A DNA stretch of 64,000 nucleotides. Origin: Streptomyces morookaense (GTDB lineage: Bacteria > Actinomycetota > Actinomycetes > Streptomycetales > Streptomycetaceae). Numbering within the stretch: the first letter of the stretch is position 1; every line of letters starts with the position of its first letter. Positions 1-64,000 of the stretch are shown here, in pieces. The DNA is taken from positions 186,001 through 250,000 of the forward strand of contig NZ_JABBXF010000010.1 of assembly GCF_013030945.1 (NCBI RefSeq), given 5' to 3'. A program made the position numbers and the translations under genes. A model generated the notes under the pieces. It made no database searches. It was not told where the DNA came from and was given only the letters and a program-made list of their open reading frames with translations.

Positions 1-567
1 CTCAAGCTGCTCGCCGCGCCGATGGCCGCGGCCAAGGTGCGCTTCTCGGTGCTCGGCTTCGCCGACGACGCAGTGCAGCGCATGCCTCTGGTCGATCTCC
101 GGCAGCAGAGTGAGATCCCACAGCTCATTGCCCGCGGCACGACGAGCTACGAGGCAGCCTTCCAAGAACTGCTGAACCGCATCCCACAGGACGTCGACCG
201 GTTGAAGGCCGATGGCTACAAGGTGCACCGGCCCGCCGTGTTCTTCATGACCGACGGCCTGCCCAACAGCGATGAGGACTGGATCAGCACCCATCGGCGC
301 CTGACCGACCGGTCCGTCACCAAGGCAGCGCCCAACATCATCTCGTGCGGAATCGGCGACGCCGATGCACAGACCATCCAGCTGATCGCCACCAACCCGA
401 ATTTCGCGTTCGTCTCGGACGGCGACCGGGTCGGCGACGCCATCTCCTCGTTCTGCGCCGCGCTCACCCAGAGCGTCATCAACTCCGGCACCGCCATGGC
501 CAACGGTCAGGCCGAACTGATCGTGGAGCCGCCCACCGGCTTCCGCATGGTCGTCGACGAGATCTGA
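1..567 (+). CDS. vWA domain protein, YegL/TerY-like (5' truncated by window edge)
   Basis: The frame is open from base 1, so the N-terminus, including the usual DxSxS metal-site motif, lies outside the window. The visible 189 residues have the second half of a von Willebrand factor A fold: a TxY-type metal contact (TTSYEAAFQELL) and a VFFMTDGLPNS strand with the conserved Asp before the loop. The stop is 1 nt before the next start, so it is probably co-translated with the phosphatase. Such stand-alone vWA proteins followed by a PP2C phosphatase and a kinase form the YegL-YegK-YegI (TerY-P) triad. There the vWA protein is thought to be the phospho-regulated ligand-binding member. Function here is inferred from that context. 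Confidence 0.85.
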   Translation, partial: LKLLAAPMAAAKVRFSVLGFADDAVQRMPLVDLRQQSEIPQLIARGTTSYEAAFQELLNRIPQDVDRLKADGYKVHRPAVFFMTDGLPNSDEDWISTHRRLTDRSVTKAAPNIISCGIGDADAQTIQLIATNPNFAFVSDGDRVGDAISSFCAALTQSVINSGTAMANGQAELIVEPPTGFRMVVDEI

Positions 568-568
568 C

Positions 569-1693
569 ATGGAGCCGACTCACCACACATCGCCCGAACG
601 CCACAGCGCAACCACGGACGAATGGATGCAGCCGTACCTCCTCGGCGGCCTGGACCCGACCGTCGAACCACAACCCCAGCCCCAGCCCCAGCCCCAGCCC
701 CAGCCCCAGCCCCAGCCGGTGAACGACCTCGCACCGCGCGGCCTGCTCCAGCTGCCGGCGCCGTACCGGCCCGCGCCCGTGACGGGACCGTCACGGGACC
801 CGGCGAACGGTACGGACTGGCAGCCGATCACCGTGGGCACCCCTTGCCTCCAGTTCGAGCCACGCCCCCCGAGGACCATCTCCTATCGGCCCGACGCCGT
901 CTGCGACGGCTGGTCCACGGAGCACCTGACGGTGCGCCTTGCATCGGTGCGCGGGTACGCCCATCGCCACGACGGTCGTCCACGCGAGGACGACGCGGCG
1001 GTCGCCTACCACGAGCCCACCGGGACCGTTCTGTTTGCCGTCGCCGACGGGGTGTCGTCAGCGACTGAGCCGTACATCGGTGCAACTTTGGCCTGCCGAA
1101 CGGCCATTGACGACCTCACCTACCAGCTCGACGAAGGGCACGGGGTAGACCTGGTCCGCACCGTCCGGGCGGCGGCCTGGCAACTGGCCGCCCGCGTCGC
1201 AGGTGCCGGACGACAGGCCACCGCGGAGCACAGCCAGGAGGCCGAGCGACGGTACGCCACAACGCTGGTGGCAGGCACAGTCAGCACGGGACAGCATGGT
1301 GTTCCCGAGGTGTCGCTTGTACAGGCGGGGGACTCCGGTGCCTGGCTGCTCCACAGAGGCAGCGGGTATTTCGAACGGCTGCTGACGACGAAGGATTCCA
1401 CCGGAGAAGATGTGCTCTCGTCCGCCGTGACTCCGTTGCCCCGCGTATCGGCAACACTCCAGCCCATACACGTGAGGTTGCTCCCGGACAGCGTGCTGCT
1501 GGTCGGCAGCGACGGCTTCGGTGACCCGCTGGGCGACGGCACGGGTGACGTAGCCCATTTGTTCGCGCATCACTTGCGAACTCCTCCGCCTACTCACGGT
1601 GTGGCCCACCTGCTCGACTTCTCCCGGGAGACCTTCGACGACGACCGCACCCTGCTGGCCGTCTGGCCGCGGCATCTGTTGCCCGGCGAGTGA
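569..1693 (+). CDS. PP2C-family serine/threonine phosphatase with N-terminal Gln-Pro repeat
   Basis: The 374-residue protein starts 1 nt after the vWA stop. Residues about 35-50 are an uninterrupted Gln-Pro alternation encoded by a hexamer repeat, a likely flexible linker. A PP2C core follows: REDDAAVAY near residue 137, VADGVSS near 158 (metal-binding Asp), AGDSGAW near 253, GSDGFGDP near 314 and DDRTLLAVW near the C-terminus. These are the standard Asp positions that bind two Mn/Mg ions. In this family the phosphatase removes phosphates from Ser/Thr placed by the partner kinase. It is the middle gene of the triad and ends 9 nt before the kinase gene. Confidence 0.88.
   Translation: MEPTHHTSPERHSATTDEWMQPYLLGGLDPTVEPQPQPQPQPQPQPQPQPVNDLAPRGLLQLPAPYRPAPVTGPSRDPANGTDWQPITVGTPCLQFEPRPPRTISYRPDAVCDGWSTEHLTVRLASVRGYAHRHDGRPREDDAAVAYHEPTGTVLFAVADGVSSATEPYIGATLACRTAIDDLTYQLDEGHGVDLVRTVRAAAWQLAARVAGAGRQATAEHSQEAERRYATTLVAGTVSTGQHGVPEVSLVQAGDSGAWLLHRGSGYFERLLTTKDSTGEDVLSSAVTPLPRVSATLQPIHVRLLPDSVLLVGSDGFGDPLGDGTGDVAHLFAHHLRTPPPTHGVAHLLDFSRETFDDDRTLLAVWPRHLLPGE
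675..716 (+). repeat. Seven perfect CCCAGC hexamers inside the PP2C gene
   Basis: Seven exact tandem copies of CCCAGC code for the Gln-Pro run of the phosphatase. The unit is a multiple of three, so copy-number change would alter linker length and not the frame. Confidence 0.95.
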
Positions 1694-1702
1694 GGGGAGT
1701 CC

Positions 1703-3289
1703 ATGACGAACTACATCGACCAGGACCTGCTCACCCTCGGGGACGAGCCGCTCGGCAAGGGCGGGCAAGGCAAGGTATGGGAGGTCAAGGGACGACTCAT
1801 CAATGGCACCTGGCCTGTGGCCTTCAAGGAGTACTCATCGCCGCAGAGCATCAACGTCGCCGCTCTGGAAAAGATGGTGGACTTCGTCCCAACGCTGCCT
1901 TCGGCCATGGGTCGGTGGTGGTGCGAGCGCAGTTCATGGCCGGTGGCCGTGGTGGCGCGAGACGGCCGACCAGCAGGGTTCCTGATGCGTCAGCTCCCCG
2001 CGAACTACTACATACAGCCCGCTTTCGACCCGGATAACCGCAGACCGGCCGGGTTCGAGTTCTTGCTCAATTCCCCGAACTACCTGCAACGGGCCGGGAT
2101 ATTCCTCTCAGACCGGCAACGCGTACAGCTGCTGAAGGACTTGGCCCACGTGCTGGGACGTCTGCACCACCACGGGGTGGTGGTCGGCGATCTGTCCCCG
2201 ACCAACGTGATGTTCAGCCTTGCCGGAACTCCCTCGTGCTATTTCATCGACTGCGACGCGATGCGGCTGCGTGGCCGCGACGTCCTGCCTCAGGTAGAGA
2301 GCCCCGACTGGAACGTTCCGGACGACATGGAGAAGGCCACCGTCGTCGGCGACTCCTACAAGTTCGCGCTGATGGCTGTCCGCCTGTTCGCGGGCGACCA
2401 GCACACCAAGGACATCGAGGCGCTCACCGGATTCTCCGCGGAGCTGGGCCAGATCGCCCACCACGCCCTGACCGACAACCCCGACCACCGTCCCACCACG
2501 CATGATTGGTTGGGCGCCCTGGACCGGGCCCTCGGTCATGCAGTCGCATCACCGGACCCGAAGACAACGGGGCCAAAGGCGACACCCACGCAGCCACGAC
2601 CGCAAACCACTGCTCCCAGGTCGACACCGAGCGCGGCTGCCCCGCTGGGGACACCGAGCCGACCACCGATGGCACCCCCACGGGCGACGCCGTCGGGCAA
2701 CTCGTCGGGCAAGCGGGCTGTGGTGTCTCTGACTGTCATGGCCGTCCTGATTCTCATCGCATACCTGGTGCACAAGAGCGGCGCGAATGCGTCCGGGGGC
2801 GGATCCAGCCCCAGCGCCCCGGCCACGTCATCCACGTCGAGCGACACGGAGGCCACCGCCCAAGAGATCGACTCCCTGCTGGCCCAGGCAAAAGGCACCC
2901 GAAGCACGGTCGACGACGCCGTGCAGGACGCCTTGAACTGTGGCGCACCTGGCGACGACGCCTCGGCCTTCGCCGCGGCGGCCACCGCGCGCCGCAATCT
3001 CCTCAGTCGACTGTCAGACGTGAAGGCCGACGCGCTGGACGGCGGGGACGTGGCGCTGCCGACGCTGAAGGAGGCGTGGGAGGCGTCCGCCGACGCCGAC
3101 GACTCCTTCCAGCAGTGGGCGAACTCTCTCGCCAGTGACACCTGCTCGCCCGGCACCACGACATCCGACTACAACGCAGCCTTGCTTCAGGGACAGAAGG
3201 CGAGGGATGCCAAGGAGAAGTTCCTGGTCAACTGGAGGCCCATCGCTCGGCGGTACGACCTGCCGGACTACTCCTGGGATGAGCTGTGA
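1703..3289 (+). CDS. Membrane-anchored protein kinase of the YegI/TerY-P triad type
   Basis: The 528-residue protein has an N-terminal kinase domain with a glycine loop (LGKGGQGKVWEV, about 12-23), VAFKEY Lys near 36, and a catalytic loop in which HRD is replaced by VGD (GVVVGDLSPTNVMF, about 158-171). The metal-binding DFG is DCD (YFIDCDAM, near 187). This atypical loop is characteristic of the kinases paired with vWA and PP2C proteins. A Pro/Thr-rich linker (about 280-335) leads to one membrane segment (VVSLTVMAVLILIAYLV, near 345). A helical outer domain of about 160 residues with two Cys follows. Many family members instead end in soluble helix-hairpin-helix or zinc domains, so the membrane anchor is a variant. 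It is last gene of the triad and its 3' end overlaps the convergent Crp gene by 22 nt. Confidence 0.85.
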   Translation: MTNYIDQDLLTLGDEPLGKGGQGKVWEVKGRLINGTWPVAFKEYSSPQSINVAALEKMVDFVPTLPSAMGRWWCERSSWPVAVVARDGRPAGFLMRQLPANYYIQPAFDPDNRRPAGFEFLLNSPNYLQRAGIFLSDRQRVQLLKDLAHVLGRLHHHGVVVGDLSPTNVMFSLAGTPSCYFIDCDAMRLRGRDVLPQVESPDWNVPDDMEKATVVGDSYKFALMAVRLFAGDQHTKDIEALTGFSAELGQIAHHALTDNPDHRPTTHDWLGALDRALGHAVASPDPKTTGPKATPTQPRPQTTAPRSTPSAAAPLGTPSRPPMAPPRATPSGNSSGKRAVVSLTVMAVLILIAYLVHKSGANASGGGSSPSAPATSSTSSDTEATAQEIDSLLAQAKGTRSTVDDAVQDALNCGAPGDDASAFAAAATARRNLLSRLSDVKADALDGGDVALPTLKEAWEASADADDSFQQWANSLASDTCSPGTTTSDYNAALLQGQKARDAKEKFLVNWRPIARRYDLPDYSWDEL

Positions 3290-3987
3290 CCGGGCCGCTT
3301 GGCCATCGCCCCCGCGCATCTGCCCAACTCCACAGGCGCGATGACCACGATGGCCTGGCGGCCGGTGGCCACCAAGCCCTGACTTCGCCACTCCTCCAGG
3401 ATGCGGCTCACCGTGCGACGCGATGTCAGCACGAGGCCGGCCATGTCGTCCTGGGTCAGCGGCAGATCGATCCGCACGGAACCGCCGTCCACCGGACATC
3501 CGTACAGCTCCCCCAGTTCGAGGAGGAGTGCCGCCAACCTTGCCTCCACGCGCTCCGCCCCGGCAGCTGTCCTCAGCCGGTCGGCATCCCGCAACCGGTT
3601 CGAAAGCACCAGCCTTACCGCGTTGGCGACGGCGGGAAGCGAACTGGTCAACGCACTGAATCGCGCGGAGGAAATGATCAAAGCCTCCACATCGGTGAGG
3701 GCGTACAGCGACGCCGAGCGAGGCCTGCCGTCGAGGCCTGCCTGCTCGCCCAGCAGGTCGCCGGCACTGCGGATGGCCAGGACAGCCTGGTAGCCGGTTT
3801 CGGAGTCCGTGTAGACCTTCACACACCCGTCGCGAAGCACGATGACATGGCCAGACGACTCGTGCTGCCGGACCAGATGGGTCCGGGCAGGGAACGAAGA
3901 AACGTGGCCCACGGCCATCAATGCAGCGCGACTCGGTTCGTCCAGTAGTGACCAGAAGCTGTGAGCCGCGGGGTTCCAATCGTCCAT
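3268..3987 (-). CDS. Crp/Fnr-family transcriptional regulator with intact cyclic-nucleotide contacts
   Basis: The protein has 239 residues. An N-terminal cNMP-binding beta-roll (about 15-130) carries LLGEQAGLDGRPRSAS, with Glu81, Arg90 and Ser91 where E. coli CRP uses Glu72, Arg82 and Ser83 to hold cAMP. This is unlike the many Fnr-type members that lost them. The C-terminal winged helix (about 165-215, LTQDDMAGLVLTSRRTVSRILEEW) binds DNA. No Cys ligands for an Fe-S cluster are placed as in Fnr. It is transcribed in the same direction as the upstream PycTM-like gene, 31 nt away, and probably shares its transcript. Ligand and targets cannot be read from the sequence. Confidence 0.88.
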   Translation of the reverse strand: MDDWNPAAHSFWSLLDEPSRAALMAVGHVSSFPARTHLVRQHESSGHVIVLRDGCVKVYTDSETGYQAVLAIRSAGDLLGEQAGLDGRPRSASLYALTDVEALIISSARFSALTSSLPAVANAVRLVLSNRLRDADRLRTAAGAERVEARLAALLLELGELYGCPVDGGSVRIDLPLTQDDMAGLVLTSRRTVSRILEEWRSQGLVATGRQAIVVIAPVELGRCAGAMAKRPGHSSSQE

Positions 3988-4018
3988 CCGACATAGCCTG
4001 CCACGGTCTCAGGCGGCG

Positions 4019-4528
4019 TCAGCTGCTGATGCCGACGACGGCCAGCACAACGGCACCCGCTACCGCCAGGAGCAGGGACTGCTGCACCCGACGGTGCTTG
4101 ACCCAGGCGATCCGGCTAATGGTGACGAGTTGACGGGAGAGCGCAGGCAACAGGTCATCGTCAGCCAACCGCACGGCAAGGTTCTCCGGCGACCAGTGTC
4201 GCAGGTGGCCGTAGAAGATGAAGTCACCACTGGACGAAACTGGTTCACCACCGGCCTGGCTGCGCGGGGTGACCACTGTCACGGCCACGACGGCCGCGAG
4301 CCCGAGCAGGACCACGCCGAGCCAGAAACCGCCAACAGCCCAGAAGCCACTGAGGTGGGCGAAGCAGTGGCCTCTGCTCGTCAGAGCCGCCACGCCGGCC
4401 AGTGCGGCCGATTCGATGGACAGGGCGAACGATGCCTTGGAGTCGATCCTTCCGATCCAGTCTGACAATGAAGCGTGTATGCGCCATGCCGTATCAACGC
4501 CGTCGTGCAAACCGCCGTCTTGTGCCAC
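4019..4528 (-). CDS. Pycsar-type membrane effector, PycTM-like (DUF5706)
   Basis: The 169-residue protein has a GTG start behind a GAGGG ribosome site. It shows the PycTM layout: an amphipathic start (AWRIHASLSDWIGRIDSKASFAL), two hydrophobic segments (about 36-54 and 62-86), a soluble middle (FIFYGHLRHWSPENLAVRL, then LLPALSRQLVTISRIAWVKHRRVQ), and a last membrane segment (about 149-167). In described Pycsar systems a phage-activated cyclase makes cCMP or cUMP and PycTM proteins then damage the membrane. No cyclase is encoded here. A Crp-type cNMP-binding regulator follows directly. Family assignment is by motif recall; a defence role is inference. Confidence 0.75.
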   Translation of the reverse strand: MAQDGGLHDGVDTAWRIHASLSDWIGRIDSKASFALSIESAALAGVAALTSRGHCFAHLSGFWAVGGFWLGVVLLGLAAVVAVTVVTPRSQAGGEPVSSSGDFIFYGHLRHWSPENLAVRLADDDLLPALSRQLVTISRIAWVKHRRVQQSLLLAVAGAVVLAVVGISS

Positions 4529-4585
4529 CAGCCCTCATCCCCCCATGCCGCGCTGTAATAGGCAGTTACCCCTATCGATACGCCT

Positions 4586-5158
4586 TCACCCGCTCTGCCA
4601 CAGGAACCTGCCCTCCCTCCGGTCCGGGCTGATGAAGGCGTAGCCGACGCCGAGGTCGCCAAAGTTGACTACTACGTCGCACAGTTGCATCGAATCGAGC
4701 TGGAGGAGGAACGTCCAGCCCTCCGGCGTCTCGTCACCCTGGAGCCAGTTCGGCTGTCTGCCGATGTGTTGTATGTAGTCCTCCCCGACCGTGCCCGGAG
4801 TGAGGCGGACCTCATGGCACACCGCGCGGCCGTCCGCGCCGCGCAGCAGCGGGCCGTTGACGACCGGTGCCTGCCTGCCCCAGGGCGGGACCCGGCCGTC
4901 CGGCATGAGGATCAGGGCGTCCTGGCCGCCGTCCGGCTGCCAGGTGTACGCGCCCTCCATGTTCATGAACAGGTACGCCATCGCCATGGCGGGTCCCTCC
5001 GGGACGCGGAACTGCGCCAGGAACGTCATCGGCCCCGCATCCCGCGACGACAGCGACCACTGCGGTTCGTCCAGCCAGACGGGCTCACCGCCCAGGCGGC
5101 TCACGGCACTTCGCCGGTCACCCCGTTCCGGGGCGAAGTCGAGCGCGTAGGCCTTCAC
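4586..5158 (-). CDS. DUF1963-like (YwqG-type) protein
   Basis: The 190-residue protein starts at a GTG that overlaps the stop of the upstream fragment by 4 nt (GTGA). Motifs resemble the DUF1963/YwqG family: SRLGGEPVWLDEPQW near residue 23, then MTFLAQFRVPEG and AYLFMNMEG beta strands, and a C-terminal LLQLDSMQLCDVVVNFGDLGVGYAFISPD. These proteins are small, mostly beta and of unknown biochemical role. It is soluble with no signal peptide. The gene lies 57 nt upstream of PycTM on the same strand and may be co-transcribed with PycTM and Crp. Confidence 0.7.
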   Translation of the reverse strand: MKAYALDFAPERGDRRSAVSRLGGEPVWLDEPQWSLSSRDAGPMTFLAQFRVPEGPAMAMAYLFMNMEGAYTWQPDGGQDALILMPDGRVPPWGRQAPVVNGPLLRGADGRAVCHEVRLTPGTVGEDYIQHIGRQPNWLQGDETPEGWTFLLQLDSMQLCDVVVNFGDLGVGYAFISPDRREGRFLWQSG

Positions 5159-5460
5159 CGCAGCCCGGAATGCACGGCGAAGGCACCGAGGGCTGCCAGG
5201 CCGACACCGGCGCTGTTGATCTGCTGCTGCAGATCTGCCGTGACCTGCTGTAGATACGTGCGGTTCTCCGGTTCGGCCTGCTGGCCGGTGATGCGGTTGA
5301 GCACGCGCACGGCGTCGGCGCGATTCCGCGTGTTGTCCTGCGCCTGGAGCGCCTCACCCAGCTCGTCCGCCTGCTCGTTGGTGTCGACGACGAACCTCAC
5401 CCGGGCGTTGTTCGGCCACCTGACATTGGCGGGGTTGGACCCGTCCGGGGCATTCGCAAT
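5155..5460 (-). pseudogene. 3' fragment of an unrecognised gene
   Basis: About 100 codons of plausible coding sequence on the minus strand (VRWPNNARVRFVVDTNEQADEL, then helical residues ending in GLAALGAFAVHSGLR) lead into the DUF1963 gene with a 4-nt stop/start overlap, as in a real operon. Upstream of about 5460 the frame stays open but only as the antisense of a methyltransferase remnant, and no credible start codon with a ribosome site is present. I read this as the C-terminal end of a gene whose 5' part was lost at a recombination junction. Function unknown. Confidence 0.5.
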
Positions 5461-5475
5461 TGCCGACCCGAGAGA

Positions 5476-6178
5476 GTCGACCCGGAGCTCGCCCGGCGCG
5501 CCGCCGGCGCGCTGGGCGGTGCCGCCTGCGTGGTCACCGCGGACGGCGCACAGGGGTGGGCGCCCGGAGCCCCGTACGACCACGTGATCGCCACATGCGC
5601 CGTCAGCGCCGTCCCGGCGGCATGGATCCGGCAGACGCGCCCCGGCGGCACCGTCCTCACCCCGCGGGCTGCTCCACCTCACCGTCCACGCCAACGGAAC
5701 GGCCCAGGGCCGCTTTTCGCCGTACTCCGCGTTCATGCTCATGCGCGGGCAGCGCCGCAACCTCCGCATCTTCCGCGATGTCGTCCGCGACGGCCACCGG
5801 CCCGAGGAGTCGTCCACGGCCCTCTCCCCCTGGACCGTCGCCGACGACGACTGGGATCTCCAGTTCGCCCTCGGGCTGCGCTGCCCGGACCTCTGGTACG
5901 CGTGGCACGACGCACCGGCCGTGGACGGCGTGGCCACCCGCCTGTGGATCGCGACAACCGACGCCACGGCATGGGCGGCAGTGGATCACGACGGGCGATG
6001 CAACGACCGGTTCACGGTGTGGCAGCACGGCACCCGCCGCCTGTGGGACGAGGTCGAGGCGGCGCACGACTGGTACGTACGCCACGGCCGCCCCGGCCCG
6101 AACCGCTTCGGCATCACCGTCCACCCTGCCGGGCAGCGCACATGGCTGGACGATCCGGCCCGTCCCGTCACACGCTGA
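5476..6178 (+). pseudogene. Isoaspartate-methyltransferase-like remnant (SAM domain truncated, frameshifted)
   Basis: Frame 1 begins abruptly with VDPELARRAAGAL and continues to YDHVIATCAVSAVPAAWIRQ and PGGTVLTP (about 5664), the second half of a PCMT-like SAM-binding domain. Coding then jumps to frame 2 at about 5666 (GLLHLTVHANGTAQGRF) and continues to the stop at 6178. About ten family residues are missing at the jump, so this is a small deletion and not a single base error. The C-terminal region (RRLWDEVEAAHDWYVRHGRP, then NRFGITVHPAGQRTWLD) is paralogous to the protein at 14503-15120. Such methyltransferases with a C-terminal extension often accompany ATP-grasp peptide-maturation genes in streptomycetes. 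No start codon, so it is dead. Confidence 0.75.
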
Positions 6179-6222
6179 GCCAGGCCCCCGCCGCGCGCCG
6201 CCGCATCTGCATCGCGGTGAGC

Positions 6223-6513
6223 CGGCCCGGCGACGTAGCCGGTGGCGACCCACGGCACCGGGGCCTCCGTGTCGGCGTCCAGCACGGGCGCCGTGCAGGC
6301 GCCTCCGACCTTCCGTGCCGCCTCGACCTCCAGCCGGAACCGGCGGCGGAACTCGGGCTCGTGCGCGACCTCCGGCCGGATCACCTTCACGGCCACCGTG
6401 CGCCCGCCCTCCGACCGGGCGAGGAAGACCTGGCCCATGCCGCCCTCGCCCAGCTTCCGCAGTACCCGGTACCGGCCGACCCACTGCGGTTCCCCCGGCG
6501 ATATTTCGCCCAT
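6223..6513 (-). pseudogene. N-terminal fragment of a PknB-type Ser/Thr kinase
   Basis: An ATG with a GAGAGGAAA ribosome site opens a typical kinase N-lobe: WVGRYRVLRKLGEGGMGQVF (glycine loop), VAVKVIRPE (Lys43) and FRRRFRLEVEAARKV (alpha-C Glu). It then reads VPWVATGYVAGP near 6223 and loses all similarity. The catalytic HRD and DFG parts are absent because the methyltransferase remnant occupies the place where they should be. It has its own start and upstream region but can make only about 95 kinase residues, so it is a truncated gene. Confidence 0.8.
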
Positions 6514-6532
6514 CGAGCCCGATTTCCTCTCG

Positions 6533-6565
6533 TGATCGCGTCATGATCGCGCCGTGATCGCGTCG
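6533..6565. repeat. Three 11-bp direct repeats, unit TGATCGCGYCR
   Basis: TGATCGCG recurs at 6533, 6544 and 6555 with exact 11-bp spacing (TGATCGCGTCA, TGATCGCGCCG, TGATCGCGTCG). The block is 20 bp upstream of the truncated kinase start and in the leader side of the divergent sigma-factor gene. Repeats phased to one helical turn are typical of binding sites for SARP or OmpR-type activators. Which protein would bind is unknown. Confidence 0.6.
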
Positions 6566-6716
6566 CGTGTGCGGAGAGAGCATAAGGAGCCGCTGTGACG
6601 GGAGTTCCGCGAGAGCGCTCCGCCCGCACGGCCGATCCGGCCACGCCGACGCGTATCCTCCACTTCCGGTTCCGTGATAACCGCCACGCCGCCTCTTCGC
6701 GCCCTGTGTCGACCGG

Positions 6717-7268
6717 ATGCCCCGCACCGGGCGTATGTCCCGTGAAGCGAGAGACCCGGGAGTGGAGTGGCTGTTGACCGTCGAGGAGTTCGAAGAGTTC
6801 TACGCGCACACGGTTGCGCGTCTCACGGGACAGCTGTACGTGATGCTCGGTGACCTGCACGAGGCCCAAGACGTCGTGCAGGAGGCGTTCGTCAGGGGCT
6901 GGAGCCGCCGGCGGCAGCTCGACCGCGCGGGGCAGCCCGAGGCATGGATCCGCACGGTCGCCTGGCGCCTGGCGGTGAGCCGGTGGCGGTTCCGGCGGCG
7001 CAGCGCGGAGGCGTGGCGGCGCAGTGGTGCCCCGCCGGACGTCGAAGGGCCCGGGCCGGAGCAGGTGGCGCTGGTGGAGGCGCTGCGCGCACTGCCGCCG
7101 CAGCAGCGCCGCACGCTGACCCTGCACTACCTGTGCGACCTCACCGTGGACCAGATCACCGGTGAGACCGGTCTCTCCGCCAGCACCGTCAAAACACATC
7201 TGGTCCGGGGACGGGCCGCGCTCGCCCACCGCCTGCAGGACCCGCGCCGTGAGGAGGCTCCCCGGTGA
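6717..7268 (+). CDS. ECF (SigE-like) RNA polymerase sigma factor
   Basis: Up to 183 residues. Region 2 reads FEEFYAHTVARLTGQLYVMLGDLHEAQDVVQEAFVRGWSRR with the conserved DAxDxxQExF-type core (here EAQDVVQEAF). Region 4 near the C-terminus reads LPPQQRRTLTLHYLCDLTVDQITGETGLSASTVKTHLVRGRAAL and contains the -35 reading helix. The open frame starts at ATG 6717, but homologues usually begin close to TVEEFEEF. GTG 6762 or TTG 6774 behind GGGAGTGGAG are realistic alternatives. The stop overlaps the next gene by 4 nt, so the downstream membrane protein is probably its regulator. Confidence 0.88.
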   Translation: MPRTGRMSREARDPGVEWLLTVEEFEEFYAHTVARLTGQLYVMLGDLHEAQDVVQEAFVRGWSRRRQLDRAGQPEAWIRTVAWRLAVSRWRFRRRSAEAWRRSGAPPDVEGPGPEQVALVEALRALPPQQRRTLTLHYLCDLTVDQITGETGLSASTVKTHLVRGRAALAHRLQDPRREEAPR

Positions 7269-7711
7269 CTGAGCACCACGACCCGTTGCGGTCGCTGTTC
7301 CAGCAGGCCGCCGACTACGGGCAGGCCCGCGCCGGCGCGGTACCCGTCGCGCGCATTGCCGAGCGGGGGAAGCGGGCACACCGGCGCCGGGTCGCCGTGG
7401 CCGCGGCGGGGGCATGTCTGGTCCTGGCCGGCGGCGGGGCGGCCGCGGCCGTGCTGCTGCCGCAGAAGCCGCCGTCCATCGGTCCGGCCACCGGCCCTTC
7501 CCCCGCACCGGCCACGAGCCCTTCTCCCACACCGACCGTCGGGCCGTCGCCCACACCGACCGTCGAGCCGTCTCCCACACCGACCGTCGGGCCGCCGGAG
7601 AGCAGCACTCCCGTACCCGGCGGCACGTCCGTCCCGCCTCCCCCGCGCTCGACACCGACGGACCTGCCCCCGACGCCGCCCTCAACCCCGTCACGGCCTC
7701 CCGCCCCGTGA
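7265..7711 (+). CDS. Single-pass membrane protein coupled to the ECF sigma factor
   Basis: The 148-residue protein has a GTG start inside the sigma gene stop (4-nt overlap). The N-terminal 45 residues are cytoplasmic and charged (DPLRSLFQQAADYGQARAG, then RIAERGKRAHRRR). One membrane segment follows (VAVAAAGACLVLAGGGAAAAVLL, about 46-68). The outside half is a low-complexity Pro/Thr/Ser tail with repeats of PSPTPTVGP. No zinc anti-sigma motif (HxxxCxxC) is present. The arrangement suggests an anti-sigma or accessory role, but the sequence gives only topology and coupling. Confidence 0.75.
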   Translation: MTEHHDPLRSLFQQAADYGQARAGAVPVARIAERGKRAHRRRVAVAAAGACLVLAGGGAAAAVLLPQKPPSIGPATGPSPAPATSPSPTPTVGPSPTPTVEPSPTPTVGPPESSTPVPGGTSVPPPPRSTPTDLPPTPPSTPSRPPAP

Positions 7712-7769
7712 CCCGGCGGGCCGCCACCGGGCGAGCCCGCACACCCAAGCGCGCCCGAAAGATCCCCAT

Positions 7770-8969
7770 ATGACCGTTACATGGCCCGAGTTGCGCCGCC
7801 CCCAGCACTCTCCCGTCCCGGCGCGACTCCCTGTGTGGGGCCCCGCCGACCGTGACGTGCTGTGGCTGTACCTGCTGACCCGGACAAGCCTGTGGGTCAC
7901 CGCCTACTGCGCCCGGTGGCTCTTCCCCCGCACCCCGGACACCCACACGGCCGACTCCGTCTTCGCCCCCTTCCAGCAGTGGGACTGGACCCACTACCTG
8001 CACATCGCGCGCGACGGCTACTTCCCCGGCCGGGCCGGGCCATGGCTGAGCAACTGGGACAACCGGGAAGCGTTCTTCCCCGGCTTCCCGCTCCTGCTGC
8101 GCGCCGTGCACAACGTCGTCCCGCACTGGACCGCGGCAGGGCTGCTCATATCCTTCGCCGCCGGGGCCGTCGCCGTCGTAGCGCTGGCCCGGATCGCCCG
8201 GCTGCACCTGCCCGACACGCACGCGGGCCGGCGCACCGTCCTGTTCTTCCTGCTCTCCCCCTGCGCGATATTCCTGGCCGCCGGCTACACCGAAGCGCTT
8301 TTCCTCGCGCTCGCCCTGCCCGCCTGGCTTGCCGCCCGGCGCGGCAACTGGCCCCTCGCCGCCACACTCACCGCTCTGGCCACCGCCGTTCGCGTCAGCG
8401 GTCTCTTCCTCGCCGTCGCCGTCGCCGTGCAGTTCGTCGTCACCGTCGGACCCCAACACACCTTCCGCCACTGGCGGGCGCTGCTCTGGCAGGCGCTGCC
8501 CGCCGTACCCGCCGTCCTGTACTCCTGGTACCTGCATGCGCACACCGGCGACTGGATGGCGTGGAAGCACGCCGAGGAGCGCGGATGGGACCGCGCCTTC
8601 CACGCGCCCTGGGAAGCCTGGTCGCACACCTGGAGCGGAGCCTTCGACGGCACCCAGGCCACCGGGTACGCCTTCATGTTCCAGGCCGAACTGGCGGCCA
8701 TGCTCGCCGGGTTCCTCCTGCTCGCTCTGCTGCTCCGGCAGCGCCGCTGGCCCGAAGCGGTCTACATCGGGCTCAACCTGTGGGCCCTCGGAACCTCCTA
8801 CTGGTACGTGTCCGTTCCCCGCGCCACGCTCCTGTGGTGGCCCCTGTGGATCGCCTTGGCCGCCTGGAGCCTGCGCAGACCACGCTTCACAACTCTCTAC
8901 CTCTGTCTCGCCGCACCCCTGACCACCGTCTTCGCCCTCACATATCTGACGGGACGATGGACCGGCTGA
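7770..8969 (+). CDS. Multipass membrane mannosyltransferase-like protein (PIG-V/GT-C type)
   Basis: The 399-residue protein uses ATG 7770, the first credible start after the upstream gene. It begins with an arginine/proline-rich stretch and then about ten hydrophobic segments. QQWDWTHYLHIARDGYF near residue 72 is the WDxxxYxxIAxxGY motif of PIG-V-type and related GT-C glycosyltransferases. NREAFFPGFPLLLR then matches the conserved AFFPLYPLL element, and FFLLSPCAIFLAAGYTEALFLAL the later SPxxxFxxxxYxE motif. The donor is expected to be a polyprenyl-phosphate sugar with catalysis at the outer face. The acceptor is unknown. It lies 58 nt after the sigma operon and may belong to it. Confidence 0.82.
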   Translation: MTVTWPELRRPQHSPVPARLPVWGPADRDVLWLYLLTRTSLWVTAYCARWLFPRTPDTHTADSVFAPFQQWDWTHYLHIARDGYFPGRAGPWLSNWDNREAFFPGFPLLLRAVHNVVPHWTAAGLLISFAAGAVAVVALARIARLHLPDTHAGRRTVLFFLLSPCAIFLAAGYTEALFLALALPAWLAARRGNWPLAATLTALATAVRVSGLFLAVAVAVQFVVTVGPQHTFRHWRALLWQALPAVPAVLYSWYLHAHTGDWMAWKHAEERGWDRAFHAPWEAWSHTWSGAFDGTQATGYAFMFQAELAAMLAGFLLLALLLRQRRWPEAVYIGLNLWALGTSYWYVSVPRATLLWWPLWIALAAWSLRRPRFTTLYLCLAAPLTTVFALTYLTGRWTG

Positions 8970-9008
8970 GGTCCCGAGATGGTCAGTGATCCTTCACGGC
9001 GAGGCCGA

Positions 9009-9056
9009 CCTGCACAACTGGATGCCTGCACAACTGGATGCCTGCACAACTGGATG
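9009..9056. repeat. Three tandem 16-bp repeats in a short intergenic gap
   Basis: CCTGCACAACTGGATG is repeated three times head to tail without mismatch in the 178-bp gap between two convergent genes. Nothing else is recognisable in the gap. Confidence 0.95.
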
Positions 9057-9147
9057 GCGGGCAACCACGAATGGCACGCGGGGAACGTGGGGACGCGGTA
9101 CGCGACGTCGCCGTGACCCCGGGCCTGCCCTCGGCGGACGGCAACGC

Positions 9148-10476
9148 TCAGGGAGCGGTCGAGGTCTCCGCCGGGGCGGCCGGTGCCGTGACCGGTGCGG
9201 GGCGCCGGCGCAGGGCCGCGAACGAGTAGAGGCCGGCAGCCACCGTGGAGACTCCGCCCGCCAGGAAGATGACGTCGATCCGGCCGAAGTCCAGGCCCGC
9301 CCAGTGCCCGTGGAATCCGTCCAGCACCGTGCCCGCGATCACGCCGGAGAGGGCGACGGAGACCAGCGAGGCGAGTTGGGAGATCGGGTCGAAGACCGCC
9401 ATGACCCGGCCCAGATGGTCGCGGGGCGTCTCCTGGAGGATCAGCGGGGAGCATGCCGTGTTCAGCGCGCCCAGCGCCAGGCCGAAAAGGACGGAGACGA
9501 CCAGGGCGGCCGGGATGTCGGTGGTCCGTGAGTAGGCGATCAACAGGAAACCGAAGAGCAGCAGGCTGCCCCGGAAGACCCGGGTGTGCCCGGCTCGGTC
9601 GCCCAGACGTCCGCTGAGCAGGGCCCCGCCGATCGTCCCGGCGCCGAAGACGGCTTCGAGCGTCCCGTACCAGCCCGGCGAGGCGTGCAGGTTCTCCGGG
9701 ACGAAATACACCTCCAGCGTGTTCAGCGCCCCCGTTCCCACAGCGGTGAGCACGGCTGCGGTCAGAATGACCCGGAGTGTGCTGCTTCCGGTCAACAGCC
9801 TTACCGCTCCAAGGAATTCGCGTCGCTCCGGGAGCCGTCCCCGTGGTGCCGTCCCGCCGTTTTCCATGTCGCGGTCCGGCGCGGCGTATCGCACCCGTCG
9901 GATCGCCAGGTACGACACCAGGAACGAGAGCGTGTCGAAGGCGAGCATCCAGCGCACTCCGAGCGTGAACACCAGCGGCGCGGCCGCCATCGGCCCGATG
10001 ATCGTGGCCAGGGCCGCGGCGGTCTGCGTATAGCCGAACGCGCGGCCGTGCTGCTCGGGTGGCACCACATCGCTGATCGCGACGAACCGCGACAGGCGGA
10101 AGAAGGGGGCCGCCGCATAGATCAGCGCTTCGGCGACGCCGACGCACAGCAGCAGCGCCAGAGGCGGAACGTATCCGGAGGGCAGGAACGCCAGCAGGGT
10201 CACCAGGCCGATCACGGCAGCCCGGAAGAGCTCGGAGCGCAGCATGGTCTGCTGCTTGTCCCACCGGTCGACCAGGGCGCCGGCGACCGGTGCGACCAGG
10301 ATGGGAACGACGGAGACGGCCACCGTCAGCGCGGCTGTGACACTCGGCGCATACGGCTTGCCGCGCAGGAGGTCGGTGCTCGCCCACAGCAGCACGGCGG
10401 TGCCGCAGGCGTAGTCGCCGACCAGCGAGAGGGCTTGCCCGAACCAGAGGAGCGTGAAGTTCTTGTTGATCAACAT
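9148..10476 (-). CDS. MFS transporter next to the radical SAM peptide maturase
   Basis: The 442-residue protein has about 12 hydrophobic segments. It begins NKNFTLLWFGQALSLVGDYA and has the MFS loop VDRWDKQQTMLRSELFRA (near 70-87), as in MFS_3/enterobactin-exporter-like permeases. ATG 10476 overlaps the maturase stop by 7 nt (ATGTTGA), so the two are translationally coupled. In peptide-modifying loci such a transporter commonly exports the product or protects the producer. No peptidase domain is fused, so leader removal would need another protein. Confidence 0.88.
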   Translation of the reverse strand: MLINKNFTLLWFGQALSLVGDYACGTAVLLWASTDLLRGKPYAPSVTAALTVAVSVVPILVAPVAGALVDRWDKQQTMLRSELFRAAVIGLVTLLAFLPSGYVPPLALLLCVGVAEALIYAAAPFFRLSRFVAISDVVPPEQHGRAFGYTQTAAALATIIGPMAAAPLVFTLGVRWMLAFDTLSFLVSYLAIRRVRYAAPDRDMENGGTAPRGRLPERREFLGAVRLLTGSSTLRVILTAAVLTAVGTGALNTLEVYFVPENLHASPGWYGTLEAVFGAGTIGGALLSGRLGDRAGHTRVFRGSLLLFGFLLIAYSRTTDIPAALVVSVLFGLALGALNTACSPLILQETPRDHLGRVMAVFDPISQLASLVSVALSGVIAGTVLDGFHGHWAGLDFGRIDVIFLAGGVSTVAAGLYSFAALRRRPAPVTAPAAPAETSTAP

Positions 10477-11882
10477 GGCGCGGGCGTGAGCCCGTTCATC
10501 TCGGCCACGAGATCGAAGCGCTCCTGGAGCGTGAACTTGTAGGGCGGGCAGGGCGTGTTGCCCTCGCGCCATTGCTTCGGACAGGCGCCGCCGCAGACCG
10601 GGAAGAAGTAGCAGGTATGGCATGGTGTCTCGCCTGCGGCGACGGCATCGTGCCAGTCGTCGAAGGGGCCGAGCGGGCGTATCGCATGCACGGGAATCGT
10701 CTCGATCGATCCCAGCCCGCCGGTTGCCTCCTGTTGCGGCACCAGCGGATATTCCGAGCAGGAGAACATCGCCCCGCTGCTGCTGTGGATCTCCACCGAC
10801 TGCGAGACGGCAGCGCACAGAACGTGCTCCGGTTCTGTCGGCAGTGCCACGAAATGCAGTCCGAGTTCGTGCATGTGGCGCATCCACTCGACTTCCCGCT
10901 GCGCGTAGTGACGCCGGTCGAGCTCTATACGCGATACATCGTTGCCCCAGGAGTAGACCGGGGCGAGGTTGAAGAAGACCCGGCCGTCGGCGAAGCCGAG
11001 TTCCGCCATGGTGTCCAGGTACTCGGTCACCCAATCCGCATTGGCCACATCGATGTTGGTGCGCAGAACGAAGCCCACATCGGCGAGGGCGTCGTCCTGC
11101 AGGGCCTCCAGCAGAAGGCGGGTGATCCGGTCGAACGACCTGCGTCCGTCGCGCAGGGGCCGGTGGGCGTCATGGATGCGGGCCGGGCCGTCCAAGGTGA
11201 TGTCGTATCGGGTGACATGGCATTCCTGTCGCAGGACGCGCAGCTTCTCACGTGTGAGGAGGGTGCCGTTGGTGACCATGCGCGAGACGTATCCGACACC
11301 TCTGTCCTGTGCTGCCGCGGTGAAACGGGCGCTCAGGTCCAGGATCATCGGGTAGCCGATCATCGGTTCCGCGCCGAACCAGCTCACCGTCACCGTGCGT
11401 GTGGTCTTCCTCTCGATCCCCGCCAGCACGCGGCGGGCGACGGCATCACGGTGCCGCCCGGAGAGCCGGCCACGCGTGTGCTGCTGGCCGCAGTAGGAGC
11501 AGCCCATGTTGCAGTACGTCGTGGGCAGCAGCACATACCGCGGGCTGCCGAGGTCGGCACTGGCTGCACGCTGACGGTCCAGAACGGTGTCCAGCTCCCC
11601 CTGCCCGCCCGTGACGACGGGGACGACGGCCTCGATCTCGCGGAGCCCGTCGAGCAGTTCGGGGCCGATCCCCTCCAGTGTTCCCCGCGCCAGCCGCCGG
11701 CCGTCCTCCTCGGGCACGGCGACCATCGATCCGGTGCGCGTCGCGTACACCATGCACACGCGCTGGTGGCCGGCGTGGAGATAGGCCCGGTCGCTGACCC
11801 GGACGTAGTCGCTCACCCGCTCCTGCGGGAGGGGTGAGACGGGATCGGTGCGCTCGGTGTCCTTTGCAGGCATGACTGACAT
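10470..11882 (-). CDS. Radical SAM/SPASM peptide maturase
   Basis: The 470-residue protein uses ATG 11882, 4 nt after GGGGAG. Residues about 20-90 look like the N-terminal recognition region of RiPP maturases (RVSDRAYLHAGHQRVCMVY). TTYCNMGCSYC near 122 is the CX3CX2C site for the SAM-cleaving 4Fe-4S cluster. Near the C-terminus are CX13GX4C (LCAAVSQS to FSC), then CX2CX5CX3C (CHTCYFFPVCGGAC) and a further Cys nine residues on, an almost textbook SPASM domain holding two auxiliary clusters. Such enzymes modify short ribosomal peptides. The gene lies between a 28-codon candidate precursor and an MFS gene. I cannot place it in a named subfamily. Confidence 0.9.
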   Translation of the reverse strand: MSVMPAKDTERTDPVSPLPQERVSDYVRVSDRAYLHAGHQRVCMVYATRTGSMVAVPEEDGRRLARGTLEGIGPELLDGLREIEAVVPVVTGGQGELDTVLDRQRAASADLGSPRYVLLPTTYCNMGCSYCGQQHTRGRLSGRHRDAVARRVLAGIERKTTRTVTVSWFGAEPMIGYPMILDLSARFTAAAQDRGVGYVSRMVTNGTLLTREKLRVLRQECHVTRYDITLDGPARIHDAHRPLRDGRRSFDRITRLLLEALQDDALADVGFVLRTNIDVANADWVTEYLDTMAELGFADGRVFFNLAPVYSWGNDVSRIELDRRHYAQREVEWMRHMHELGLHFVALPTEPEHVLCAAVSQSVEIHSSSGAMFSCSEYPLVPQQEATGGLGSIETIPVHAIRPLGPFDDWHDAVAAGETPCHTCYFFPVCGGACPKQWREGNTPCPPYKFTLQERFDLVAEMNGLTPAPC

Positions 11883-11904
11883 GGTTCTCCCCGCCGACTT
11901 GGGT

Positions 11905-11954
11905 GCCGTGTGACGGCCCCGCACGGTGCACAGGATTCGGGGCCGTCACACGGC
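11905..11954 (-). terminator. 16-bp perfect hairpin between precursor and maturase genes
   Basis: GCCGTGTGACGGCCCC and its exact complement are separated by an 18-nt loop. The hairpin lies after the precursor stop (11976) and before the maturase start (11882). There is no U-tract. It may act as a partial terminator or RNA-stabilising stem giving more precursor than enzyme, a common layout in RiPP operons. Confidence 0.75.
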
Positions 11955-11975
11955 GGATCGAGCTGGATGGGCGAA

Positions 11976-12062
11976 TCAACAACCGTTTCCGCAGACGCCG
12001 TTCTTCTCCGGCGGCAGAGGCATGACGCCGGTTGCAGGAGTGGCCGTCGACAACTTGATCAC
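11976..12062 (-). CDS. Candidate 28-residue precursor peptide for the SPASM maturase
   Basis: A GTG start lies 6 nt after a clean GAGGGG ribosome site and opens 28 codons ending in PLPPEKNGVCGNGC. It precedes the maturase gene on the same strand by 93 nt. The frame remains open further upstream (to 12182), but no comparable ribosome site is seen there. The N-terminal half (IKLSTATPATG) would act as leader. The C-terminal core holds Lys, Asn, Val and two Cys in CGNGC, all residues that SPASM enzymes can crosslink. It is too short for routine gene calling. The precursor role is inferred from position, size and ribosome site. Confidence 0.68.
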   Translation of the reverse strand: MIKLSTATPATGVMPLPPEKNGVCGNGC

Positions 12063-12227
12063 AGGATTCCCCTCACTCTTCGACGTTCGGGTCGCCCCAT
12101 CGTGGCGAGGCGGCGTCCTGCGCGCCAGCTGTTCGACGCAGTGCCTAATAGTCGCGAAACCGTCCTGGACAGTCGCACCCACGGCGCTATCGTGAGTCCG
12201 GGTTCATCAGGCCAACGGGGGGTCACG

Positions 12228-13185
12228 GTGCTGGAACTTCACTTCGGTGTGGCCGATATGGCGAGAATCCGGTTCGGCATCTCGCCCCTGGATCACGTAC
12301 TCAGCGCCGTGGCACGGGCGGAGCACCCCTACTTTCGGCGCCTCGGTCAACCGTGAACTCTGGTGGCGCCAGGAGAGACGGCATGTGCCACTCCGGGCCG
12401 CCCCGGTGTTCGAGCTGGTCAACGCCGGATTCGAAGGCGTGCCGGACGTCCTCGGGGAGGCCGCCGGCCGGCGGCTGACCGACGAGCTCGACTCCATCCT
12501 CGCCGTTCCCGACGCCGCCTTCGTCGCGGAGTCGTGCGGCGCGGACACGCGAGAGCTGCGACGGTTCGCCGACGGCGCCTGGGCGCTGTTCCGGGCCTGC
12601 ATCGCCCCGCACTGGCCCGACATCCAGCGTCACCTGCAGGCCGACATCGCACACCGCGCACGCACTGCGGCCGAAGCCGGTGTCGGCACCGTCCTGAACC
12701 AGCTGCATCCGCAGTGCGTCTGGCACGAAGAGGGCATCCTCCGATACGCCGGACCCAAGTGGGACGGCACCTTCGGCCTGGGCGGGCGCGGGCTCGCACT
12801 CCGCCCCAACTTCTTCCTCCAGAGCGGAGTCATGGTGATTCCTGCGGAGCACCGTGCGACGGTGCTGGGCTACCCGATCGCCGCGCGGCCGTACGGTTAC
12901 GCCGCGGCCCGGCAGGCGGACGGACTGGCCTCGCTGATCGGCTCCGCGCGGGCCCGGGCACTCCGTGCGATCGGCCAGGGTTCCTGCACGACCGGGCAGT
13001 TGGCGGACCGCCTCCGCATCACCTCTCCGTCAGCCTCGTCCCACGCCGCCACCTTGCGCGCGGCGGGCGTGATCACGACCGAGCGCGAAGGGCGCCAGGT
13101 CCGGCACGCCCTCACGCCACTTGGCCATGACCTGCTGCACGGCGGCGGTATCCCTGCGGGGCGTCAGAGGATCGCGCGCCGGTAG
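12228..13185 (+). pseudogene. ArsR-family regulator split by a +1 frameshift
   Basis: GTG 12228 opens LELHFGVADMARIRFGISPLDHVLSAV, the usual start of long actinobacterial ArsR regulators with a DUF5937-type N-terminal domain. After EHPYF the frame runs into a stop at 12356. Removing one T from the TTT at 12333-12335 restores GASVNRELWWRQERRHVPLR and the rest of a protein of about 319 residues. The C-terminal winged helix (about 260-310) reads ALRAIGQGSCTTGQLADRLRITSPSASSHAATLRAAG. It faces away from the peptide locus and would be its natural regulator. Either a real inactivating mutation or a sequencing error. Confidence 0.78.
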
Positions 13186-13382
13186 CCGGCGGCGCGGGCA
13201 TGGCCCGCGACGAATGCGGCCCAGGCCGCGGCGGGGAACGCCAGGGCTGGGCCGTGGGGGTTCTTGGAGTCCCGCACGGGGACGGTGCCGGGTATGTTGT
13301 CGGCAACTTCGAGGCAGTTGTCGCCACCTTTCTCGTCTCCGGCACCGCTGTAGCTGCTCTTGCGCCAAACTTCACCGCTCAT
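13164..13382 (-). CDS. DUF397 domain protein
   Basis: The 72-residue protein opens with VWRKSSYSGAGDEKGGDNCLEVAD, then VPVRDSKNPHGPALAFPAAAWAAFVAG, the full DUF397 pattern. These small actinobacterial proteins nearly always pair with an XRE regulator of the type encoded just upstream, and the two probably form a regulator/partner couple comparable to BldB/WhiJ-type systems. The start lies 11 nt inside the XRE gene, so the two are coupled. Its 3' end overlaps the convergent ArsR remnant by 22 nt. Confidence 0.92.
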   Translation of the reverse strand: MSGEVWRKSSYSGAGDEKGGDNCLEVADNIPGTVPVRDSKNPHGPALAFPAAAWAAFVAGHARAAGYRRAIL

Positions 13383-14205
13383 CGGCGTACTCCTCCGCCA
13401 CCGAGTCGATCAAGGACAAGGACGCTTCCGGCGACAAAGCCGCGGCCCGGACAAGATCGTAGGACCGCTGGCAATGGGCCACCACGGCCGGGTCGTCCAG
13501 CAGGTTGCCCGTCCTGTGACCTTCGCAGTAGGCCACAGGAGGCGCGTCGTCGAACGCCATCAAGGTGAGCGACCCGCCCACCGCCGGAGCTCCCGCGTCG
13601 AACGGGAGAACCTGTACCCCCATGCGGCGCTCGTGTGCCACGGACGCGACGCGCATCAGTTGCTCGTGCATCACCGCAGCGCCTCCGATCTTGCGCCGCA
13701 GGACATTCTCGTCAAGCACCACCCACAACAACGGAGTTGTTGGGTCCTGCAGAATGCGCTGGCGTTCGAGGCGCGCAGCCACGCGCTTCTCGATCTCACT
13801 GTCCGGCGCGAAGGGGAAGCCCCCCAGGAAGACCGCACGGGCGTACGCCGCCGTCTGCAACAGGCCTGGCACGAAAACCGGTGCGTACTCGCAAATGCTG
13901 GTAGCCAGGCCTTGCAGGTACGCGGCCTCCGTGAACCACTCGGCATAGGGCGAGCTGTTGAACAGCTCCTCCCACACCCGCTCGAAGAACCCGTCCGTCT
14001 CCAGCACGACATCGATCCGCTGCGCCACATCCAACTGCGGCTTGCGAATAGCCGTTTCGAACTGCCCGATGTACGAACCAGAGCAGAACACCCGCATCCC
14101 CAGTTCCTGCTGCGTCAGCCCGGCCGCCTCGCGGCGCCGCTTCAGCTCCCTGCCGAAGAAGCCCCAGCCGATGCGGGACTGCCCGAGCCATCCACCCTTG
14201 GCCAC
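13372..14205 (-). CDS. XRE-family regulator with DUF5753 (WhiJ-like)
   Basis: The 277-residue protein uses GTG 14205 behind GAGGGGAG; the open frame extends further but without a ribosome site. The N-terminal helix-turn-helix (about 15-70) reads FGRELKRRREAAGLTQQELGMRVFCSGSYIGQFETAIRKP. The remainder is DUF5753 (AEWFTEAAYLQGLATSICEYAPVFVPGLLQT, then the late RMGVQVLPFDAGAP and GSLTLMAF). Such proteins are very numerous in streptomycetes and act with DUF397 partners, often on development or stress genes. The divergent gene at 14321 is a likely target. Confidence 0.9.
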   Translation of the reverse strand: MAKGGWLGQSRIGWGFFGRELKRRREAAGLTQQELGMRVFCSGSYIGQFETAIRKPQLDVAQRIDVVLETDGFFERVWEELFNSSPYAEWFTEAAYLQGLATSICEYAPVFVPGLLQTAAYARAVFLGGFPFAPDSEIEKRVAARLERQRILQDPTTPLLWVVLDENVLRRKIGGAAVMHEQLMRVASVAHERRMGVQVLPFDAGAPAVGGSLTLMAFDDAPPVAYCEGHRTGNLLDDPAVVAHCQRSYDLVRAAALSPEASLSLIDSVAEEYADER

Positions 14206-14320
14206 AGGGTAACTCCCCTCCTCTACACGCGCGTTGCACGGCGCGCCCCTCTCCCGACCATAGCCCCGCCCCACCACCCTGTGAGGACACCCGGCACACA
14301 CAACCCGAAGGAGGCGTTCC

Positions 14321-14506
14321 GTGACCTACCGCGTAGGGGCTTACGTCGTCGACCAGCGCACCGGCACGCTCGCGCAAGTGATGGGGCACATCGGACCCCG
14401 CGTACAGGTCAGACGTCCCGACGGCGGCCGTGAATGGGAAGCGCCCCCGCACGCCCTGCGGCTCGCCACCCGCGACGAGTGCGCCGCCGCGGGGGTGCGC
14501 CCATGA
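14321..14506 (+). CDS. Small conserved protein (61 residues)
   Basis: A GTG start sits 6 nt after AAGGAGG, a near-perfect ribosome site. The product reads MTYRVGAYVVDQRTGTLAQV and continues with MGHIGPRVQVRRPDGGREWE, a compact beta-type fold like the short proteins seen beside XRE/DUF397 pairs and isoaspartate-methyltransferase-like genes in streptomycetes. No signal or membrane segment. The stop overlaps the next start by 4 nt (ATGA). Function unknown. Confidence 0.75.
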   Translation: MTYRVGAYVVDQRTGTLAQVMGHIGPRVQVRRPDGGREWEAPPHALRLATRDECAAAGVRP

Positions 14507-15120
14507 CACAGCAGGCCACCGAAGTGCGCGGTGACACCGTGCGACTGGTCGCACGAGCCGCCCCCGGCACGGTGATCGTCACGCCCTGGGGGACACCGTT
14601 CAGCGAGCACGGTGCGCTCGCCCGGCTCACCGTGAGCGGGTACGGCGCGCACCGGCGCGCAGACGGCCGGTTCACAGGACCGGTTGCGCTCCCCCCGTCG
14701 CCGTGCCCCACGCAGCCGCGCAACGTAGTCGCCGAGGGCGATGTGTCCATGACGGCGGTCACGGAGGCGGAGTTCTGCGACCGCACCGCGCTCGCGTTCG
14801 TGCTCGGCGTCCGGCTGCCGCGCTGCCGTCAGGAGGTGGCGTACAAGCGGCGCGGCGCCCGGCCGGTCTGGCTGCACGGGCTGGGTGACGCCGAGGAAGC
14901 ACACTCCTGGGCCTGTGTGATGTTCCGTGACGACAGGCCGGAGGCCCTCGTCTGGCAGGGCGGCCCGCGTCGCCTGTGGGACGAGGCGGAGGAGGTCTAC
15001 GCCTGGTGGGCCCGCCAGGGCGAACCGCGGCACGACCGCTTCGGTCTGACCATCACCCGGACCGGACACTCCGTCTGGCTCGACTCCCCCGGAAACGTGG
15101 TCGGTCCGCTCGCCCGTTGA
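14503..15120 (+). CDS. C-terminal-domain-only isoaspartate-methyltransferase-like protein
   Basis: The 205-residue product is coupled to the preceding gene by ATGA. About 18 unrelated residues are followed at once by VRLVARAAPGTVIVTPWGTPFSEHGALARLTV, the last strand of the PCMT SAM-binding domain, and then the long C-terminal extension ending RRLWDEAEEVYAWWARQGEP and DRFGLTITRTGHSVWLD. The SAM-binding half of about 200 residues is missing, so methyl transfer is not expected. The reading frame is intact and the ribosome context good, so a C-terminal product may still be made. It is paralogous to the remnant at 5476-6178. Confidence 0.7.
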   Translation: MTQQATEVRGDTVRLVARAAPGTVIVTPWGTPFSEHGALARLTVSGYGAHRRADGRFTGPVALPPSPCPTQPRNVVAEGDVSMTAVTEAEFCDRTALAFVLGVRLPRCRQEVAYKRRGARPVWLHGLGDAEEAHSWACVMFRDDRPEALVWQGGPRRLWDEAEEVYAWWARQGEPRHDRFGLTITRTGHSVWLDSPGNVVGPLAR

Positions 15121-15134
15121 GCGAAGATGGGTCC

Positions 15135-15335
15135 ATGGGCAAAGACGCGACCGAGGCGCTCCGGAGGATCGCGGAGGCAGTGGAGCGGGAGCGTGACGAC
15201 AGCACCCGCCACTGTCCGAAGTGCGGTGCGCAGACGCAGGTCGTTGCCACGGAGGAAGCGACGACGGGAAGCAGCAGCCCGCCGCCCGTCAATGTGAGAG
15301 CGGAGTGTGATCGGAAGTGCGTGAGCCCGACATAG
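15135..15335 (+). CDS. Small protein with a CxxC motif
   Basis: ATG 15135 gives 66 residues: a charged helix (MGKDATEALRRIAEAVERER) followed by HCPKCGAQTQVVATEE and a tail with two more Cys (ECDRKCVS). The CPKCG knuckle and the later Cys pair could bind one zinc. Its 3' end overlaps the next small reading frame by 19 nt. Not recognised as a named family. Confidence 0.5.
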   Translation: MGKDATEALRRIAEAVERERDDSTRHCPKCGAQTQVVATEEATTGSSSPPPVNVRAECDRKCVSPT

Positions 15336-15436
15336 CCCGGCCACTGGGCATCACCTGCCCCAACGGGGAGTGCGGCGGGACGATGACCAGACACGGTGAT
15401 GTGTACATCTGCCCCAAGTGCGGTTACCAGCTCTGA
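15317..15436 (+). CDS. Tiny zinc-ribbon protein (39 residues)
   Basis: GTG 15317 gives a 39-residue product reading LGITCPNGECGGTMTRHGD and VYICPKCGYQL. The Cys pairs CPNGEC and CPKC are spaced like a zinc ribbon. A GGAG lies about 12 nt upstream, rather far, so expression may depend on coupling to the overlapping upstream gene. A rival view is that this is the second half of the previous gene after a frameshift. Confidence 0.5.
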   Translation: MREPDIARPLGITCPNGECGGTMTRHGDVYICPKCGYQL

Positions 15437-15455
15437 GACAAGACGAACGGCCCCC

Positions 15456-15674
15456 ATGACAGACCGCAAGTCCTCCCCCGCGCCCCGCGGTGCGTACGCC
15501 TGCCAGTGGTGCCAGGGCACCGGCTTCGCCGCGCGGGCGGCGGCGTACGTCTCCGGCATCGACCCCTTCGGCGGCCCGGCCGAGACCGTGCGGCGCGCGG
15601 GGCAGTGCCGGCACTGCCGGGGCACGGGGGTGTACGACTCCGCGCTCGACCCCACGCTGCACGACCCCGAGTGA
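15456..15674 (+). CDS. Small protein with two CxxCxGxG motifs (DnaJ-type zinc knuckle)
   Basis: ATG 15456 gives 72 residues. YACQWCQGTGFA near residue 14 and QCRHCRGTGVYD near 50 are two CxxCxGxG knuckles, the unit used in DnaJ zinc centres. Two such units together can bind one zinc. No J domain is present. It follows the two other small Cys-motif frames, so three tiny zinc-type proteins stand in a row. Role unknown. Confidence 0.7.
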   Translation: MTDRKSSPAPRGAYACQWCQGTGFAARAAAYVSGIDPFGGPAETVRRAGQCRHCRGTGVYDSALDPTLHDPE

Positions 15675-15747
15675 CCCGTGCCCGGGATGCGGCGCGCCGC
15701 GTACCCGGTGATCCTGGAGGAGTCATCCACTCCTGAGGAGGACGGCC

Positions 15748-15936
15748 ATGTCCATGCTCGACAAGCTCAAGAGTCTGCTGCAGGGCCACGAGGACCAGGC
15801 CCGGCAGGGGGTCGGCAAGGCGGGCGACGCCTTCAACGAGCGCACGCAGAACAAGTACCAGAGCCAGGTCGACACGGCACAGCAGAAGATCGACGAGCAG
15901 CTCGGCAACCGGCCCCCCACCGACGATCAGCCGTAG
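15748..15936 (+). CDS. MT0933-type antitoxin-like small protein
   Basis: The 62-residue hydrophilic protein is behind GAGGAGGA. It reads MSMLDKLKSLLQGHEDQARQ and GVGKAGDAFNERTQNKYQSQVD, the pattern of the MT0933-like antitoxin family (PF14013) common in actinobacteria. Mycobacterial members precede a toxin gene. Here the next gene is a convergent acetyltransferase, so no partner is evident. Many solitary streptomycete copies may have other roles. Confidence 0.75.
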   Translation: MSMLDKLKSLLQGHEDQARQGVGKAGDAFNERTQNKYQSQVDTAQQKIDEQLGNRPPTDDQP

Positions 15937-15948
15937 GCGGCACGGCGC

Positions 15949-16515
15949 TCACCACAGCTTGTCGATCACGCCCGGGTGGAGCGCGATGCGGCTGTTGCGG
16001 AAGGAGTCCGCGTTCCGCCGCGCCCTCTCCGTGAAGAAGGCGCCCAGGGTGATCATGTCGAACTCCGGGGCGTCGCTGGGCAGTGGATCCTCCGGCGTCC
16101 CGCCGATGAGCACGGTTCCCTCCAGCACGTCCCACCCCGCGCTCCCATAGAACCCGCGTAGCGAGCGGTCGCAGGTGAACAGTCCTACGTCCGCGCCGCG
16201 CGCGGCCATCTCCGCACGGGCGGCGGCCACGAGCTGCCGCCCGTGACCCTTGCCCCGCTGTGCCGCGCCGGTGACGACCGCGCTGAGACCGGACGCGCGG
16301 TAGGTGCGGCCGTCGTGGACGATGTCCTTGCTGAGGATGTCGAGCGTGGCCGGCACGGTCCCGTCCGGCGCGACGAGCAGCATCGCGACGGGCCGCAGGG
16401 CCGGGTCGTGCGGCCCACCGCCGGGCCAGGCCTGTTCGCGCAGCGCCTCGGCCTGCGCGAAGAGTTCCGCCGGTATCGCACCGTCCTCGTAGACGTGGAT
16501 GCGTACGTCGGTCAC
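15949..16515 (-). CDS. GNAT-family N-acetyltransferase
   Basis: The 188-residue protein has a GTG start behind AGGAGGGG. The acetyl-CoA loop reads AAQRGKGHGRQLVAAARAEM (about 85-104, Q/RxxGxG/A type). It is followed by ADVGLFTCDRSLRGFYGSAGWDVLEG, the usual alpha4-beta7 segment. The acceptor is not predictable. The promoter region at 16530-16557 holds CGAT repeated four times with 2-3 nt spacers, a possible operator. Convergent with the antitoxin-like gene. Confidence 0.85.
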   Translation of the reverse strand: MTDVRIHVYEDGAIPAELFAQAEALREQAWPGGGPHDPALRPVAMLLVAPDGTVPATLDILSKDIVHDGRTYRASGLSAVVTGAAQRGKGHGRQLVAAARAEMAARGADVGLFTCDRSLRGFYGSAGWDVLEGTVLIGGTPEDPLPSDAPEFDMITLGAFFTERARRNADSFRNSRIALHPGVIDKLW

Positions 16516-16628
16516 CGTCGATCCCCTCCTATCGATCGTCGATGTCGATTGTCGACCGGAGAGTAACCGAAATCCCCGGCTCCGCCCATGAGTTGTGACC
16601 GTCCGTAGTGGTCGCTCGTTGACCGGGC

Positions 16629-18983
16629 ATGCGAGGCCAATGGCGTTGGGCGGTCACGTGGACGGTCTGCGCCGTCGCGGCCGCCGGGCTGTTGCTGGTG
16701 TGGCGGCGGGGGTCGGGGAGCACGGAGGCCGTCACGTCGATGACGGGTACGGTCACCGGCCTGTTCGGCGCCCTCGCCGCCTGGGCCTGGCGTGGTGACG
16801 CCCGCCGCAGGCGCTCCGGCGAGGAGCAGGTCGCCGCGGCCGCCGAGGTGCTGGCCCGGCTGGTGCGGCGGCAGTGGGAGGAAGAGGCCGTCCTGCGGCA
16901 GCTGTTCGACCCGGCGCCGCTGCCGGTGGTGTGGGCGGACTGCGCCCTGCCCGGCGTCGGGGACCACCGGGAGCTCGTGGGCGACGCGGTGACGTGCCGG
17001 GCCGACCGGCCCGAGGAGTTGGCGGCGGCGTTCCGCGGCCTGGCCCGCCGCCGGCTGGTGGTGCTGGGTCCGGCGGGGTCGGGCAAGACGACGTTCGCGG
17101 TGCTGCTCGTCCTCGCGCTGCTGCGCACCCGCGGCCCCGGCGATCCCGTGCCGGTCCTGTGCTCGCCCGCCTCCTTCGACCCGGAGCGCGAGAGCGTACG
17201 GGACTGGCTGCGGCGGCGGATCACCGCGGAGTACCCGGCGCTGGCGGACACGGAGACGTACGGTGCGACGGCCGTCGACGACCTGATCGCCGAGCGCCGC
17301 GTGGTGCCCGTGCTCGACGGCCTGGACGAACTGCCGCCCCCGGGGCGGACGTCGGTGCTCGCCGCGCTGGACGACACCCTGCCCGCGGGCGCACCGCTGG
17401 TGCTGACGTGCCGCACGGACGAGTACCGCAAGGCGGTGACGGACATCGGCGTGCTGTCGGGCGCCGCGGTCGTCGAGCCGGCGCCCGTCCGGATCGCGGA
17501 CGCCCTCGCCCTGCTCCGGCTGGCCACGCCGCCCGGCGCACGCCAGCAGCGCTGGGACGCGCTGGCCGGGCGCCTGGCCCGGCATCCGCGGGGGCCCGCC
17601 GCCCGGGCGCTCTCCAGTCCGCTGATGGTGGCACTGGCCAGGGCCGTGTACGCGGACGACGGCGGGGATCCGGCCGAACTCGCCGACGCGCGGCGCTTCC
17701 CCACGCCCTCGGACGTCGAACACCATTTGCTGGACGCGCTCGTTCCGGCCCTGTACGGGCGCGCCCGTCGGCGGGACCCGGCGGGCGCCTTGGATCCGGA
17801 GCGGGCGCACGGCTGGCTGGCACGGCTCGCGGGCGGCCTGTGCCGGCGCGGCACGTACGACCTCGCCTGGTGGCAGCTGTACGGGTGGGTGCCGGCACTG
17901 GCCGGACCCTGGCGGCGCGCTGCCGTTTGGGGGTTGGTCACCGTCGTCTTTCTGTTGCCCTCCGCCGTGGGCGGGTTGCTGGTCCCGGGTGGCAATGCCT
18001 GGTGGCCGGTGCCCGCCGTCCTCCCGAGAGCCCTGGTCGTCATCGTGGTGCTGGGCATCGGCGGATCGTTCGTGGCCCGCAGCAGAATCGCCGGCCACCC
18101 GGTCGCCACGGCTTCGGTCCTCGCCCTGTGCGGCGGGCTGACGGCGGCACCGGCGGTTCTCAACGGCACCACCATGCGTCCTGCAGTGCTGGAGGTGTGC
18201 TTTCTGGCGTTCTGCCTGTGGCTCCCCCTCCTCGGCACGGGGCTGCCCGTACCTCCGCGGATGCCCAGCAGGAGCGCCGCCTCCTGGCGGCACACGCGCC
18301 GATGGCTGCCCGGCGCGGTCACCATGGTGACCGGCGTTGCGGTCATCAGCGGTGCTGCTTACACCGTGTACGCCACCGCGCTGGCCCACACGCCGGTTGC
18401 CTCGACGCGAACGTGGGCGTACGGCACCGGGGTGGGAGCGATTCTCGGCTCCGTGCTGGCGGCCCTGAGCTGGGTGCGCCGTCCGGTCAGTGCCGACGAT
18501 CCCGCCACGGCCGCCTCGTCCGTACGGGCGGACCGGCTCATCTCGCTGATCAGCGGGGTCGCATGTGCTGCCGCGTTCGTGCTGCCGAGTGCCTGCATCT
18601 GGGCATACGTCCCGCAGCACACCCCTGCGGGCACCCGCTCGCCCGGGGGCGGGCTCGCGGACATCGCGGCCATTGCCACGACGGGCCTCCTGAGTGGCGG
18701 CCTCATCGCCCTGGTCTTCGCCTTCGCCGCCCGCGCCTGGCCGCATTACACCCTGGCCCGGATCATGCTGGCGGCCCGCGGCCGACTCCCATGGCGATTG
18801 CAGACATTCCTCGCCGACGCCCACCGGCTCGGCATCCTGCGCCAAGTGGGCCCCGTCCACCAATTCCGCCACGCACGGCTGCAACACCGTCTCGCGGAAT
18901 GGGACGCACGGCTGCCGCGGCCGCGTTTCCAACCGGAACCGTCCGATTCACTTACTCCCGCGGCGCACGACCGTAACCTCTGA
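16629..18983 (+). CDS. Membrane-anchored NACHT-domain NTPase
   Basis: The 784-residue protein has two N-terminal hydrophobic segments (about 9-25, 40-54) and then a NACHT NTPase. Walker A is GPAGSGKT at 147-154, Walker B is VVPVLDGLDELP at 225-236 (the D-x-x-D-E form of NACHT), and LVLTCRTDEYRK is sensor 1. The second half holds roughly eight membrane segments and ends in LPWRLQTFLADAHRLGILRQVGPVHQFRHARLQ, a C-terminal module common in streptomycete NACHT proteins. Soluble bacterial NACHT proteins can be anti-phage. This membrane class is uncharacterised, so the function is open. No partner gene is attached. Confidence 0.85.
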   Translation: MRGQWRWAVTWTVCAVAAAGLLLVWRRGSGSTEAVTSMTGTVTGLFGALAAWAWRGDARRRRSGEEQVAAAAEVLARLVRRQWEEEAVLRQLFDPAPLPVVWADCALPGVGDHRELVGDAVTCRADRPEELAAAFRGLARRRLVVLGPAGSGKTTFAVLLVLALLRTRGPGDPVPVLCSPASFDPERESVRDWLRRRITAEYPALADTETYGATAVDDLIAERRVVPVLDGLDELPPPGRTSVLAALDDTLPAGAPLVLTCRTDEYRKAVTDIGVLSGAAVVEPAPVRIADALALLRLATPPGARQQRWDALAGRLARHPRGPAARALSSPLMVALARAVYADDGGDPAELADARRFPTPSDVEHHLLDALVPALYGRARRRDPAGALDPERAHGWLARLAGGLCRRGTYDLAWWQLYGWVPALAGPWRRAAVWGLVTVVFLLPSAVGGLLVPGGNAWWPVPAVLPRALVVIVVLGIGGSFVARSRIAGHPVATASVLALCGGLTAAPAVLNGTTMRPAVLEVCFLAFCLWLPLLGTGLPVPPRMPSRSAASWRHTRRWLPGAVTMVTGVAVISGAAYTVYATALAHTPVASTRTWAYGTGVGAILGSVLAALSWVRRPVSADDPATAASSVRADRLISLISGVACAAAFVLPSACIWAYVPQHTPAGTRSPGGGLADIAAIATTGLLSGGLIALVFAFAARAWPHYTLARIMLAARGRLPWRLQTFLADAHRLGILRQVGPVHQFRHARLQHRLAEWDARLPRPRFQPEPSDSLTPAAHDRNL

Positions 18984-19068
18984 CTCACCCCCCGTCATCT
19001 CCGGCCCGGACCGTCCCGGTAGATACCCGAACATCGGGGCCAAACGGACTGTCCGGCACTTGAACAGT

Positions 19069-19089
19069 CGATGACATTTCAAGTCATCG
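19069..19089. promoter_or_regulatory. Inverted repeat CGATGAC-N7-GTCATCG upstream of the protease
   Basis: Two 7-bp perfect arms lie 190 bp before the protease start in a 296-bp gap that otherwise holds only unassigned, less GC-rich sequence. It is a candidate operator for the protease gene; no factor is known. Confidence 0.4.
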
Positions 19090-19279
19090 CCATTACGGCC
19101 AAGTTCACCGCATAACGGATTCCTCGCCCCGCCCTTCGGATAACGGCGGATCACATCCTTGTTGCGCCCCTGCCAATGACGGGCAATCGATGGCACGCTC
19201 GAATCAATTCGCTCCTGCACCACTCCTGCATCAGGGCAGCCGACGTGGGCTGCCCCAACCCCCCTCATAGGAGACAGAG

Positions 19280-20899
19280 TTGAGAAGCGTCACCATCGCC
19301 TCCCGCAAGAACTCCCTGCGCGCCGCCGCGCTCGTCGCCTCCGCCGCCATGGTCGTCGTGGGCGTCCAGGCCGGCTCGGCCGGTGCCGCCTCCGGGAACC
19401 ATGACAGCGGCGGGCTGCCGCTCGCGCTGTCCGCGGGACAGAAGGCCTCGGCCGTCAAGGACGCACAGAGCTCGGCCTCCACGACCGCGGCGAAGATCGG
19501 CCTCGGCAGCAAGGAGAAGCTGATCGTCCGCGATGTCGTCAAGGACACGGACGGCACGGTGCACACGCGCTACGAGCGCACCTACGACGGCCTGCCGGTG
19601 CTCGGCGGCGACCTGGTCGTGCACGAGACGAAGAACGGCGCGCGCAGCGTGACCAAGGCGACCGACGCCGAGATATCCGTGCCCACCACGGACCCCCGGG
19701 TGGCGCCCTCCACGGCGAAGAAGAGCGCGCTGAGCGTCGCCGCCGACGCGCAGAACAGCAAGACCGACTCGCAGGCGCCGCGCAAGGTCGTCTGGGCCGC
19801 CCAGGGCAAGCCGGTCCTGGCGTACGAGACCGTGGTCAAGGGCGTCCAGAAGGACGGCACCCCGAGCAAGCTGCACGTCGTCACCGACGCGGCCACCGGC
19901 GAGAAGCTCTACCAGCACGAGTCCATCGAGACCGGCGAGGGCACCAGCACCTACAGCGGCAAGGTCCCGCTGACCACCACCAAGACCGCCTCCGGTTACG
20001 AGCTCACCGACGGCTCCCGCGGCGGCCACAAGACGTACAACCTGGCGCAGGGCACCGACGGCCAGGGCACGCTCTTCACCAGCTCCAGCGACGTGTGGGG
20101 CGGCGGCGCCCAGTCGGCGGCCGTGGACGCGCACTACGGTGCCGCGGTCACCTGGGACTTCTACAAGAACGTGCTCGGCCGCTCCGGCATCAAGGGCGAC
20201 GGCAAGGGCGCCTACTCCCGCGTCCACTACGGCGACAACTACGTCAACGCCTTCTGGGACGACGACTGCTTCTGCATGACCTACGGCGACGGTGAGGGCA
20301 ACTCCCACCCGCTGACCGCGCTCGACGTCGCCGCCCACGAGATGACCCACGGCGTCACCTCCGCCACCGCGGGTCTCGAGTACAGCGGCGAGTCCGGCGG
20401 CCTCAACGAGGCGACCAGCGACATCTTCGGCAAGGCCGTCGAGTTCTACGCGAACAACAAGTCCGTCCCGGCCAACTACTTCGTCGGCCAGCAGATCAAC
20501 ATCAACGGCGACGGCAAGCCGCTGCGCTACATGGACCAGCCCAGCAAGGACGGCCGTTCCAAGGACTACTGGTCCTCCAGCCTCGGCGGCCTGGACCCGC
20601 ACTTCTCCTCCGGCCCCGCCAACCACTTCTTCTACCTGCTGTCCGAGGGCAGCGGCGCGAAGAAGATCAACGGCTTCAGCTACAACAGCCCCACCGCCGA
20701 CAAGTCCAAGATCACGGGTATCGGCCGCGACAAGGCCATCAAGATCTGGTACAAGGCGCTGACCACGTACTTCACCTCCACCACCAACTACAAGGCGGCC
20801 CGCACCGGCACCCTGAAGGCCGCTGCCGACCTCTACGGCTCGGGCAGCACCGAGTACAAGACGGTCGCCGCCACCTGGACCGCGATCAACGTCAAGTAA
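19280..20899 (+). CDS. Secreted M4 (thermolysin-type) metallopeptidase
   Basis: The 539-residue preproprotein starts with TTG 19280 behind TAGGAGA. The signal peptide is about 1-37 (RKNSLRAAALVASAAMVVVGV, then AGAA). An FTP/PepSY propeptide (about 65-215) inhibits and folds the enzyme. The mature catalytic domain has VAAHEMTHGVT (zinc ligands His353 and His357, base Glu354) and GGLNEATSD (third ligand Glu377). No C-terminal P or PPC domain. It should act outside the cell as a neutral protease. A strong hairpin terminates the transcript. Monocistronic. Confidence 0.95.
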   Translation: MRSVTIASRKNSLRAAALVASAAMVVVGVQAGSAGAASGNHDSGGLPLALSAGQKASAVKDAQSSASTTAAKIGLGSKEKLIVRDVVKDTDGTVHTRYERTYDGLPVLGGDLVVHETKNGARSVTKATDAEISVPTTDPRVAPSTAKKSALSVAADAQNSKTDSQAPRKVVWAAQGKPVLAYETVVKGVQKDGTPSKLHVVTDAATGEKLYQHESIETGEGTSTYSGKVPLTTTKTASGYELTDGSRGGHKTYNLAQGTDGQGTLFTSSSDVWGGGAQSAAVDAHYGAAVTWDFYKNVLGRSGIKGDGKGAYSRVHYGDNYVNAFWDDDCFCMTYGDGEGNSHPLTALDVAAHEMTHGVTSATAGLEYSGESGGLNEATSDIFGKAVEFYANNKSVPANYFVGQQININGDGKPLRYMDQPSKDGRSKDYWSSSLGGLDPHFSSGPANHFFYLLSEGSGAKKINGFSYNSPTADKSKITGIGRDKAIKIWYKALTTYFTSTTNYKAARTGTLKAAADLYGSGSTEYKTVAATWTAINVK

Positions 20900-20942
20900 C
20901 CCCGCACCTCCTCACGAACGTCTGCGACACCCCCCACCCCGG

Positions 20943-20985
20943 CGCCCGTGCCCGCGCCGCCATCCAGGCGGCGCGAGCACGGGCG
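20943..20985 (+). terminator. Hairpin terminator after the protease gene
   Basis: A 19-bp stem with one mismatch (CGCCCGTGCCCGCGCCGCC) closes a 5-nt loop, 43 bp after the protease stop. No U-tract, as is usual for streptomycete terminators. Confidence 0.8.
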
Positions 20986-21012
20986 GCGCGTTTCGTACGT
21001 ACCATCGGAAGC

Positions 21013-21507
21013 GTGATCGACCTCGGCTACTCCCTCTCCCGCCGCTTCCCGGACCCCCCGCAGACGGACTACCGCACCGCCGGCGTGCACACCCTGCGGC
21101 ACGACCTCTTCTGCGGCGACGTCTACCTGGCCGACGTCAAGGCCGACCGGGAACTGTCCACAGCCTGGGGATGGGTGCCCGTGCTCGACTTCGCCTGGGC
21201 CCTGTGCGACATCGTCGAGCAGCTCGACCAGGACCCCCGCGGCAACCGCTCCGCCAAGACCCAGTTCGCCGAGCTGGACTTCACCGAGTCCACCGACTGC
21301 CTCGTCTTCGAGCGCCGCTTCGGCTGGGTCGACGTCACCGCCGACTGGGCCCCGGACGAGCCCCCGCTGACCTTCAACCACCGCGTCCTGCGCCGCGAGG
21401 CCCGCGACTTCCTGCACGACCTCACCGCCGACCTGACCGACATGCACGAGGGCCTCGCCGACAACCCCGCCGTCTGGGACCTGCTGGCCCGCTTCCCCCG
21501 GGTGTGA
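21013..21507 (+). CDS. Conserved hypothetical protein (164 residues)
   Basis: GTG 21013 opens a soluble acidic protein: MIDLGYSLSRRFPDPP, then YRTAGVHTLRHDLFCGDVYL and a helical C-terminus DFLHDLTADLTDMHEGLADNP. There is no signal, membrane segment or catalytic motif I recognise. It resembles streptomycete proteins of about this size with no assigned role. It is convergent with the pentapeptide-repeat gene, 9 nt away. Confidence 0.75.
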   Translation: MIDLGYSLSRRFPDPPQTDYRTAGVHTLRHDLFCGDVYLADVKADRELSTAWGWVPVLDFAWALCDIVEQLDQDPRGNRSAKTQFAELDFTESTDCLVFERRFGWVDVTADWAPDEPPLTFNHRVLRREARDFLHDLTADLTDMHEGLADNPAVWDLLARFPRV

Positions 21508-21516
21508 CAGCCCCCG

Positions 21517-22176
21517 CTACCCCTCCACCCGCACCCCGAGGTGCGCCGCGAACGCCGGTGCCAGGTCGAGGAGTTGGGCGGGGCTGACGACCGCCCCGGA
21601 CAGCCCCTCGATCCCCCGCGCGATGTCCAGCTCGCCGACCTCGCGCAGATCCACGTCCGTCATCCGCGCCCCCGTGAGATCCACGCGGCGCAGCACGCAG
21701 TCGCGGAAGACGACCCGCTCCAGCCGGGCCCCGGCGAAATCCGCCTCGGAGAGCACGCAGCCCTCGAAGAGGACGTCCTTCAGCACGGCCTCGCGGAAGT
21801 TCACATAGTCGATCTTGCCGCCGCGTATCGCCACCCGCTCCAGGACCGCGCCGTGCAGCTGCGCCCCGCCGAGCCGGGCTTCGCGCACCTCCACGTCGCG
21901 CAGCGACGCGCCGGCGAGCTCCGTGCCGACGCCGCGCACCGACTCCAGCACGCAGTCCATGAACCGCGCCCGGCCGAGGCGCGTCCCGTCCAGCACACAG
22001 CGGACCAGCGCGCAGTCCATGAAGCGGGCGCCCCGCCCGTCCTCCCCGCCGAGCCCCGTCTCCGCGAACTCGGTGCCTTCGTAGTCCCCTTCGGGCTCCA
22101 GCCCCACGCCCTCGTACGGCTGCAGCGCAGGCAGCCGCACGTCGGGAAGCCGGGGACCGGTCTTCTTCGCGCTCAT
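21517..22176 (-). CDS. Pentapeptide-repeat protein
   Basis: The 219-residue protein carries about 30 A(D/N)LXX-type units from residue 35 to 185, for example ARFMDCALVRCVLDGTRLGR, DFAGARLERVVFRDCVL and VDLTGARMTDVDLREV. These should build a right-handed quadrilateral beta-helix. Relatives include DNA-mimicking gyrase protectors (MfpA, Qnr), but most actinobacterial copies have no known role. It is divergent from the quinone oxidoreductase, sharing a 111-bp promoter region. Confidence 0.88.
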   Translation of the reverse strand: MSAKKTGPRLPDVRLPALQPYEGVGLEPEGDYEGTEFAETGLGGEDGRGARFMDCALVRCVLDGTRLGRARFMDCVLESVRGVGTELAGASLRDVEVREARLGGAQLHGAVLERVAIRGGKIDYVNFREAVLKDVLFEGCVLSEADFAGARLERVVFRDCVLRRVDLTGARMTDVDLREVGELDIARGIEGLSGAVVSPAQLLDLAPAFAAHLGVRVEG

Positions 22177-22214
22177 GCCTCCACGGTGACACGGGCCACT
22201 GACAACGGCCTTGA

Positions 22215-22232
22215 CCTCGATCTTGCTTGAGG
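22215..22232 (+). promoter_or_regulatory. SoxR-type operator overlapping a -35 element
   Basis: CCTCGATCTTGCTTGAGG is an 18-bp dyad with one mismatch to the CCTCAA-N6-TTGAGG form used by SoxR. It begins inside a TTGACC -35 box (22211-22216), and a weak -10 would lie about 19 bp on, the long spacing typical of MerR-family promoters. The quinone oxidoreductase starts 55 bp downstream. Confidence 0.7.
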
Positions 22233-22287
22233 TTGAACACTCGTGATCACCGGATCACCCGGCCCCCCTCCCGAGGAGCAACCCGAC

Positions 22288-23283
22288 ATGCGCGCTGTCC
22301 GCCTCCACGCCTTCGGCCCCGCCGAGAACCTCGTGTACGAGGAGACCGACACCCCCGAACCCGGCCCCGGCCAGGTCCGCATCGCCGTCGCCGCCTGCGG
22401 CGTCCACCTGCTCGACACCAGCCTGCGCGCGGGGGACGCGGGCGGCAGCCCCGTCCCGCTGCCCGAGCTGCCCACCGTCCCCGGCCGCGAGGTCGCCGGC
22501 ACCGTGGACGCCCTGGGCGAGGGCACCGACCCGCGGTGGCTGGGCCGCCGCGTCGTCACCCACCTGGGCACCGCCCCCGGCGGCTACGCGGAGGCCGCCG
22601 TCGCCGACGCGGAGCGGCTGCACGAGATCCCGGACGGGCTGGACGCCGACCGGGCCGTCGCCATGATCGGTACCGGGCGGACGGCGCTCGGCATCCTCGG
22701 CTTCACCGAGCTGTCCGCGGACGACGTCGTCGTCGTGACGGCCGCGGCCGGCGGGATCGGCTCGCTGCTGGTGCAGCACGCGAGGAACGCCGGAGCCACG
22801 GTCGTCGGACTGGCGGGCGGCCCGGCCAAGGTCGCGCGGGTCCGTGCACTGGGCGCCGGCATCGCCCTCGACTACACCGACGGCGGATGGGCCGAGCAGG
22901 CCCGTACGGCCCTGGGCGGGCGCGCCGCGACGGTCGTCTTCGACGGGGTCGGCGGAGCGGCCGCCCGGGCGGCGGTCGGCCTGCTCGGCGAGGGCGGGCT
23001 CCACCTCGTCTTCGGCTGGTCCGCGGGCGACGGACCGGCCGGGCCGGACCCCGAGGCGGACGCGCGGGGCATCGTGTCGCGCAGCGCCCTGGGTCCCGCG
23101 ATGCTCGAACGGTTCGGCGGGGGCATGGCCGGAATGCGGCAGCTGGAAACCCTGTCCCTGGCCCAGGCGGCGGCCGGTGCCGTGGTGCCGCTGGTGCAGT
23201 GGTTCCCGCTGCGCGAGGCGGCCGAGGCGCACCGGGCGCTGGAGACCAGGGGAACCGTGGGCAAGGTGGTGCTCCGCCCCTGA
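22288..23283 (+). CDS. Zinc-type/quinone oxidoreductase (MDR superfamily)
   Basis: ATG 22288, 8 nt after GAGGAG, fits better than the open-frame start at 22243. The 331 residues begin RAVRLHAFGPAENLVYEETD and have a GroES-like domain (to about 115). A Rossmann domain follows (VVVVTAAAGGIGSLLVQHARNAGATVVGLA, about 148-177). No Cys/His zinc ligands stand out, so it belongs with NADPH:quinone reductases such as QOR. The SoxR-like operator suggests induction by redox-cycling compounds, in keeping with quinone reduction. Confidence 0.88.
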   Translation: MRAVRLHAFGPAENLVYEETDTPEPGPGQVRIAVAACGVHLLDTSLRAGDAGGSPVPLPELPTVPGREVAGTVDALGEGTDPRWLGRRVVTHLGTAPGGYAEAAVADAERLHEIPDGLDADRAVAMIGTGRTALGILGFTELSADDVVVVTAAAGGIGSLLVQHARNAGATVVGLAGGPAKVARVRALGAGIALDYTDGGWAEQARTALGGRAATVVFDGVGGAAARAAVGLLGEGGLHLVFGWSAGDGPAGPDPEADARGIVSRSALGPAMLERFGGGMAGMRQLETLSLAQAAAGAVVPLVQWFPLREAAEAHRALETRGTVGKVVLRP

Positions 23284-23391
23284 AAGAACGGGTCAGGGAG
23301 GGGAAAAGGCCGCACCAAACCCGACAGGCACGGCACCTCCACCCGGCCTAGCCTGAAAGGCACGCACGTTTTCGGCCACCCAGGGGGTCGT

Positions 23392-24885
23392 ATGCGCGAC
23401 ACGGACCCGCCCTTCATACCCGAGCCCTCGTCCGCCCCCGGCCGTTGGTGGGCCCTGGTGATCATCGCCATGGCCCAGCTGATGGTCGTCCTCGACGCCA
23501 CGATCGTCAACATCGCCCTCCCCTCCGCCCAGCGCGCCCTCGGCATGTCCGACACCAGCCGGCAGTGGGTGATCACCGCCTACACCCTCGCCTTCGGCGG
23601 CCTGCTCCTCCTCGGCGGCCGCGTCGCCGACCTCGTCGGCCGCAAGCGCACGTTCATGACCGGACTCATCGGCTTCGCCGCCGCGTCCGCGCTCGGCGGG
23701 GCCGCGCACACCCCCGGCATGCTCTTCACGGCGCGCGCCCTCCAGGGCTCCTTCGCCGCGGTCCTCGCGCCGTCCGCGCTGTCCCTGCTGACGACCACGT
23801 TCACGGATCTCAGGGAACGCAGCAAGGCCTTCGGCATCTACGGCGCCATCGCCGGCGGCGGCGCCGCCATCGGACTGATCACCGGCGGCCTGCTCACCGA
23901 GTACCTCGACTGGCGCTGGTGCCTCTACGTCAACGTCCCCATCGCGCTCGTCGCCTTCACCGGTGCCGGCTGGCTGCTGCACGACCACCGGCCCTCCCGC
24001 GACGCCCGCCCGTCCCTCGACCTCCGCGGCGTCCTGCTCGGCTGCGGCGGCCTCGTCGCCCTCGTCTATGCCTGCAGCGAGGCCGAACCCCGCGGCTGGC
24101 GCAGCCCGTTGGTCCTCGGGCTGCTGAGCTGCGGCGCACTGCTGCTGACGGCGTTCGCGTGGTGGCAGACCCGGGCACCGAGCCCGCTGCTGCCGCTGCA
24201 CGTGATCCGCAACCGGAACCGGGCCGGGGCGTTCCTGACCATGGCGCTCACCGTCGTCGGCATGTTCGGCATGTTCCTGTTCATGACCTACTACCTGCAG
24301 GTCGTCCTCGGCTACTCCCCGGTCCGCACCGGCCTGGGCTTCCTGCCGCTGACCGGCGCCCTCGTCGTGTCCTCCACCCAGCTCTCGGCCCGGCTGCTGC
24401 ACCACCTGCCGCCGCGCATGCTGATGGTCCCCGGCACCCTGCTCGTCGCCGCCGGGCTCTTCCTGCTCGTCTTCCTGCCGGTCGAGCCCGCGTACGTCAC
24501 CCACGTCCTGCCGTCCGAGATCCTCGTCGGCCTCGGCATGGGTCTGGTCTTCATGCCCGTCATCGCCACCGCCACCGCGGGCGTGCCGCCGCGCGACTCG
24601 GGCGTCACCTCGGCGACCGTCAACACCTCGCAGCAGGTGGGCGGTTCGATCGGCACGGCACTGCTCAACACCATCGCGACATCCGCCAGTGCCTCGTACG
24701 GCGGCACCGTGAGACAGGGCATCGTGCACGGCTTCAACGTCGCCATCGGCTGGGGCTCCGGCATCATGCTGCTGGCCGCCCTCGTCGCCGGGCTGATGGT
24801 CACGGCACCGGCCCCGAAACACCAGGTCGCGGTGCGCAGCGCGGCGAAATCCAGTGGCATGTGCGACTGCCCGCCGCCATCCTGA
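23392..24885 (+). CDS. DHA2-family MFS drug exporter (EmrB/QacA type)
   Basis: The 497-residue protein has 14 predicted membrane segments. Motif D1 LDATIVNIALPSAQRAL follows the first segment (about 35-50), the loop 2-3 motif is GGRVADLVGRKRTFMTG (about 78-95), and segment 5 has the antiporter motif C (GAIAGGGAAIGLITGGLL). These mark a proton-coupled drug exporter. It is preceded by a 108-bp gap and followed 4 nt later by a GNAT gene, a pairing common in resistance or self-protection loci. Confidence 0.92.
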   Translation: MRDTDPPFIPEPSSAPGRWWALVIIAMAQLMVVLDATIVNIALPSAQRALGMSDTSRQWVITAYTLAFGGLLLLGGRVADLVGRKRTFMTGLIGFAAASALGGAAHTPGMLFTARALQGSFAAVLAPSALSLLTTTFTDLRERSKAFGIYGAIAGGGAAIGLITGGLLTEYLDWRWCLYVNVPIALVAFTGAGWLLHDHRPSRDARPSLDLRGVLLGCGGLVALVYACSEAEPRGWRSPLVLGLLSCGALLLTAFAWWQTRAPSPLLPLHVIRNRNRAGAFLTMALTVVGMFGMFLFMTYYLQVVLGYSPVRTGLGFLPLTGALVVSSTQLSARLLHHLPPRMLMVPGTLLVAAGLFLLVFLPVEPAYVTHVLPSEILVGLGMGLVFMPVIATATAGVPPRDSGVTSATVNTSQQVGGSIGTALLNTIATSASASYGGTVRQGIVHGFNVAIGWGSGIMLLAALVAGLMVTAPAPKHQVAVRSAAKSSGMCDCPPPS

Positions 24886-24889
24886 CGCC

Positions 24890-25384
24890 ATGCAGATCCG
24901 GATAAGAGACGCGCACGACGAGGACTGGGCGGCCATCTGGCCGTTCTTCCGGGCCATCACGGCGGCCGGGGAGACGTACACGTATCCCCGGGACATCGAC
25001 AGCGGGACGGGGCGCGCACTCTGGATGCCGGGCCCGCCCGGGCACACGGTCGTGGCGGTCGCCGAGGACGGCACCGTCCTCGGCTCGGCGAAGACGGGGC
25101 CCAACCAGATGGGCCCCGGTGCGCACATCGCGACCGCCAGCTTCATGGTGTCGCCGGCGGCCGCCGGCCGGGGCGTGGGGCGGGCGCTCGGCGAGTACGT
25201 CCTCGCCCGGGCGAAGGCGGAGGGGTACCGGGCGATGCAGTTCAACGCCGTTGTGCAGAGCAATGTGCGGGCGGTGGCGCTGTGGAAGTCGCTCGGCTTC
25301 GAGGTGGTGGGTACGGTGCCGGAGGCGTACCGGTTGCCTGACGGCAGCTTCACGGGGCTGCACGTGATGCACCGGGTGCTGTAG
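24890..25384 (+). CDS. GNAT-family N-acetyltransferase
   Basis: ATG 24890 gives 164 residues starting IRIRDAHDEDWAAIWPFFRAI. The acetyl-CoA site is MVSPAAAGRGVGRALGEYVL (about 84-103), and the C-terminal FNAVVQSNVRAVALWKSLGFEVVGTVPEAY is the standard GNAT ending (PhnO/RimI-like). It follows the MFS gene by 4 nt and is probably co-translated. Substrate not predictable. Confidence 0.88.
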   Translation: MQIRIRDAHDEDWAAIWPFFRAITAAGETYTYPRDIDSGTGRALWMPGPPGHTVVAVAEDGTVLGSAKTGPNQMGPGAHIATASFMVSPAAAGRGVGRALGEYVLARAKAEGYRAMQFNAVVQSNVRAVALWKSLGFEVVGTVPEAYRLPDGSFTGLHVMHRVL

Positions 25385-25389
25385 CCCCC

Positions 25390-26496
25390 TTACCGAACCA
25401 CCCGCAACTCCCGCCCCGTATTGTTCAGCCTCCGCGCACCGGACTCGGTGCACACCACGATGTCCTCGATCCGTACCCCGAACCGCCCGGGCAGGTAGAC
25501 CCCCGGTTCGATCGAGAAGGCCATCCCCGGCACCAGCGGCAGGTGCTCCCCCTCCACCAGGTACGGCGGCTCGTGCGTCGTGACGCCGATCCCGTGTCCC
25601 GTCCGGTGGATGAAGTATTCGCCGTAACCGGCCCGCCGGATCACCTGGCGGGCCACGCGGTCCACGTCCTGGCAGGCGGTGCCGGGACGTACCGCCTCGA
25701 AGGCCGCCTGCTGGGCCTCCCGGACCAGGTCGTGGACCTTGCGCTCCTCCGCGGTCGGCTCGCCCACGTGCACCGTGCGGGTGGTGTCGGAGCCGTAGCC
25801 GTCCAGCAGGCCGCCGAAGTCGAGGACGACCATGTCGCCGTCCTGGATCACCCGGTCGCCCGCCTCGTGGTGCGGGTTGGCACCGTTCGGCCCGGAGCCC
25901 ACGATCGTGAAGTCGACCTGGCTGTGGCCGTGTTCGCGGAGCAGCCGGTCGAGGTCGGCGGCCACCTCGCGTTCGCGCCGTCCGGCGAACGGCAGCTCCG
26001 CGATCCGTTCGAACGTGGCGTCCGCCGCTGCTCCCGCCGCGGCCAGCTTGTCGGTCTCGAACGCGTCCTTGACCGCCCGCAGCATGGGCAGCGCCTCGGT
26101 GAGCGCCTCGTAGGCCGTCCCCGGGCAGGCGCGCTGGAAGGCCAGCAGGTGCAGCGCCCAGGCGTTGTCGGAGACCCCGTAACGGCCCTGCGGCTCCAGC
26201 AGTTCGGCGGCGGCCGCGTACGGGTCCTCGCCGTCCGTCCAGCCGCTGATGTCCATCGCCCCTGCGCCCGCCGCGTGTTCGGCGTCAGGACGCTCCAATT
26301 CCGGTACGAACAGGCGGGGTTTGCGGCCGGGAAGGAGCAGAAGGGCGGTCAGCCGCTCCGTGTCCGCCGGGACCCGGTAGCCGCTGAGCCAGACCAGGTC
26401 GGGCCCCGGGGCGACGAGCAGGCCCGCCAGCCCCTCCTGGGCGGCGGCCACGGCCGCCCGTTCCATGCGCGCGCGGTACACCTCGACATCCGTCAT
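25390..26496 (-). CDS. M24-family aminopeptidase P / Xaa-Pro dipeptidase
   Basis: ATG 26496 gives 368 residues; the open frame extends further but only through low-complexity sequence. An N-terminal creatinase-like domain (about 1-130) precedes the pita-bread catalytic domain. Metal ligands are visible: MVVLDFGGLLDGYGSDTTRT (two Asp), IHRTGHGIGVTTHEPPY (His), FSIEPGVYLPG (Glu) and RIEDIVVCTE (Glu). It removes or cleaves N-terminal Xaa-Pro. No signal peptide, so cytoplasmic. It is convergent with the GNAT gene and divergent from the MMPL gene. Confidence 0.92.
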   Translation of the reverse strand: MTDVEVYRARMERAAVAAAQEGLAGLLVAPGPDLVWLSGYRVPADTERLTALLLLPGRKPRLFVPELERPDAEHAAGAGAMDISGWTDGEDPYAAAAELLEPQGRYGVSDNAWALHLLAFQRACPGTAYEALTEALPMLRAVKDAFETDKLAAAGAAADATFERIAELPFAGRREREVAADLDRLLREHGHSQVDFTIVGSGPNGANPHHEAGDRVIQDGDMVVLDFGGLLDGYGSDTTRTVHVGEPTAEERKVHDLVREAQQAAFEAVRPGTACQDVDRVARQVIRRAGYGEYFIHRTGHGIGVTTHEPPYLVEGEHLPLVPGMAFSIEPGVYLPGRFGVRIEDIVVCTESGARRLNNTGRELRVVR

Positions 26497-26758
26497 GGGG
26501 GCAGCGTAATCCGCCCGCAGGCGGTCGGCAGAGCGGTCTCTACCCCACGGGTGAGGCGCTCTCCTCCCCCCGGAGGAGGGGGCAGCCCGACCCAGGACCG
26601 ACTTTCCGCGCCCCTCCCCCTGATTCACCCGGAATCCGTTGTTTCCGGGGAACCCGGCTCCCTAGCGTGAACACGCCCGGGCCGCACGTCCGTGCGACGT
26701 CCGTACGACGTCCGCACGGGTCCCCCGGCCGCGTTGCCCACACCCGTGAAGGAGCACC

Positions 26759-28906
26759 ATGTTCCAACGAGTCGGGCGGTTCGCCGTCCACCGGCCCTGG
26801 CTCACGATCCTGGGCTGGGTCGTCGCAGCCGTGGCCCTCGCCGTGCTGGCCCCGGGGCTCAAGTCCACGACGGACGAGGCGGAGTTCCTGCCGAAGCACT
26901 ACGAGTCCGTGCAGGTGGCCAACCTGCAGAAGAGCGCGTTCCCGCAGACCGAACAGCCCGCGTCCATCGTCGTGTTCCAGCGTTCCGACCACGAGCGGCT
27001 CACCGCGGACGACCGGCGCGACGTGATCAAGGTCGCGGAGGGGCTCCAGGCGAAGCACCGCCCGGAGATAGCGAAGGTGGAGACGGGCCCGCGGGCCGTC
27101 TCCCCCAACGGCGAGATCGCGCTCGCGAACATCGTCGCGACCACCAAGGACACCTACGACAAGAAGCTCGCCGACTCCGTCAAACAGCTCCGCGAGGACG
27201 CCAAACCCCTGCTGGGCGGCACCCACTTGACGATGGGCATCACCGGCCAGGTGGCCACCAACGTGGACTCGCAGGAGTCGTCGGGCAACACCGACGCCAT
27301 GGTGATGAGCGCGACCCTGCTCCTGATCATCGTCCTGCTGCTGGTGATCTTCCGCAGCCCGCTGATCGCCCTGCTGCCGGTGATCATCATCGGCGTCGTC
27401 TTCATGGTCGCCATCGGCCTCATCGGCACCGCGGCCTCGCTCGGCGACCTGAAGGCCGACAGCTCGATCTCCCCGATCCTCATCGTCGTCCTCTTCGGCG
27501 TCGGCACCGACTACCTGCTCTTCCTCCTCTTCCGCTACCGCGAGCACCTGCGGGCCGGACAGGAGCCCAAGGAGGCCCTCGTCGCCGCCGTGGCCCGGGT
27601 CGGCGAGACCATCGCCTCCGCGGCGGGCGCCGTCATCGTGGCCTTCCTCGCCCTGCTGCTGTCCACGATGGGCATGATGCGGGCGATGGGCCCGTCACTG
27701 GCGATCGCCGTCGCCGTGACCCTGGTCGCCGCCCTCACGTTCGTCCCCGCGGTCTTCTCGCTGCTGGGCTCCAAGGCCTTCTGGCCGTCCAAGGCATGGC
27801 GGAAGCAGCCGCGGAACCGGTTCGCGAACACCGTCGGCGGCCTCGTCTCCCGCCGCCCGGGCCTCGTCGCCCTGGTCTCCGCCGGCGTCCTGGCCGCCCT
27901 CGCCGTGGGGGCGCTGTCCTTCCGGCCCGAGTTCGACACCTCCAGCCAGATGTCCCAGAAGCTGGAGTCCGTCCAGGCCATGAAGGACCTGCAACGCGGC
28001 TTCTCGGCCGGCCAGTCCGACCCGGCAATGGTCTACCTGAAGTCCACCGGCGGCACACGCCTCGACAAAGCCGCCATGGAATCCTTCCGCACCCGCCTCG
28101 CCGGCATCGAGGGCGTCGGACAGGCCGCCCCGGGCGTCCCGAACTCCGACGGCACGGTCGCCCAGTACAGCGTCGTCCTGAAGTACGCGCCCACCAGCGA
28201 CAAGGCCATCGAGCTCGCCGGCGGCACCCTGCGCGACCAGGCCCACAAGGCCGCGCCCGCGGGCACCCGGGCGCTCGTCGGCGGCACCTCGGCCGTCCTC
28301 GCGGACGTCAAGAACGCCGTGGACCACGACTACACGGTCGTCTTCCCCGTCGCCGGCATCGCGATCATGGTCATCCTGGGCCTGCTGCTGCGCAGCCTCG
28401 TCGCCCCCTGGTACCTGATGGCCGCCGTCGCACTCGGCTTCGGCGCCACGCTCGGCTCGACGGTCTGGCTCTTCCAGGACCTCCAGGGCAAACACGGCCT
28501 GCTGTTCATGCTGCCGGTGATCATGTACCTCTTCGTGGTCGCCATCGGCACCGACTACAACATCCTCATGGTCGCCCGGCTCCGCGAGGAGGCCCGCCGC
28601 GGCACGGCCCCGCGCGAGGCCATCCGCACCGCGGTCGCCCGCTCGGCACCCACCATCGCCTCCGCGGCGGTCATCCTCGCCGGCACCTTCGGCGTCCTGA
28701 TGCTCGCCGACAACTCGATGCTCCAGCAGATGGGCTTCGCGGTGGCGTTCGGCATCCTGTTGACCGCCTTCATCATGGCGATGCTGCTCGTCCCGACGGT
28801 CACGTCGCTGCTCGGCCACAAGGCCTGGTGGCCGGGCCACCAGGACGAGCCCGTCACCCCCGCCCCGGCCGACCGCACGGGCGAGCTGGAGGGAGTACGG
28901 CCGTGA
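26759..28906 (+). CDS. MMPL-family RND transporter
   Basis: The 715-residue protein has the MMPL/actinorhodin-transporter plan: one membrane segment (about 15-33), a large outer loop, five segments (about 175-330), a second loop and five more (about 515-680). Signature pieces are VLFGVGTDYLLFLLFRYREHL and FVVAIGTDYNILMVARLREEA, the GxxxDY motifs in segments 4 and 10 that carry protons. Mycobacterial MmpL proteins export lipids; streptomycete ones export lipids or antibiotics. The gene is alone and followed by a terminator. Confidence 0.92.
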   Translation: MFQRVGRFAVHRPWLTILGWVVAAVALAVLAPGLKSTTDEAEFLPKHYESVQVANLQKSAFPQTEQPASIVVFQRSDHERLTADDRRDVIKVAEGLQAKHRPEIAKVETGPRAVSPNGEIALANIVATTKDTYDKKLADSVKQLREDAKPLLGGTHLTMGITGQVATNVDSQESSGNTDAMVMSATLLLIIVLLLVIFRSPLIALLPVIIIGVVFMVAIGLIGTAASLGDLKADSSISPILIVVLFGVGTDYLLFLLFRYREHLRAGQEPKEALVAAVARVGETIASAAGAVIVAFLALLLSTMGMMRAMGPSLAIAVAVTLVAALTFVPAVFSLLGSKAFWPSKAWRKQPRNRFANTVGGLVSRRPGLVALVSAGVLAALAVGALSFRPEFDTSSQMSQKLESVQAMKDLQRGFSAGQSDPAMVYLKSTGGTRLDKAAMESFRTRLAGIEGVGQAAPGVPNSDGTVAQYSVVLKYAPTSDKAIELAGGTLRDQAHKAAPAGTRALVGGTSAVLADVKNAVDHDYTVVFPVAGIAIMVILGLLLRSLVAPWYLMAAVALGFGATLGSTVWLFQDLQGKHGLLFMLPVIMYLFVVAIGTDYNILMVARLREEARRGTAPREAIRTAVARSAPTIASAAVILAGTFGVLMLADNSMLQQMGFAVAFGILLTAFIMAMLLVPTVTSLLGHKAWWPGHQDEPVTPAPADRTGELEGVRP

Positions 28907-28912
28907 ACGACC

Positions 28913-28946
28913 AGAGCCGCAGGTCCCCGAGGGGGCCTGCGGCTCT
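28913..28946 (+). terminator. Hairpin terminator after the MMPL gene
   Basis: AGAGCCGCAGG pairs with CCTGCGGCTCT and the stem continues through TCCCC/GGGGG, giving about 16 paired positions with a tiny loop. It lies 7 nt after the stop and also faces the end of the tRNA gene on the other strand. Confidence 0.85.
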
Positions 28947-28961
28947 GTCGTACGGTGCGCA

Positions 28962-29034
28962 AGCCGCCTGTCGGATTCGAACCGACGACCTTCGCTTTAC
29001 AAGAGCGGTGCTCTACCAGCTGAGCTAAGGCGGC
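28962..29034 (-). tRNA. tRNA-Thr (anticodon UGU)
   Basis: 73 nt with the full cloverleaf: acceptor GCCGCCT/AGGCGGC with T discriminator, D arm TAGCTCAGCTGGTAGAGC, anticodon loop CTTGTAA reading TGT, and T arm GTCGGTTCGAATCCGAC. The 3' CCA is not encoded. No sign of an integrated element or attachment duplication nearby. Confidence 0.95.
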
Positions 29035-29126
29035 ATGTGCGATGCAGTCTACCCACAACGTTTTGGTGCACCGCGACCTGCTGACAACCGGCCACCGCCC
29101 CGGTAGCGTCCTCGGCAGCCGGTCCA

Positions 29127-29142
29127 ATTGGACTGGACCACT
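29127..29142. promoter_or_regulatory. DasR-like (dre) site upstream of msiK
   Basis: ATTGGACTGGACCACT matches the 16-bp dre consensus (A, C/T, TGGTCTAGACCA, G/C, T) at 14 positions. It overlaps a perfect palindrome GTCCAATTGGAC at 29122-29133. The pair lies about 55 bp before the msiK start, in promoter range. Confidence 0.6.
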
Positions 29143-29195
29143 CCCTCTACTCGGATCGTCCGGCACGTTCCTGCCGGTGAAGGGACTGCATCACC

Positions 29196-30332
<1,137 letters not shown>

Positions 30333-30338
30333 GCGTGA

Positions 30339-30376
30339 GCGGTGCGGACGGCCGTGACGACGGCCGTCCGCACCGC
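30339..30376 (+). terminator. 17-bp hairpin terminator after msiK
   Basis: GCGGTGCGGACGGCCGT and its exact complement flank a 4-nt loop 6 nt after the msiK stop. The rest of the gap to 30516 shows no gene. Confidence 0.88.
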
Positions 30377-30516
30377 CCGCCTGTCGAGACATGCCCTGAC
30401 ACTCCTCGCTTTTCGACCCCCGTACGTCAACACGGCGAACAAACGGCAGCCCATGACGTCGCTCGACCGGGTGACTAAATGTCGCCGCGACATTACCCCT
30501 CGCTACCATCTGCGGC

Positions 30517-30933
30517 ATGAACCAGGCCGCCCGCCGCATCGGCAGAACTCTCGCTCTCGTCCTTCCCGTCGTTCTGGTGCTCTCCGGGACCCTCGCGGTC
30601 ACCCGTGTCCCGTGGGCGGCCCCGAACGCCGAGTCGCAGGTGCTCACTGCGTCGTCCGGCACCGCCTCGACCCAGGCCAAGGCCCGCGCGCCGCACGAGG
30701 TGCTGCGCGACCGGCTGCTGACCGAGCTGCAGCAGAAGAACCCCGGGGCCGCGCTCACCGACCTCCAGCGCGAGACGGAGAGCCGTCCCTCGCTGGCCCA
30801 GTACTGCGGGCAGATCGCCCGCGCCCTCGGGCGCGCGGCCGTCGCCAAGTACGGCGCGAAGAAGGCCCAGAGCTACTCGAGGCCCGTCTGCGACACCTCC
30901 TTCGCCTCCGGAGTCGTCGCCCAGGGCCACTGA
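30517..30933 (+). CDS. Small exported protein of unknown function
   Basis: The 138-residue protein has a hydrophobic N-terminal segment (TLALVLPVVLVLSGTLAVT, about 11-29) after two Arg, so it is a signal peptide or membrane anchor. The mature part is helical and charged, with two Cys (QYCGQIARALG, RPVCDTSF) that could form a disulfide. Similar hypothetical proteins lie beside msiK in other streptomycetes. No domain recognised. Flanked by hairpins on both sides. Confidence 0.78.
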   Translation: MNQAARRIGRTLALVLPVVLVLSGTLAVTRVPWAAPNAESQVLTASSGTASTQAKARAPHEVLRDRLLTELQQKNPGAALTDLQRETESRPSLAQYCGQIARALGRAAVAKYGAKKAQSYSRPVCDTSFASGVVAQGH

Positions 30934-30946
30934 GCGCCCTCGGACC

Positions 30947-30981
30947 GAGCCCCCGGACCGGAACGCACCGGTCCGGGGCTC
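30947..30981 (+). terminator. Hairpin terminator
   Basis: GAGCCCCCGGACCGG pairs with CCGGTCCGGGGCTC, leaving a one-base bulge and a 6-nt loop, 13 nt after the stop of the small exported protein. Confidence 0.8.
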
Positions 30982-31000
30982 AGCGCATATCGTGCGGGAC

Positions 31001-31726
31001 ATGACCGGCACCCACGTCTCCTCGTACCCCGCGCAAGCCGTGATCCTGGCCGGCGGCCAGGGGTCACGGCTTCGCCCGTACACCGACGACCGCCCCAAGC
31101 CGATGGTGGAGATCCCCGGCACGGGCGTCCCGATCATCGGCCACCAACTGGCCTGGCTCGCCTCCGAAGGCGTCACCGACGCCGTCGTCTCATGCGGCCA
31201 TCTGGCCGAAGTCCTGCAGGACTGGCTCGTGTCGGCCGAACTCCCGCTCCGCGTCACGACGGTGGTCGAGAAGGAACCCCTCGGCCGCGGCGGCGGACTG
31301 AAGCACGCGGCCGCCTCGCTCCCCCGCCCCGACCAGCCCTGGTACGCCACCAACGGGGACATCTGGACGCGCTTCTCGCTGCGCGAGATGGCCGCCTTCC
31401 ACCAAGAGCGCGACGCCACGGCCACGTTGGCGCTGGCGCGGCCGCGGATCCCCTGGGGAGCCGTGGAGACCGACGAGTTCGGACACGTCCTGGACTTCAT
31501 CGAGGCACCTCCGTCGCCTTATCTGATCAACGCCGGCGTCTACGTCTTCGCGGCCGGCTTCCGGGAGTTGCTGCCGGAGCGCGGCGACCACGAGCGCACG
31601 ACCTTCCCCCGCCTGGCCCGCGAACGCCGCCTGGCCGGCTTCCCGCTGCCGCACGGCGCGTACTGGCGGGCCATCGACACGGCGAAGGATCTGACGGAGG
31701 CTGCACGGGAGTTGCGCGGCGCGTAA
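31001..31726 (+). CDS. Nucleotidyltransferase of the NDP-sugar pyrophosphorylase family
   Basis: The 241-residue protein starts at ATG 31001 (GTG 30992 is also possible). AVILAGGQGSRLRPYTDDRPKPMVEI (about 11-36) is the GxGxRLxPxTxxxPKP nucleotide-binding motif, and ATNGDIWTRF (near 117) has the metal-binding Asp. INAGVYVFAAGFREL and the late AYWRAIDT (Trp/Asp) are also conserved. It should join a sugar phosphate to NTP. The short length, without a beta-helix domain, resembles MurNAc-1-P or mannose-1-P type enzymes. Substrate uncertain. Confidence 0.88.
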   Translation: MTGTHVSSYPAQAVILAGGQGSRLRPYTDDRPKPMVEIPGTGVPIIGHQLAWLASEGVTDAVVSCGHLAEVLQDWLVSAELPLRVTTVVEKEPLGRGGGLKHAAASLPRPDQPWYATNGDIWTRFSLREMAAFHQERDATATLALARPRIPWGAVETDEFGHVLDFIEAPPSPYLINAGVYVFAAGFRELLPERGDHERTTFPRLARERRLAGFPLPHGAYWRAIDTAKDLTEAARELRGA

Positions 31727-31732
31727 ACAAAT

Positions 31733-31758
31733 CCCCGCGCCCCGTAAGGGGCGCGGGG
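31733..31758. terminator. Bidirectional hairpin terminator
   Basis: CCCCGCGCCCC-GTAA-GGGGCGCGGGG, an 11-bp perfect stem, separates the convergent nucleotidyltransferase and DoxX genes. Before it is an A-rich stretch (AAACAAAT) that gives a U-rich tail on the minus-strand transcript. Confidence 0.88.
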
Positions 31759-31772
31759 CGCAGCCGAAACAC

Positions 31773-33392
31773 CTAGCCCAGGAGGCCCCCGAGCGCACCC
31801 CCGCCGTGGCCACCGCCCGAGCCGCCCGACGAGCTGCCGGAGGACTCACCGGTGCTGCCGCCGGAACCGCCCGCGGAGGACGAGCTGCTGCGCGGCGCCG
31901 CCGGAGCGGGCTGCTGGTGCGGCGTCTGGGGCGCCGTGTGGGCACCGCCGTGCATACCGGGCGTGCCGCCCGGCGTCCCCGCAGGGCTGTGCGACGTGCC
32001 CGGAGCACTCGGCGTCGCCGACGGACCGGACTGCTTGTGCCCGGTGGGGCTCGGCTTGACGGCACCCGGCGTGGTGGCGCCGTGCGACCCGGGAGTGGTG
32101 GACGAGGAACCGGGCCGCTGCGGCAGGTGCGTACCGGGCAGGCTGTTGGTGGGCGGAGCGGCCGGGAGGCCGGGGGTCTGGACGGACCGCGAGGAGCGCA
32201 CGGCCCCGCCCAGCATCGAACCGGTCAGCAGGGTCAGGCCGATGAGCACGGTGGCCATGACCGTGCCGCGGCGCAGCACCCGCCGCCGCAGCGCCCAGAG
32301 TTCGGCGCGCGGGCCGAGCCGCCGCCAGGCCTCCCCGGCGAGCCGGCCGTCGACGGAGTAGAACGGCGCCCCGGCGATGACCAGCGGGCTCCAGGCGGCC
32401 AGGCAGATGATGTCGGGCGCCTGGTAGACGGGGGCGCTGCGCCAGCTGACGGTGACGAGCAGGACGGCCGACAGCAGCATCCCGATGGCCGCGGCGAGCC
32501 GCTGCCAGAGGCCGAAGATGGTGAGGATGCCGACGATGATCTGCAGGAAGGCGACGGTCAGCCCGGACCCCACGGGGTGGCTCAGGGCGAGCGACCGCAG
32601 CGGCGCGGCAACGGCCCAGGGGTGCAGGGACGTGAGCCAGGCGACCATCGAGCCGCGCTTGCCGCCGTCGAAGTAGACGGGGTCGCACAGCTTGCCCATG
32701 CCCGCGTAGACGGAGATCAGGCCGAGGAAGACGCGCAGGGGCAGCAGGACGACGCCGAGGTTCATCCGGCGGTCGGGATAGTAGGCGTGCCGGGCGGAGT
32801 CGCCCGGGCGCTGCCTGCGGGGGGTGTCCTCGTCGTCCTCGGTCTCGTAGTCCGAACCGGGTTCGTCGAACTGGGAGTATCCGTACGGGTCTTCGTCGCA
32901 CGCGTCGCCGTTCGGGCGGACGCGGGGCAGGAGTCGGGTGGCGTCGGCGCCGGCCGGGCCGGTGGGCTCGGCGGGACCGCGGGGCCCGATGACGGTGGTC
33001 GGGGGGTCGTCGACGGTGATGCGCGGCAGCACCTGGGTGGCGGCGTCCCCGCCTCCGGCCGTCCGGGCGGGGCCGGTGAGCCCGGACTCCCGTACGGCGT
33101 CGAGGAGTTGGGTGGATGCCGAATCGCCGGGCCCGGTCCGCCCGCTCCACACCACGGGGGCGCGGCGCCGGGCCGCGCTCTTGAGGGTGGGCAGCCCGTC
33201 CGTCCGGTCTGCGCCCGCGAACTGCCGGACGGCGCGCGGGGGACGCGCGAGCTGCACGCGGAAACTCAGGTGGTTGACGGAGACCTGCGCCGGGTCCGAC
33301 GGGACCTTCACCGTACTCAGCGCGGGCTGGTCGTCGTACCCCGAAGAGCTTCCCCCCGTAGGCGTGCGGGGTGTTCTGGTGTCCACACTCAT
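31773..33392 (-). CDS. DoxX-family membrane protein with long disordered tails
   Basis: The 539-residue protein has a disordered cytoplasmic N-terminus (about 1-210) rich in Arg, Thr and Pro with repeats such as TQLL/TQVLPRI/TRLLPRV. A DoxX domain with four membrane segments (about 213-345: LLPLRVFLGLISVYAGMGKLCDP, then SGLTVAFLQIIVGILTIFGLW) follows, then one more segment (about 375-395). A Gly/Ser/Pro/His outer tail ends GGGHGGGALGGLLG. The T-x-x-L-P repeats could be phosphorylation or partner sites. DoxX proteins are linked to thiol and redox balance. Last gene of the cysS-rlmB run. Confidence 0.85.
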   Translation of the reverse strand: MSVDTRTPRTPTGGSSSGYDDQPALSTVKVPSDPAQVSVNHLSFRVQLARPPRAVRQFAGADRTDGLPTLKSAARRRAPVVWSGRTGPGDSASTQLLDAVRESGLTGPARTAGGGDAATQVLPRITVDDPPTTVIGPRGPAEPTGPAGADATRLLPRVRPNGDACDEDPYGYSQFDEPGSDYETEDDEDTPRRQRPGDSARHAYYPDRRMNLGVVLLPLRVFLGLISVYAGMGKLCDPVYFDGGKRGSMVAWLTSLHPWAVAAPLRSLALSHPVGSGLTVAFLQIIVGILTIFGLWQRLAAAIGMLLSAVLLVTVSWRSAPVYQAPDIICLAAWSPLVIAGAPFYSVDGRLAGEAWRRLGPRAELWALRRRVLRRGTVMATVLIGLTLLTGSMLGGAVRSSRSVQTPGLPAAPPTNSLPGTHLPQRPGSSSTTPGSHGATTPGAVKPSPTGHKQSGPSATPSAPGTSHSPAGTPGGTPGMHGGAHTAPQTPHQQPAPAAPRSSSSSAGGSGGSTGESSGSSSGGSGGGHGGGALGGLLG

Positions 33393-33522
33393 CTAACCGA
33401 GTGACTTGAGATTAGGACACTGCCTTGACCGCCCCGATGTGTCCGAGACCCGTCAAGATCATCAACTCCCGCGCCCCTTCCGGCGGATCAGCGCTCGCGC
33501 GGCTGACCCGCCGGGGCACGGA

Positions 33523-34473
33523 TCAGGCGCGCCGGCGCGCGGCCTCGTACAGCACGACACCGGCGGCGACACCGGCGTTGAGCGACTCGGCGCCGCCCGG
33601 CATCGGGATCCGCACGCGGAAGTCGCAGGTCTCGCCGACGAGACGGGAGAGGCCCTTGCCCTCGCTGCCGACGACGATCACGACGGGGCCCTCCAGGGCG
33701 TCGAGTTCGTGCAGCTCGGTGTCGCCGTCCGCCGCGAGGCCGACGACCATGAGGCCTTCCTTCTGGTAGGCCTCCAGGGCGCGCGTCATGTTGGTGGCGC
33801 GGGCCACCGGCGTGCGGGCGGCGGTGCCGGCGGAGGTCTTCCAGGCACTGGCGGTCATGCCGGCCGCGCGGCGCTCGGGGACGACCACGCCGTGGCCGCC
33901 GAAGGCGGAGACGGAGCGGACGACGGCGCCGAGGTTGCGCGGGTCGGTGATGCCGTCGAGCGCGACGATCAGCGGGTCCTCGCCGTTGTCGTAGGCCACG
34001 GCGGAGAGGTCCTCGGGGTGCGCGTAGTCGTACGGCGGCACGGACAGGACCAGGCCCTGGTGGTTGAGCCCGTTGGTCATCCGGTCGAGCTCCGGACGCG
34101 GGGCCTCCATGAGGTTGAGGCCCTTCTCCGTGGCGAGCTGGATCGCCTCGCGCACGCGCTCGTCGCTGTCCACGAACTGCTGGACGTACAGCGTCGTCGC
34201 GGGCACGCCCTCGCGCAGCGCCTCGACCACGGAGTTACGGCCGACGACGAGCTCGTTGGCCCCCTTGGGGCCGCCGCGGCGCGGGGCCGGGCGGCGGGCC
34301 GCCTGCTTGGCCTGGGCGTTGGCCACGCGGTTCTTCTTGTGCCCCTTGCGCATATGCGCAGGCGGCGTGGGGCCCTTGCCCTCCAGGCCTCGGCGCCGCT
34401 GGCCGCCGCTGCCGACCTGCGCGCCCTTCTTGTTGGACGTGCGGCGGTTCCTGCGCTGGCTGTTGCCGGCCAT
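33523..34473 (-). CDS. rlmB: 23S rRNA (guanosine-2251-2'-O)-methyltransferase RlmB
   Basis: The 316-residue protein has a basic N-terminal extension (about 1-75, [20 protein letters not shown]) that probably contacts rRNA. An L30e-like substrate-binding domain follows ([25 protein letters not shown]). The SpoU knot ends it: [32 protein letters not shown] (motif 1), [14 protein letters not shown] (motif 2) and [23 protein letters not shown] (motif 3). It methylates the P-loop guanosine of 23S rRNA. It follows cysS by 59 nt on the same strand, a widely conserved pair. Confidence 0.95.
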
Positions 34474-34532
34474 GGGTCACCTGTTTCTGTTACTGCGGTT
34501 ACTGCTGTGAACGTTCTTACGAAAAGTGTCGC

Positions 34533-35924
<1,392 letters not shown>

Positions 35925-36078
35925 GGAACCAGGGTAGTGGGCCCCGGACAGTGCCTCGCTCCCCCGGGAGGAAGCGGGATGCAATCCGGCAACTCGACCA
36001 CCGGTCTTTGACCTCTATTTACGATCTGCACATCATAAGGAGCCGCACGGCAACTTCCGCGGGGACCCAGGAGGGACG

Positions 36079-37227
36079 TTGCACTCCACCGTGCACTCCA
36101 CCGTCATCATCCAGCAGGAACGCTCGCCCGTTCCCAGCCCGCCCCCGGCCCGCAGAAGACCGCAGGACCGGCTCGCCGCACTGGACGGTCTGCGGCTGCT
36201 GGCCGCTCTGATGGTCGTCGCCTATCACTACATCGCCTTCAGCAGCGGAGCCTGGCCGGAGCCCTCGGAGAAACTCTTCCCCACCGCATACGTGCCCGCC
36301 TCCTACGGCTGGCTGGGCGTTCAGCTGTTCTTCCTCATCAGCGGCTTCGTCATCTGCATGAGCGCCTGGGGAAAGAGCATCGGGGATTTCGCCGTATCGC
36401 GCGCGGCACGGCTGTATCCCGCGTACTGGTTCGCCGTTCTCACCGTGTCGCTCGCCGTCGCCCTCTTCCCGGTCGTCAACAGCGCACCCCGGCTGAGCAA
36501 TGTCGCCGTCAACCTCACGATGCTCCAGGACCCCTTCGGGGTGGCTCCGGTCGACGGCGTCTACTGGACCCTGTGGGTGGAGGTCCGCTTCTACCTGCTC
36601 TTCGCACTCGTCGTCGCCTGGCGCGGGCTGACCTACCGGCGGGCCGTGGCCTTCTGCCTGCTGTGGGGCGCCGCCGCGGCCGTCGCCGCCACGGCCGGCA
36701 GCCCGCTGCTCACCACCCTGCTGATGCCCGGCGACGCCTGGTACTTCATCGCCGGCGTCGCCTTCTATCTGATGCACCGGTTCCGCCCCAACCTGCTGCT
36801 CTGGCTGATCGTCGGCGGCTGTTTCCTGGCCGGCCAGCACTTCCTGCTGGAGGCGCACCGCAACGCCGAGCACTACATGGGCCACCGCGTCCCGCAGTGG
36901 CCCAGCGTGCTGCTCCTCGCCCTCTTCTTCGCCGCCCTCGCCGCCGTGGCCCTCGGCCTGACCCGGCGCATCACCTGGGGCCGGCTCTCCACGGCGGGAG
37001 TGCTGACGTACCCGCTGTACCTGCTGCACGAGCGGATGGGCTGGATCGTCATCAAGTACGCCGACGGCCTGCTGCCCAGGCCGCTGCTGCTCGTGACGCT
37101 GGTCACGGTCATGCTGGCGGCCGCCTGGCTGGTCCACCGCCTGGTGGAACGGCCCCTGGCCCGCCTCGTACGGCAGGGACTGCGGCGCGCTCTGGCGGAG
37201 ATCCGGGCCGGGCACGCGCAGGCGTGA
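36079..37227 (+). CDS. Acyltransferase 3 family membrane protein (OafA/YrhL-like), copy 1
   Basis: The 382-residue protein starts with TTG 36079, 4 nt after GGAGGG. ALDGLRLLAALMVVAYHYIAF (about 33-53) holds the family Arg and His. FFLISGFVICMSAWG and RLYPAYWFAV follow in the next loops, and about ten membrane segments in all. These enzymes O-acetylate sugars, peptidoglycan or antibiotics using cytoplasmic acyl-CoA. The next gene is a close paralogue. The first 30 residues are disordered. Substrate unknown. Confidence 0.9.
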   Translation: MHSTVHSTVIIQQERSPVPSPPPARRRPQDRLAALDGLRLLAALMVVAYHYIAFSSGAWPEPSEKLFPTAYVPASYGWLGVQLFFLISGFVICMSAWGKSIGDFAVSRAARLYPAYWFAVLTVSLAVALFPVVNSAPRLSNVAVNLTMLQDPFGVAPVDGVYWTLWVEVRFYLLFALVVAWRGLTYRRAVAFCLLWGAAAAVAATAGSPLLTTLLMPGDAWYFIAGVAFYLMHRFRPNLLLWLIVGGCFLAGQHFLLEAHRNAEHYMGHRVPQWPSVLLLALFFAALAAVALGLTRRITWGRLSTAGVLTYPLYLLHERMGWIVIKYADGLLPRPLLLVTLVTVMLAAAWLVHRLVERPLARLVRQGLRRALAEIRAGHAQA

Positions 37228-37336
37228 ACCGGCCCCGGGGCCGCGAGTCTGTCGCGGCACGCGGGACGGCGGGTGTGTCAGCATGCTCGGGACGGGCCCG
37301 CCGCGGCGGGCCGACACCTCTACCGGAGAGGACGAC

Positions 37337-38545
37337 ATGCGTTTCGCCAACCGCGGCGAAATCGATGGCGGCCGACCCGCCGCCCCCGGGAAGACACCGA
37401 GGCTCTACGCCCTGGACGGGCTGCGCCTCGTCGCCGCCCTCATGGTCGTGCTGTACCACTACACGTACCTGACCGGCGGCTGGGGCACCCGGGACACCAG
37501 ACGGATGTTCTCCGCCATCGAACCGATAACCCGCTACGGCTGGCTGGGCGTGGAAGTCTTCTTCCTCATCAGCGGCTTCGTCATCTGCATGAGCGCCTGG
37601 GGGCGCTCCCTGGGCGACTTCGTCGTCTCCCGCGCCTCCCGCATCTACCCGGCCTACTGGGTCGCGGTGGCGGTCACCGGGACCGTGGTGATGACCTGGC
37701 CGCAGGTGCGCTCCCTGGCCGGCTGGGAGACCGTCGTCACGAACTTCAGCATGCTGCAGCACGGGCTGGGCGTCTGGGACGTGGACGGCGTCTACTGGAC
37801 GCTCTTCGTCGAGCTGAAGTTCTACGTGCTCTTCGCACTGGTCGTCGCCAGAGGCGTCACCTACCGCAGATGCGTGCTCTTCTGCGGCATCTGGACGGTG
37901 GCCGCCGCCACGGCCCCCGCGGTGAACAACAAGCTGCTCGACATGTGGGCGATGCCGCTGTACGCGCCCTACTTCATCGCGGGCATCGCGTTCTATCTGA
38001 TGCACCGGTTCAAGCCGACCGCCCTGCTGTGGGGCATCGTCGTCGTCTCGTACCTGCTCGCCAACCACCATGTGGCCAAGCGGGTGCACGACAACGCCAA
38101 CCATGTGATGGCGCTGTTCCCCGCCCAGCTGGGCGTGCTGGCGGCGTTCGCCGTCATGTCGCTGGTGGCGCTGCGCAAGTTCGACCGCGTGCAGTGGCCC
38201 TGGCTGGCCACCGCGGGCGCGCTCACGTTCCCGCTGTACCTGCTGCACCAGTACATCGGAATGACGGTCGTCTACGGGCTGCGCGAGAAGGTGGCGCCGC
38301 CGCTGCTGGTGACCGGGCTCATCGCGGTGATGCTGGGCGCCGCCTGGCTGATGCACCGGTACGTCGAGCGCCCCCTCGGCAAGTGGCTGCGCACGGCGCT
38401 GCTGAAGGGCATGGAGGAGGTCCGGCGCAACACGCCGGAGCGGGGGCCGCGCCCCGCCGCGCAGGAGCCTGCGCAGGAGCCGGTGGCCGCGCCGCGGCAG
38501 GCGTACGGCTACGCGGAGGTGCCGCGCGCCGCGGCGGACCGCTGA
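37337..38545 (+). CDS. Acyltransferase 3 family membrane protein, copy 2
   Basis: ATG 37337 behind GGAGAGGA gives 402 residues. It shares long stretches with copy 1: ALDGLRLVAALMVVLYHYTYL, GWLGVEVFFLISGFVICMSA, VDGVYWTLFVELKFYVLFAL, AGIAFYLMHRFKPTALLWGI and TFPLYLLHQYIG. The two therefore arose by tandem duplication. It keeps the active His in LYHY. The C-terminal 40 residues are a Pro/Glu/Ala tail absent from copy 1. Ended by a bidirectional hairpin. Confidence 0.9.
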   Translation: MRFANRGEIDGGRPAAPGKTPRLYALDGLRLVAALMVVLYHYTYLTGGWGTRDTRRMFSAIEPITRYGWLGVEVFFLISGFVICMSAWGRSLGDFVVSRASRIYPAYWVAVAVTGTVVMTWPQVRSLAGWETVVTNFSMLQHGLGVWDVDGVYWTLFVELKFYVLFALVVARGVTYRRCVLFCGIWTVAAATAPAVNNKLLDMWAMPLYAPYFIAGIAFYLMHRFKPTALLWGIVVVSYLLANHHVAKRVHDNANHVMALFPAQLGVLAAFAVMSLVALRKFDRVQWPWLATAGALTFPLYLLHQYIGMTVVYGLREKVAPPLLVTGLIAVMLGAAWLMHRYVERPLGKWLRTALLKGMEEVRRNTPERGPRPAAQEPAQEPVAAPRQAYGYAEVPRAAADR

Positions 38546-38548
38546 CCG

Positions 38549-38581
38549 GCAGGGCCCGCTCCCCTCGGGGGCGGGCCCTGC
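38549..38581. terminator. Bidirectional hairpin terminator
   Basis: A 15-pair stem (GCAGGGCCCGCTCCC with one G-U pair) and 3-nt loop lie in the 39-bp gap between two convergent genes. Confidence 0.88.
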
Positions 38582-38584
38582 GGT

Positions 38585-38983
38585 TCACAGGGAGCCGACC
38601 ACCTTGCGCGGGCTGATCCGCACGACGACCCGCTGGGCGTCGTCCTTGGCGGCCGGGTTGAAGTCCGCGTAGTCCTTGCCGGTGTACTTCCGGGACAACT
38701 CGTCGATCAGCTCCTGGCCGCCCTCGGTGGTGAGCGTGGCCGTGCCGCGGACCTCGGCGTAGGTGTAGGGCGCGTTCGGCGGGTTGATCATGACGGTGAC
38801 GCGGGGGTCGCGGCGGAGGTTCTTCTCCTTGCGGCGGCCGACGGTCGTGGAGACGAGCAGGTCGTCGCCGTCGCGCTTGACCCAGGTCACGGAGAGCTGG
38901 GGGCTGCCGTCGGGCTGGACCGTGGCGACGACGGCGAAGACGGGGTTGTCGTCGACGTACTTCTTGAGGTCGTCGGAGAGCAC
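38585..38983 (-). CDS. PPOX-class F420-dependent oxidoreductase
   Basis: The 132-residue split-barrel flavin/F420 protein reads LKKYVDDNPVFAVVATVQPDG, then PQLSVTWVKRDGDDLLVSTTVGRRKEKNLRRDPRVTVMI and YAEVRGTATLTTEGGQELIDELSRKYTGKDY. This matches the single-domain PPOX F420 family widespread in actinobacteria, which reduces diverse substrates (biliverdin and similar). No membrane segment. It is convergent with the acyltransferase and upstream of no operon partner. Confidence 0.88.
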   Translation of the reverse strand: MLSDDLKKYVDDNPVFAVVATVQPDGSPQLSVTWVKRDGDDLLVSTTVGRRKEKNLRRDPRVTVMINPPNAPYTYAEVRGTATLTTEGGQELIDELSRKYTGKDYADFNPAAKDDAQRVVVRISPRKVVGSL

Positions 38984-39064
38984 GGGGGCTCCTTCCGGAG
39001 GAGGCGGGCGGGCGAGGGGTGATCTTTTCTTCCCCTGTCCCGCCCCTTCCCGAAACCGGACCCG

Positions 39065-39574
39065 TCAGCCCGCCGGTACGACCAGGGCCGTCGCCACCGC
39101 CGCCAGGCCCTCGGCGCGGCCCGTCAGGCCGAGGCCGTCCGTCGTCGTGCCGGACACCGAGACGGGCGCCCCGACAGCGGCGGACAGCGCCTTCTGCGCC
39201 TCGTCCCGCCGCTTGCCGATCTTCGGGCGCACGCCGATCACCTGGATGGCGACGTTCCCGATGTCGAACCCTGCCTCGCGCACGATCCGCGCCGCCTCCG
39301 TCAGCAGGGCCACACCGGAGGCACCCGACCACTCCGGCCGGTCCGTGCCGAAGTGCGCACCGAGATCACCGATCCCGGCGGCGGAGAAGAGCGCGTCGCA
39401 CGCGGCGTGCGCGGCGACATCGGCGTCGGAGTGGCCGGCGAGGCCCGTCTCGCCCTCCCACAGCAGGCCCGCGCACCACAGCTCGCGGCCCTCCTCGAAG
39501 GCGTGCACATCCGTGCCGATGCCCACCAGGGGCATCAGGACCCCGGGGGATCCTTGGGGGGACTCAGAAGCCAT
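39065..39574 (-). CDS. ispF: 2-C-methyl-D-erythritol 2,4-cyclodiphosphate synthase
   Basis: The 169-residue protein carries [16 protein letters not shown] with the Asp and His zinc ligands (D-x-H), then [33 protein letters not shown] with the third His ligand. [31 protein letters not shown] is also present. It forms the MEP-pathway trimer producing MEcPP. The first 13 residues are a non-conserved extension; a start at the later Met (residue 14) is possible. Its start overlaps ispD by 11 nt. Confidence 0.95.
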
Positions 39575-40316
39575 CGTTGGCCCTCCTGCGGGCGAGTACG
39601 GCCTCGGCCAGGACGAGGTCCAGCGGGCGGGTCACCTTGAAGGCCTCCTCGTGGCCGGGGACGACCACGACCTCGACGCCCAGCCGCTCGACCATGCCGG
39701 CGTCGTCCGTGGCGCCCTCGCCGTCGAAGACGGTCTTGTCGTGGGCCTCCTGCAGCGTCGCGCGGTCGAACCCCTGCGGGGTCTGGACGGCACGCAGCAG
39801 CGCGCGGTCGGGCGTGGCCACGACGGGCTCGGGCCCGTCCTCGCGCGGCTCGACCTGCTTGACGGTGTCCGCGAGGGGCAGCGCGGGGACGACGGCGGGC
39901 GCGCCGTCGCGCACGGCCGCGGCGACGGCGTCGACGGTGTCGACGGGCACCAGCGGGCGGGCGGCGTCGTGGACCAGGACGGCGGTGACGTCGTCGGGGA
40001 GGGCCGCGAGGCCCAGCCGGACGGACTCCTGGCGGGTGGCGCCGCCGGGGACGACCAGGACCTCGGTGCGCTCGCCGAGCGGGAACTCGTCCAGCAGGCT
40101 GCGCACCTCGGCCGCACCCTCGGGCGGGGCGACGACGACGACGAGGGAGACCGCGCGGGAGGCCGCCATGGCCCGTACCGCATGGACCAGCATCGGAGTG
40201 CCGCTGAGGGCACGCAGCGCCTTGGGCGCGCCGGGGCCCAGCCGGATGCCCCGGCCGGCCGCCGGGATGACGGCGGCCGTGCGCGCGGGGGCTGCCGGAG
40301 TGGCTCGGTCGGACAT
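39564..40316 (-). CDS. ispD: 2-C-methyl-D-erythritol 4-phosphate cytidylyltransferase
   Basis: ATG 40316 gives 250 residues. [24 protein letters not shown] (about 14-37) is the CTP-binding AAGxGxRxGxxxPK motif. [19 protein letters not shown] and the late [33 protein letters not shown] complete the family pattern. It makes CDP-methylerythritol in the MEP isoprenoid pathway. It is coupled to ispF. The 273 bp between it and carD show no gene; co-transcription with carD is likely, since no terminator is seen between them. Confidence 0.95.
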
Positions 40317-40589
40317 GGCGATGGCGTTCAGGTTTGCTTCCTCGGCTGAATTGGGTATGGCCTCACCGTGCCGGGCACGATGCCCCGACCAGCCCCTTCC
40401 GTGACACTGGTCGGGCCGGCTGCCCGGGCCCGGCACACCGAGTGCGGCGCATCCGGAGCCGGAGATGCCGCAGCGCCCGTCGGGATGATGTTCGTCATCA
40501 CGCGGGCACCGCGGCATTTCACAGCATCCGGCAGGTCGCCGAACCGTCTGGCGTCAAGCTGTGCGTCGGATCGAGTGTCGAACCGTGCG

Positions 40590-41072
40590 TCAGGACGCGA
40601 GGACCTCGTCGAGCAGGGCCTCGGCCTTGTCCTCGTTGGTGTTCTCCGCGAGAGCGAGCTCGCTGACCAGGATCTGTCGCGCCTTGGCGAGCATCCGCTT
40701 CTCACCTGCGGAAAGACCGCGCTCGCGCTCCCGGCGCCACAGGTCGCGCACAACCTCGGCGACCTTGATCACGTCACCGGACGCGAGCTTCTCGAGATTC
40801 GCCTTGTAGCGACGGGACCAGTTCGTCGGCTCTTCCGCGTAGGGCGCGCGGAGCACCTCGAAGACCCGGTCGAGCCCGTCCTGGCCGACCACATCGCGTA
40901 CGCCGACGAACTCGGCATTGTCCGCCGGCACCCGAACCGTCAGGTCACCCTGGGCGACCTTCAGCACCAAGTAGGTCTTGTCCACGCCTTTGATCTGGCG
41001 AGTTTCGATGGCCTCGATCAGCGCGGCCCCGTGATGGGGATAGACCACGGTGTCGCCAACCTTGAACGTCAT
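40590..41072 (-). CDS. carD: CarD-family RNA polymerase-binding regulator
   Basis: The 160-residue protein opens [20 protein letters not shown], continues [20 protein letters not shown] (the RNAP-interacting Tudor-like domain, about 1-65), and has a helical DNA-binding domain with [20 protein letters not shown] including the Trp that wedges into the promoter. CarD stabilises open complexes at rRNA and other promoters and is essential in mycobacteria. TAGACT at 41100-41105 on the minus strand is a plausible -10. A 39-bp palindrome lies 300 bp upstream. Confidence 0.95.
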
Positions 41073-41672
41073 GTGACAGGTACCCCTTCCGTGGCTATCC
41101 AGTCTAACACGGGAACTGCCCGTTCTGAATGGCGTTTCCGCAGGTCAGGGCATATCTCGGGGCTTGACAACAGCAACCGGGACGTGCTGCGGAGGGGTTC
41201 CGGAAGCGGGTATTCGCAGGTCGGAGCCGGTCTCCGGGCGGGACGAAACACGCGCGTCACCCGCTCCGGGCGGGGCTCGCGGGCGGCCGAACGTCCCGTT
41301 TTGCCGGGGTCCGGTCGGCCGAGTTCCGGTACTCCGTTCGGGGCGCACCCGCCCTTCCGGGCACCGATTCCGGAATTGATCAAGCCGTACTTGATCAATT
41401 CCGGAAGTTCTTCCCGGCCGTCTTCGCATTCTGCGCCGATAATCCGCGCGAGCGCCCCCGCGTACTCCATCGACGACTTCCCGGCCGCCGCACCGGCGAT
41501 ATTCGGCCGCGGCCTGCCCGGGGCCCGGCAAGCAGCATGCGGGAGGGGGCGGCCGGGCACCGGAGTGGACCATGGGGCGGGTCGGGTGCGGCGGCCCCAC
41601 GGCGGCTCGGTAACCTAAGCGCGCTGACACACCCTTTATCTCGTCTACCTCGTCCAAGGAGATGCCGCCGCC
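41073..41672. other. 600-bp divergent intergenic region, carD / exported lipoprotein
   Basis: No convincing gene. It holds the likely carD promoter near 41100, GC-rich low-complexity sequence, the 39-bp palindrome (41368-41406), a lower-GC patch around it, and the leader of the lipoprotein gene. An antisense frame (41069-41560) crosses it but has arginine-rich composition and no ribosome site. Confidence 0.6.
41368..41406. repeat. 17-bp perfect inverted repeat, 5-nt spacer
   Basis: TTCCGGAATTGATCAAG, CCGTA, then the exact complement. The arms are AT-richer than their surroundings, contain the sub-palindromes TTCCGGAA and TTGATCAA, and have no U-tract, so this is more like an operator or protein-binding cruciform than a terminator. 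Confidence 0.9.
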
Positions 41673-42335
41673 GTGAGCAGCAGCCTTCGACGCGGCGCTC
41701 TCGCCGCTACCGCCCTCGTGCTCTCGATCGCCCCGCTCTCCGCCTGTGCGGCGGGCAACAGCGCGCAGACGCTGCAGGTCAAGCCGGACAACGCCGAGAC
41801 CTCGGTCGGCGACATCAAGCTGCAGAACATCAACGTCATCACCCAGCCGGAGCAGTCCGCCAACGGCCCGGCCGTGGTCACCGGCAAGATCTTCAACAAC
41901 GGCCGCACGGACCAGCAGCTGCGCTCGATCAGCTTCCCGGGCAAGAACGTCACGGTGAACCTGAGCCCCGCCAAGGGCGCCGGCGCGCTGGTGGTGCCCG
42001 CGGGCGGTTCGCTGACCCTGGGCGGCAAGGACAACGCCTCCGCCGTGCTCCCGAAGGGCCGTGAGGGCTTCAAGGACGGCGACTCCCAGCAGGTGGCGTT
42101 CGACTTCAGCAACACGGGCGAGGTCAAGGTCGGCGCCTTCGTCTACCCGGCGAAGAGCTTCTTCAAGGACTGGGGCCCGAGCAACCCGGCCCCGGCTGCC
42201 TCCCAGTCCTCCCAGCCCGGCCAGCAGCAGCCCGGCCAGCAGCAGTCCGCCAAGCCGGGCCAGCCCGGTCAGCAGGCCGGTGCCAAGCCGGGCTCGAGCG
42301 AGTCGCCGCAGGCCGGCCAGCACGCCCAGCACTGA
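41673..42335 (+). CDS. Exported lipoprotein (copper-chaperone-like DUF461 type)
   Basis: The 220-residue protein starts with GTG 41673 behind AAGGAG. The lipobox is LSAC with Cys25 after a signal of about 24 residues. The mature domain has repeated beta strands (TSVGDIKLQNINVITQPEQS, GPAVVTGKIFNNGRTDQQLRS, VNLSPAKGAGALVVPAGGSL), like small secreted PCu(A)C/DUF461-related proteins. The C-terminal 45 residues are Gln/Pro/Ser-rich with Q-P-G-Q repeats. No His/Met metal cluster is obvious, so copper binding is only a family guess. Ended by a long hairpin. Confidence 0.8.
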   Translation: MSSSLRRGALAATALVLSIAPLSACAAGNSAQTLQVKPDNAETSVGDIKLQNINVITQPEQSANGPAVVTGKIFNNGRTDQQLRSISFPGKNVTVNLSPAKGAGALVVPAGGSLTLGGKDNASAVLPKGREGFKDGDSQQVAFDFSNTGEVKVGAFVYPAKSFFKDWGPSNPAPAASQSSQPGQQQPGQQQSAKPGQPGQQAGAKPGSSESPQAGQHAQH

Positions 42336-42351
42336 GCCCGGAGACGGGACC

Positions 42352-42397
42352 AGAAGGGGAGGGCCCGGAAGCATCCGCTTCCGGGCCCTCCCCTTCT
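42352..42397. terminator. 21-bp perfect hairpin, bidirectional
   Basis: AGAAGGGGAGGGCCCGGAAG and one further base pair with their complement around a 4-nt loop (ATCC). It separates the lipoprotein gene from the convergent phoP gene. Confidence 0.92.
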
Positions 42398-42416
42398 GTC
42401 GTGCGTGCCGTACGGC

Positions 42417-43097
42417 CTACGGCTCGAACTTGTAGCCGAGGCCGCGCACCGTCACCAGGTAGCGCGGGGCACCCGGGTCCGGCTCGATCTTGGCGCGCAG
42501 GCGCTTGACGTGCACGTCCAGCGTCTTGGTGTCACCGACGTAGTCCGCGCCCCAGACGCGGTCGATGAGCTGCATGCGCGTCAGCACACGGCCCGCGTTG
42601 CGCAGCAGCATCTCCAGCAGGTCGAACTCCTTCAGCGGCAGGTCGACCTTGCCGCCCGACACCGTGACGACATGCCGGTCGACGTCCATCCGGACGGGGC
42701 CGGCCTCCAGGGCCGCCGGGGTCACCTCCTCGGGCTCGCCTCGGCGGCGCAGCACGGCGCGGATGCGGGCCACCAGCTCACGGGAGGAGAAGGGCTTGGT
42801 GACGTAGTCGTCGGCTCCTATCTCCAGGCCGACGACCTTGTCGATCTCGCTGTCCTTGGCCGTGACCATGATCACGGGCACATTGGAGCGGCTGCGCAGC
42901 TGCCGGCAGACCTCGGTGCCGGGCAGGCCCGGCAGCATCAGGTCGAGCAGGACCAGGTCGGCGCCGTTGCGTTCGAACTCGTCCAGCCCGTCGGGGCCGG
43001 TCGTCGCGATGGCGACCTCGAAGCCCTCCTTGCGGAGCATGTAGGACAACGCGTCGCTGAAGGATTCCTCGTCCTCTACAACGAGCACTCGGGTCAC
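42417..43097 (-). CDS. phoP: Phosphate response regulator PhoP
   Basis: GTG 43097 gives 226 residues. The receiver domain begins TRVLVVEDEESFSDAL, with phosphorylation site Asp52 (VLLDLMLPG), Thr in VTAKDS and Lys in DDYVTKPFSSREL. An OmpR/PhoB winged helix ends in LTRMQLIDRVWGADYVGDTKTLDVHVKRLR and VRGLGYKFEP. It controls phosphate scavenging and secondary metabolism in streptomycetes by binding PHO boxes. It is downstream of phoR in the same operon, 64 nt apart. Confidence 0.95.
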   Translation of the reverse strand: MTRVLVVEDEESFSDALSYMLRKEGFEVAIATTGPDGLDEFERNGADLVLLDLMLPGLPGTEVCRQLRSRSNVPVIMVTAKDSEIDKVVGLEIGADDYVTKPFSSRELVARIRAVLRRRGEPEEVTPAALEAGPVRMDVDRHVVTVSGGKVDLPLKEFDLLEMLLRNAGRVLTRMQLIDRVWGADYVGDTKTLDVHVKRLRAKIEPDPGAPRYLVTVRGLGYKFEP

Positions 43098-43161
43098 GGA
43101 AAGACCTCCGGTCGGGTCTCTGGGGAGTACGGCGCGGTGGGGGAAAGGGGACCTGCGGGTG

Positions 43162-44442
43162 TCACGGGTGGCCCCCCGGGGCGGGAAGGGATTCGGGGAC
43201 GAAGGGGTCGGCGGGGCCGTCGGCCGGGTCGTCGAAGGCGGGGCCGTCCGGCAGGGGGCCACGGACCCGCTCGGCCCGCGCGCGGTCGCGGACGGAGCCG
43301 GCCTCCGGCAGGCGGAGGGTGAAGGTGGACCCCTGGCCCTCGGCGCTCCACACGGTGACCTCGCCGCCGTGCGAGGCGACCACGTGCTTGACGATCGACA
43401 GGCCCAGGCCCGTGCCGCCGGTGGCCCGGGAGCGGGCGGGGTCGACGCGGTAGAAGCGCTCGAAGACGCGCTCGCGGTCCTTCTCCGAGATGCCGATGCC
43501 CTGGTCGGTGACGGCGATCTCGATGAGGTCGCCGCCGGGCGCGGCCACCCGGCGGGCGGCGATGCCCACGCGGGTGCGCGCGGGGCTGTAGTTGACGGCG
43601 TTCTCCACGAGATTGCCCAGGGCGGCGGCGAGCTGGCCGCGGTTGCCCCAGACGTGCAGGTCGGCGGTGCCGCCCGCGGCCATGGTGATCTGCTTGGTGC
43701 CGGCCTGGTGGCGGCAGCGGTCGATGGCCTCGGCGACGAGCTCGTCCACCCGGACCGGCTCGGCGTCCTCCAGCGGGTCGTCGTTCTGCACCCGGGAGAG
43801 GTCGATGAGCTCCTGGACGAGGTTGGTCAGCCGTGTCGACTCGATCTGCATCCGGCCCGCGAAGCGGGTGACCGCCTCGGGGTCGTCGGCGGCGTCCATG
43901 ACGGCCTCGGAGAGCAGGGAGAGCGCGCCGACCGGGGTCTTGAGCTCGTGGCTGACGTTGGCGACGAAGTCGCGGCGGACGGCCTCGATGCGGCGGGCCT
44001 CGGTGAGGTCCTCGACGAGCAGCAGCACCAGCCGGGAGCCGAGCGGGGCGACCCGGGCGGAGACGGCGAGGGCTTCCCCGCGGCCGGTGCCGCGGCGCGG
44101 CAGGTCGAGCTCGACCTGGCGTATCTCGCCGTCACGGCGGGTGTCGCGGGCCATCTGCAGCATGGGCTCGACGGAGAGCCTGCCGCCGCGGACGAGGCCG
44201 AGCGCGTACGCGGCGGAGCTGGCCTTGACGACGGCGTCGCCCTCGTCGAGCACGACCGCGGAGGACCGGAGCACCGACAGGACGGTGTCCACCCCGGGCG
44301 GCAGGACGGCGTCGGTGTGCAGGGAGCTCCGGGTGGGGCGGGCCTGGTCCCGCTCGCTCCAGCGGAACGCCAGCATGGCGATCACGCCGGTGCACAGACC
44401 GGCGACCGCTGCTGCGGCGGCGACCGCCGCGTTCACGTTCAT
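43162..44442 (-). CDS. phoR: Phosphate sensor histidine kinase PhoR
   Basis: The 426-residue protein has one membrane segment (about 8-26) and hardly any outer part, so it senses from the inside or through partners. A PAS-like region follows (about 55-145), then HisKA with FVANVSHELKTPVGAL (His165), and HATPase with NLVENAVNYSP (N box), DQGIGISEKDRERVFERFYRVD (G1/F) and GGTGLGLSIVKHVV (G2). The C-terminal 50 residues are acidic and disordered. It is transcribed divergently from phoU across the PHO box. Confidence 0.95.
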   Translation of the reverse strand: MNVNAAVAAAAAVAGLCTGVIAMLAFRWSERDQARPTRSSLHTDAVLPPGVDTVLSVLRSSAVVLDEGDAVVKASSAAYALGLVRGGRLSVEPMLQMARDTRRDGEIRQVELDLPRRGTGRGEALAVSARVAPLGSRLVLLLVEDLTEARRIEAVRRDFVANVSHELKTPVGALSLLSEAVMDAADDPEAVTRFAGRMQIESTRLTNLVQELIDLSRVQNDDPLEDAEPVRVDELVAEAIDRCRHQAGTKQITMAAGGTADLHVWGNRGQLAAALGNLVENAVNYSPARTRVGIAARRVAAPGGDLIEIAVTDQGIGISEKDRERVFERFYRVDPARSRATGGTGLGLSIVKHVVASHGGEVTVWSAEGQGSTFTLRLPEAGSVRDRARAERVRGPLPDGPAFDDPADGPADPFVPESLPAPGGHP

Positions 44443-44515
44443 GCATCCAGGTTATGCGGGCGCACCGACACCTCCACAGCCAAACGGGGGGCACCTCGAA
44501 CACACGTTGCCGAGA

Positions 44516-44548
44516 GTTCACCTTGAGGTCAGGACCGGTTCACTCCGG
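44516..44548. promoter_or_regulatory. PHO box, three 11-bp direct repeat units
   Basis: GTTCACCTTGA, GGTCAGGACCG and GTTCACTCCGG follow each other without gaps. Units 1 and 3 match the GTTCACC-type PhoP half-site well, unit 2 less so (GGTCA). It lies in the phoR/phoU divergent region, as expected for autoregulation. Confidence 0.88.
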
Positions 44549-44640
44549 ATGACGGAAGCCGTCGGATTCCGGCCGGAACGTGGGACCGTGACGGGGCAAC
44601 CCGGCCATCCGCGGAACTCGGAACGAGAGAAGGACAGGAC

Positions 44641-45321
44641 ATGCGGGACGCGTACCACGAGGAGCTGGATTCGATCAGCGAGGGCCTGGTCGAGATGGGC
44701 CGGCTCGTCGGCTCCGCGATCGGGCGCGCCACCACGGCGATCCTGGACGCGGACCTCAAGCTGGCGGAGTCCGTCATCGCGGCGGACGCCAAGGTCGACG
44801 ACCTCCAGCGCGATCTGGAGGCCCGGGCCATCGCCCTGCTGGCACGGCAGCAGCCGGTCGCCACCGATCTGCGGATCGTGGTGACCTCGCTGCGGATGAG
44901 CGCGGACCTGGAGCGCTCGGGCGACCTGGCCCAGCACGTGGCCAAGCTGGCCCGGCTGCGCTTCCCGGAGTCGGCGGTGCCATCGGACCTGCACTCCACG
45001 GTGCTGGAGATGGGACAGCTGGCCCAGCGGCTGATGGCCAAGGCGGCCGAGGTCATCATCACCAAGGACGTCGACCTGGCGCTCCAGCTGGAGCAGGACG
45101 ACGACGCGATGGACCTGCTGCACCGCACGCTGTTCCAGCACCTGATGGACGACCGCTGGCAGCACGGCATCGAGACGGCCGTGGACGTGACGCTGCTGGG
45201 CCGCTACTACGAGCGCTTCGCCGACCATGCCGTCTCGGTGGCCAAGCGCGTGGTCTACCTGGTCACCGGGGAGCACGCGGACGAGATCGCGCAGACCCCC
45301 GGCGCAGGCGAGAACGCGTAG
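44641..45321 (+). CDS. phoU: Phosphate signalling regulator PhoU
   Basis: The 226-residue all-helical protein has two PhoU three-helix bundles. The first contains EELDSISEGLVEMGRLVGSAI and LARQQPVATDLRIVVTSLRMSADLERSGDLAQHV; the second ends HGIETAVDVTLLGRYYERFADHAVSVAKRVVYL. The ExxxD and RxxDH metal motifs (ERSGD, ERFADH) are intact. It modulates PhoR and phosphate uptake. ATG 44641 lies 6 nt after GAGAAGGA, 92 bp from the PHO box. Confidence 0.95.
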   Translation: MRDAYHEELDSISEGLVEMGRLVGSAIGRATTAILDADLKLAESVIAADAKVDDLQRDLEARAIALLARQQPVATDLRIVVTSLRMSADLERSGDLAQHVAKLARLRFPESAVPSDLHSTVLEMGQLAQRLMAKAAEVIITKDVDLALQLEQDDDAMDLLHRTLFQHLMDDRWQHGIETAVDVTLLGRYYERFADHAVSVAKRVVYLVTGEHADEIAQTPGAGENA

Positions 45322-45472
45322 GGCGCCCGTCCTGACAGTGCGCCTGCACGTGCCCCTGCGCGCCGTGAATGCGCCTGCACGCCCGCTCATATGTACGTGA
45401 CAGGCATTGACGGTCGCTCCGCGCCGCCTTTGACTGGTGAGCAGGCAGACGACTCCATCAAGGAGGTACCGA

Positions 45473-45556
45473 ATGAGCGGCTGTCAGTGCGGACCCGGAT
45501 GCAGCTGCGGTTGCCAGAACGGCGGTCCCTGCCAGTGCGGCGGCGGCTGCGGCTGA
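45473..45556 (+). CDS. Metallothionein-like Cys-rich peptide (27 residues)
   Basis: ATG 45473 follows a perfect AAGGAGGT ribosome site by 5 nt and codes for 27 residues, eight of them Cys (positions 4, 6, 10, 12, 14, 20, 22, 26) in C-x-C and C-x3-C spacing (SGCQCGPGCSCGCQ, then PCQCGGGCG). Gly fills most other places. Thirty percent Cys with no signal peptide points to cytoplasmic metal binding, as in metallothioneins; MymT of mycobacteria is a longer analogue. It is followed by a strong terminator, so it is probably a separate short transcript with the promoter in 45330-45460 (TTGACG near 45413, TTGACT near 45430). No copper or zinc operator recognised. Confidence 0.82.
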   Translation: MSGCQCGPGCSCGCQNGGPCQCGGGCG

Positions 45557-45581
45557 CGCCCCGGACAAGTCACTCAAGGGA

Positions 45582-45615
45582 AGAGCCCCCGGCCGGGTTT
45601 CCGGCCGGGGGCTCT
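45582..45615. terminator. 15-bp hairpin terminator
   Basis: AGAGCCCCCGGCCGG-GTTT-complement, a perfect stem between the Cys-rich peptide gene and the convergent gpmA. Confidence 0.92.
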
Positions 45616-45637
45616 GTCCGTCGTGCGGCAGGGCTGG

Positions 45638-46399
45638 TTACTTCTTCTTGCCCTGGTTCTTCACGGCCTCGATGGCGGCCTTGGCGGCCTCCGGGTCGAG
45701 GTACGTGCCGCCGGGGACGACCGGGCGGAAGTCGGCGTCGAGCTCGTAGGCGAGCGGGATGCCGGTGGGGATGTTCAGGCCCGCGATGTCGGCGTCGGAG
45801 ATGCCGTCGAGGTGCTTGACCAGGGCGCGCAGGCTGTTTCCGTGCGCGGCGACCAGGACCGTGCGGCCGGCCGTCAGGTCGGGGACGATGCCGTCGTACC
45901 AGTACGGCAGCATGCGGGCGACGACATCCTTGAGGCACTCGGTGCGCGGGCGCAGCTCCGGCGGGATGGAGGCGTAGCGCGGGTCGTCGCTCTGCGAGAA
46001 CTCGGAGCCGTCCTCGAGGACCGGCGGCGGGGTGTCGTACGAGCGGCGCCAGAGCATGAACTGCTCCTCGCCGAACTCGGCCAGGGTCTGGGCCTTGTCC
46101 TTGCCCTGGAGGGCGCCGTAGTGGCGCTCGTTGAGCCGCCAGGTGCGGTGGACCGGGATCCAGTGGCGGTCCGCGGCCTCCAGCGCGAGCTGCGCGGTAC
46201 GGATCGCGCGCTTCTGGAGGGACGTGTGGACCACGTCCGGGAGCAGGCCGGCGTCCTTGAGGAGCTCGCCGCCCCGGACCGCCTCCTTCTCGCCCTTCTC
46301 GTTGAGGTTGACGTCCACCCAGCCGGTGAACAGGTTCTTCGCGTTCCACTCGCTCTCGCCGTGGCGGAGGAGGATCAGCTTGTACGGTGCGTCGGCCAT
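45638..46399 (-). CDS. gpmA: 2,3-bisphosphoglycerate-dependent phosphoglycerate mutase
   Basis: The 253-residue protein carries [20 protein letters not shown] with the phospho-acceptor His13, then [20 protein letters not shown] (Glu acid/base, Arg contacts) and [20 protein letters not shown] with the second His. It interconverts 3- and 2-phosphoglycerate in glycolysis. It ends KNQGKKK. Monocistronic, convergent with the Cys-rich peptide gene. Confidence 0.95.
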
Positions 46400-46457
46400 G
46401 CCCTTGAGCGTAATCGACTGTGCGGGCGGCCCGCGCGCCCCGGTCCTGCGCCGGTCA

Positions 46458-46529
46458 CTTGATCACCATCGTCAATTCAATGGCGTGCACACGTCCAATA
46501 TACGTAAGGTGCGGATCTCTTGATCACCA
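46458..46529. promoter_or_regulatory. Direct repeat CTTGATCACCA, two copies 61 bp apart
   Basis: CTTGATCACCA at 46458-46468 and again at 46519-46529 flank a less GC-rich stretch (CAATTCAATGG, CCAATATACGTAA) that probably contains the promoters of the divergent gpmA and MFS genes. The second copy ends 18 nt before the MFS start. Candidate operator pair. Confidence 0.45.
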
Positions 46530-46547
46530 CTTACACAGGGGGCACGG

Positions 46548-47798
46548 GTGGGCATGCGAACGGCGGTGCGGCGGAGCGTCTCGGGGCTGCCGCGGGAGTT
46601 CTGGTGGCTGTGGACCTCCACCCTGATCAACCGGCTGGGCTCCTTCGTGTCCACGTTTCTGGCGCTCTATCTCGTCGTGGAGCGCGGCTGTTCGGCCTCG
46701 TTCGCGGGGATGGTCGCGGCGCTGCACGGGCTCGGCGGAGTGATCTCCTCCATCGGCTCCGGCGTGCTCACCGACCGCCTCGGGCGGCGGCCCACCCTGC
46801 TCGTCGCCCAGACCTCGACGGCCTTCTCGGTCGCGCTGCTGGGCTTCATGCAGCACCCCGCCGCCATCGCGGCCGTCGCCTTCGTGGTGGGCATGGCCAG
46901 CAACGCCTCGCGCCCGGCCGTGCAGGCGATGATGGCCGACATCGTGGCCCCGCAGGACCGGGTCCGGGCGTTCGCCCTCAACTACTGGGCCATCAACCTC
47001 GGTTTCGCGTTCTCGTCGCTGGCCGCGGGGCTGATCGCCGAACACAGCTATCTGATCGGGTTCCTGGCGGAAGGGACGATGACGCTGGCGTGCGCCGTGC
47101 TCGTCTTCCTGAAGCTGCCGGAGTCGCGGCCCGAGCAGGCCGCCTCCGGTGCGGCCGCCGCCGAACCGGCCGTCGGCATGGGCACGGTGCTCCGCGACCG
47201 GCGTTACATGAGCGTCGTCGGGCTGTCGTTCCTCATCGCCCTGATCTTCCAGCAGAGTTCGGTCGCGCTGCCGGTGGCGATGGGCGGGAACGGCTTCTCC
47301 AGCAGTGACTACGGAATGGTCATCGCGGTCAACGGCGTGCTGATCGTGGCCCTGCAGATCCCCGTGACCCGTTTCATCGAACACCGGGATCCGCAGCGGC
47401 TGCTGGTGCTCTCCGCGCTCCTCGCGGGATACGGCTTCGGGCTCACCGCGTTCGCCGGGTCGATCGCGGTGTACGCGCTGACGGTGTGCGTCTGGACGGT
47501 GGCGGAGATCGTCAACTCGCCCACGCAGATGGGTCTGGTGGTGCGGCTGTCGCCCGTGCACGGGCGCGGGCGCTACCAGGGCGTCTACACGCTGTCGTGG
47601 TCGGTGGCGGCACTGGTGGCACCGCTGGCCGGCGGTACGGTGATCGACCGCTTCGGGGCGGCCACACTGTGGGCGGGATGCGCCGTGGTCGGCAGCGTGG
47701 CCGCCGCGGGCTACTGGCTGCTCATGCGGGGGTTGCCTGCGGCAGGCCCGGTCGACGGTCCGGTGGCGGCACCCGAGCCGGAGCGGATCGCGGGGTGA
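46548..47798 (+). CDS. MFS transporter (MdtH/YceL-like)
   Basis: The 416-residue protein has 12 membrane segments. LPREFWWLWTSTLINRLGSFVSTFLALYLV opens the first and GSGVLTDRLGRRPTLLVAQ (about 66-84) is the loop 2-3 signature. NYWAINLGFAFSSLAAGLIAEHSYLIGF is the fifth segment. A start at GTG 46548 (behind AGGGGGC) or ATG 46554 is possible. Exporter of unknown substrate. Confidence 0.88.
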   Translation: MGMRTAVRRSVSGLPREFWWLWTSTLINRLGSFVSTFLALYLVVERGCSASFAGMVAALHGLGGVISSIGSGVLTDRLGRRPTLLVAQTSTAFSVALLGFMQHPAAIAAVAFVVGMASNASRPAVQAMMADIVAPQDRVRAFALNYWAINLGFAFSSLAAGLIAEHSYLIGFLAEGTMTLACAVLVFLKLPESRPEQAASGAAAAEPAVGMGTVLRDRRYMSVVGLSFLIALIFQQSSVALPVAMGGNGFSSSDYGMVIAVNGVLIVALQIPVTRFIEHRDPQRLLVLSALLAGYGFGLTAFAGSIAVYALTVCVWTVAEIVNSPTQMGLVVRLSPVHGRGRYQGVYTLSWSVAALVAPLAGGTVIDRFGAATLWAGCAVVGSVAAAGYWLLMRGLPAAGPVDGPVAAPEPERIAG

Positions 47799-47825
47799 CC
47801 CGGGGCGGGCGGAGGACCGGGGGCC

Positions 47826-48320
47826 TCACCCCTGGTCCTCACCCCGCGTCAGGCGCGCGAACGCGTCCAGGTTGCGCGTCGACTCCCCCCGCGACGTGCG
47901 CCACGCGTACTCCTTGCGGATCGCCGACGCGAAGCCCATCTCCAGCAGGGTGTTGAAGCTGCCGTCCGCCGCCTCCAGGACCGTGCCCAGGATGCGGTCG
48001 ATCTCCTCCGGGACGACCGCGGCCAGCGGCAGCCGGCCCACCAGGTAGATGTCGCCCAGGGGGTCGATCGCGTAAGCGACGCCGTACAGGCGGGTGTTGC
48101 GCTCCAGCAGCCAGCGATGCACGGCCTCGTGGTTCTCGTCGGGGCAGCGCACGACGAAGGCGTTGACGGACAGCGAGTGCCTGCCGACGAGCAGGGAGAC
48201 CGTCGTCGAGAGCTTGCGCGTGCCGGGGAGCTTGACGACGTACGAACCGTCGGCCGGGCTCTCCCATTCGAGCCCGGCCTCGCGGAGCGCCTGTTCGATG
48301 GTGGTCTTCGCGTCAGACAT
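47826..48320 (-). CDS. YbjN-domain protein
   Basis: The 164-residue soluble alpha/beta protein reads [28 protein letters not shown], then [48 protein letters not shown] and [11 protein letters not shown]. This fits the YbjN/type III chaperone-like fold. It directly follows mshA (8-nt overlap) in streptomycetes, but its role in mycothiol synthesis, if any, is not known. Confidence 0.85.
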
Positions 48321-49683
48321 GGGTCGAGCGTAGGCGACGGCGCCGCTCGTGCATGGCTGCGGTGTAGACGTCGGCCGTGGCGGCGGCCGCCGCGCCCCAG
48401 CCGAACGACTGCGCGTGCCGGGCGGCCGCGGCGCCCATACGGTCCGTCAGCTCCGGTGCGTCCGCGAACCGGGCGAGCGCCTCCGCGTAGTCGGCCGGGT
48501 CGTGCCCGGGTATGAGGAACCCGCTCACCCCGTCCCGGACGGCCACCGGCAGGCCGCCCACCTCCGCCGCCAGCACCGGCGTGCCGCAGGCCTGCGCCTC
48601 GGCGGCGACCAGGCCGAACGACTCGCTGTGGGACGGCATGACGAGCACGGACGCCGCCCGGTACCAGTCGGCGAGCTGCTGCTGGCCGACCGGCGGCCGG
48701 AAGCGGATCACATCGGCGATGCCCAGCCGGGCGGCGAGCTTCTGCAGCCCCTCGGGCTTGGCGAGACCGCTGCCGCTGGGCCCGCCGACCACCGGCACGA
48801 CCATCCGCGCCCGCAGCTCGGGCCGCCGCTCCAGCAGTACGGCGACCGCACGCAGCAGCACGTCGGGGGCCTTGAGCGGCTGGATGCGCCCGGCGAACAG
48901 CGGGATCAGCGCATCGGCCGGCAGGCCCAGCCGGGCCCGCGCGGCCGCGCGGCCGTCGGACGGGCGGAAGCGGTCGAGGTTGACGCCCGGATGCACGACG
49001 GCGACCTTGCCGGGGTCGGCGTCGTAATGGTGCACGAGCTCCTCGGCCTCGCCGTCGGTGTTGGCGATGAGCCGGTCGGCCGCCCGGACGATCTGGGTCT
49101 CGCCGATGACCCGGGTGTCGGGCTCGGGGGTGTCGCCCTCGGCCAGGGCGGCGTTCTTGACCTTGGCCATGGTGTGCATGGCGTGCACCAGCGGCACACC
49201 CCAGCGCTCGGCGGCGAGCCAGCCGACATGGCCGGAGAGCCAGTAGTGGGAATGGACCAGGTCGTAGTGGCCGGGCCGGTGGCCGGCCCAGGCCTGCATC
49301 ACGCCATGGGTGAAGGCGCACAGCTGCGCCGGGAGCTCCTCCTTGGCCAGGCCCTCGTAGGGGCCGGCGTCGATGTGCCGGACGAGGACACCGGGGGCGA
49401 GCTCCACGGCGGGCGGCAGGGCACCCGTGGTGGCGCGGGTGAAGATCTCGACCTCGATGTCGATGCTCGCCAGCCTCTTGGCGAGCTCGACGATGTAGAC
49501 GTTCATGCCGCCCGCGTCGCCCGTGCCGGGCTGGTGCAACGGGGAGGTGTGAACGCTGAGCATGGCGACGCGACGCGGCCGCCGGGGGGTACCGATGCGC
49601 CGGATCTGGGGCAACTGGGGCTTGTGGAAGGGGCCGAGCGTTCGGCCGCGGCGAGCGCCGAGCCGGGATGCGTACTGGCTCAC
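48313..49683 (-). CDS. mshA: D-inositol-3-phosphate glycosyltransferase MshA
   Basis: GTG 49683, 8 nt after GGAGGA, gives 456 residues; the longer open frame lacks a ribosome site. This is a GT-B, GT4-family enzyme. The N-terminal half has [34 protein letters not shown] and [17 protein letters not shown]. The C-terminal half has [31 protein letters not shown] and [23 protein letters not shown] (nucleotide-sugar Glu motif). It joins GlcNAc to inositol-3-phosphate, the first step of mycothiol. Its partner mshD lies 10 kb away. Confidence 0.94.
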
Positions 49684-49801
49684 CTGCGTATTCCTCCGTG
49701 TGCCTGGGACATGCACCGCTCTCTCGTTCTCCGGGGCCAACGCTGCGGAGGCGGTCTCCCCTTCCCACTTTGCCAAAGCGTGATGCAGTCCTCCATTCCT
49801 G

Positions 49802-51037
49802 TCACGGACGGCGGGAGAGCAGCACCCCGACCACGAGCTGGGCCGCGGCCGTCACCAGCAGGGCGGCCATGGGTGCCGTCCAGCCGCCGGTGGCACCGTG
49901 CAGCAGGCCCACGGCCAGCGGGCCGAGCGCGGCCAGCAGATAGCCGAGGGACTGCGCGAGCGTGGACAGGGCGGTGGTCTCCGCGGGGCTGCCGCCGCTC
50001 TGCGCGATCACGGCGAGGACCAGCGGGAACGAGCACATCCCCAGCCCCACCAGCACCGCCCACACCATCGGCAGCGCCACCGGCGCCACCAGCAGGCCGG
50101 TGAACCCGGCGAGCATCGCCAGCGAGACGCCCACGAACGCACCGCGCAGCCGGCCCGGCCCCTTGGCGACGGCGAGCACCGCGAAGGACACGGGGATGCC
50201 GACCGCCTGGGTGACCGCCAGCACCGCGCCCGCCGCGCCCTCGGACATGCCCTGCCCCGACAGCAGGGACGGCAGCCAGCCGACCACCGCGTAGGCGTTG
50301 AGCGCCTGCAGGCCGAAGTAGGCGGTGACCAGCACGCCCGCCCGGGTGCGGGCGACGGCCCGCAGGGATATCCGCTCACCGGGCACCCCCGCGGCCGTCT
50401 TCACGCCGCGCGGTGCCCGGGCCCGCACCGCGGCCCACATCATCAGGGCGGCCAGGGCCGGCACGGCCCAGACCGCGAGCCCCAGCGACGGGGAGCCGAG
50501 GGCGCGGGCCAGCGGGACGGACACGGCGGAGGCGGCGGCCGCGCCCAGGGCGAGCGTGGTCGTGTAGACGCCGGTCAACAGGCCCGTGCGGCCGGGGAAG
50601 TGGGTGCGGACGAGCGTGGGCAGCAGGACGTTGCACAGCGCCAGGCCCGACATGCCGAGCGCCGTGCCGGCCAGCAGCGCCCACACCGCGGGCACCGCCC
50701 GTATCGCGAGGCCCGCCGTGAGCGCGGCGAGCGCCAGCAGCACTGCGCGCTCGGCACCGGCGCGCCGGGCCAGGGCGCCCGTGCCCGCACCGGCGGCCGC
50801 GAAGCACAGCGTCGGCAGCGCGGGCAGCAGGGCCGCCACCGCGGAGGGCAGGGCGAGATCCGTGCGCAGGGCTTCGAGCAGGGCGGAGGCACTGCTGATG
50901 CCGAGGCGGAGGTTGAGGGCGATGAGCACGACGGCCACCGCGGTGAGCCAGGCGACGCGGGCGCGCGGGGGGCCCGGCGGGGCAGCAGTGATGGGCAGGG
51001 TCGAGGTGAGACCCCCGGGCGGTGCGGAGGAGGACAT
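49802..51037 (-). CDS. MFS transporter of the CynX/NimT (cyanate permease) family
   Basis: The 411-residue protein has 12 membrane segments. [41 protein letters not shown] is the typical CynX/NimT opening, and later [44 protein letters not shown]. NimT members carry nitroimidazoles and CynX cyanate; the substrate here is unknown. It is divergent from a FadR-type GntR regulator with a palindrome between the start codons, so it is probably repressed by it. Confidence 0.9.
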
Positions 51038-51042
51038 GCATC

Positions 51043-51064
51043 AAACGTAAGACGTCCGACGTTT
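51043..51064. promoter_or_regulatory. Composite palindrome upstream of MFS / GntR pair
   Basis: AAACGT-AA-GACGTC-CG-ACGTTT: inner and outer arms share one dyad axis. It begins 6 bp before the MFS start codon and 34 bp before the GntR start, so binding would block both genes. Likely operator of the adjacent GntR regulator. Confidence 0.7.
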
Positions 51065-51097
51065 TATGTCCATGCCTCGAACGGGTACCGTGAATCC

Positions 51098-51820
51098 ATG
51101 TCTCTGGAACCGGTCCGCCGGCCCGCCCTGTCGGCCGAGGTCATCGAGGCGATCCGGGCCCGGATCGCCTCCGGCGAGTGGCCCGTCGGCTCCCGCATCC
51201 CGCCCGAGCCCGAGCTGATGCGTCAGCTGGAGGTCGCGCGCGGCACCGTCCGCGAGGCCGTGCGCGCGCTCGCCCACGCGGGCCTGCTGGAGGTGCGGCG
51301 CGGCGACGGCACGTACGTCCGCGCGACCAGCGAGCTGTCCGGCGCGGTGTCCCGCCTCTACGGCGACAGCGGCCTCGGCCAGCTGCTCGAAGTGCGCGAG
51401 GCCCTCGACGCGCAGGCCGCCCGGCTCGCCGCCGTACGGGCCGACGAGACCACGCTCGACGAGCTCGCCGTGGCACTGCAGCGGCGCGGCGACGCGTGGC
51501 GCGCCGGGGACTTCGACGCATGGGTCGCCGCCGACTGGGCCTTCCACGCCGGGGTCGCCGAGGCCGCCGGCAACCCCCTCCTGTCCGAGCTCTACTGCAA
51601 CCTCGCCGAGCCGCTGCACGCCGCCATGGCCGACACGTGGGCCACGCCCGGCTTCGAGGGCGCCGACCCGGTGGGCCACGAGTCGCTGCTGGCCGCGCTG
51701 CGGGAGCGGGACCCGGACGGGGCCGCGGAGCAGGCCGGCGCCAACGTCGCCGACACCCGCGCCTGGGATACGCGGGCCCAGGCCCCGCGGGCACAGCAGC
51801 CGCACGCGGCACGCCCGTAG
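51098..51820 (+). CDS. FadR-subfamily GntR transcriptional regulator
   Basis: ATG 51098 gives 240 residues. The winged helix (about 5-72) reads LSAEVIEAIRARIASGEWPVGSRIPPEPELMRQLEVARGTVREAVRALAHAGLLEVRRGDGTYV. The C-terminal FCD domain (about 85-215, LLEVREALDAQAARLAAVR, WAFHAGVAEAAGNPLL) normally binds a metal and a carboxylate-type effector. It is divergent from the CynX/NimT gene, its likely target. It ends 11 nt before a methyltransferase gene that may be co-transcribed. Confidence 0.92.
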   Translation: MSLEPVRRPALSAEVIEAIRARIASGEWPVGSRIPPEPELMRQLEVARGTVREAVRALAHAGLLEVRRGDGTYVRATSELSGAVSRLYGDSGLGQLLEVREALDAQAARLAAVRADETTLDELAVALQRRGDAWRAGDFDAWVAADWAFHAGVAEAAGNPLLSELYCNLAEPLHAAMADTWATPGFEGADPVGHESLLAALRERDPDGAAEQAGANVADTRAWDTRAQAPRAQQPHAARP

Positions 51821-51831
51821 GCTTGTTCCCC

Positions 51832-52641
51832 ATGAGCTCCCGTACCGCCGCCCCTCCCCGCCGGCCCATCGGTTCGGCGACGCGCGGTACGACCAACCCG
51901 AACCGGCTGCGCCGCATGGACCGCTGGATCGCCGCCGCGCACGGCGCCGAGCTGCGCCGCAGCGCCGACCCCGTCGCCGTCGACCTGGGCTACGGCGCCG
52001 CGCCCTGGACGGCCGTGGAGCTGCTCGGGCGGCTGCGCACCGTGCGGCCGGACGCGGCGGTCGTCGGGGTCGAGATAGACCAGGCGCGGGTCGCGGCGGC
52101 ACAGCCGTACGTCCGCGACGGGCTGGCCTTCACACACGGCGGCTTCGAGGTGCCGCTCGCGGCCGGGCGGCGCCCCGCGCTGATACGGGCCGCGAACGTG
52201 CTGCGGCAGTACGGGGAGGACGAGGTCGCCGCGGTCTGGGCGCGGCTGTGCGGGCGGCTCGCGCCGGGCGGACTGCTGGTCGAGGGCACATGCGACGAGA
52301 TAGGGCGGCGCCACGTGTGGGTGGCGCTCGGGCCCGAGGGGCCGCGGACGGTGACGTTCGCCGCGCGGCTCGGGTCGCTGGGGACGCCGTCCGACCTGGC
52401 GGAGCGGCTGCCGAAGGCGCTCATACACCGGAACGTTCCGGGCGAACCGGTGCACGCGTTCCTGCGGGACTTCGACCGGGCGTGGGCGGCGGCTGCGCCG
52501 TACGCCGCGCTGGGCGCCCGGCAGCGGTGGATCCGGACGGTGACCGATCTGCGGTCGGACTGGCCCGTCGTGGACAGGCCGCAGCGGTGGCGGCAGGGTG
52601 AAGTGACCGTGGCGTGGGGGGCGTTGGCCCCACGGGGGTGA
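51832..52641 (+). CDS. SAM-dependent class I methyltransferase
   Basis: ATG 51832 gives 269 residues; the open frame extends upstream inside the GntR gene but not credibly. VAVDLGYGAAPWTAVELLGRL (near 50) is motif I with the Asp-x-Gly-x-Gly variant, AAVVGVEIDQARVAAAQPYV is motif II, and RAANVLRQYGEDEVAAVWARLCGRLAPGGLLVEGTCDE are the later strands. No acceptor domain is recognised. It matches a class of streptomycete proteins of unknown substrate. Confidence 0.85.
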   Translation: MSSRTAAPPRRPIGSATRGTTNPNRLRRMDRWIAAAHGAELRRSADPVAVDLGYGAAPWTAVELLGRLRTVRPDAAVVGVEIDQARVAAAQPYVRDGLAFTHGGFEVPLAAGRRPALIRAANVLRQYGEDEVAAVWARLCGRLAPGGLLVEGTCDEIGRRHVWVALGPEGPRTVTFAARLGSLGTPSDLAERLPKALIHRNVPGEPVHAFLRDFDRAWAAAAPYAALGARQRWIRTVTDLRSDWPVVDRPQRWRQGEVTVAWGALAPRG

Positions 52642-52646
52642 ACGCG

Positions 52647-53063
52647 TCAGCCCTCCGCCAGCACCTCCGCCAACGCATCCACCAGTTCCCGGTCCCGCCG
52701 CTGCGTCAGCCGGCTGCGGGCCGCCTCCAGGGGCAGCCACAGCAACTGGTCCACCTCCCTGTTCGGTTCGAAGGTGCCGCCCGTGGCGCGGGCCGCCCAG
52801 TAGTGGACCTCCTTCGGGCGGCCTGCGGCCAGGTAGCGGGCCGTGGGGAGGGGCGGACCCGGTTCGCAGTGCATGCCCGTTTCCTCCAGAACCTCGCGGA
52901 CCGCGCCCGCCAGCGCGGTCTCGCCCCGCTTGAGCTTGCCTTTCGGCCACGACCAGTCGTCGTACTTGGGCCGGTGGACGACGGCGACCTCCACCACGTC
53001 GCCGCCCCCTTCCGCGTACCGCCACAGCACGCAACCGGCCGCGCGGATGATCTGTGCGCTCAC
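52647..53063 (-). CDS. NUDIX hydrolase (MutT/Ap4A-type)
   Basis: GTG 53063 overlaps the CHAD gene stop by 4 nt. 138 residues with the full Nudix box GKLKRGETALAGAVREVLEETG (GX5EX7REUXEEXG), and before it VAVVHRPKYDDWSWPKG. Actinobacterial members beside ppk/CHAD cleave diadenosine or inositol polyphosphates in related families; substrate not proven. It shares a transcript with CHAD and ppk. Confidence 0.9.
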   Translation of the reverse strand: MSAQIIRAAGCVLWRYAEGGGDVVEVAVVHRPKYDDWSWPKGKLKRGETALAGAVREVLEETGMHCEPGPPLPTARYLAAGRPKEVHYWAARATGGTFEPNREVDQLLWLPLEAARSRLTQRRDRELVDALAEVLAEG

Positions 53064-54100
53064 GGTGTCCCCGACAGGCGCTGCCAGATGCGGCCGAAGC
53101 AGTAGCGCGCCGCCTCCACCTCGTGCCGCTGGTCCGCGTGCAGCACCCCGAGGGCGTACGCCGTGGCGGGGGCGATGCGCGGCGTGCGGGCCGCGGAGGC
53201 GGCCGCAGCCGCGGCCTCCGCCGCGTCGCGGTGGCGGTCGAGGGCCTGGCAGGCGCTCAACAGGCGTACGGAGAGGGAGGGTTCGGCCTCCGTCTGCTGC
53301 TGCTCGTCGAGCACCTCCTGCGCGTAGCGGCGCAGCCGCACCAGGCGGCGCACCTGGTGCCAGGGCGCGTCCTGCCGCCCCTCCGGCGGCGGCGCGTCGG
53401 CGGCGGCCGTCGCCGCCAGACCGTGGACCAGTGCCTCGGAGTTGTACGGGTGCCCCGCCACCGACAGCGGCAGTGCGGCCACCGCCTCCGCCATCCGGGC
53501 GTGCGCCTGCTCGGCCAGGCGCGGCAGCGCGTCGCGGGCGGGCAGGCCCCGGGCCGCCGGGTCGAGCGGCACGTCGGAGGCCAGCACCGCCACCGCGTCG
53601 GCGACGCCGTGGAAGCGCGAGGAACCGAGCGCCTGCAGCGCCGCGGAGTGGGCCCGCGTCCGCGCGAGCGTCAACTGCCGTTCCAGCAGCGCCCCGGCCC
53701 GCGCCGCGCCCACCGTCAGGCCGCCGCCCCTGCCGTCCTCCTCCTCCGCGCCGGACAGCCGGTGCAGGGCGCCCCGCAGCCGGGCGAGCCGCGCCGCGTA
53801 CGCGTACTCGCGGGCGACGACGTCGGACAACCAGGCCAGTTCGCCGCGCAGTTGGTCCGTCCACACGGTGTCGGTCAGCGGGCCGTACACATGCAGCGTC
53901 CCGGAGATGCGGCGCGCCGAGCGGCGCAGCAGGCGGCTGGCCTCGCCGGCGTCCTCCGCGTCCGCCCCGCTCTCCCGGTGCAGCCTCAGACTGCGCAGGA
54001 ACTCCGTTGCCTGCGCGTGCAGATAGGCCGACAGGACGTCCGCGGCCGTGGCACCGGCCGTGTCCGTCTCCGTCTCCGGTACGCCTTTTACGGTTGTCAC
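53060..54100 (-). CDS. CHAD-domain protein (polyphosphate-granule type)
   Basis: GTG 54100 behind GGCAGGAA gives 346 residues. The long helical CHAD domain holds the conserved His and Arg in EFLRSLRLHRESG, RLLRRSARRISGTLHVYG, RLARLRGALHRL and HQVRRLVRLRRYAQEVLDE, which form a basic channel for polyphosphate. It lies 19 nt after ppk on the same strand. CHAD proteins bind polyP granules in several bacteria, so the neighbour supports the assignment. No CYTH domain is fused. Confidence 0.88.
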   Translation of the reverse strand: MTTVKGVPETETDTAGATAADVLSAYLHAQATEFLRSLRLHRESGADAEDAGEASRLLRRSARRISGTLHVYGPLTDTVWTDQLRGELAWLSDVVAREYAYAARLARLRGALHRLSGAEEEDGRGGGLTVGAARAGALLERQLTLARTRAHSAALQALGSSRFHGVADAVAVLASDVPLDPAARGLPARDALPRLAEQAHARMAEAVAALPLSVAGHPYNSEALVHGLAATAAADAPPPEGRQDAPWHQVRRLVRLRRYAQEVLDEQQQTEAEPSLSVRLLSACQALDRHRDAAEAAAAAASAARTPRIAPATAYALGVLHADQRHEVEAARYCFGRIWQRLSGTP

Positions 54101-54119
54101 TTCCTGCCCCCCGGGCACG

Positions 54120-56474
54120 TCATGGGGTAGCCGAACCACGCCTGCGCCTCCGGGCGTCGATGAGCATCTCCTGCACGTTCCTCAACGGCTGTCCGTCCCC
54201 GTCGGTGGCGTGCCGCGTCCAGTTGCCGTCCGCACCCAGGTGCCAGGAGGCGGTGCGGTCGGACACGCCCGCCTCCAGGAGGCGGCTGAGCGAGGCACGG
54301 TGGCCGGGATCGGTGACCCGGACGAGCGTCTCGATGCGCCGGTCGAGGTTGCGGTGCATCATGTCCGCGCTCCCGAGCCATACTTCCGGCTCCCCGCCGT
54401 TCCCGAAGGCGAACACGCGGGAGTGTTCCAGGAATCGTCCGAGGATGCTGCGCACCCGGATGTTCTCCGACAGGCCCACCACACCCGGCCGCAGGGCGCA
54501 GATGCCGCGGACCCAGATGTCCACGGGCACCCCGGCGCGGGCCGCGCGGTAGAGGGCGTCGATGACGGCCTCGTCGACCATCGAGTTGACCTTGATGCGG
54601 ATGGAGGCGGGCAGCCCGGCGCGGTGGTGGGCGACTTCCTTGGCGATGCGTTTGACCAGCCCGTCGCGCAGCGATCTGGGGGCGACCAGCAGCCGCCGGT
54701 AGGTCTCGCGCCGCGAGTAGCCGGACAGCCGGTTGAAGAGGTCGGAGAGGTCCGCGCCCACCTGCGGGTCGGCGGTGAGCAGGCCGAAGTCCTCGTACAG
54801 GCGGGCCGTCTTGGGGTGGTAGTTGCCGGTGCCGACGTGCGAGTAGCGGCGCAGCGTCTCGCCCTCCTGGCGGACCACCAGGGAGAGCTTGCAGTGCGTC
54901 TTGAGCCCGACGAGCCCGTAGACGACATGGCAGCCGGCCTCCTCCAGCTTGCGCGCCCACTTGATGTTGGCCTGTTCGTCGAAGCGCGCCTTGATCTCGA
55001 CGAGCACAAGTACTTGTTTGCCGGACTCGGCCGCGTCTATCAGAGCGTCCACGATGGGCGAGTCGCCGGACGTCCGGTACAGCGTCTGCTTGATGGCCAG
55101 GACGTCGGGGTCGGCGGCCGCCTGTTCGAGGAAGGCCTGGACGGAGGTGGAGAAGGAGTCGTACGGGTGGTGCAGCAGCACGTCGCGCTCGCGGAGGGCC
55201 GCGAAGATGTCGGGCGGGGAGGCGGACTCGACCTGGGCCAGGTCGCGGTGCGTACCGCCCACGAACTTCGGGTACTTGAGCTCCGGCCGGTCGAGCGCGG
55301 CGATGCCGAAGAGCGCGGTGAGGTCGAGCGGTCCGGGCAGCGGGTAGACCTCCGCGTCGGAGATCTTCAACTCGCGCACCAGCAGGTCCAGCACGTACGG
55401 GTCGATGGTCTCCTCGACCTCCAGCCGCACGGGCGGGCCGAAGCGGCGGCGCATGAGCTCCTTCTCCAGCGCCTGCAGGAGGTTCTCGGCGTCGTCCTCC
55501 TCGACCTCCAGGTCCTCGTTGCGCGTCACCCGGAACATGTGGTGCGCGAGCACCTCCATGCCGGGGAACAGTTCCTCCAGGTGCGCCGCTATGACGTCCT
55601 CCAGCGGGACGTAGCGCTGCGGCGAGGCCTCCAGGAAGCGCGAGAGCAGCGGCGGCACCTTCACCCGCGCGAAGTGCTCATGGCCGCTCACCGGGTTGCG
55701 GACGACCACGGCGAGGTTGAGCGAGAGACCGGAGATGTACGGGAACGGGTGCGCGGGATCGACGGCCAGCGGGGTCAGGACGGGGAAGATCTGCTGCCGG
55801 AAGAGCGTGAAGAGCCGCTCCTGCTCCTTCTCGGTCAGCTCGGGCCAGCGGATCAAGTGGATGCCCTGCTCGGCCAGTTCGGGGGCCACGTCCTGCTGGA
55901 AGCAGGCCGCGTGCCGGGCCATGAGCTCGCGCGAGCGGGTCCAGATGAGCTCCAGGACCTCGCGCGGCTGCAGCCCGGAGGCGGAGCGGGTGGCGACGCC
56001 GGTGGCGATGCGCCGCTTGAGGCCGGCGACGCGGACCATGAAGAACTCGTCGAGGTTGCTGGCGAAGATCGCCAGGAAGTTGGCGCGTTCCAGCAGCGGG
56101 GTGGCCGGATCCTCCGCCAGTTCCAGCACCCGCTCGTTGAACGCCAGCCAGCTGCGCTCCCGGTCCAGGAAGCGGCCCTCGGGCAGCGGGTCCTCCTCGG
56201 GACGGCGAGCCGCCACACCCTCCTCCGCGGGCTGCTCGCGCGCCTCGAACCCGTCGAACCCCTCCTCGAAGGTGTCGTCGTAGCGCACCTCGTACGCGTC
56301 CAGATCGACGTCGAGATCCGGCTCCAGGCCGGGCATGCCCGCGGAGTCGTCCGCCTGCGGGCGGTGGGCCGCGATGAACCCGACGGAGGGCTGCGGCCGT
56401 CCCGGACGGCCCCCCTGACCTTCCTGTTCGCCGTTCGGTCGGTCCTGTGCCGGAGCGCTGGAGGACTGGGTCAT
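54120..56474 (-). CDS. ppk: Polyphosphate kinase 1
   Basis: ATG 56474 gives 784 residues. A disordered acidic N-terminal 80 residues precede the PPK1 domains: [22 protein letters not shown] (N), the middle part, and a C-terminal pair of PLD-like domains with [10 protein letters not shown] (His phosphorylation site in KTHCK) and [20 protein letters not shown]. It polymerises the gamma phosphate of ATP reversibly. A possible PHO box lies upstream (GTTACCCGTGA then TTCACAAGCGG on the minus strand, 56593-56614), which would fit PhoP control known for ppk in streptomycetes. Confidence 0.95.
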
Positions 56475-56707
56475 ACCTTCATTGTTCCGCGCCGGCGGCA
56501 GGTCGGGCGCGCCGGAGAGGGGCGCCCCGGCGGCGCGGAGCCGTCTTGCGGGTGCGTGGGGCACGGCGGGCTGCATTCGGCAAGGCTCGCAACCGCTTGT
56601 GAATCACGGGTAACGCGCACATGGCGCGCAGGAAAGCGGGGCCCTACCCCGCGGCGACGGCCGCAGCACGGTGGTGGCCTGCACGGACGGCAGGTGCACA
56701 GACGGCT

Positions 56708-56746
56708 GCGCGGGCGCATGCACAGATCCTGTGCACGCGCCCGCGC
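56708..56746 (-). terminator. 18-bp hairpin with one mismatch, after the ABC permease gene
   Basis: GCGCGGGCGC and GCACAG arms pair across a 3-nt loop (ATC), 17 nt after the permease stop. It probably ends the GntR-ABC transcript before ppk. Confidence 0.8.
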
Positions 56747-56762
56747 AGGTCGGCCGGACGGC

Positions 56763-57770
56763 TCAGCGGTACATCCGGCGCAGCAGCCACACCGCACCGC
56801 CGGTGACGACCGCCGCGAGGACCACGGAGACACCCGCCTCGGCCCACTGGAGGGGCCAGAAGTGGCTGTACGGATGGAATTCGAGGTACCAGCCGGCGCC
56901 GTCGTGCCGGGCGAGGCACCCCTCCGGGGAGACATCGACGCCGCAATTGGGCTCCGCAATGTGCTCGCCCGTACGGGTGACGATGCCGCGCTCCAGCATC
57001 CAGGTGCGGTCCCGGATGAGCCCCGGCTGGGCCGCGGACAGCTGTGTCACCGGGCCGACCAGGTGCGCGCGCAGGTTGTCCAGCAGCTCACCGGCCAGCA
57101 CCAGGTAGCCGACCAGCGCGGCGCCCATGGCGGGGACCGCCCGCTTGACCAGCAGGCCCGCCAGCGCCCCGACGGCGATGCCCAGCAGCGCGTGCGCGAC
57201 GGGCGCGGCGCCCAGGGTGTCGAACGAGTGGTACCAGGCCTGGCCGGGCAGCAGCACCTCCGGCACGGCCTGCCAGGCCCATGTGTAGGCCACCGACAGC
57301 AGCGAACCGCCGGCCAGCACGGCCACGGCCGGCACGGACAGCTTCACCGCGAACCAGCGCAGCGGCGAGACGGACTGCGTCCAGGCGAGCTTGTACGTAC
57401 CGCTCTCCAGCTCGCGCGCGACCACCGGCCCGGCGACGAACATGCCCGCGATCGGCGGCAGCAGCATCAGCGGGTAGCCGAGGTAGTGCAGCAGGTCACC
57501 GGCCGTGCGCCGGAAGTAGTCCACCGTGGCCTGGGCGGTCGGGCATTCGGTGGAGGTGATGCAGGCGTCCCGGATGGCGCGGCTGTCGATGAAGTCGTCC
57601 ATCCCGAAGCGCAGCCACACCAGGCCGACGACGAGCGCGGCGAGCGCGCTCGCCGCGCACCAGGCGGTGACGCGGTGCTGCCGCAGGACGAGCCAGGGCA
57701 GCCCGCGCAGCCCGGCACGGGGGCGGGCGCCGGCGGGCGCGGCGGCGAGGGGGGTTGCGGTGGCCGTCAT
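56763..57770 (-). CDS. ABC-2 type permease
   Basis: The 335-residue protein has about six membrane segments. A WLVLRQHRVTAWCAASALAALVVGLVWLRFG start and a two-Cys outer loop (DACITSTECPTAQ) are seen. GPVVARELESGTYKLAWTQSVSPLRWFAVKL is the cytoplasmic coupling helix, and a large outer loop before the last segment has two more Cys. It starts 4 nt inside the ATPase gene. With the ATPase it forms a YtrA-regulated exporter of unknown substrate; many are induced by cell-wall antibiotics. Confidence 0.88.
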   Translation of the reverse strand: MTATATPLAAAPAGARPRAGLRGLPWLVLRQHRVTAWCAASALAALVVGLVWLRFGMDDFIDSRAIRDACITSTECPTAQATVDYFRRTAGDLLHYLGYPLMLLPPIAGMFVAGPVVARELESGTYKLAWTQSVSPLRWFAVKLSVPAVAVLAGGSLLSVAYTWAWQAVPEVLLPGQAWYHSFDTLGAAPVAHALLGIAVGALAGLLVKRAVPAMGAALVGYLVLAGELLDNLRAHLVGPVTQLSAAQPGLIRDRTWMLERGIVTRTGEHIAEPNCGVDVSPEGCLARHDGAGWYLEFHPYSHFWPLQWAEAGVSVVLAAVVTGGAVWLLRRMYR

Positions 57771-58717
57771 ACCGCCTCCTTCGGTGCGGGAACGTTCATG
57801 CGCGGTTCGGCGCCCGGGGTGAGCAGGGGCGGGGCGTCCGGGGACCGCAGGTGGGCGAGGAGGAGCTCCTCCAGGGACGGTTCGGCGACCTCCCACTCCC
57901 CCGCGACCGGCCCGTCGGTGCGCAGCAGCGCCGTGATCTGCCGCCCCGTCACACGCGACTCGACGACCGTGTGCCCGGTGAACTCCCGCGGCAGGCCCTC
58001 GGCTTCGTGCCGCCCCATGACGAGCGAGTGCACGGAGAGCAGGTCCTCCACCTCGCCCGCGAGCCGGATCCGGCCGTCCGCGACCAGCAACAGGTAGTCG
58101 CAGACGCCGTCGAGCTCGGCCAGCACGTGCGAGGCCATCACGACGGTGGTGGCGTGCTCGGCGGCCGCGGACATCAGCTCGGCCGTCATCTCGTGCCGCA
58201 CCAGCGGGTCGAGGTCGCTCAACGGCTCGTCCAGGAGCAGGAGTTCGGGACGCTTGCCGAGAGCGAGAGCGAGGGCGACGCGGGTGCGCTGGCCGCCGGA
58301 GAGCGAACCGATGCGGGCCGCCGGCGGCAGGTCCCCCGCGGCCACGATCCGCTCGGCCGTCGCCCAGTCCCAGGTGGCGGGGTTGAGCTCCTCCCCCACG
58401 CGCAGGGTCTCGCCGACCGTGAGGTGCGGGTAGAGCGGCTTGTCCTGCGCGACGTAGCCGATACGGGGCCGGGCGGCCCGGTCGGACGGCCGCGCGCCGC
58501 CGAACACGTGCAGGGCGCCGGTGGTGGGCCTGCGCAGCCCCGCGGCCAGCGACAGCAGCGTCGACTTGCCCGCGCCGTTGGGCCCAACCAGGGCGCAGAT
58601 CCGCCCGGCGGGAATGCGGAAGGAGCAGTCGCGCAGCGCCCAGCCGCGCCGGTGCTCCACCCCCAGACCGGCCGCCTCCAGGGCGGTCCGGTCCGGCAGG
58701 TACGTCAGGTCGGTCAT
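57767..58717 (-). CDS. ABC transporter ATP-binding protein
   Basis: The 316-residue protein has Walker A GPNGAGKS (about 44-51), Q-loop YVAQDKPLYPHLTV, signature SLSGGQRTRVAL (about 138), Walker B ELLLLDEPLSDLDPL and H-loop VMASHVLAEL. A C-terminal regulatory part (about 225-316) follows. Coupled by 4-nt overlaps to the regulator upstream and the permease downstream. Confidence 0.92.
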   Translation of the reverse strand: MTDLTYLPDRTALEAAGLGVEHRRGWALRDCSFRIPAGRICALVGPNGAGKSTLLSLAAGLRRPTTGALHVFGGARPSDRAARPRIGYVAQDKPLYPHLTVGETLRVGEELNPATWDWATAERIVAAGDLPPAARIGSLSGGQRTRVALALALGKRPELLLLDEPLSDLDPLVRHEMTAELMSAAAEHATTVVMASHVLAELDGVCDYLLLVADGRIRLAGEVEDLLSVHSLVMGRHEAEGLPREFTGHTVVESRVTGRQITALLRTDGPVAGEWEVAEPSLEELLLAHLRSPDAPPLLTPGAEPRMNVPAPKEAV

Positions 58718-59133
58718 CCGGTTCCGGTCCCCTCGCTCGGACGCCGCGCGGGGTCCCCGAAGTGCTCGTCCAGGACGGAGGCGACCAGTGCGGCCACGTC
58801 CTCCCGGTCGAGCCCGGCCGCGCGGGCGCGTTGCGTCCAGTCGGCCAGCTCGCCGCGCAACGGCGAGTCCGCACCGGCCCCCGGCCGTGCCAACGACCGC
58901 CGCACGAAGGTCCCGAGCCCCGGCCGCGCCTCGACGAGCCCCTCGCGGTCGAGCTCGCGGTACGCCTTCAGCACGGTGTTGGGGTTGATGGCCGTCGCGG
59001 CCACGACCTCTTTGGCGGTGGGCAGCTTGTCGCCGGGCGCGAGCAGGCCGAGACGCAAGGCCTGCTTGACCTGCTGGACGATCTGCAGGTACGTGGCGAC
59101 GCCGGTGCGCCGGTCGATGCGGAAGTCGACCAC
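58714..59133 (-). CDS. YtrA-subfamily GntR transcriptional regulator
   Basis: GTG 59133 gives 139 residues. The winged helix (about 5-75) reads GVATYLQIVQQVKQALRLGLLAPGDKLPTAKEVVAATAINPNTVLKAYRELDREGLVEARPGLGTFV. A short C-terminal helix pair replaces a ligand domain, the mark of the YtrA subfamily that controls ABC exporters. It heads the operon and should repress it from the palindrome lying 4 bp upstream of its start. Confidence 0.92.
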   Translation of the reverse strand: MVDFRIDRRTGVATYLQIVQQVKQALRLGLLAPGDKLPTAKEVVAATAINPNTVLKAYRELDREGLVEARPGLGTFVRRSLARPGAGADSPLRGELADWTQRARAAGLDREDVAALVASVLDEHFGDPARRPSEGTGTG

Positions 59134-59137
59134 CGGA

Positions 59138-59177
59138 GCATCACCCTTTCACTACTTGATTAGTGAAAGGGTGATGC
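59138..59177. promoter_or_regulatory. 17-bp perfect palindrome, YtrA-type operator
   Basis: GCATCACCCTTTCACTA-CTTGAT-complement. The inner ACTA-N6-TAGT is the GntR half-site pair. The arm next to the gene contains the ribosome site of the regulator, so the same sequence may also fold in the mRNA. Confidence 0.88.
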
Positions 59178-59221
59178 AGGGGCCGAGCCACTGTCAAGGC
59201 GAGGGTCCCGGGGCGCCCGCC

Positions 59222-60145
59222 TCAGCTCTCCGTCCGGTACATCAGATCCGTCTCGTGCGTCACGAACCCCAGCCGCTCGTACACCGCCACCGCCGCCGCG
59301 TTGTCGGCGTCGACGTACAGCATCGCCGTCGGCAGCCCCCGCGCCGCCAGGTGCCGCAGGCCCACCACCGTCAGGGCCTTGCCCAGGCCGCCGCCCTGGG
59401 CGCCCGGGCGGACGCCCAGCACGTACACCTCGCCCAGGCCCTCGTCCGCGTGCACCTTCGTCCAGTGGAAGCCGACGATCGCCCCCTCGCGCTCGGCGAG
59501 GAAAAAGCCCTCCGGGTCGAACCACGACGCCGCCTTGCGGTCGTCCAGGTCCCGCTGCGTCAGCGAACCCTGCTCCGGGTGGTGGGCGAAAGCGGCCGCG
59601 TTCACCGCCAGCCACTCGGCATCGTCCGCCCCCGGCCGGAACGCCCGTACCGTCACCCCCTCCGGGAACACCGGCTCCGGCAGGTCCAGGCCCTCCAACG
59701 GCCGCCGCATCTGCCGCAGCTCGCGGAACAGGCTCATGCCCAGCACCTGCGCCAGGTGCCGCGCCGCGGGGTGCCCGCCGTGCGCCCACACGCGCAGCCG
59801 CTTGCCCGACTCCTGCAGCAACGCACTGCCCAGCGCCCGCCCGTGCCCCCGGCCCCGGTGCGCCGGGTGCACCACGAACTCGCCCGCCGGCGCCTCCACC
59901 GGGTCGCTCTCCTCCAGCTGCCCGTATCCCACGAACTCCCCGGCCACGTCCCGCACCAGAACGTGGCGCACGCCCTCGCGCCGCCCCTTGAGCTGCAGAC
60001 GCCCCTGTTCGGAGACGGCCGGCTGGCCGTCCTCGGCCGCAGCCGCGGCCACCATGTCCAGGACGTCGCGCATCTGTTCGTCCGTCAGCTCGTCCAGCAC
60101 CACGATCCGGCGCTGCCCGCTCACGTCATTCACCACGTTGCTCAT
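59222..60145 (-). CDS. mshD: Mycothiol synthase MshD
   Basis: ATG 60145 gives 307 residues in two GNAT domains. The first has EFVVHPAHRGRGHGRALGSALL (near 90-110) and the second EVYVLGVRPGAQGGGLGKALTVVGLRHL (near 235-262), with the ending LYVDADNAAAVAVYERLGFVTHETDLMY. MshD acetylates Cys-GlcN-Ins with acetyl-CoA to finish mycothiol. With mshA in the same window, two of four mycothiol steps are present. Confidence 0.93.
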   Translation of the reverse strand: MSNVVNDVSGQRRIVVLDELTDEQMRDVLDMVAAAAAEDGQPAVSEQGRLQLKGRREGVRHVLVRDVAGEFVGYGQLEESDPVEAPAGEFVVHPAHRGRGHGRALGSALLQESGKRLRVWAHGGHPAARHLAQVLGMSLFRELRQMRRPLEGLDLPEPVFPEGVTVRAFRPGADDAEWLAVNAAAFAHHPEQGSLTQRDLDDRKAASWFDPEGFFLAEREGAIVGFHWTKVHADEGLGEVYVLGVRPGAQGGGLGKALTVVGLRHLAARGLPTAMLYVDADNAAAVAVYERLGFVTHETDLMYRTES

Positions 60146-60227
60146 GGCCCCGAGCCTACGAGCCCGCGGCGGCCGACCGTATGCTGCGGCCGACCTGCCA
60201 AACCCCACCACCCACAAAGGGGAACTC

Positions 60228-62054
60228 ATGTCAGCGAAGCCGCCGATACGGCGACTCGCCCGCCGGCTGACCACCGCGACAGCCCTGCTCGCCGCGACGG
60301 CCGGTGTCCTGTCCACGGCCGCCGCCCCCGCGAGCGCCCACGACCGCGGCCCCGGGAACGGCCACCGGCACGACCGGACGGTCGACGTCCAGATGCTCTC
60401 GTTCAACGACTTCCACGGAAACCTGGAGCCCCCGCAGGGCTCCTCCGGCACCGTGACCGAGGCCGAGCCGGACGGCACGAAGAAGGTCGTCCCGGCGGGC
60501 GGCATGGAGTACCTGGCCAGTTCGCTGCGCTCGGCCCGCAAGGGCCACGAGTACTCCGTCACCGCGGCAGCGGGCGACCTCATAGGCGCCAGCCCGCTGA
60601 TGTCCGGCCTCTTCCACGACGAGCCGACCATCGAGGCGATGAACAAGCTCGGCCTCGACGTCACCTCCGTGGGCAACCACGAGTTCGACGAGGGCCGCGC
60701 CGAACTGACCCGCATGCAGAAGGGCGGCTGCCACCCCAAGGACGGCTGCTACGAGAAGGGCCGGAAGTTCCGCGGCGCGGACTTCCCGTACCTCGCCGCC
60801 AACGTCACCGACGAGAAGACCGGCAAGCCCATCCTCAAGCCGTACACGGTGTGGAAGCACAAGGGCGTGAAGATCGGCTTCATCGGCGTCACGCTCAAGG
60901 GCACCCCCGACGTCGTCACCGCCGAGGGCGTCAAGGGCCTCAAGTTCGGCGACGAGGTCCAGACGATCAACAAGTACGCGGACGAACTCAACCGCCAGGG
61001 CGTCAAGGCGATCGTCGCCCTCGTCCACGAGGGCGGCTACCCCGCCTCCGGCGCGTACAACTACAACTGCGACACCCCCGGTGCGGGCGCCGGCATCTCC
61101 GGCCCGATCGTCGACATCGCGAAGCACGTCACCCCGAAGGTCGCCGCCCTCGTCACCGGCCACACGCACGCGGCCTACAGCTGCACCATCCCCGACCCGT
61201 CGGGCGCACCGCGCACCGTGACGTCGGCCGCCTCCTTCGGCCGCCTGTACACGGACACCACGCTGACGTACGACCTGCGCACGAACAACATCGTCCGGAC
61301 CGCCGTCAAGGCCCCGCACGCCGTCAACCACGTGGTCAGCCGGCAGCAGCCGAAGGCCAAGGACATGACGAAGCTGATCGACCGGTGGAACAAGCTGGCC
61401 GCTCCCGTGGCCGACAAGCCGGTCGGCTACATCTCCGCCGACATCAACGGCCGGGGAGCCGCGGGCGACGGCGAGGAACCGCTCGGTGACGTCATCACCG
61501 ACGCACAACTGGAGGCCCTGTCGCCGGCCGCCAAGGGCGGCGCCCAGATCGCCTTCATGAACCCCGGCGGCATCCGCTCCGACCTCGCCTACAAGGCCTC
61601 CGGCAGCGAGGGCGACGGAGTCGTCACCTACGGCGAGGCATTCACCGTCCAGCCGTTCACCAACATGATGCAGGTGAAGACCCTGACCGGCGCACAGGTC
61701 ATCAAGGTGCTGCAGCAGCAGGTCACCGGCCCCAACGAGGCCGAGCCGAAGGTCCTCCAGGTGAGCAACGGCCTGACGTACACGCTCGACCTGACGAAGA
61801 AGGGCGCCGACCGCATCGTCACGTCCTCCGTGAAGCTGAACGGTGCGCCGATCGACCCGGCGAAGACCTACCGTGTCGCCGCCAACGAGTTCCTCATGGG
61901 CGGCGGCGACGGCTTCCCGGTCTTCAAGGAGGGCACCGACAAGCTGGTCGGCCCGTCCGACCTGGACGTGTTCGTCGCCTACCTGACGGCGCACTCGTCG
62001 AAGGCCGCACCGCTGGCGCCGCCGAAGGCGGACCGCATCACGGTCATCAAGTAG
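60228..62054 (+). CDS. Secreted bifunctional metallophosphatase/5'-nucleotidase
   Basis: ATG 60228 behind AAAGGGG gives 608 residues. The signal peptide (about 1-37) has RRLARRLTTATALLAATAGV, possibly Tat-type. The catalytic domain has LSFNDFHGNLEP (Asp and His ligands), AGDLIGASPL, VTSVGNHEFDEG, ALVHEGGYP and VTGHTHAAYSC. The C-terminal 5_nucleotid_C domain (about 405-590) carries FMNPGGIRSDLAY, TYGEAFTVQPFTNMM and MGGGDGFPVF for nucleotide binding. It should dephosphorylate nucleotides outside the cell for phosphate recovery. Confidence 0.95.
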   Translation: MSAKPPIRRLARRLTTATALLAATAGVLSTAAAPASAHDRGPGNGHRHDRTVDVQMLSFNDFHGNLEPPQGSSGTVTEAEPDGTKKVVPAGGMEYLASSLRSARKGHEYSVTAAAGDLIGASPLMSGLFHDEPTIEAMNKLGLDVTSVGNHEFDEGRAELTRMQKGGCHPKDGCYEKGRKFRGADFPYLAANVTDEKTGKPILKPYTVWKHKGVKIGFIGVTLKGTPDVVTAEGVKGLKFGDEVQTINKYADELNRQGVKAIVALVHEGGYPASGAYNYNCDTPGAGAGISGPIVDIAKHVTPKVAALVTGHTHAAYSCTIPDPSGAPRTVTSAASFGRLYTDTTLTYDLRTNNIVRTAVKAPHAVNHVVSRQQPKAKDMTKLIDRWNKLAAPVADKPVGYISADINGRGAAGDGEEPLGDVITDAQLEALSPAAKGGAQIAFMNPGGIRSDLAYKASGSEGDGVVTYGEAFTVQPFTNMMQVKTLTGAQVIKVLQQQVTGPNEAEPKVLQVSNGLTYTLDLTKKGADRIVTSSVKLNGAPIDPAKTYRVAANEFLMGGGDGFPVFKEGTDKLVGPSDLDVFVAYLTAHSSKAAPLAPPKADRITVIK

Positions 62055-62128
62055 GCGGTTCCCAGGGCCGCGTGACGGCGCGCGGGCGCGTGGCGCGGCG
62101 CGTGAGTGCGCGGCGGGAATGAGCGGTT

Positions 62129-62174
62129 CCGAGGGGCGGTAGATCCGGGGACGGATCCACCGCCCCTCGGTTTT
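62129..62174 (+). terminator. Hairpin followed by U-tract, directly before a start codon
   Basis: CCGAGGGGCGGT pairs with ACCGCCCCTCGG and the stem continues through GATCC/GGATC with one mismatch; TTTT follows. The U-tract runs straight into the GGAGGAG ribosome site of the next gene. Confidence 0.8.
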
Positions 62175-62184
62175 GGAGGAGTTC

Positions 62185-62400
62185 ATGAAGAAGCAGGTGC
62201 AGCGTGCCCTGGCGACGGCTGCAGCCACGGCCGTACTGGCGCTGACGGGCGGCGTGTTGGCGACGCCGGCCGCGGCGGCGGATGCGGACGTGGATGTGCT
62301 CGGGGGGACGGCCACGGCCGTACTGGACGGTGTCTTGCGCATCACGGCCCTCGACGCCCCGCTCGTCGACGCCCCCAACCCGATCGCGGGCGCCCTCTGA
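62185..62400 (+). CDS. Small secreted protein
   Basis: ATG 62185, 5 nt after GGAGGAG, gives 71 residues (TTG 62173 is possible but less likely). KKQVQRALATAAATAVLALTG and ATPAAAA form a signal peptide cut near residue 30. The mature 40 residues are hydrophobic and acidic (DADVDVLGGTATAVLDGVLR, then ALDAPLVDAPNPIAGAL), with no Cys. Size and composition recall small cell-surface proteins, but it matches neither chaplins nor rodlins clearly. Function unknown. Confidence 0.72.
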   Translation: MKKQVQRALATAAATAVLALTGGVLATPAAAADADVDVLGGTATAVLDGVLRITALDAPLVDAPNPIAGAL

Positions 62401-62707
62401 CCGTTCGTCGTCCGCCAGCGCAAATCGTCACCCTCGGCAGCGTGTCGTGAAGATTCGCGCTGGCGCAACCTGCACAGCCGTCGCGTGGTCGTCGCGATTC
62501 CCCCGAAACCCCCGAGCTTCTGCCATGAGGTACACGTTACGGCCACATTCCGCGGGAAAGGCGGAACCCTGGCACAACAGGTACCAAGACTCGCGTTCGA
62601 GACATCGCCCGAATACGTGCCGTTTCCCCAACGGCTGGAAGAGGTAAGGCGTTTGTTAACGTACCGGCAGTAGCCCTTGCGTCCGAGGGCCGCACGCATG
62701 GTGGGAT
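62401..62707. other. 307-bp intergenic region, less GC-rich than its surroundings
   Basis: No gene is convincing. Short frames exist on both strands (62485-62673 plus, 62428-62631 minus) without ribosome sites. TTCCGC-N7-GCGGAA at 62548-62566 is a small inverted repeat. GTTAACG near 62656 and the mixed composition suggest a regulatory leader for the following gene. Confidence 0.4.
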
Positions 62708-63958
62708 GTGGTGATGCGAACCCCCACACGCATACCTCCCCGTCCCTCCAACCCCTATGACGAACTCGCCTCGCTCGCCGACCCGGAGCCGATAACCGAG
62801 CCGATAGCCGAGCCGATAGCCGAGTCGATATCCGACCCGGTGCCGATACCCCACGCCCCCCTCGGCGACCACGACGACGAGCCCTGGTCGCCCCCCGACC
62901 ACCGGCGCGCCAGGCGGCCGCGCAGGCGGCGCCGGCGGCCGCGCCGCAAGCACCGGCTCCTCAAGCTGCTGATCGCCGCCGGCGCGCTGGCCGTGATCCT
63001 CGTGCTGGCCGACCGGTGCGCCGCGATGTACGCGGAGAAGAAGACGGAACGGCAACTCCAGCAAGCCCTGCACCTGGAGGCCGCGCCCCAGGTCGACATC
63101 CACGGATTCCCCTTCCTGACCCAGGTGCTGGACAAGCGGCTGACCCGGGTCGATGTGACCGTGCCGCATCTCGCCGCCGACCGGGTGTCGATCGCCCGCG
63201 TGCACGCCGCCGCGGAGGACATCCGGCTGATCGGCAGCCTGCCCGACAACGTGCGCGGGGCGGTGATCGGACAGTTGGAAGGGAACGTCCTGCTGTCGTT
63301 CGACGACATGAACCGGGAACTGGCCGCTTCGCAGGTGAAGTTCAGCGACGGGGGCGGCAATGTCATCGCCGCCCGCGGGTCGTTGAAGGTCGCCGGGCAG
63401 GAACTCGTGCTGCGGGCGCAGGCGCACCTGCGGCGCGCCGGCGAACAGGGCGTGTCCACGGACATCGACGGCATGAGCCTGGACCTGCCGGGCATCGCCG
63501 TCTACCGCCCCGGGGGCGGCGACAAGAGCCTGCTGTTGCACCGGGAGACGGCCGAACGCATCAGCCGGGACGCGGCGCGCGTCAAGGCGCTGTTCTCGGT
63601 GCCGTCGATCGCGCAGCGGCTCGGTCTGTCGCCGGACGACGCGGCCGCCGTGCTGGCCGACGAGGAGCGGCTGCACGAGGTCACCGGGGCGCCCCGCTTC
63701 GTCGACCGGCTGATGCAGGTCAATCTCGTCGACGTGGTGGCCGACCATCCCTGGCTGCTGGGGAAGGTGGGCATCGACCCGAAGGTGCTCGAAGGCATCA
63801 CCCGGCTGCGGCCTCCCGAGCTGAGCGACCGGTTGTCGTTCTCCTTCCGGCTCCCGAAGGAGGCGGAGGAACTGCATCTGCATCTGGACAAGTTGACCGT
63901 CCAGCGTGACGGGGTGCGCGCCGACGTGTCGGGGAGCGGGCTGCCCGTGGGGCGGTGA
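62708..63958 (+). CDS. DUF2993 (LmeA-like) membrane-anchored protein
   Basis: About 415 residues; GTG 62708, GTG 62711 and ATG 62714 are in frame and the true start is unclear. A disordered N-terminus holds an EP-I-(T/A) repeat from tandem CCGATAGCCGAG units (about 62800-62835), then an Arg-rich cluster and one membrane segment (LLIAAGALAVILVLADRCAAMYA, about 90-112). The outer DUF2993 domain begins APQVDIHGFPFLTQVLDKRLTRVDVT. LmeA of mycobacteria binds phosphoinositides and supports mannan elongation. The extended N-terminus is unlike LmeA. Confidence 0.85.
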   Translation: MVMRTPTRIPPRPSNPYDELASLADPEPITEPIAEPIAESISDPVPIPHAPLGDHDDEPWSPPDHRRARRPRRRRRRPRRKHRLLKLLIAAGALAVILVLADRCAAMYAEKKTERQLQQALHLEAAPQVDIHGFPFLTQVLDKRLTRVDVTVPHLAADRVSIARVHAAAEDIRLIGSLPDNVRGAVIGQLEGNVLLSFDDMNRELAASQVKFSDGGGNVIAARGSLKVAGQELVLRAQAHLRRAGEQGVSTDIDGMSLDLPGIAVYRPGGGDKSLLLHRETAERISRDAARVKALFSVPSIAQRLGLSPDDAAAVLADEERLHEVTGAPRFVDRLMQVNLVDVVADHPWLLGKVGIDPKVLEGITRLRPPELSDRLSFSFRLPKEAEELHLHLDKLTVQRDGVRADVSGSGLPVGR

Positions 63959-64000
63959 GGCGGCCCCTACAGCGCCGGCGGCTCCGTCGGTGCGCCCGGC

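Follow-up and report, generated by a model that had tools for sequence, protein, structure and literature searches.

What does a 28-residue reading frame upstream of a radical SAM/SPASM maturase gene encode, and what would the maturase do to its product? The question is raised by a three-gene locus in the window, that is, the whole 64,000-nucleotide stretch of Streptomyces morookaense DNA that was analysed. An initial annotation had read this region as a compact peptide-maturase-exporter RiPP locus whose peptide, ending in CGNGC, could be a new class of cross-linked peptide. The features of the locus are as follows.

12069..12074, minus strand: GAGGGG, ribosome-binding site of the precursor gene (read from the sequence)
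11976..12062, minus strand: precursor peptide gene, 28 aa, GTG start, VIKLSTATPATGVMPLPPEKNGVCGNGC (translation; matching peptides in L006 to L009)
11905..11954, minus strand: perfect 17-bp hairpin with a 16-nt loop, between the precursor and maturase genes (fold prediction)
10470..11882, minus strand: radical SAM/SPASM maturase, 470 aa (NCBIfam and Pfam matches, Cys motifs, alignment, model, structure search)
9148..10476, minus strand: MFS transporter, putative exporter, 442 aa (NCBIfam and Pfam matches, translation)
12247..13185, plus strand: divergent MarR/ArsR-type HTH protein, DUF5937 similarity below cut-off (profile match)

The precursor gene and its close relatives

GAGGGG is followed by a 6-nt spacer and the GTG at 12062, and translation from 12062 to 11976 gives VIKLSTATPATGVMPLPPEKNGVCGNGC and a stop; the 28 residues, two of them cysteines, agree with the initial annotation. 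A longer, 68-aa frame starting at 12182 contains this peptide and is disfavoured as the precursor because the starts of the orthologues line up with the GTG at 12062. The four closest maturase relatives found (L006 to L009; three from Streptomyces and one from Saccharothrix; 61 to 91% identity to the window's maturase) form one clade with the window in the maturase tree (support, 100/99), referred to here as the window clade. Each of the four encodes a peptide of 24 to 29 residues at the precursor position, and all five loci share the end [KR]NG[VT]CGxGC. The C-terminus is thus conserved in the form NG[VT]CGxGC, but the exact CGNGC is present in only two of the five peptides (window and L006), the others having CGHGC, CGAGC, and CGGGC. 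G22, G25, and G27 are invariant in the aligned columns of all five, and the CGxGC end was found in this clade only. Over the nine codons of the conserved end, the window differs from the four relatives at 10 silent and 5 changing codons altogether (silent/changing per relative, 2/0, 2/1, 3/2, and 3/2).

The DNA pattern for N-G-x-C-G-x-G-C-stop has a single match in the 7.47-Mb genome, at the precursor. Given this and the orthologues in the corresponding position in all four relatives, a chance frame was rejected, and we conclude from these sequence comparisons that the 28-residue precursor is a real gene. Its leader would span about residues 1 to 20, and its core, N21 to C28, would follow Lys20. 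No NCBIfam model matched the peptide at E values up to 1, the aroma-sacti domain NF045560 (cut-off, 30 bits) included, and neither Pfam nor NCBIfam (best 25 of 50 matches) matched the 68-residue frame.

An MFS gene lies directly downstream of the maturase gene in 5/5 close loci (41 to 83% identity for the other four), a gene order that supports the annotated RiPP locus; in the window, its start and the maturase stop share the 7-nt overlap already noted (10470 to 10476). The divergent HTH gene encodes a possible regulator and, among L006 to L009, adjoins the maturase gene in L008 only, the closest relative. No protease gene was identified. The hairpin is absent from the initial annotation; stems are predicted in the precursor-maturase gap of all five loci; the folding z-score is -4.99 for 11900 to 11960 in the window and is weak in L006 (-1.57) and L007 (-1.04). 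The terminator scan accepts loops of 3 to 8 nt only, so the 16-nt-loop hairpin falls outside its range; we infer that this hairpin acts as an attenuator or RNA-stability element.

The maturase

Translation of the maturase starts at the ATG at 11882, and the protein carries the annotated Cys sets CNMGCSYC (CX3CX2C), C-X13-G-X4-C, and CX2CX5CX3C and one further Cys, all of which are conserved without exception in the 39 sequences aligned, the window's among them. In the structure model (pLDDT, 92.2), the N-terminal region (about residues 20 to 95) appears CteB-like and is a putative RRE; few structure matches (CteB and TigE) aligned to it. The top-ranked solved chain was CteB (Z, 27.1; 382 residues aligned; model residues 24 to 461 on chain residues 1 to 448). 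An anaerobic sulfatase maturase, an enzyme that forms no thioether, reached a Z of 26.5, within 1 Z unit of CteB, so the fold leaves the chemistry of the maturase unsettled.

Family scores were taken from NCBIfam profile comparison with curated cut-offs, among the best 25 of 50 matches. The best of these, TIGR04463, covers most of the protein, but its 173.5 bits (173.4 bits on the genome) compare with a cut-off of 525, and membership was rejected; the annotated TIGR04463 member L040 adjoins a CefA precursor with a Cys at every fifth residue. Membership was also rejected for PapB (NF047865; 75.8 versus 340 bits), SCIFF (TIGR03974; 45.5 versus 425 bits), and FxsB (TIGR04269; 48.3 versus 370 bits), in agreement with the annotation of the peptide as neither SCIFF nor FxSxx. 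SCIFF precursors have six cysteines, not two, and PapA has its Cys ahead of the Asp. Although its scores are far below the cut-offs of their models, the maturase resembles the CteB/SCIFF and PapB/freyrasin enzymes in being a SPASM protein, and those enzymes form Cys thioethers; its below-cut-off matches include the thioether-forming PapB and SCIFF maturases, and cyclophane formers as well.

Asn-x-x-Cys in related loci

The initial annotation had proposed a search of small frames upstream of homologous maturases. Besides the conserved end in the window clade, this search gave Asn-x-x-Cys ends at 28 of 36 core loci, window included (5/5 in the window clade and 23/31 elsewhere), versus 81 of 4000 control stretches, and Asp-x-x-Cys at 10 of 13 outgroup loci, versus 53 of 4000; the scan was not blind, since assignment to core or outgroup was taken from the maturase tree and many of the frames had been seen beforehand. 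The locus thereby withstood the refuting case named in the initial annotation. The 36/13 count leaves out L042 (contained in L010), L060 (contained in L008), and the duplicates L012 to L018 (same places as L028 to L034) and L002 to L005 (same places as L035 to L038). Nine partial same-genus matches (L019 to L027; 29 to 35% identity) were left out of the scan, and the plasmid matches H4 to H7 lie outside it.

The residues around the Asn vary among 19 distinct tails, in all of which the Asn is present by construction, because the tails were picked for holding N-x-x-C. The leaders look unrelated by eye and are of at least four types. One type defines the aroma-sacti-leader group (L010, L011, L028 to L032, L043 to L047, L062 to L066, and L085), whose members were assigned by eye except for L029, the only one scanned, the leader of which matches NF045560 with 70 bits. 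The maturases of this group are about 47 to 50% identical to the window's and the precursors also end in N-x-x-C; however, these precursors have about 60 to 70 residues, another leader, and a single terminal Cys or CLC. L085 (tail, NVLC) was found later and was examined apart from the 36-locus count.

At 27 of the 28 motif-bearing core loci, the peptide ends exactly in Cys. The L061 peptide ends in CG, and Rhizobium L041 has NSGC well inside its frame; a Cys at the very C-terminus is thus not essential. L041 is one of the eight core loci for which no N-x-x-C-ending frame was counted in the scanned stretch. L071 has a frame ending in KVNVC, and L034 has a plausible NFGC-ending frame, but only beyond an MFS gene; in L048, L049, L068, L069, and L070, no N-x-x-C frame of the scanned stretch was judged plausible. 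Wider stretches for this last clade (L072 to L076), searched on both strands, gave no precursor by N/D-x-x-C ends, a frame ending in SDRLCE in L075 being judged spurious, and none by a comparison for shared small frames with a Cys close to the end.

Comparison with known peptides

The NxxcA/NxxcB pair of Streptococcus orisratti was reportedly characterised by Caruso et al. in 2019. According to passages of PMC8326336 and PMC13361665, it has an Asn-x-x-Cys motif, with the Cys23 sulfur bonded to C-beta of Asn20 in NxxcA; the same passages treat the function of streptococcal NxxC peptides as uncharacterised and describe streptosactin, with two four-residue sactionine rings. StsA and StsC are treated in part of PMC12710340. 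Both NxxcA and the window precursor pair Asn-x-x-Cys with a radical SAM/SPASM enzyme at i/i+3 spacing (Asn20-Cys23 and Asn21-Cys24, respectively), a likeness at the level of motif. Unlike the streptococcal system, the window locus is actinobacterial, includes an MFS gene in the cassette, and has a second conserved unit, Gly-x-Gly-Cys, with an extra conserved cysteine; its neighbour is a MarR/DUF5937-type gene, whereas the streptococcal subfamilies are associated with Rgg/SHP.

The window has two marks of an NxxC-type locus: Asn-x-x-Cys in the core and an adjacent SPASM maturase with auxiliary-cluster Cys sets. Because this motif has already been described and the CGxGC end occurs only in the five-member clade, we regard the peptide as a variant of the NxxC-type thioether peptides. 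The proposal of a new class was therefore overstated, the motif being common to related actinobacterial loci; the narrower statement that the precursor fits no known class stands for the NCBIfam models but not for its Asn-x-x-Cys. A search among open-licence papers gave nothing on TIGR04463, the aroma-sacti wording, or the core strings, and CGNGC was absent from the matches listed. For C-terminal cysteine RiPPs in actinobacteria, it matched only an ocean microbiome study, and excerpts of PMC9062424 and PMC8172795 describe no such actinobacterial family.

Proposed pathway and alternatives

By analogy with NxxcA, the Asn-Gly-x-Cys-Gly-x-Gly-Cys end is probably cross-linked by the neighbouring radical SAM enzyme. 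We propose a three-gene NxxC-type thioether RiPP cassette, and, judging from sequence and predicted structure, we put the probability of the whole explanation (Cys24-Asn21 ring, leader binding, cleavage, export, and attenuation) at about 0.66. The short leader would be bound by the CteB-like N-terminal region of the maturase, a 5'-deoxyadenosyl radical would take a hydrogen from Asn21, and the Cys24 sulfur would bond to that residue, with the beta-carbon, the site used in NxxcA, as the most likely position; a four-residue thioether ring would thereby close, with a mass loss of 2.016 Da. Gly25-x-x-Cys28, the second unit, has equal i/i+3 spacing and may close too, at the Gly alpha-carbon, so that the product possibly carries an adjoining Cys28-Gly25 ring. 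Cleavage following Lys20, where a basic residue is conserved, would probably free the product for export by the putative MFS exporter, and the hairpin 3' of the precursor gene probably lifts precursor over maturase expression. A bolder version, which we offer only tentatively, makes the product a hybrid of ranthipeptide and sactipeptide: one enzyme would close two directly adjoining four-residue rings on an eight-residue product, N21-C24 (Asn beta-carbon) and G25-C28 (Gly alpha-carbon), and, in the actinobacterial maturase family at large, the acceptor would have alternated between Asn and Asp in step with phylogeny while leaders were exchanged freely.

It can also be envisioned that the chemistry is solely of the sactipeptide type, with Cys24 and/or Cys28 on alpha-carbons, such as those of the invariant glycines, and Asn21 serving for recognition and not as acceptor. 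The invariance of G22, G25, and G27 would suit such linkages, and both Cys spacings are compatible with a pair of four-residue alpha-thioether rings, as in the streptosactin of the cited passages. We nevertheless consider this unlikely, since an Asn three residues before the Cys is common to distant relatives whose neighbouring residues vary, and the outgroup Asp at the same position likewise has a functional group adjoining its beta-carbon.

Less probable again is a different kind of radical chemistry at the motif, such as epimerisation, carbon-carbon bond formation, or alteration of the C-terminal Cys, with the cysteines left free for metal. SPASM enzymes carry out many chemistries, the sulfatase maturase matches the model as closely in structure as CteB does, cysteines at CX3C spacing could hold a metal, and the Cys end is nearly constant among the motif-bearing loci; however, L061 and L041 indicate that a C-terminal Cys is dispensable, and the below-cut-off matches include thioether formers, albeit with cyclophane formers. 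We regard it as very improbable that the frame arose by chance or encodes a regulatory leader peptide, with the maturase acting elsewhere: it is short and precedes a strong hairpin, like attenuator leaders, but Streptomyces and Saccharothrix share its end with mostly silent codon differences, and the motif is found with maturases of this family even where the leaders differ.

If the thioether reading is correct, Asn-x-x-Cys thioether peptides reach actinobacteria, beyond the streptococci, with at least four leader types, as judged by eye, and the maturase groups with Asn versus Asp at the presumed acceptor position are a natural series on acceptor choice. The window cassette is simple to test, comprising a 28-residue peptide, one enzyme, and one transporter, and the masses can be predicted exactly: the computed [M+H]+ of the core NGVCGNGC is 723.2549 unmodified, 721.2392 with one ring, and 719.2236 with two, and that of the full peptide, with Met for the GTG start, is 2786.3707, 2784.3551, and 2782.3394, respectively. 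If two thioether rings do adjoin on an eight-residue product, the scaffold would be unusually compact.

The cassette and its maturase

The cassette comprises the following features.

12062-11976, minus strand: precursor frame of 28 codons, translated from a GTG at 12062 that follows a ribosome-binding GAGGGG read from the sequence
93 nt, minus strand: gap between the precursor and maturase genes
11905-11954, between the precursor and maturase genes: perfect 17-bp inverted repeat with a 16-nt loop (z -4.99)
11882-10470, minus strand: radical SAM/SPASM maturase of 470 aa, translated from an ATG at 11882
10476-9148, minus strand: MFS gene; its start and the maturase stop share 7 nt (10470-10476)

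Both the full set of cluster cysteine motifs and the 7-nt overlap reported in the initial annotation were borne out, the former in the translation and the latter at 10470-10476. An alignment of 39 sequences, including that of the window, showed that cysteines C124, C128, C131, C356, C375, C421, C424, C430, C434, and C445 are invariant. The top NCBIfam match of the maturase, TIGR04463, scored 173.5 bits where its cut-off is 525, and no model reached its cut-off among the matches listed (25 of 50). Downstream of the MFS gene, a 16-nt unit, CATCCAGTTGTGCAGG, is present in three direct copies (9009-9056, minus strand).

The precursor in close relatives

Neither the 28-residue peptide (NCBIfam, E values up to 1) nor the 68-residue frame that contains it (NCBIfam and Pfam) matched any model. 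Scanning genome contigs with the maturase yielded six relatives. The closest maturases were those of L008 (90% identity), L006 (80%), and L007 (78%), all from Streptomyces, and L009 (62%), from Saccharothrix; upstream of them lie the short frames MLKMSTATPTVGPIPPKQPSRNGVCGAGC, MIKLTTSNSSSYVGEKNGVCGNGC, MIKLTTSNSSSYVGEKNGVCGHGC, and MVLLSTTNRNPDFGGNGPKNGTCGGGC (L008, L006, L007, and L009, respectively). Counted from the C terminus, the residues C, G, x, G, C, V/T, G, N, and K/R are kept in all five peptides. Compared with L006, L007, L008, and L009, the window has 2, 2, 3, and 3 silent changes and 0, 1, 2, and 2 amino acid changes in the nine end codons. The 7.47-Mb genome contains one match to the DNA pattern for NGxCGxGC-stop, and the five maturases form one clade (support, 100/99), to which the L061 maturase is sister (98/93). 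It had been proposed that the precursor would fall if homologous maturases lacked a peptide frame or if the CGNGC end were not conserved. The C-terminal pattern is present at all five loci, although its middle residue varies; given this conservation, the single genomic match, and the single maturase clade, the proposed refutation fails and the precursor peptide is real.

An MFS gene follows the maturase at all five loci (83, 71, 70, and 41% identity to that of the window). Neighboring genes in the window were called with a simple GC3 script and compared within the available stretches of the four relatives. A divergent MarR/ArsR-like gene with weak DUF5937 similarity was the sole neighbor with a counterpart, in L008 only; two other matches involved frames on the strand opposite the MFS gene, and a 32% match in L009 was seen for one L008 gene. 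Because the flanking genes mostly lack counterparts beside the relatives' cassettes, the three genes look like a self-contained, moving unit.

The inverted repeat was absent from the initial annotation. None of 200 shuffled sequences was as stable as this hairpin, and the corresponding gap of each of the four relatives is predicted to form a stem (z for the gap, -3.72 in L008, -2.82 in L009, -1.57 in L006, and -1.04 in L007). The sequence after the window hairpin contains no T-run. The hairpin is likely to be an attenuator or an RNA-stability element that favors the precursor.

Asn-x-x-Cys and Asp-x-x-Cys upstream of related maturases

Maturase relatives were found in 17/392 genus genomes (8 of these, among them the genome of the window, at no less than 40% identity), 13/394 family genomes, 5/391 order genomes, 5/394 class genomes, and 21/341 genomes of another family, counts for which E-value limits differ by search and genome draws overlap. 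One motif rule was applied throughout: a locus counted when a frame of 18 aa or more, lying no farther than about 500 nt upstream, had N-x-x-C in its last 12 residues. As controls, 4,000 stretches of 530 nt were drawn at random from the fetched loci of more than 9 kb, with precursor regions left in. Such frames were found in 28 of the 36 core loci, which hold the window maturase and its nearer relatives (5/5 in the window clade and 23/31 elsewhere), versus 81/4,000 controls; the scan was not blind, since the locus lists follow the tree and many frames were known beforehand. Likewise, Asn in 19 of 19 tabulated peptide tails is so by construction, because these peptides were picked for N-x-x-C.

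By the rule, eight core loci lack the frame. The L071 peptide ends in KVNVC, the only plausible NFGC-ending frame of L034 lies past an MFS gene and on the opposite strand, and in L041 (Rhizobium) NSGC is internal to the peptide. No recognizable precursor frame was found at L048, L049, or L068 to L070, even in wider stretches (L072 to L076); these five maturases (38 to 42% identity) belong to the same clade as that of L034.

By eye, the leaders are unlike: short and T-rich in the window clade, L033, and L067; acidic in L039; and carrying the NCBIfam aroma-sacti domain in the L029 peptide (70 bits), the sole peptide of that type scanned. What these differing precursors have in common is an Asn followed, after two varying residues, by a Cys. 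On a Streptomyces linear plasmid (L039, about 7735-12523), an NGNC precursor and maturase are followed by methyltransferase, SagB/ThcOx dehydrogenase, and MFS genes. The L050 and L051 precursors resemble secreted proteins, with a signal-peptide-like start and two N-x-x-C-C units (NVSCC and NFGCC), and L044 and L047 have two tandem precursor copies upstream of the maturase, all ending in NNCLC.

The 13 outgroup maturases are 27 to 32% identical to that of the window. At the same place, D-x-x-C was found in 10 of these 13 loci, versus 53/4,000 controls, a count that includes L053, whose frame is dissimilar to the others; it was missing from L040, L058, and L059. N-x-x-C was found in 1/13 outgroup loci and D-x-x-C in 1/36 core loci, the latter in a frame unlike the others. 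Short acidic peptides ending in IDFGC, IDFNC, or IDIFC lie upstream of the maturase in L035 to L038, L052, and L054 to L057. Such short acidic D-x-x-C peptides are apparently the Asp counterpart of Asn-x-x-Cys.

Proposed maturation and classification

The AlphaFold2 model of the maturase is confident (pLDDT, 92.2). Among solved chains, its top match is the thioether-forming SPASM enzyme CteB (Z, 27.1; rmsd, 4.0; 382 residues, model 24-461 on chain 1-448). An anaerobic sulfatase maturase scores within 1 Z of CteB (26.5), with an alignment that begins no earlier than residue 112; it is the CteB and TigE rows that cover the N-terminal part. In CteB, the N-terminal part is an RRE. In the likeliest course, the N-terminal region of the window maturase would bind the precursor leader, a hydrogen would be abstracted from Asn21, and a Cys24-Asn21 thioether would form.

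Two reviews (PMC8326336, PMC13361665) describe an NxxC subfamily, found in Streptococcus orisratti and others, that has Asn-x-x-Cys as its motif and whose function they call uncharacterized; its precursor NxxcA carries one bridge, from Cys23 to the beta-carbon of Asn20. Peptides of the window clade have a second Cys that keeps this register (N21-x-x-C24-G25-x-x-C28), and G25 is invariant among them; streptosactin is described as having a pair of four-residue rings (PMC13361665). From this register, the invariant glycine, and the streptosactin precedent, a second ring joining Cys28 to Gly25 is possible; alternatively, Cys28 may be free. A basic residue directly precedes N21 in all five peptides, which suggests cleavage at that point.

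The peptide had been put forward as a possible new class, and no model in the libraries used matches the precursor. In the literature passages and searches consulted, no description was found of the very small core, its second conserved unit, or the split of Asn and Asp over the maturase tree. The motif, however, and probably the chemistry, are already known; therefore, the peptide is better placed as a variant among the NxxC-type thioether peptides than in a class of its own.
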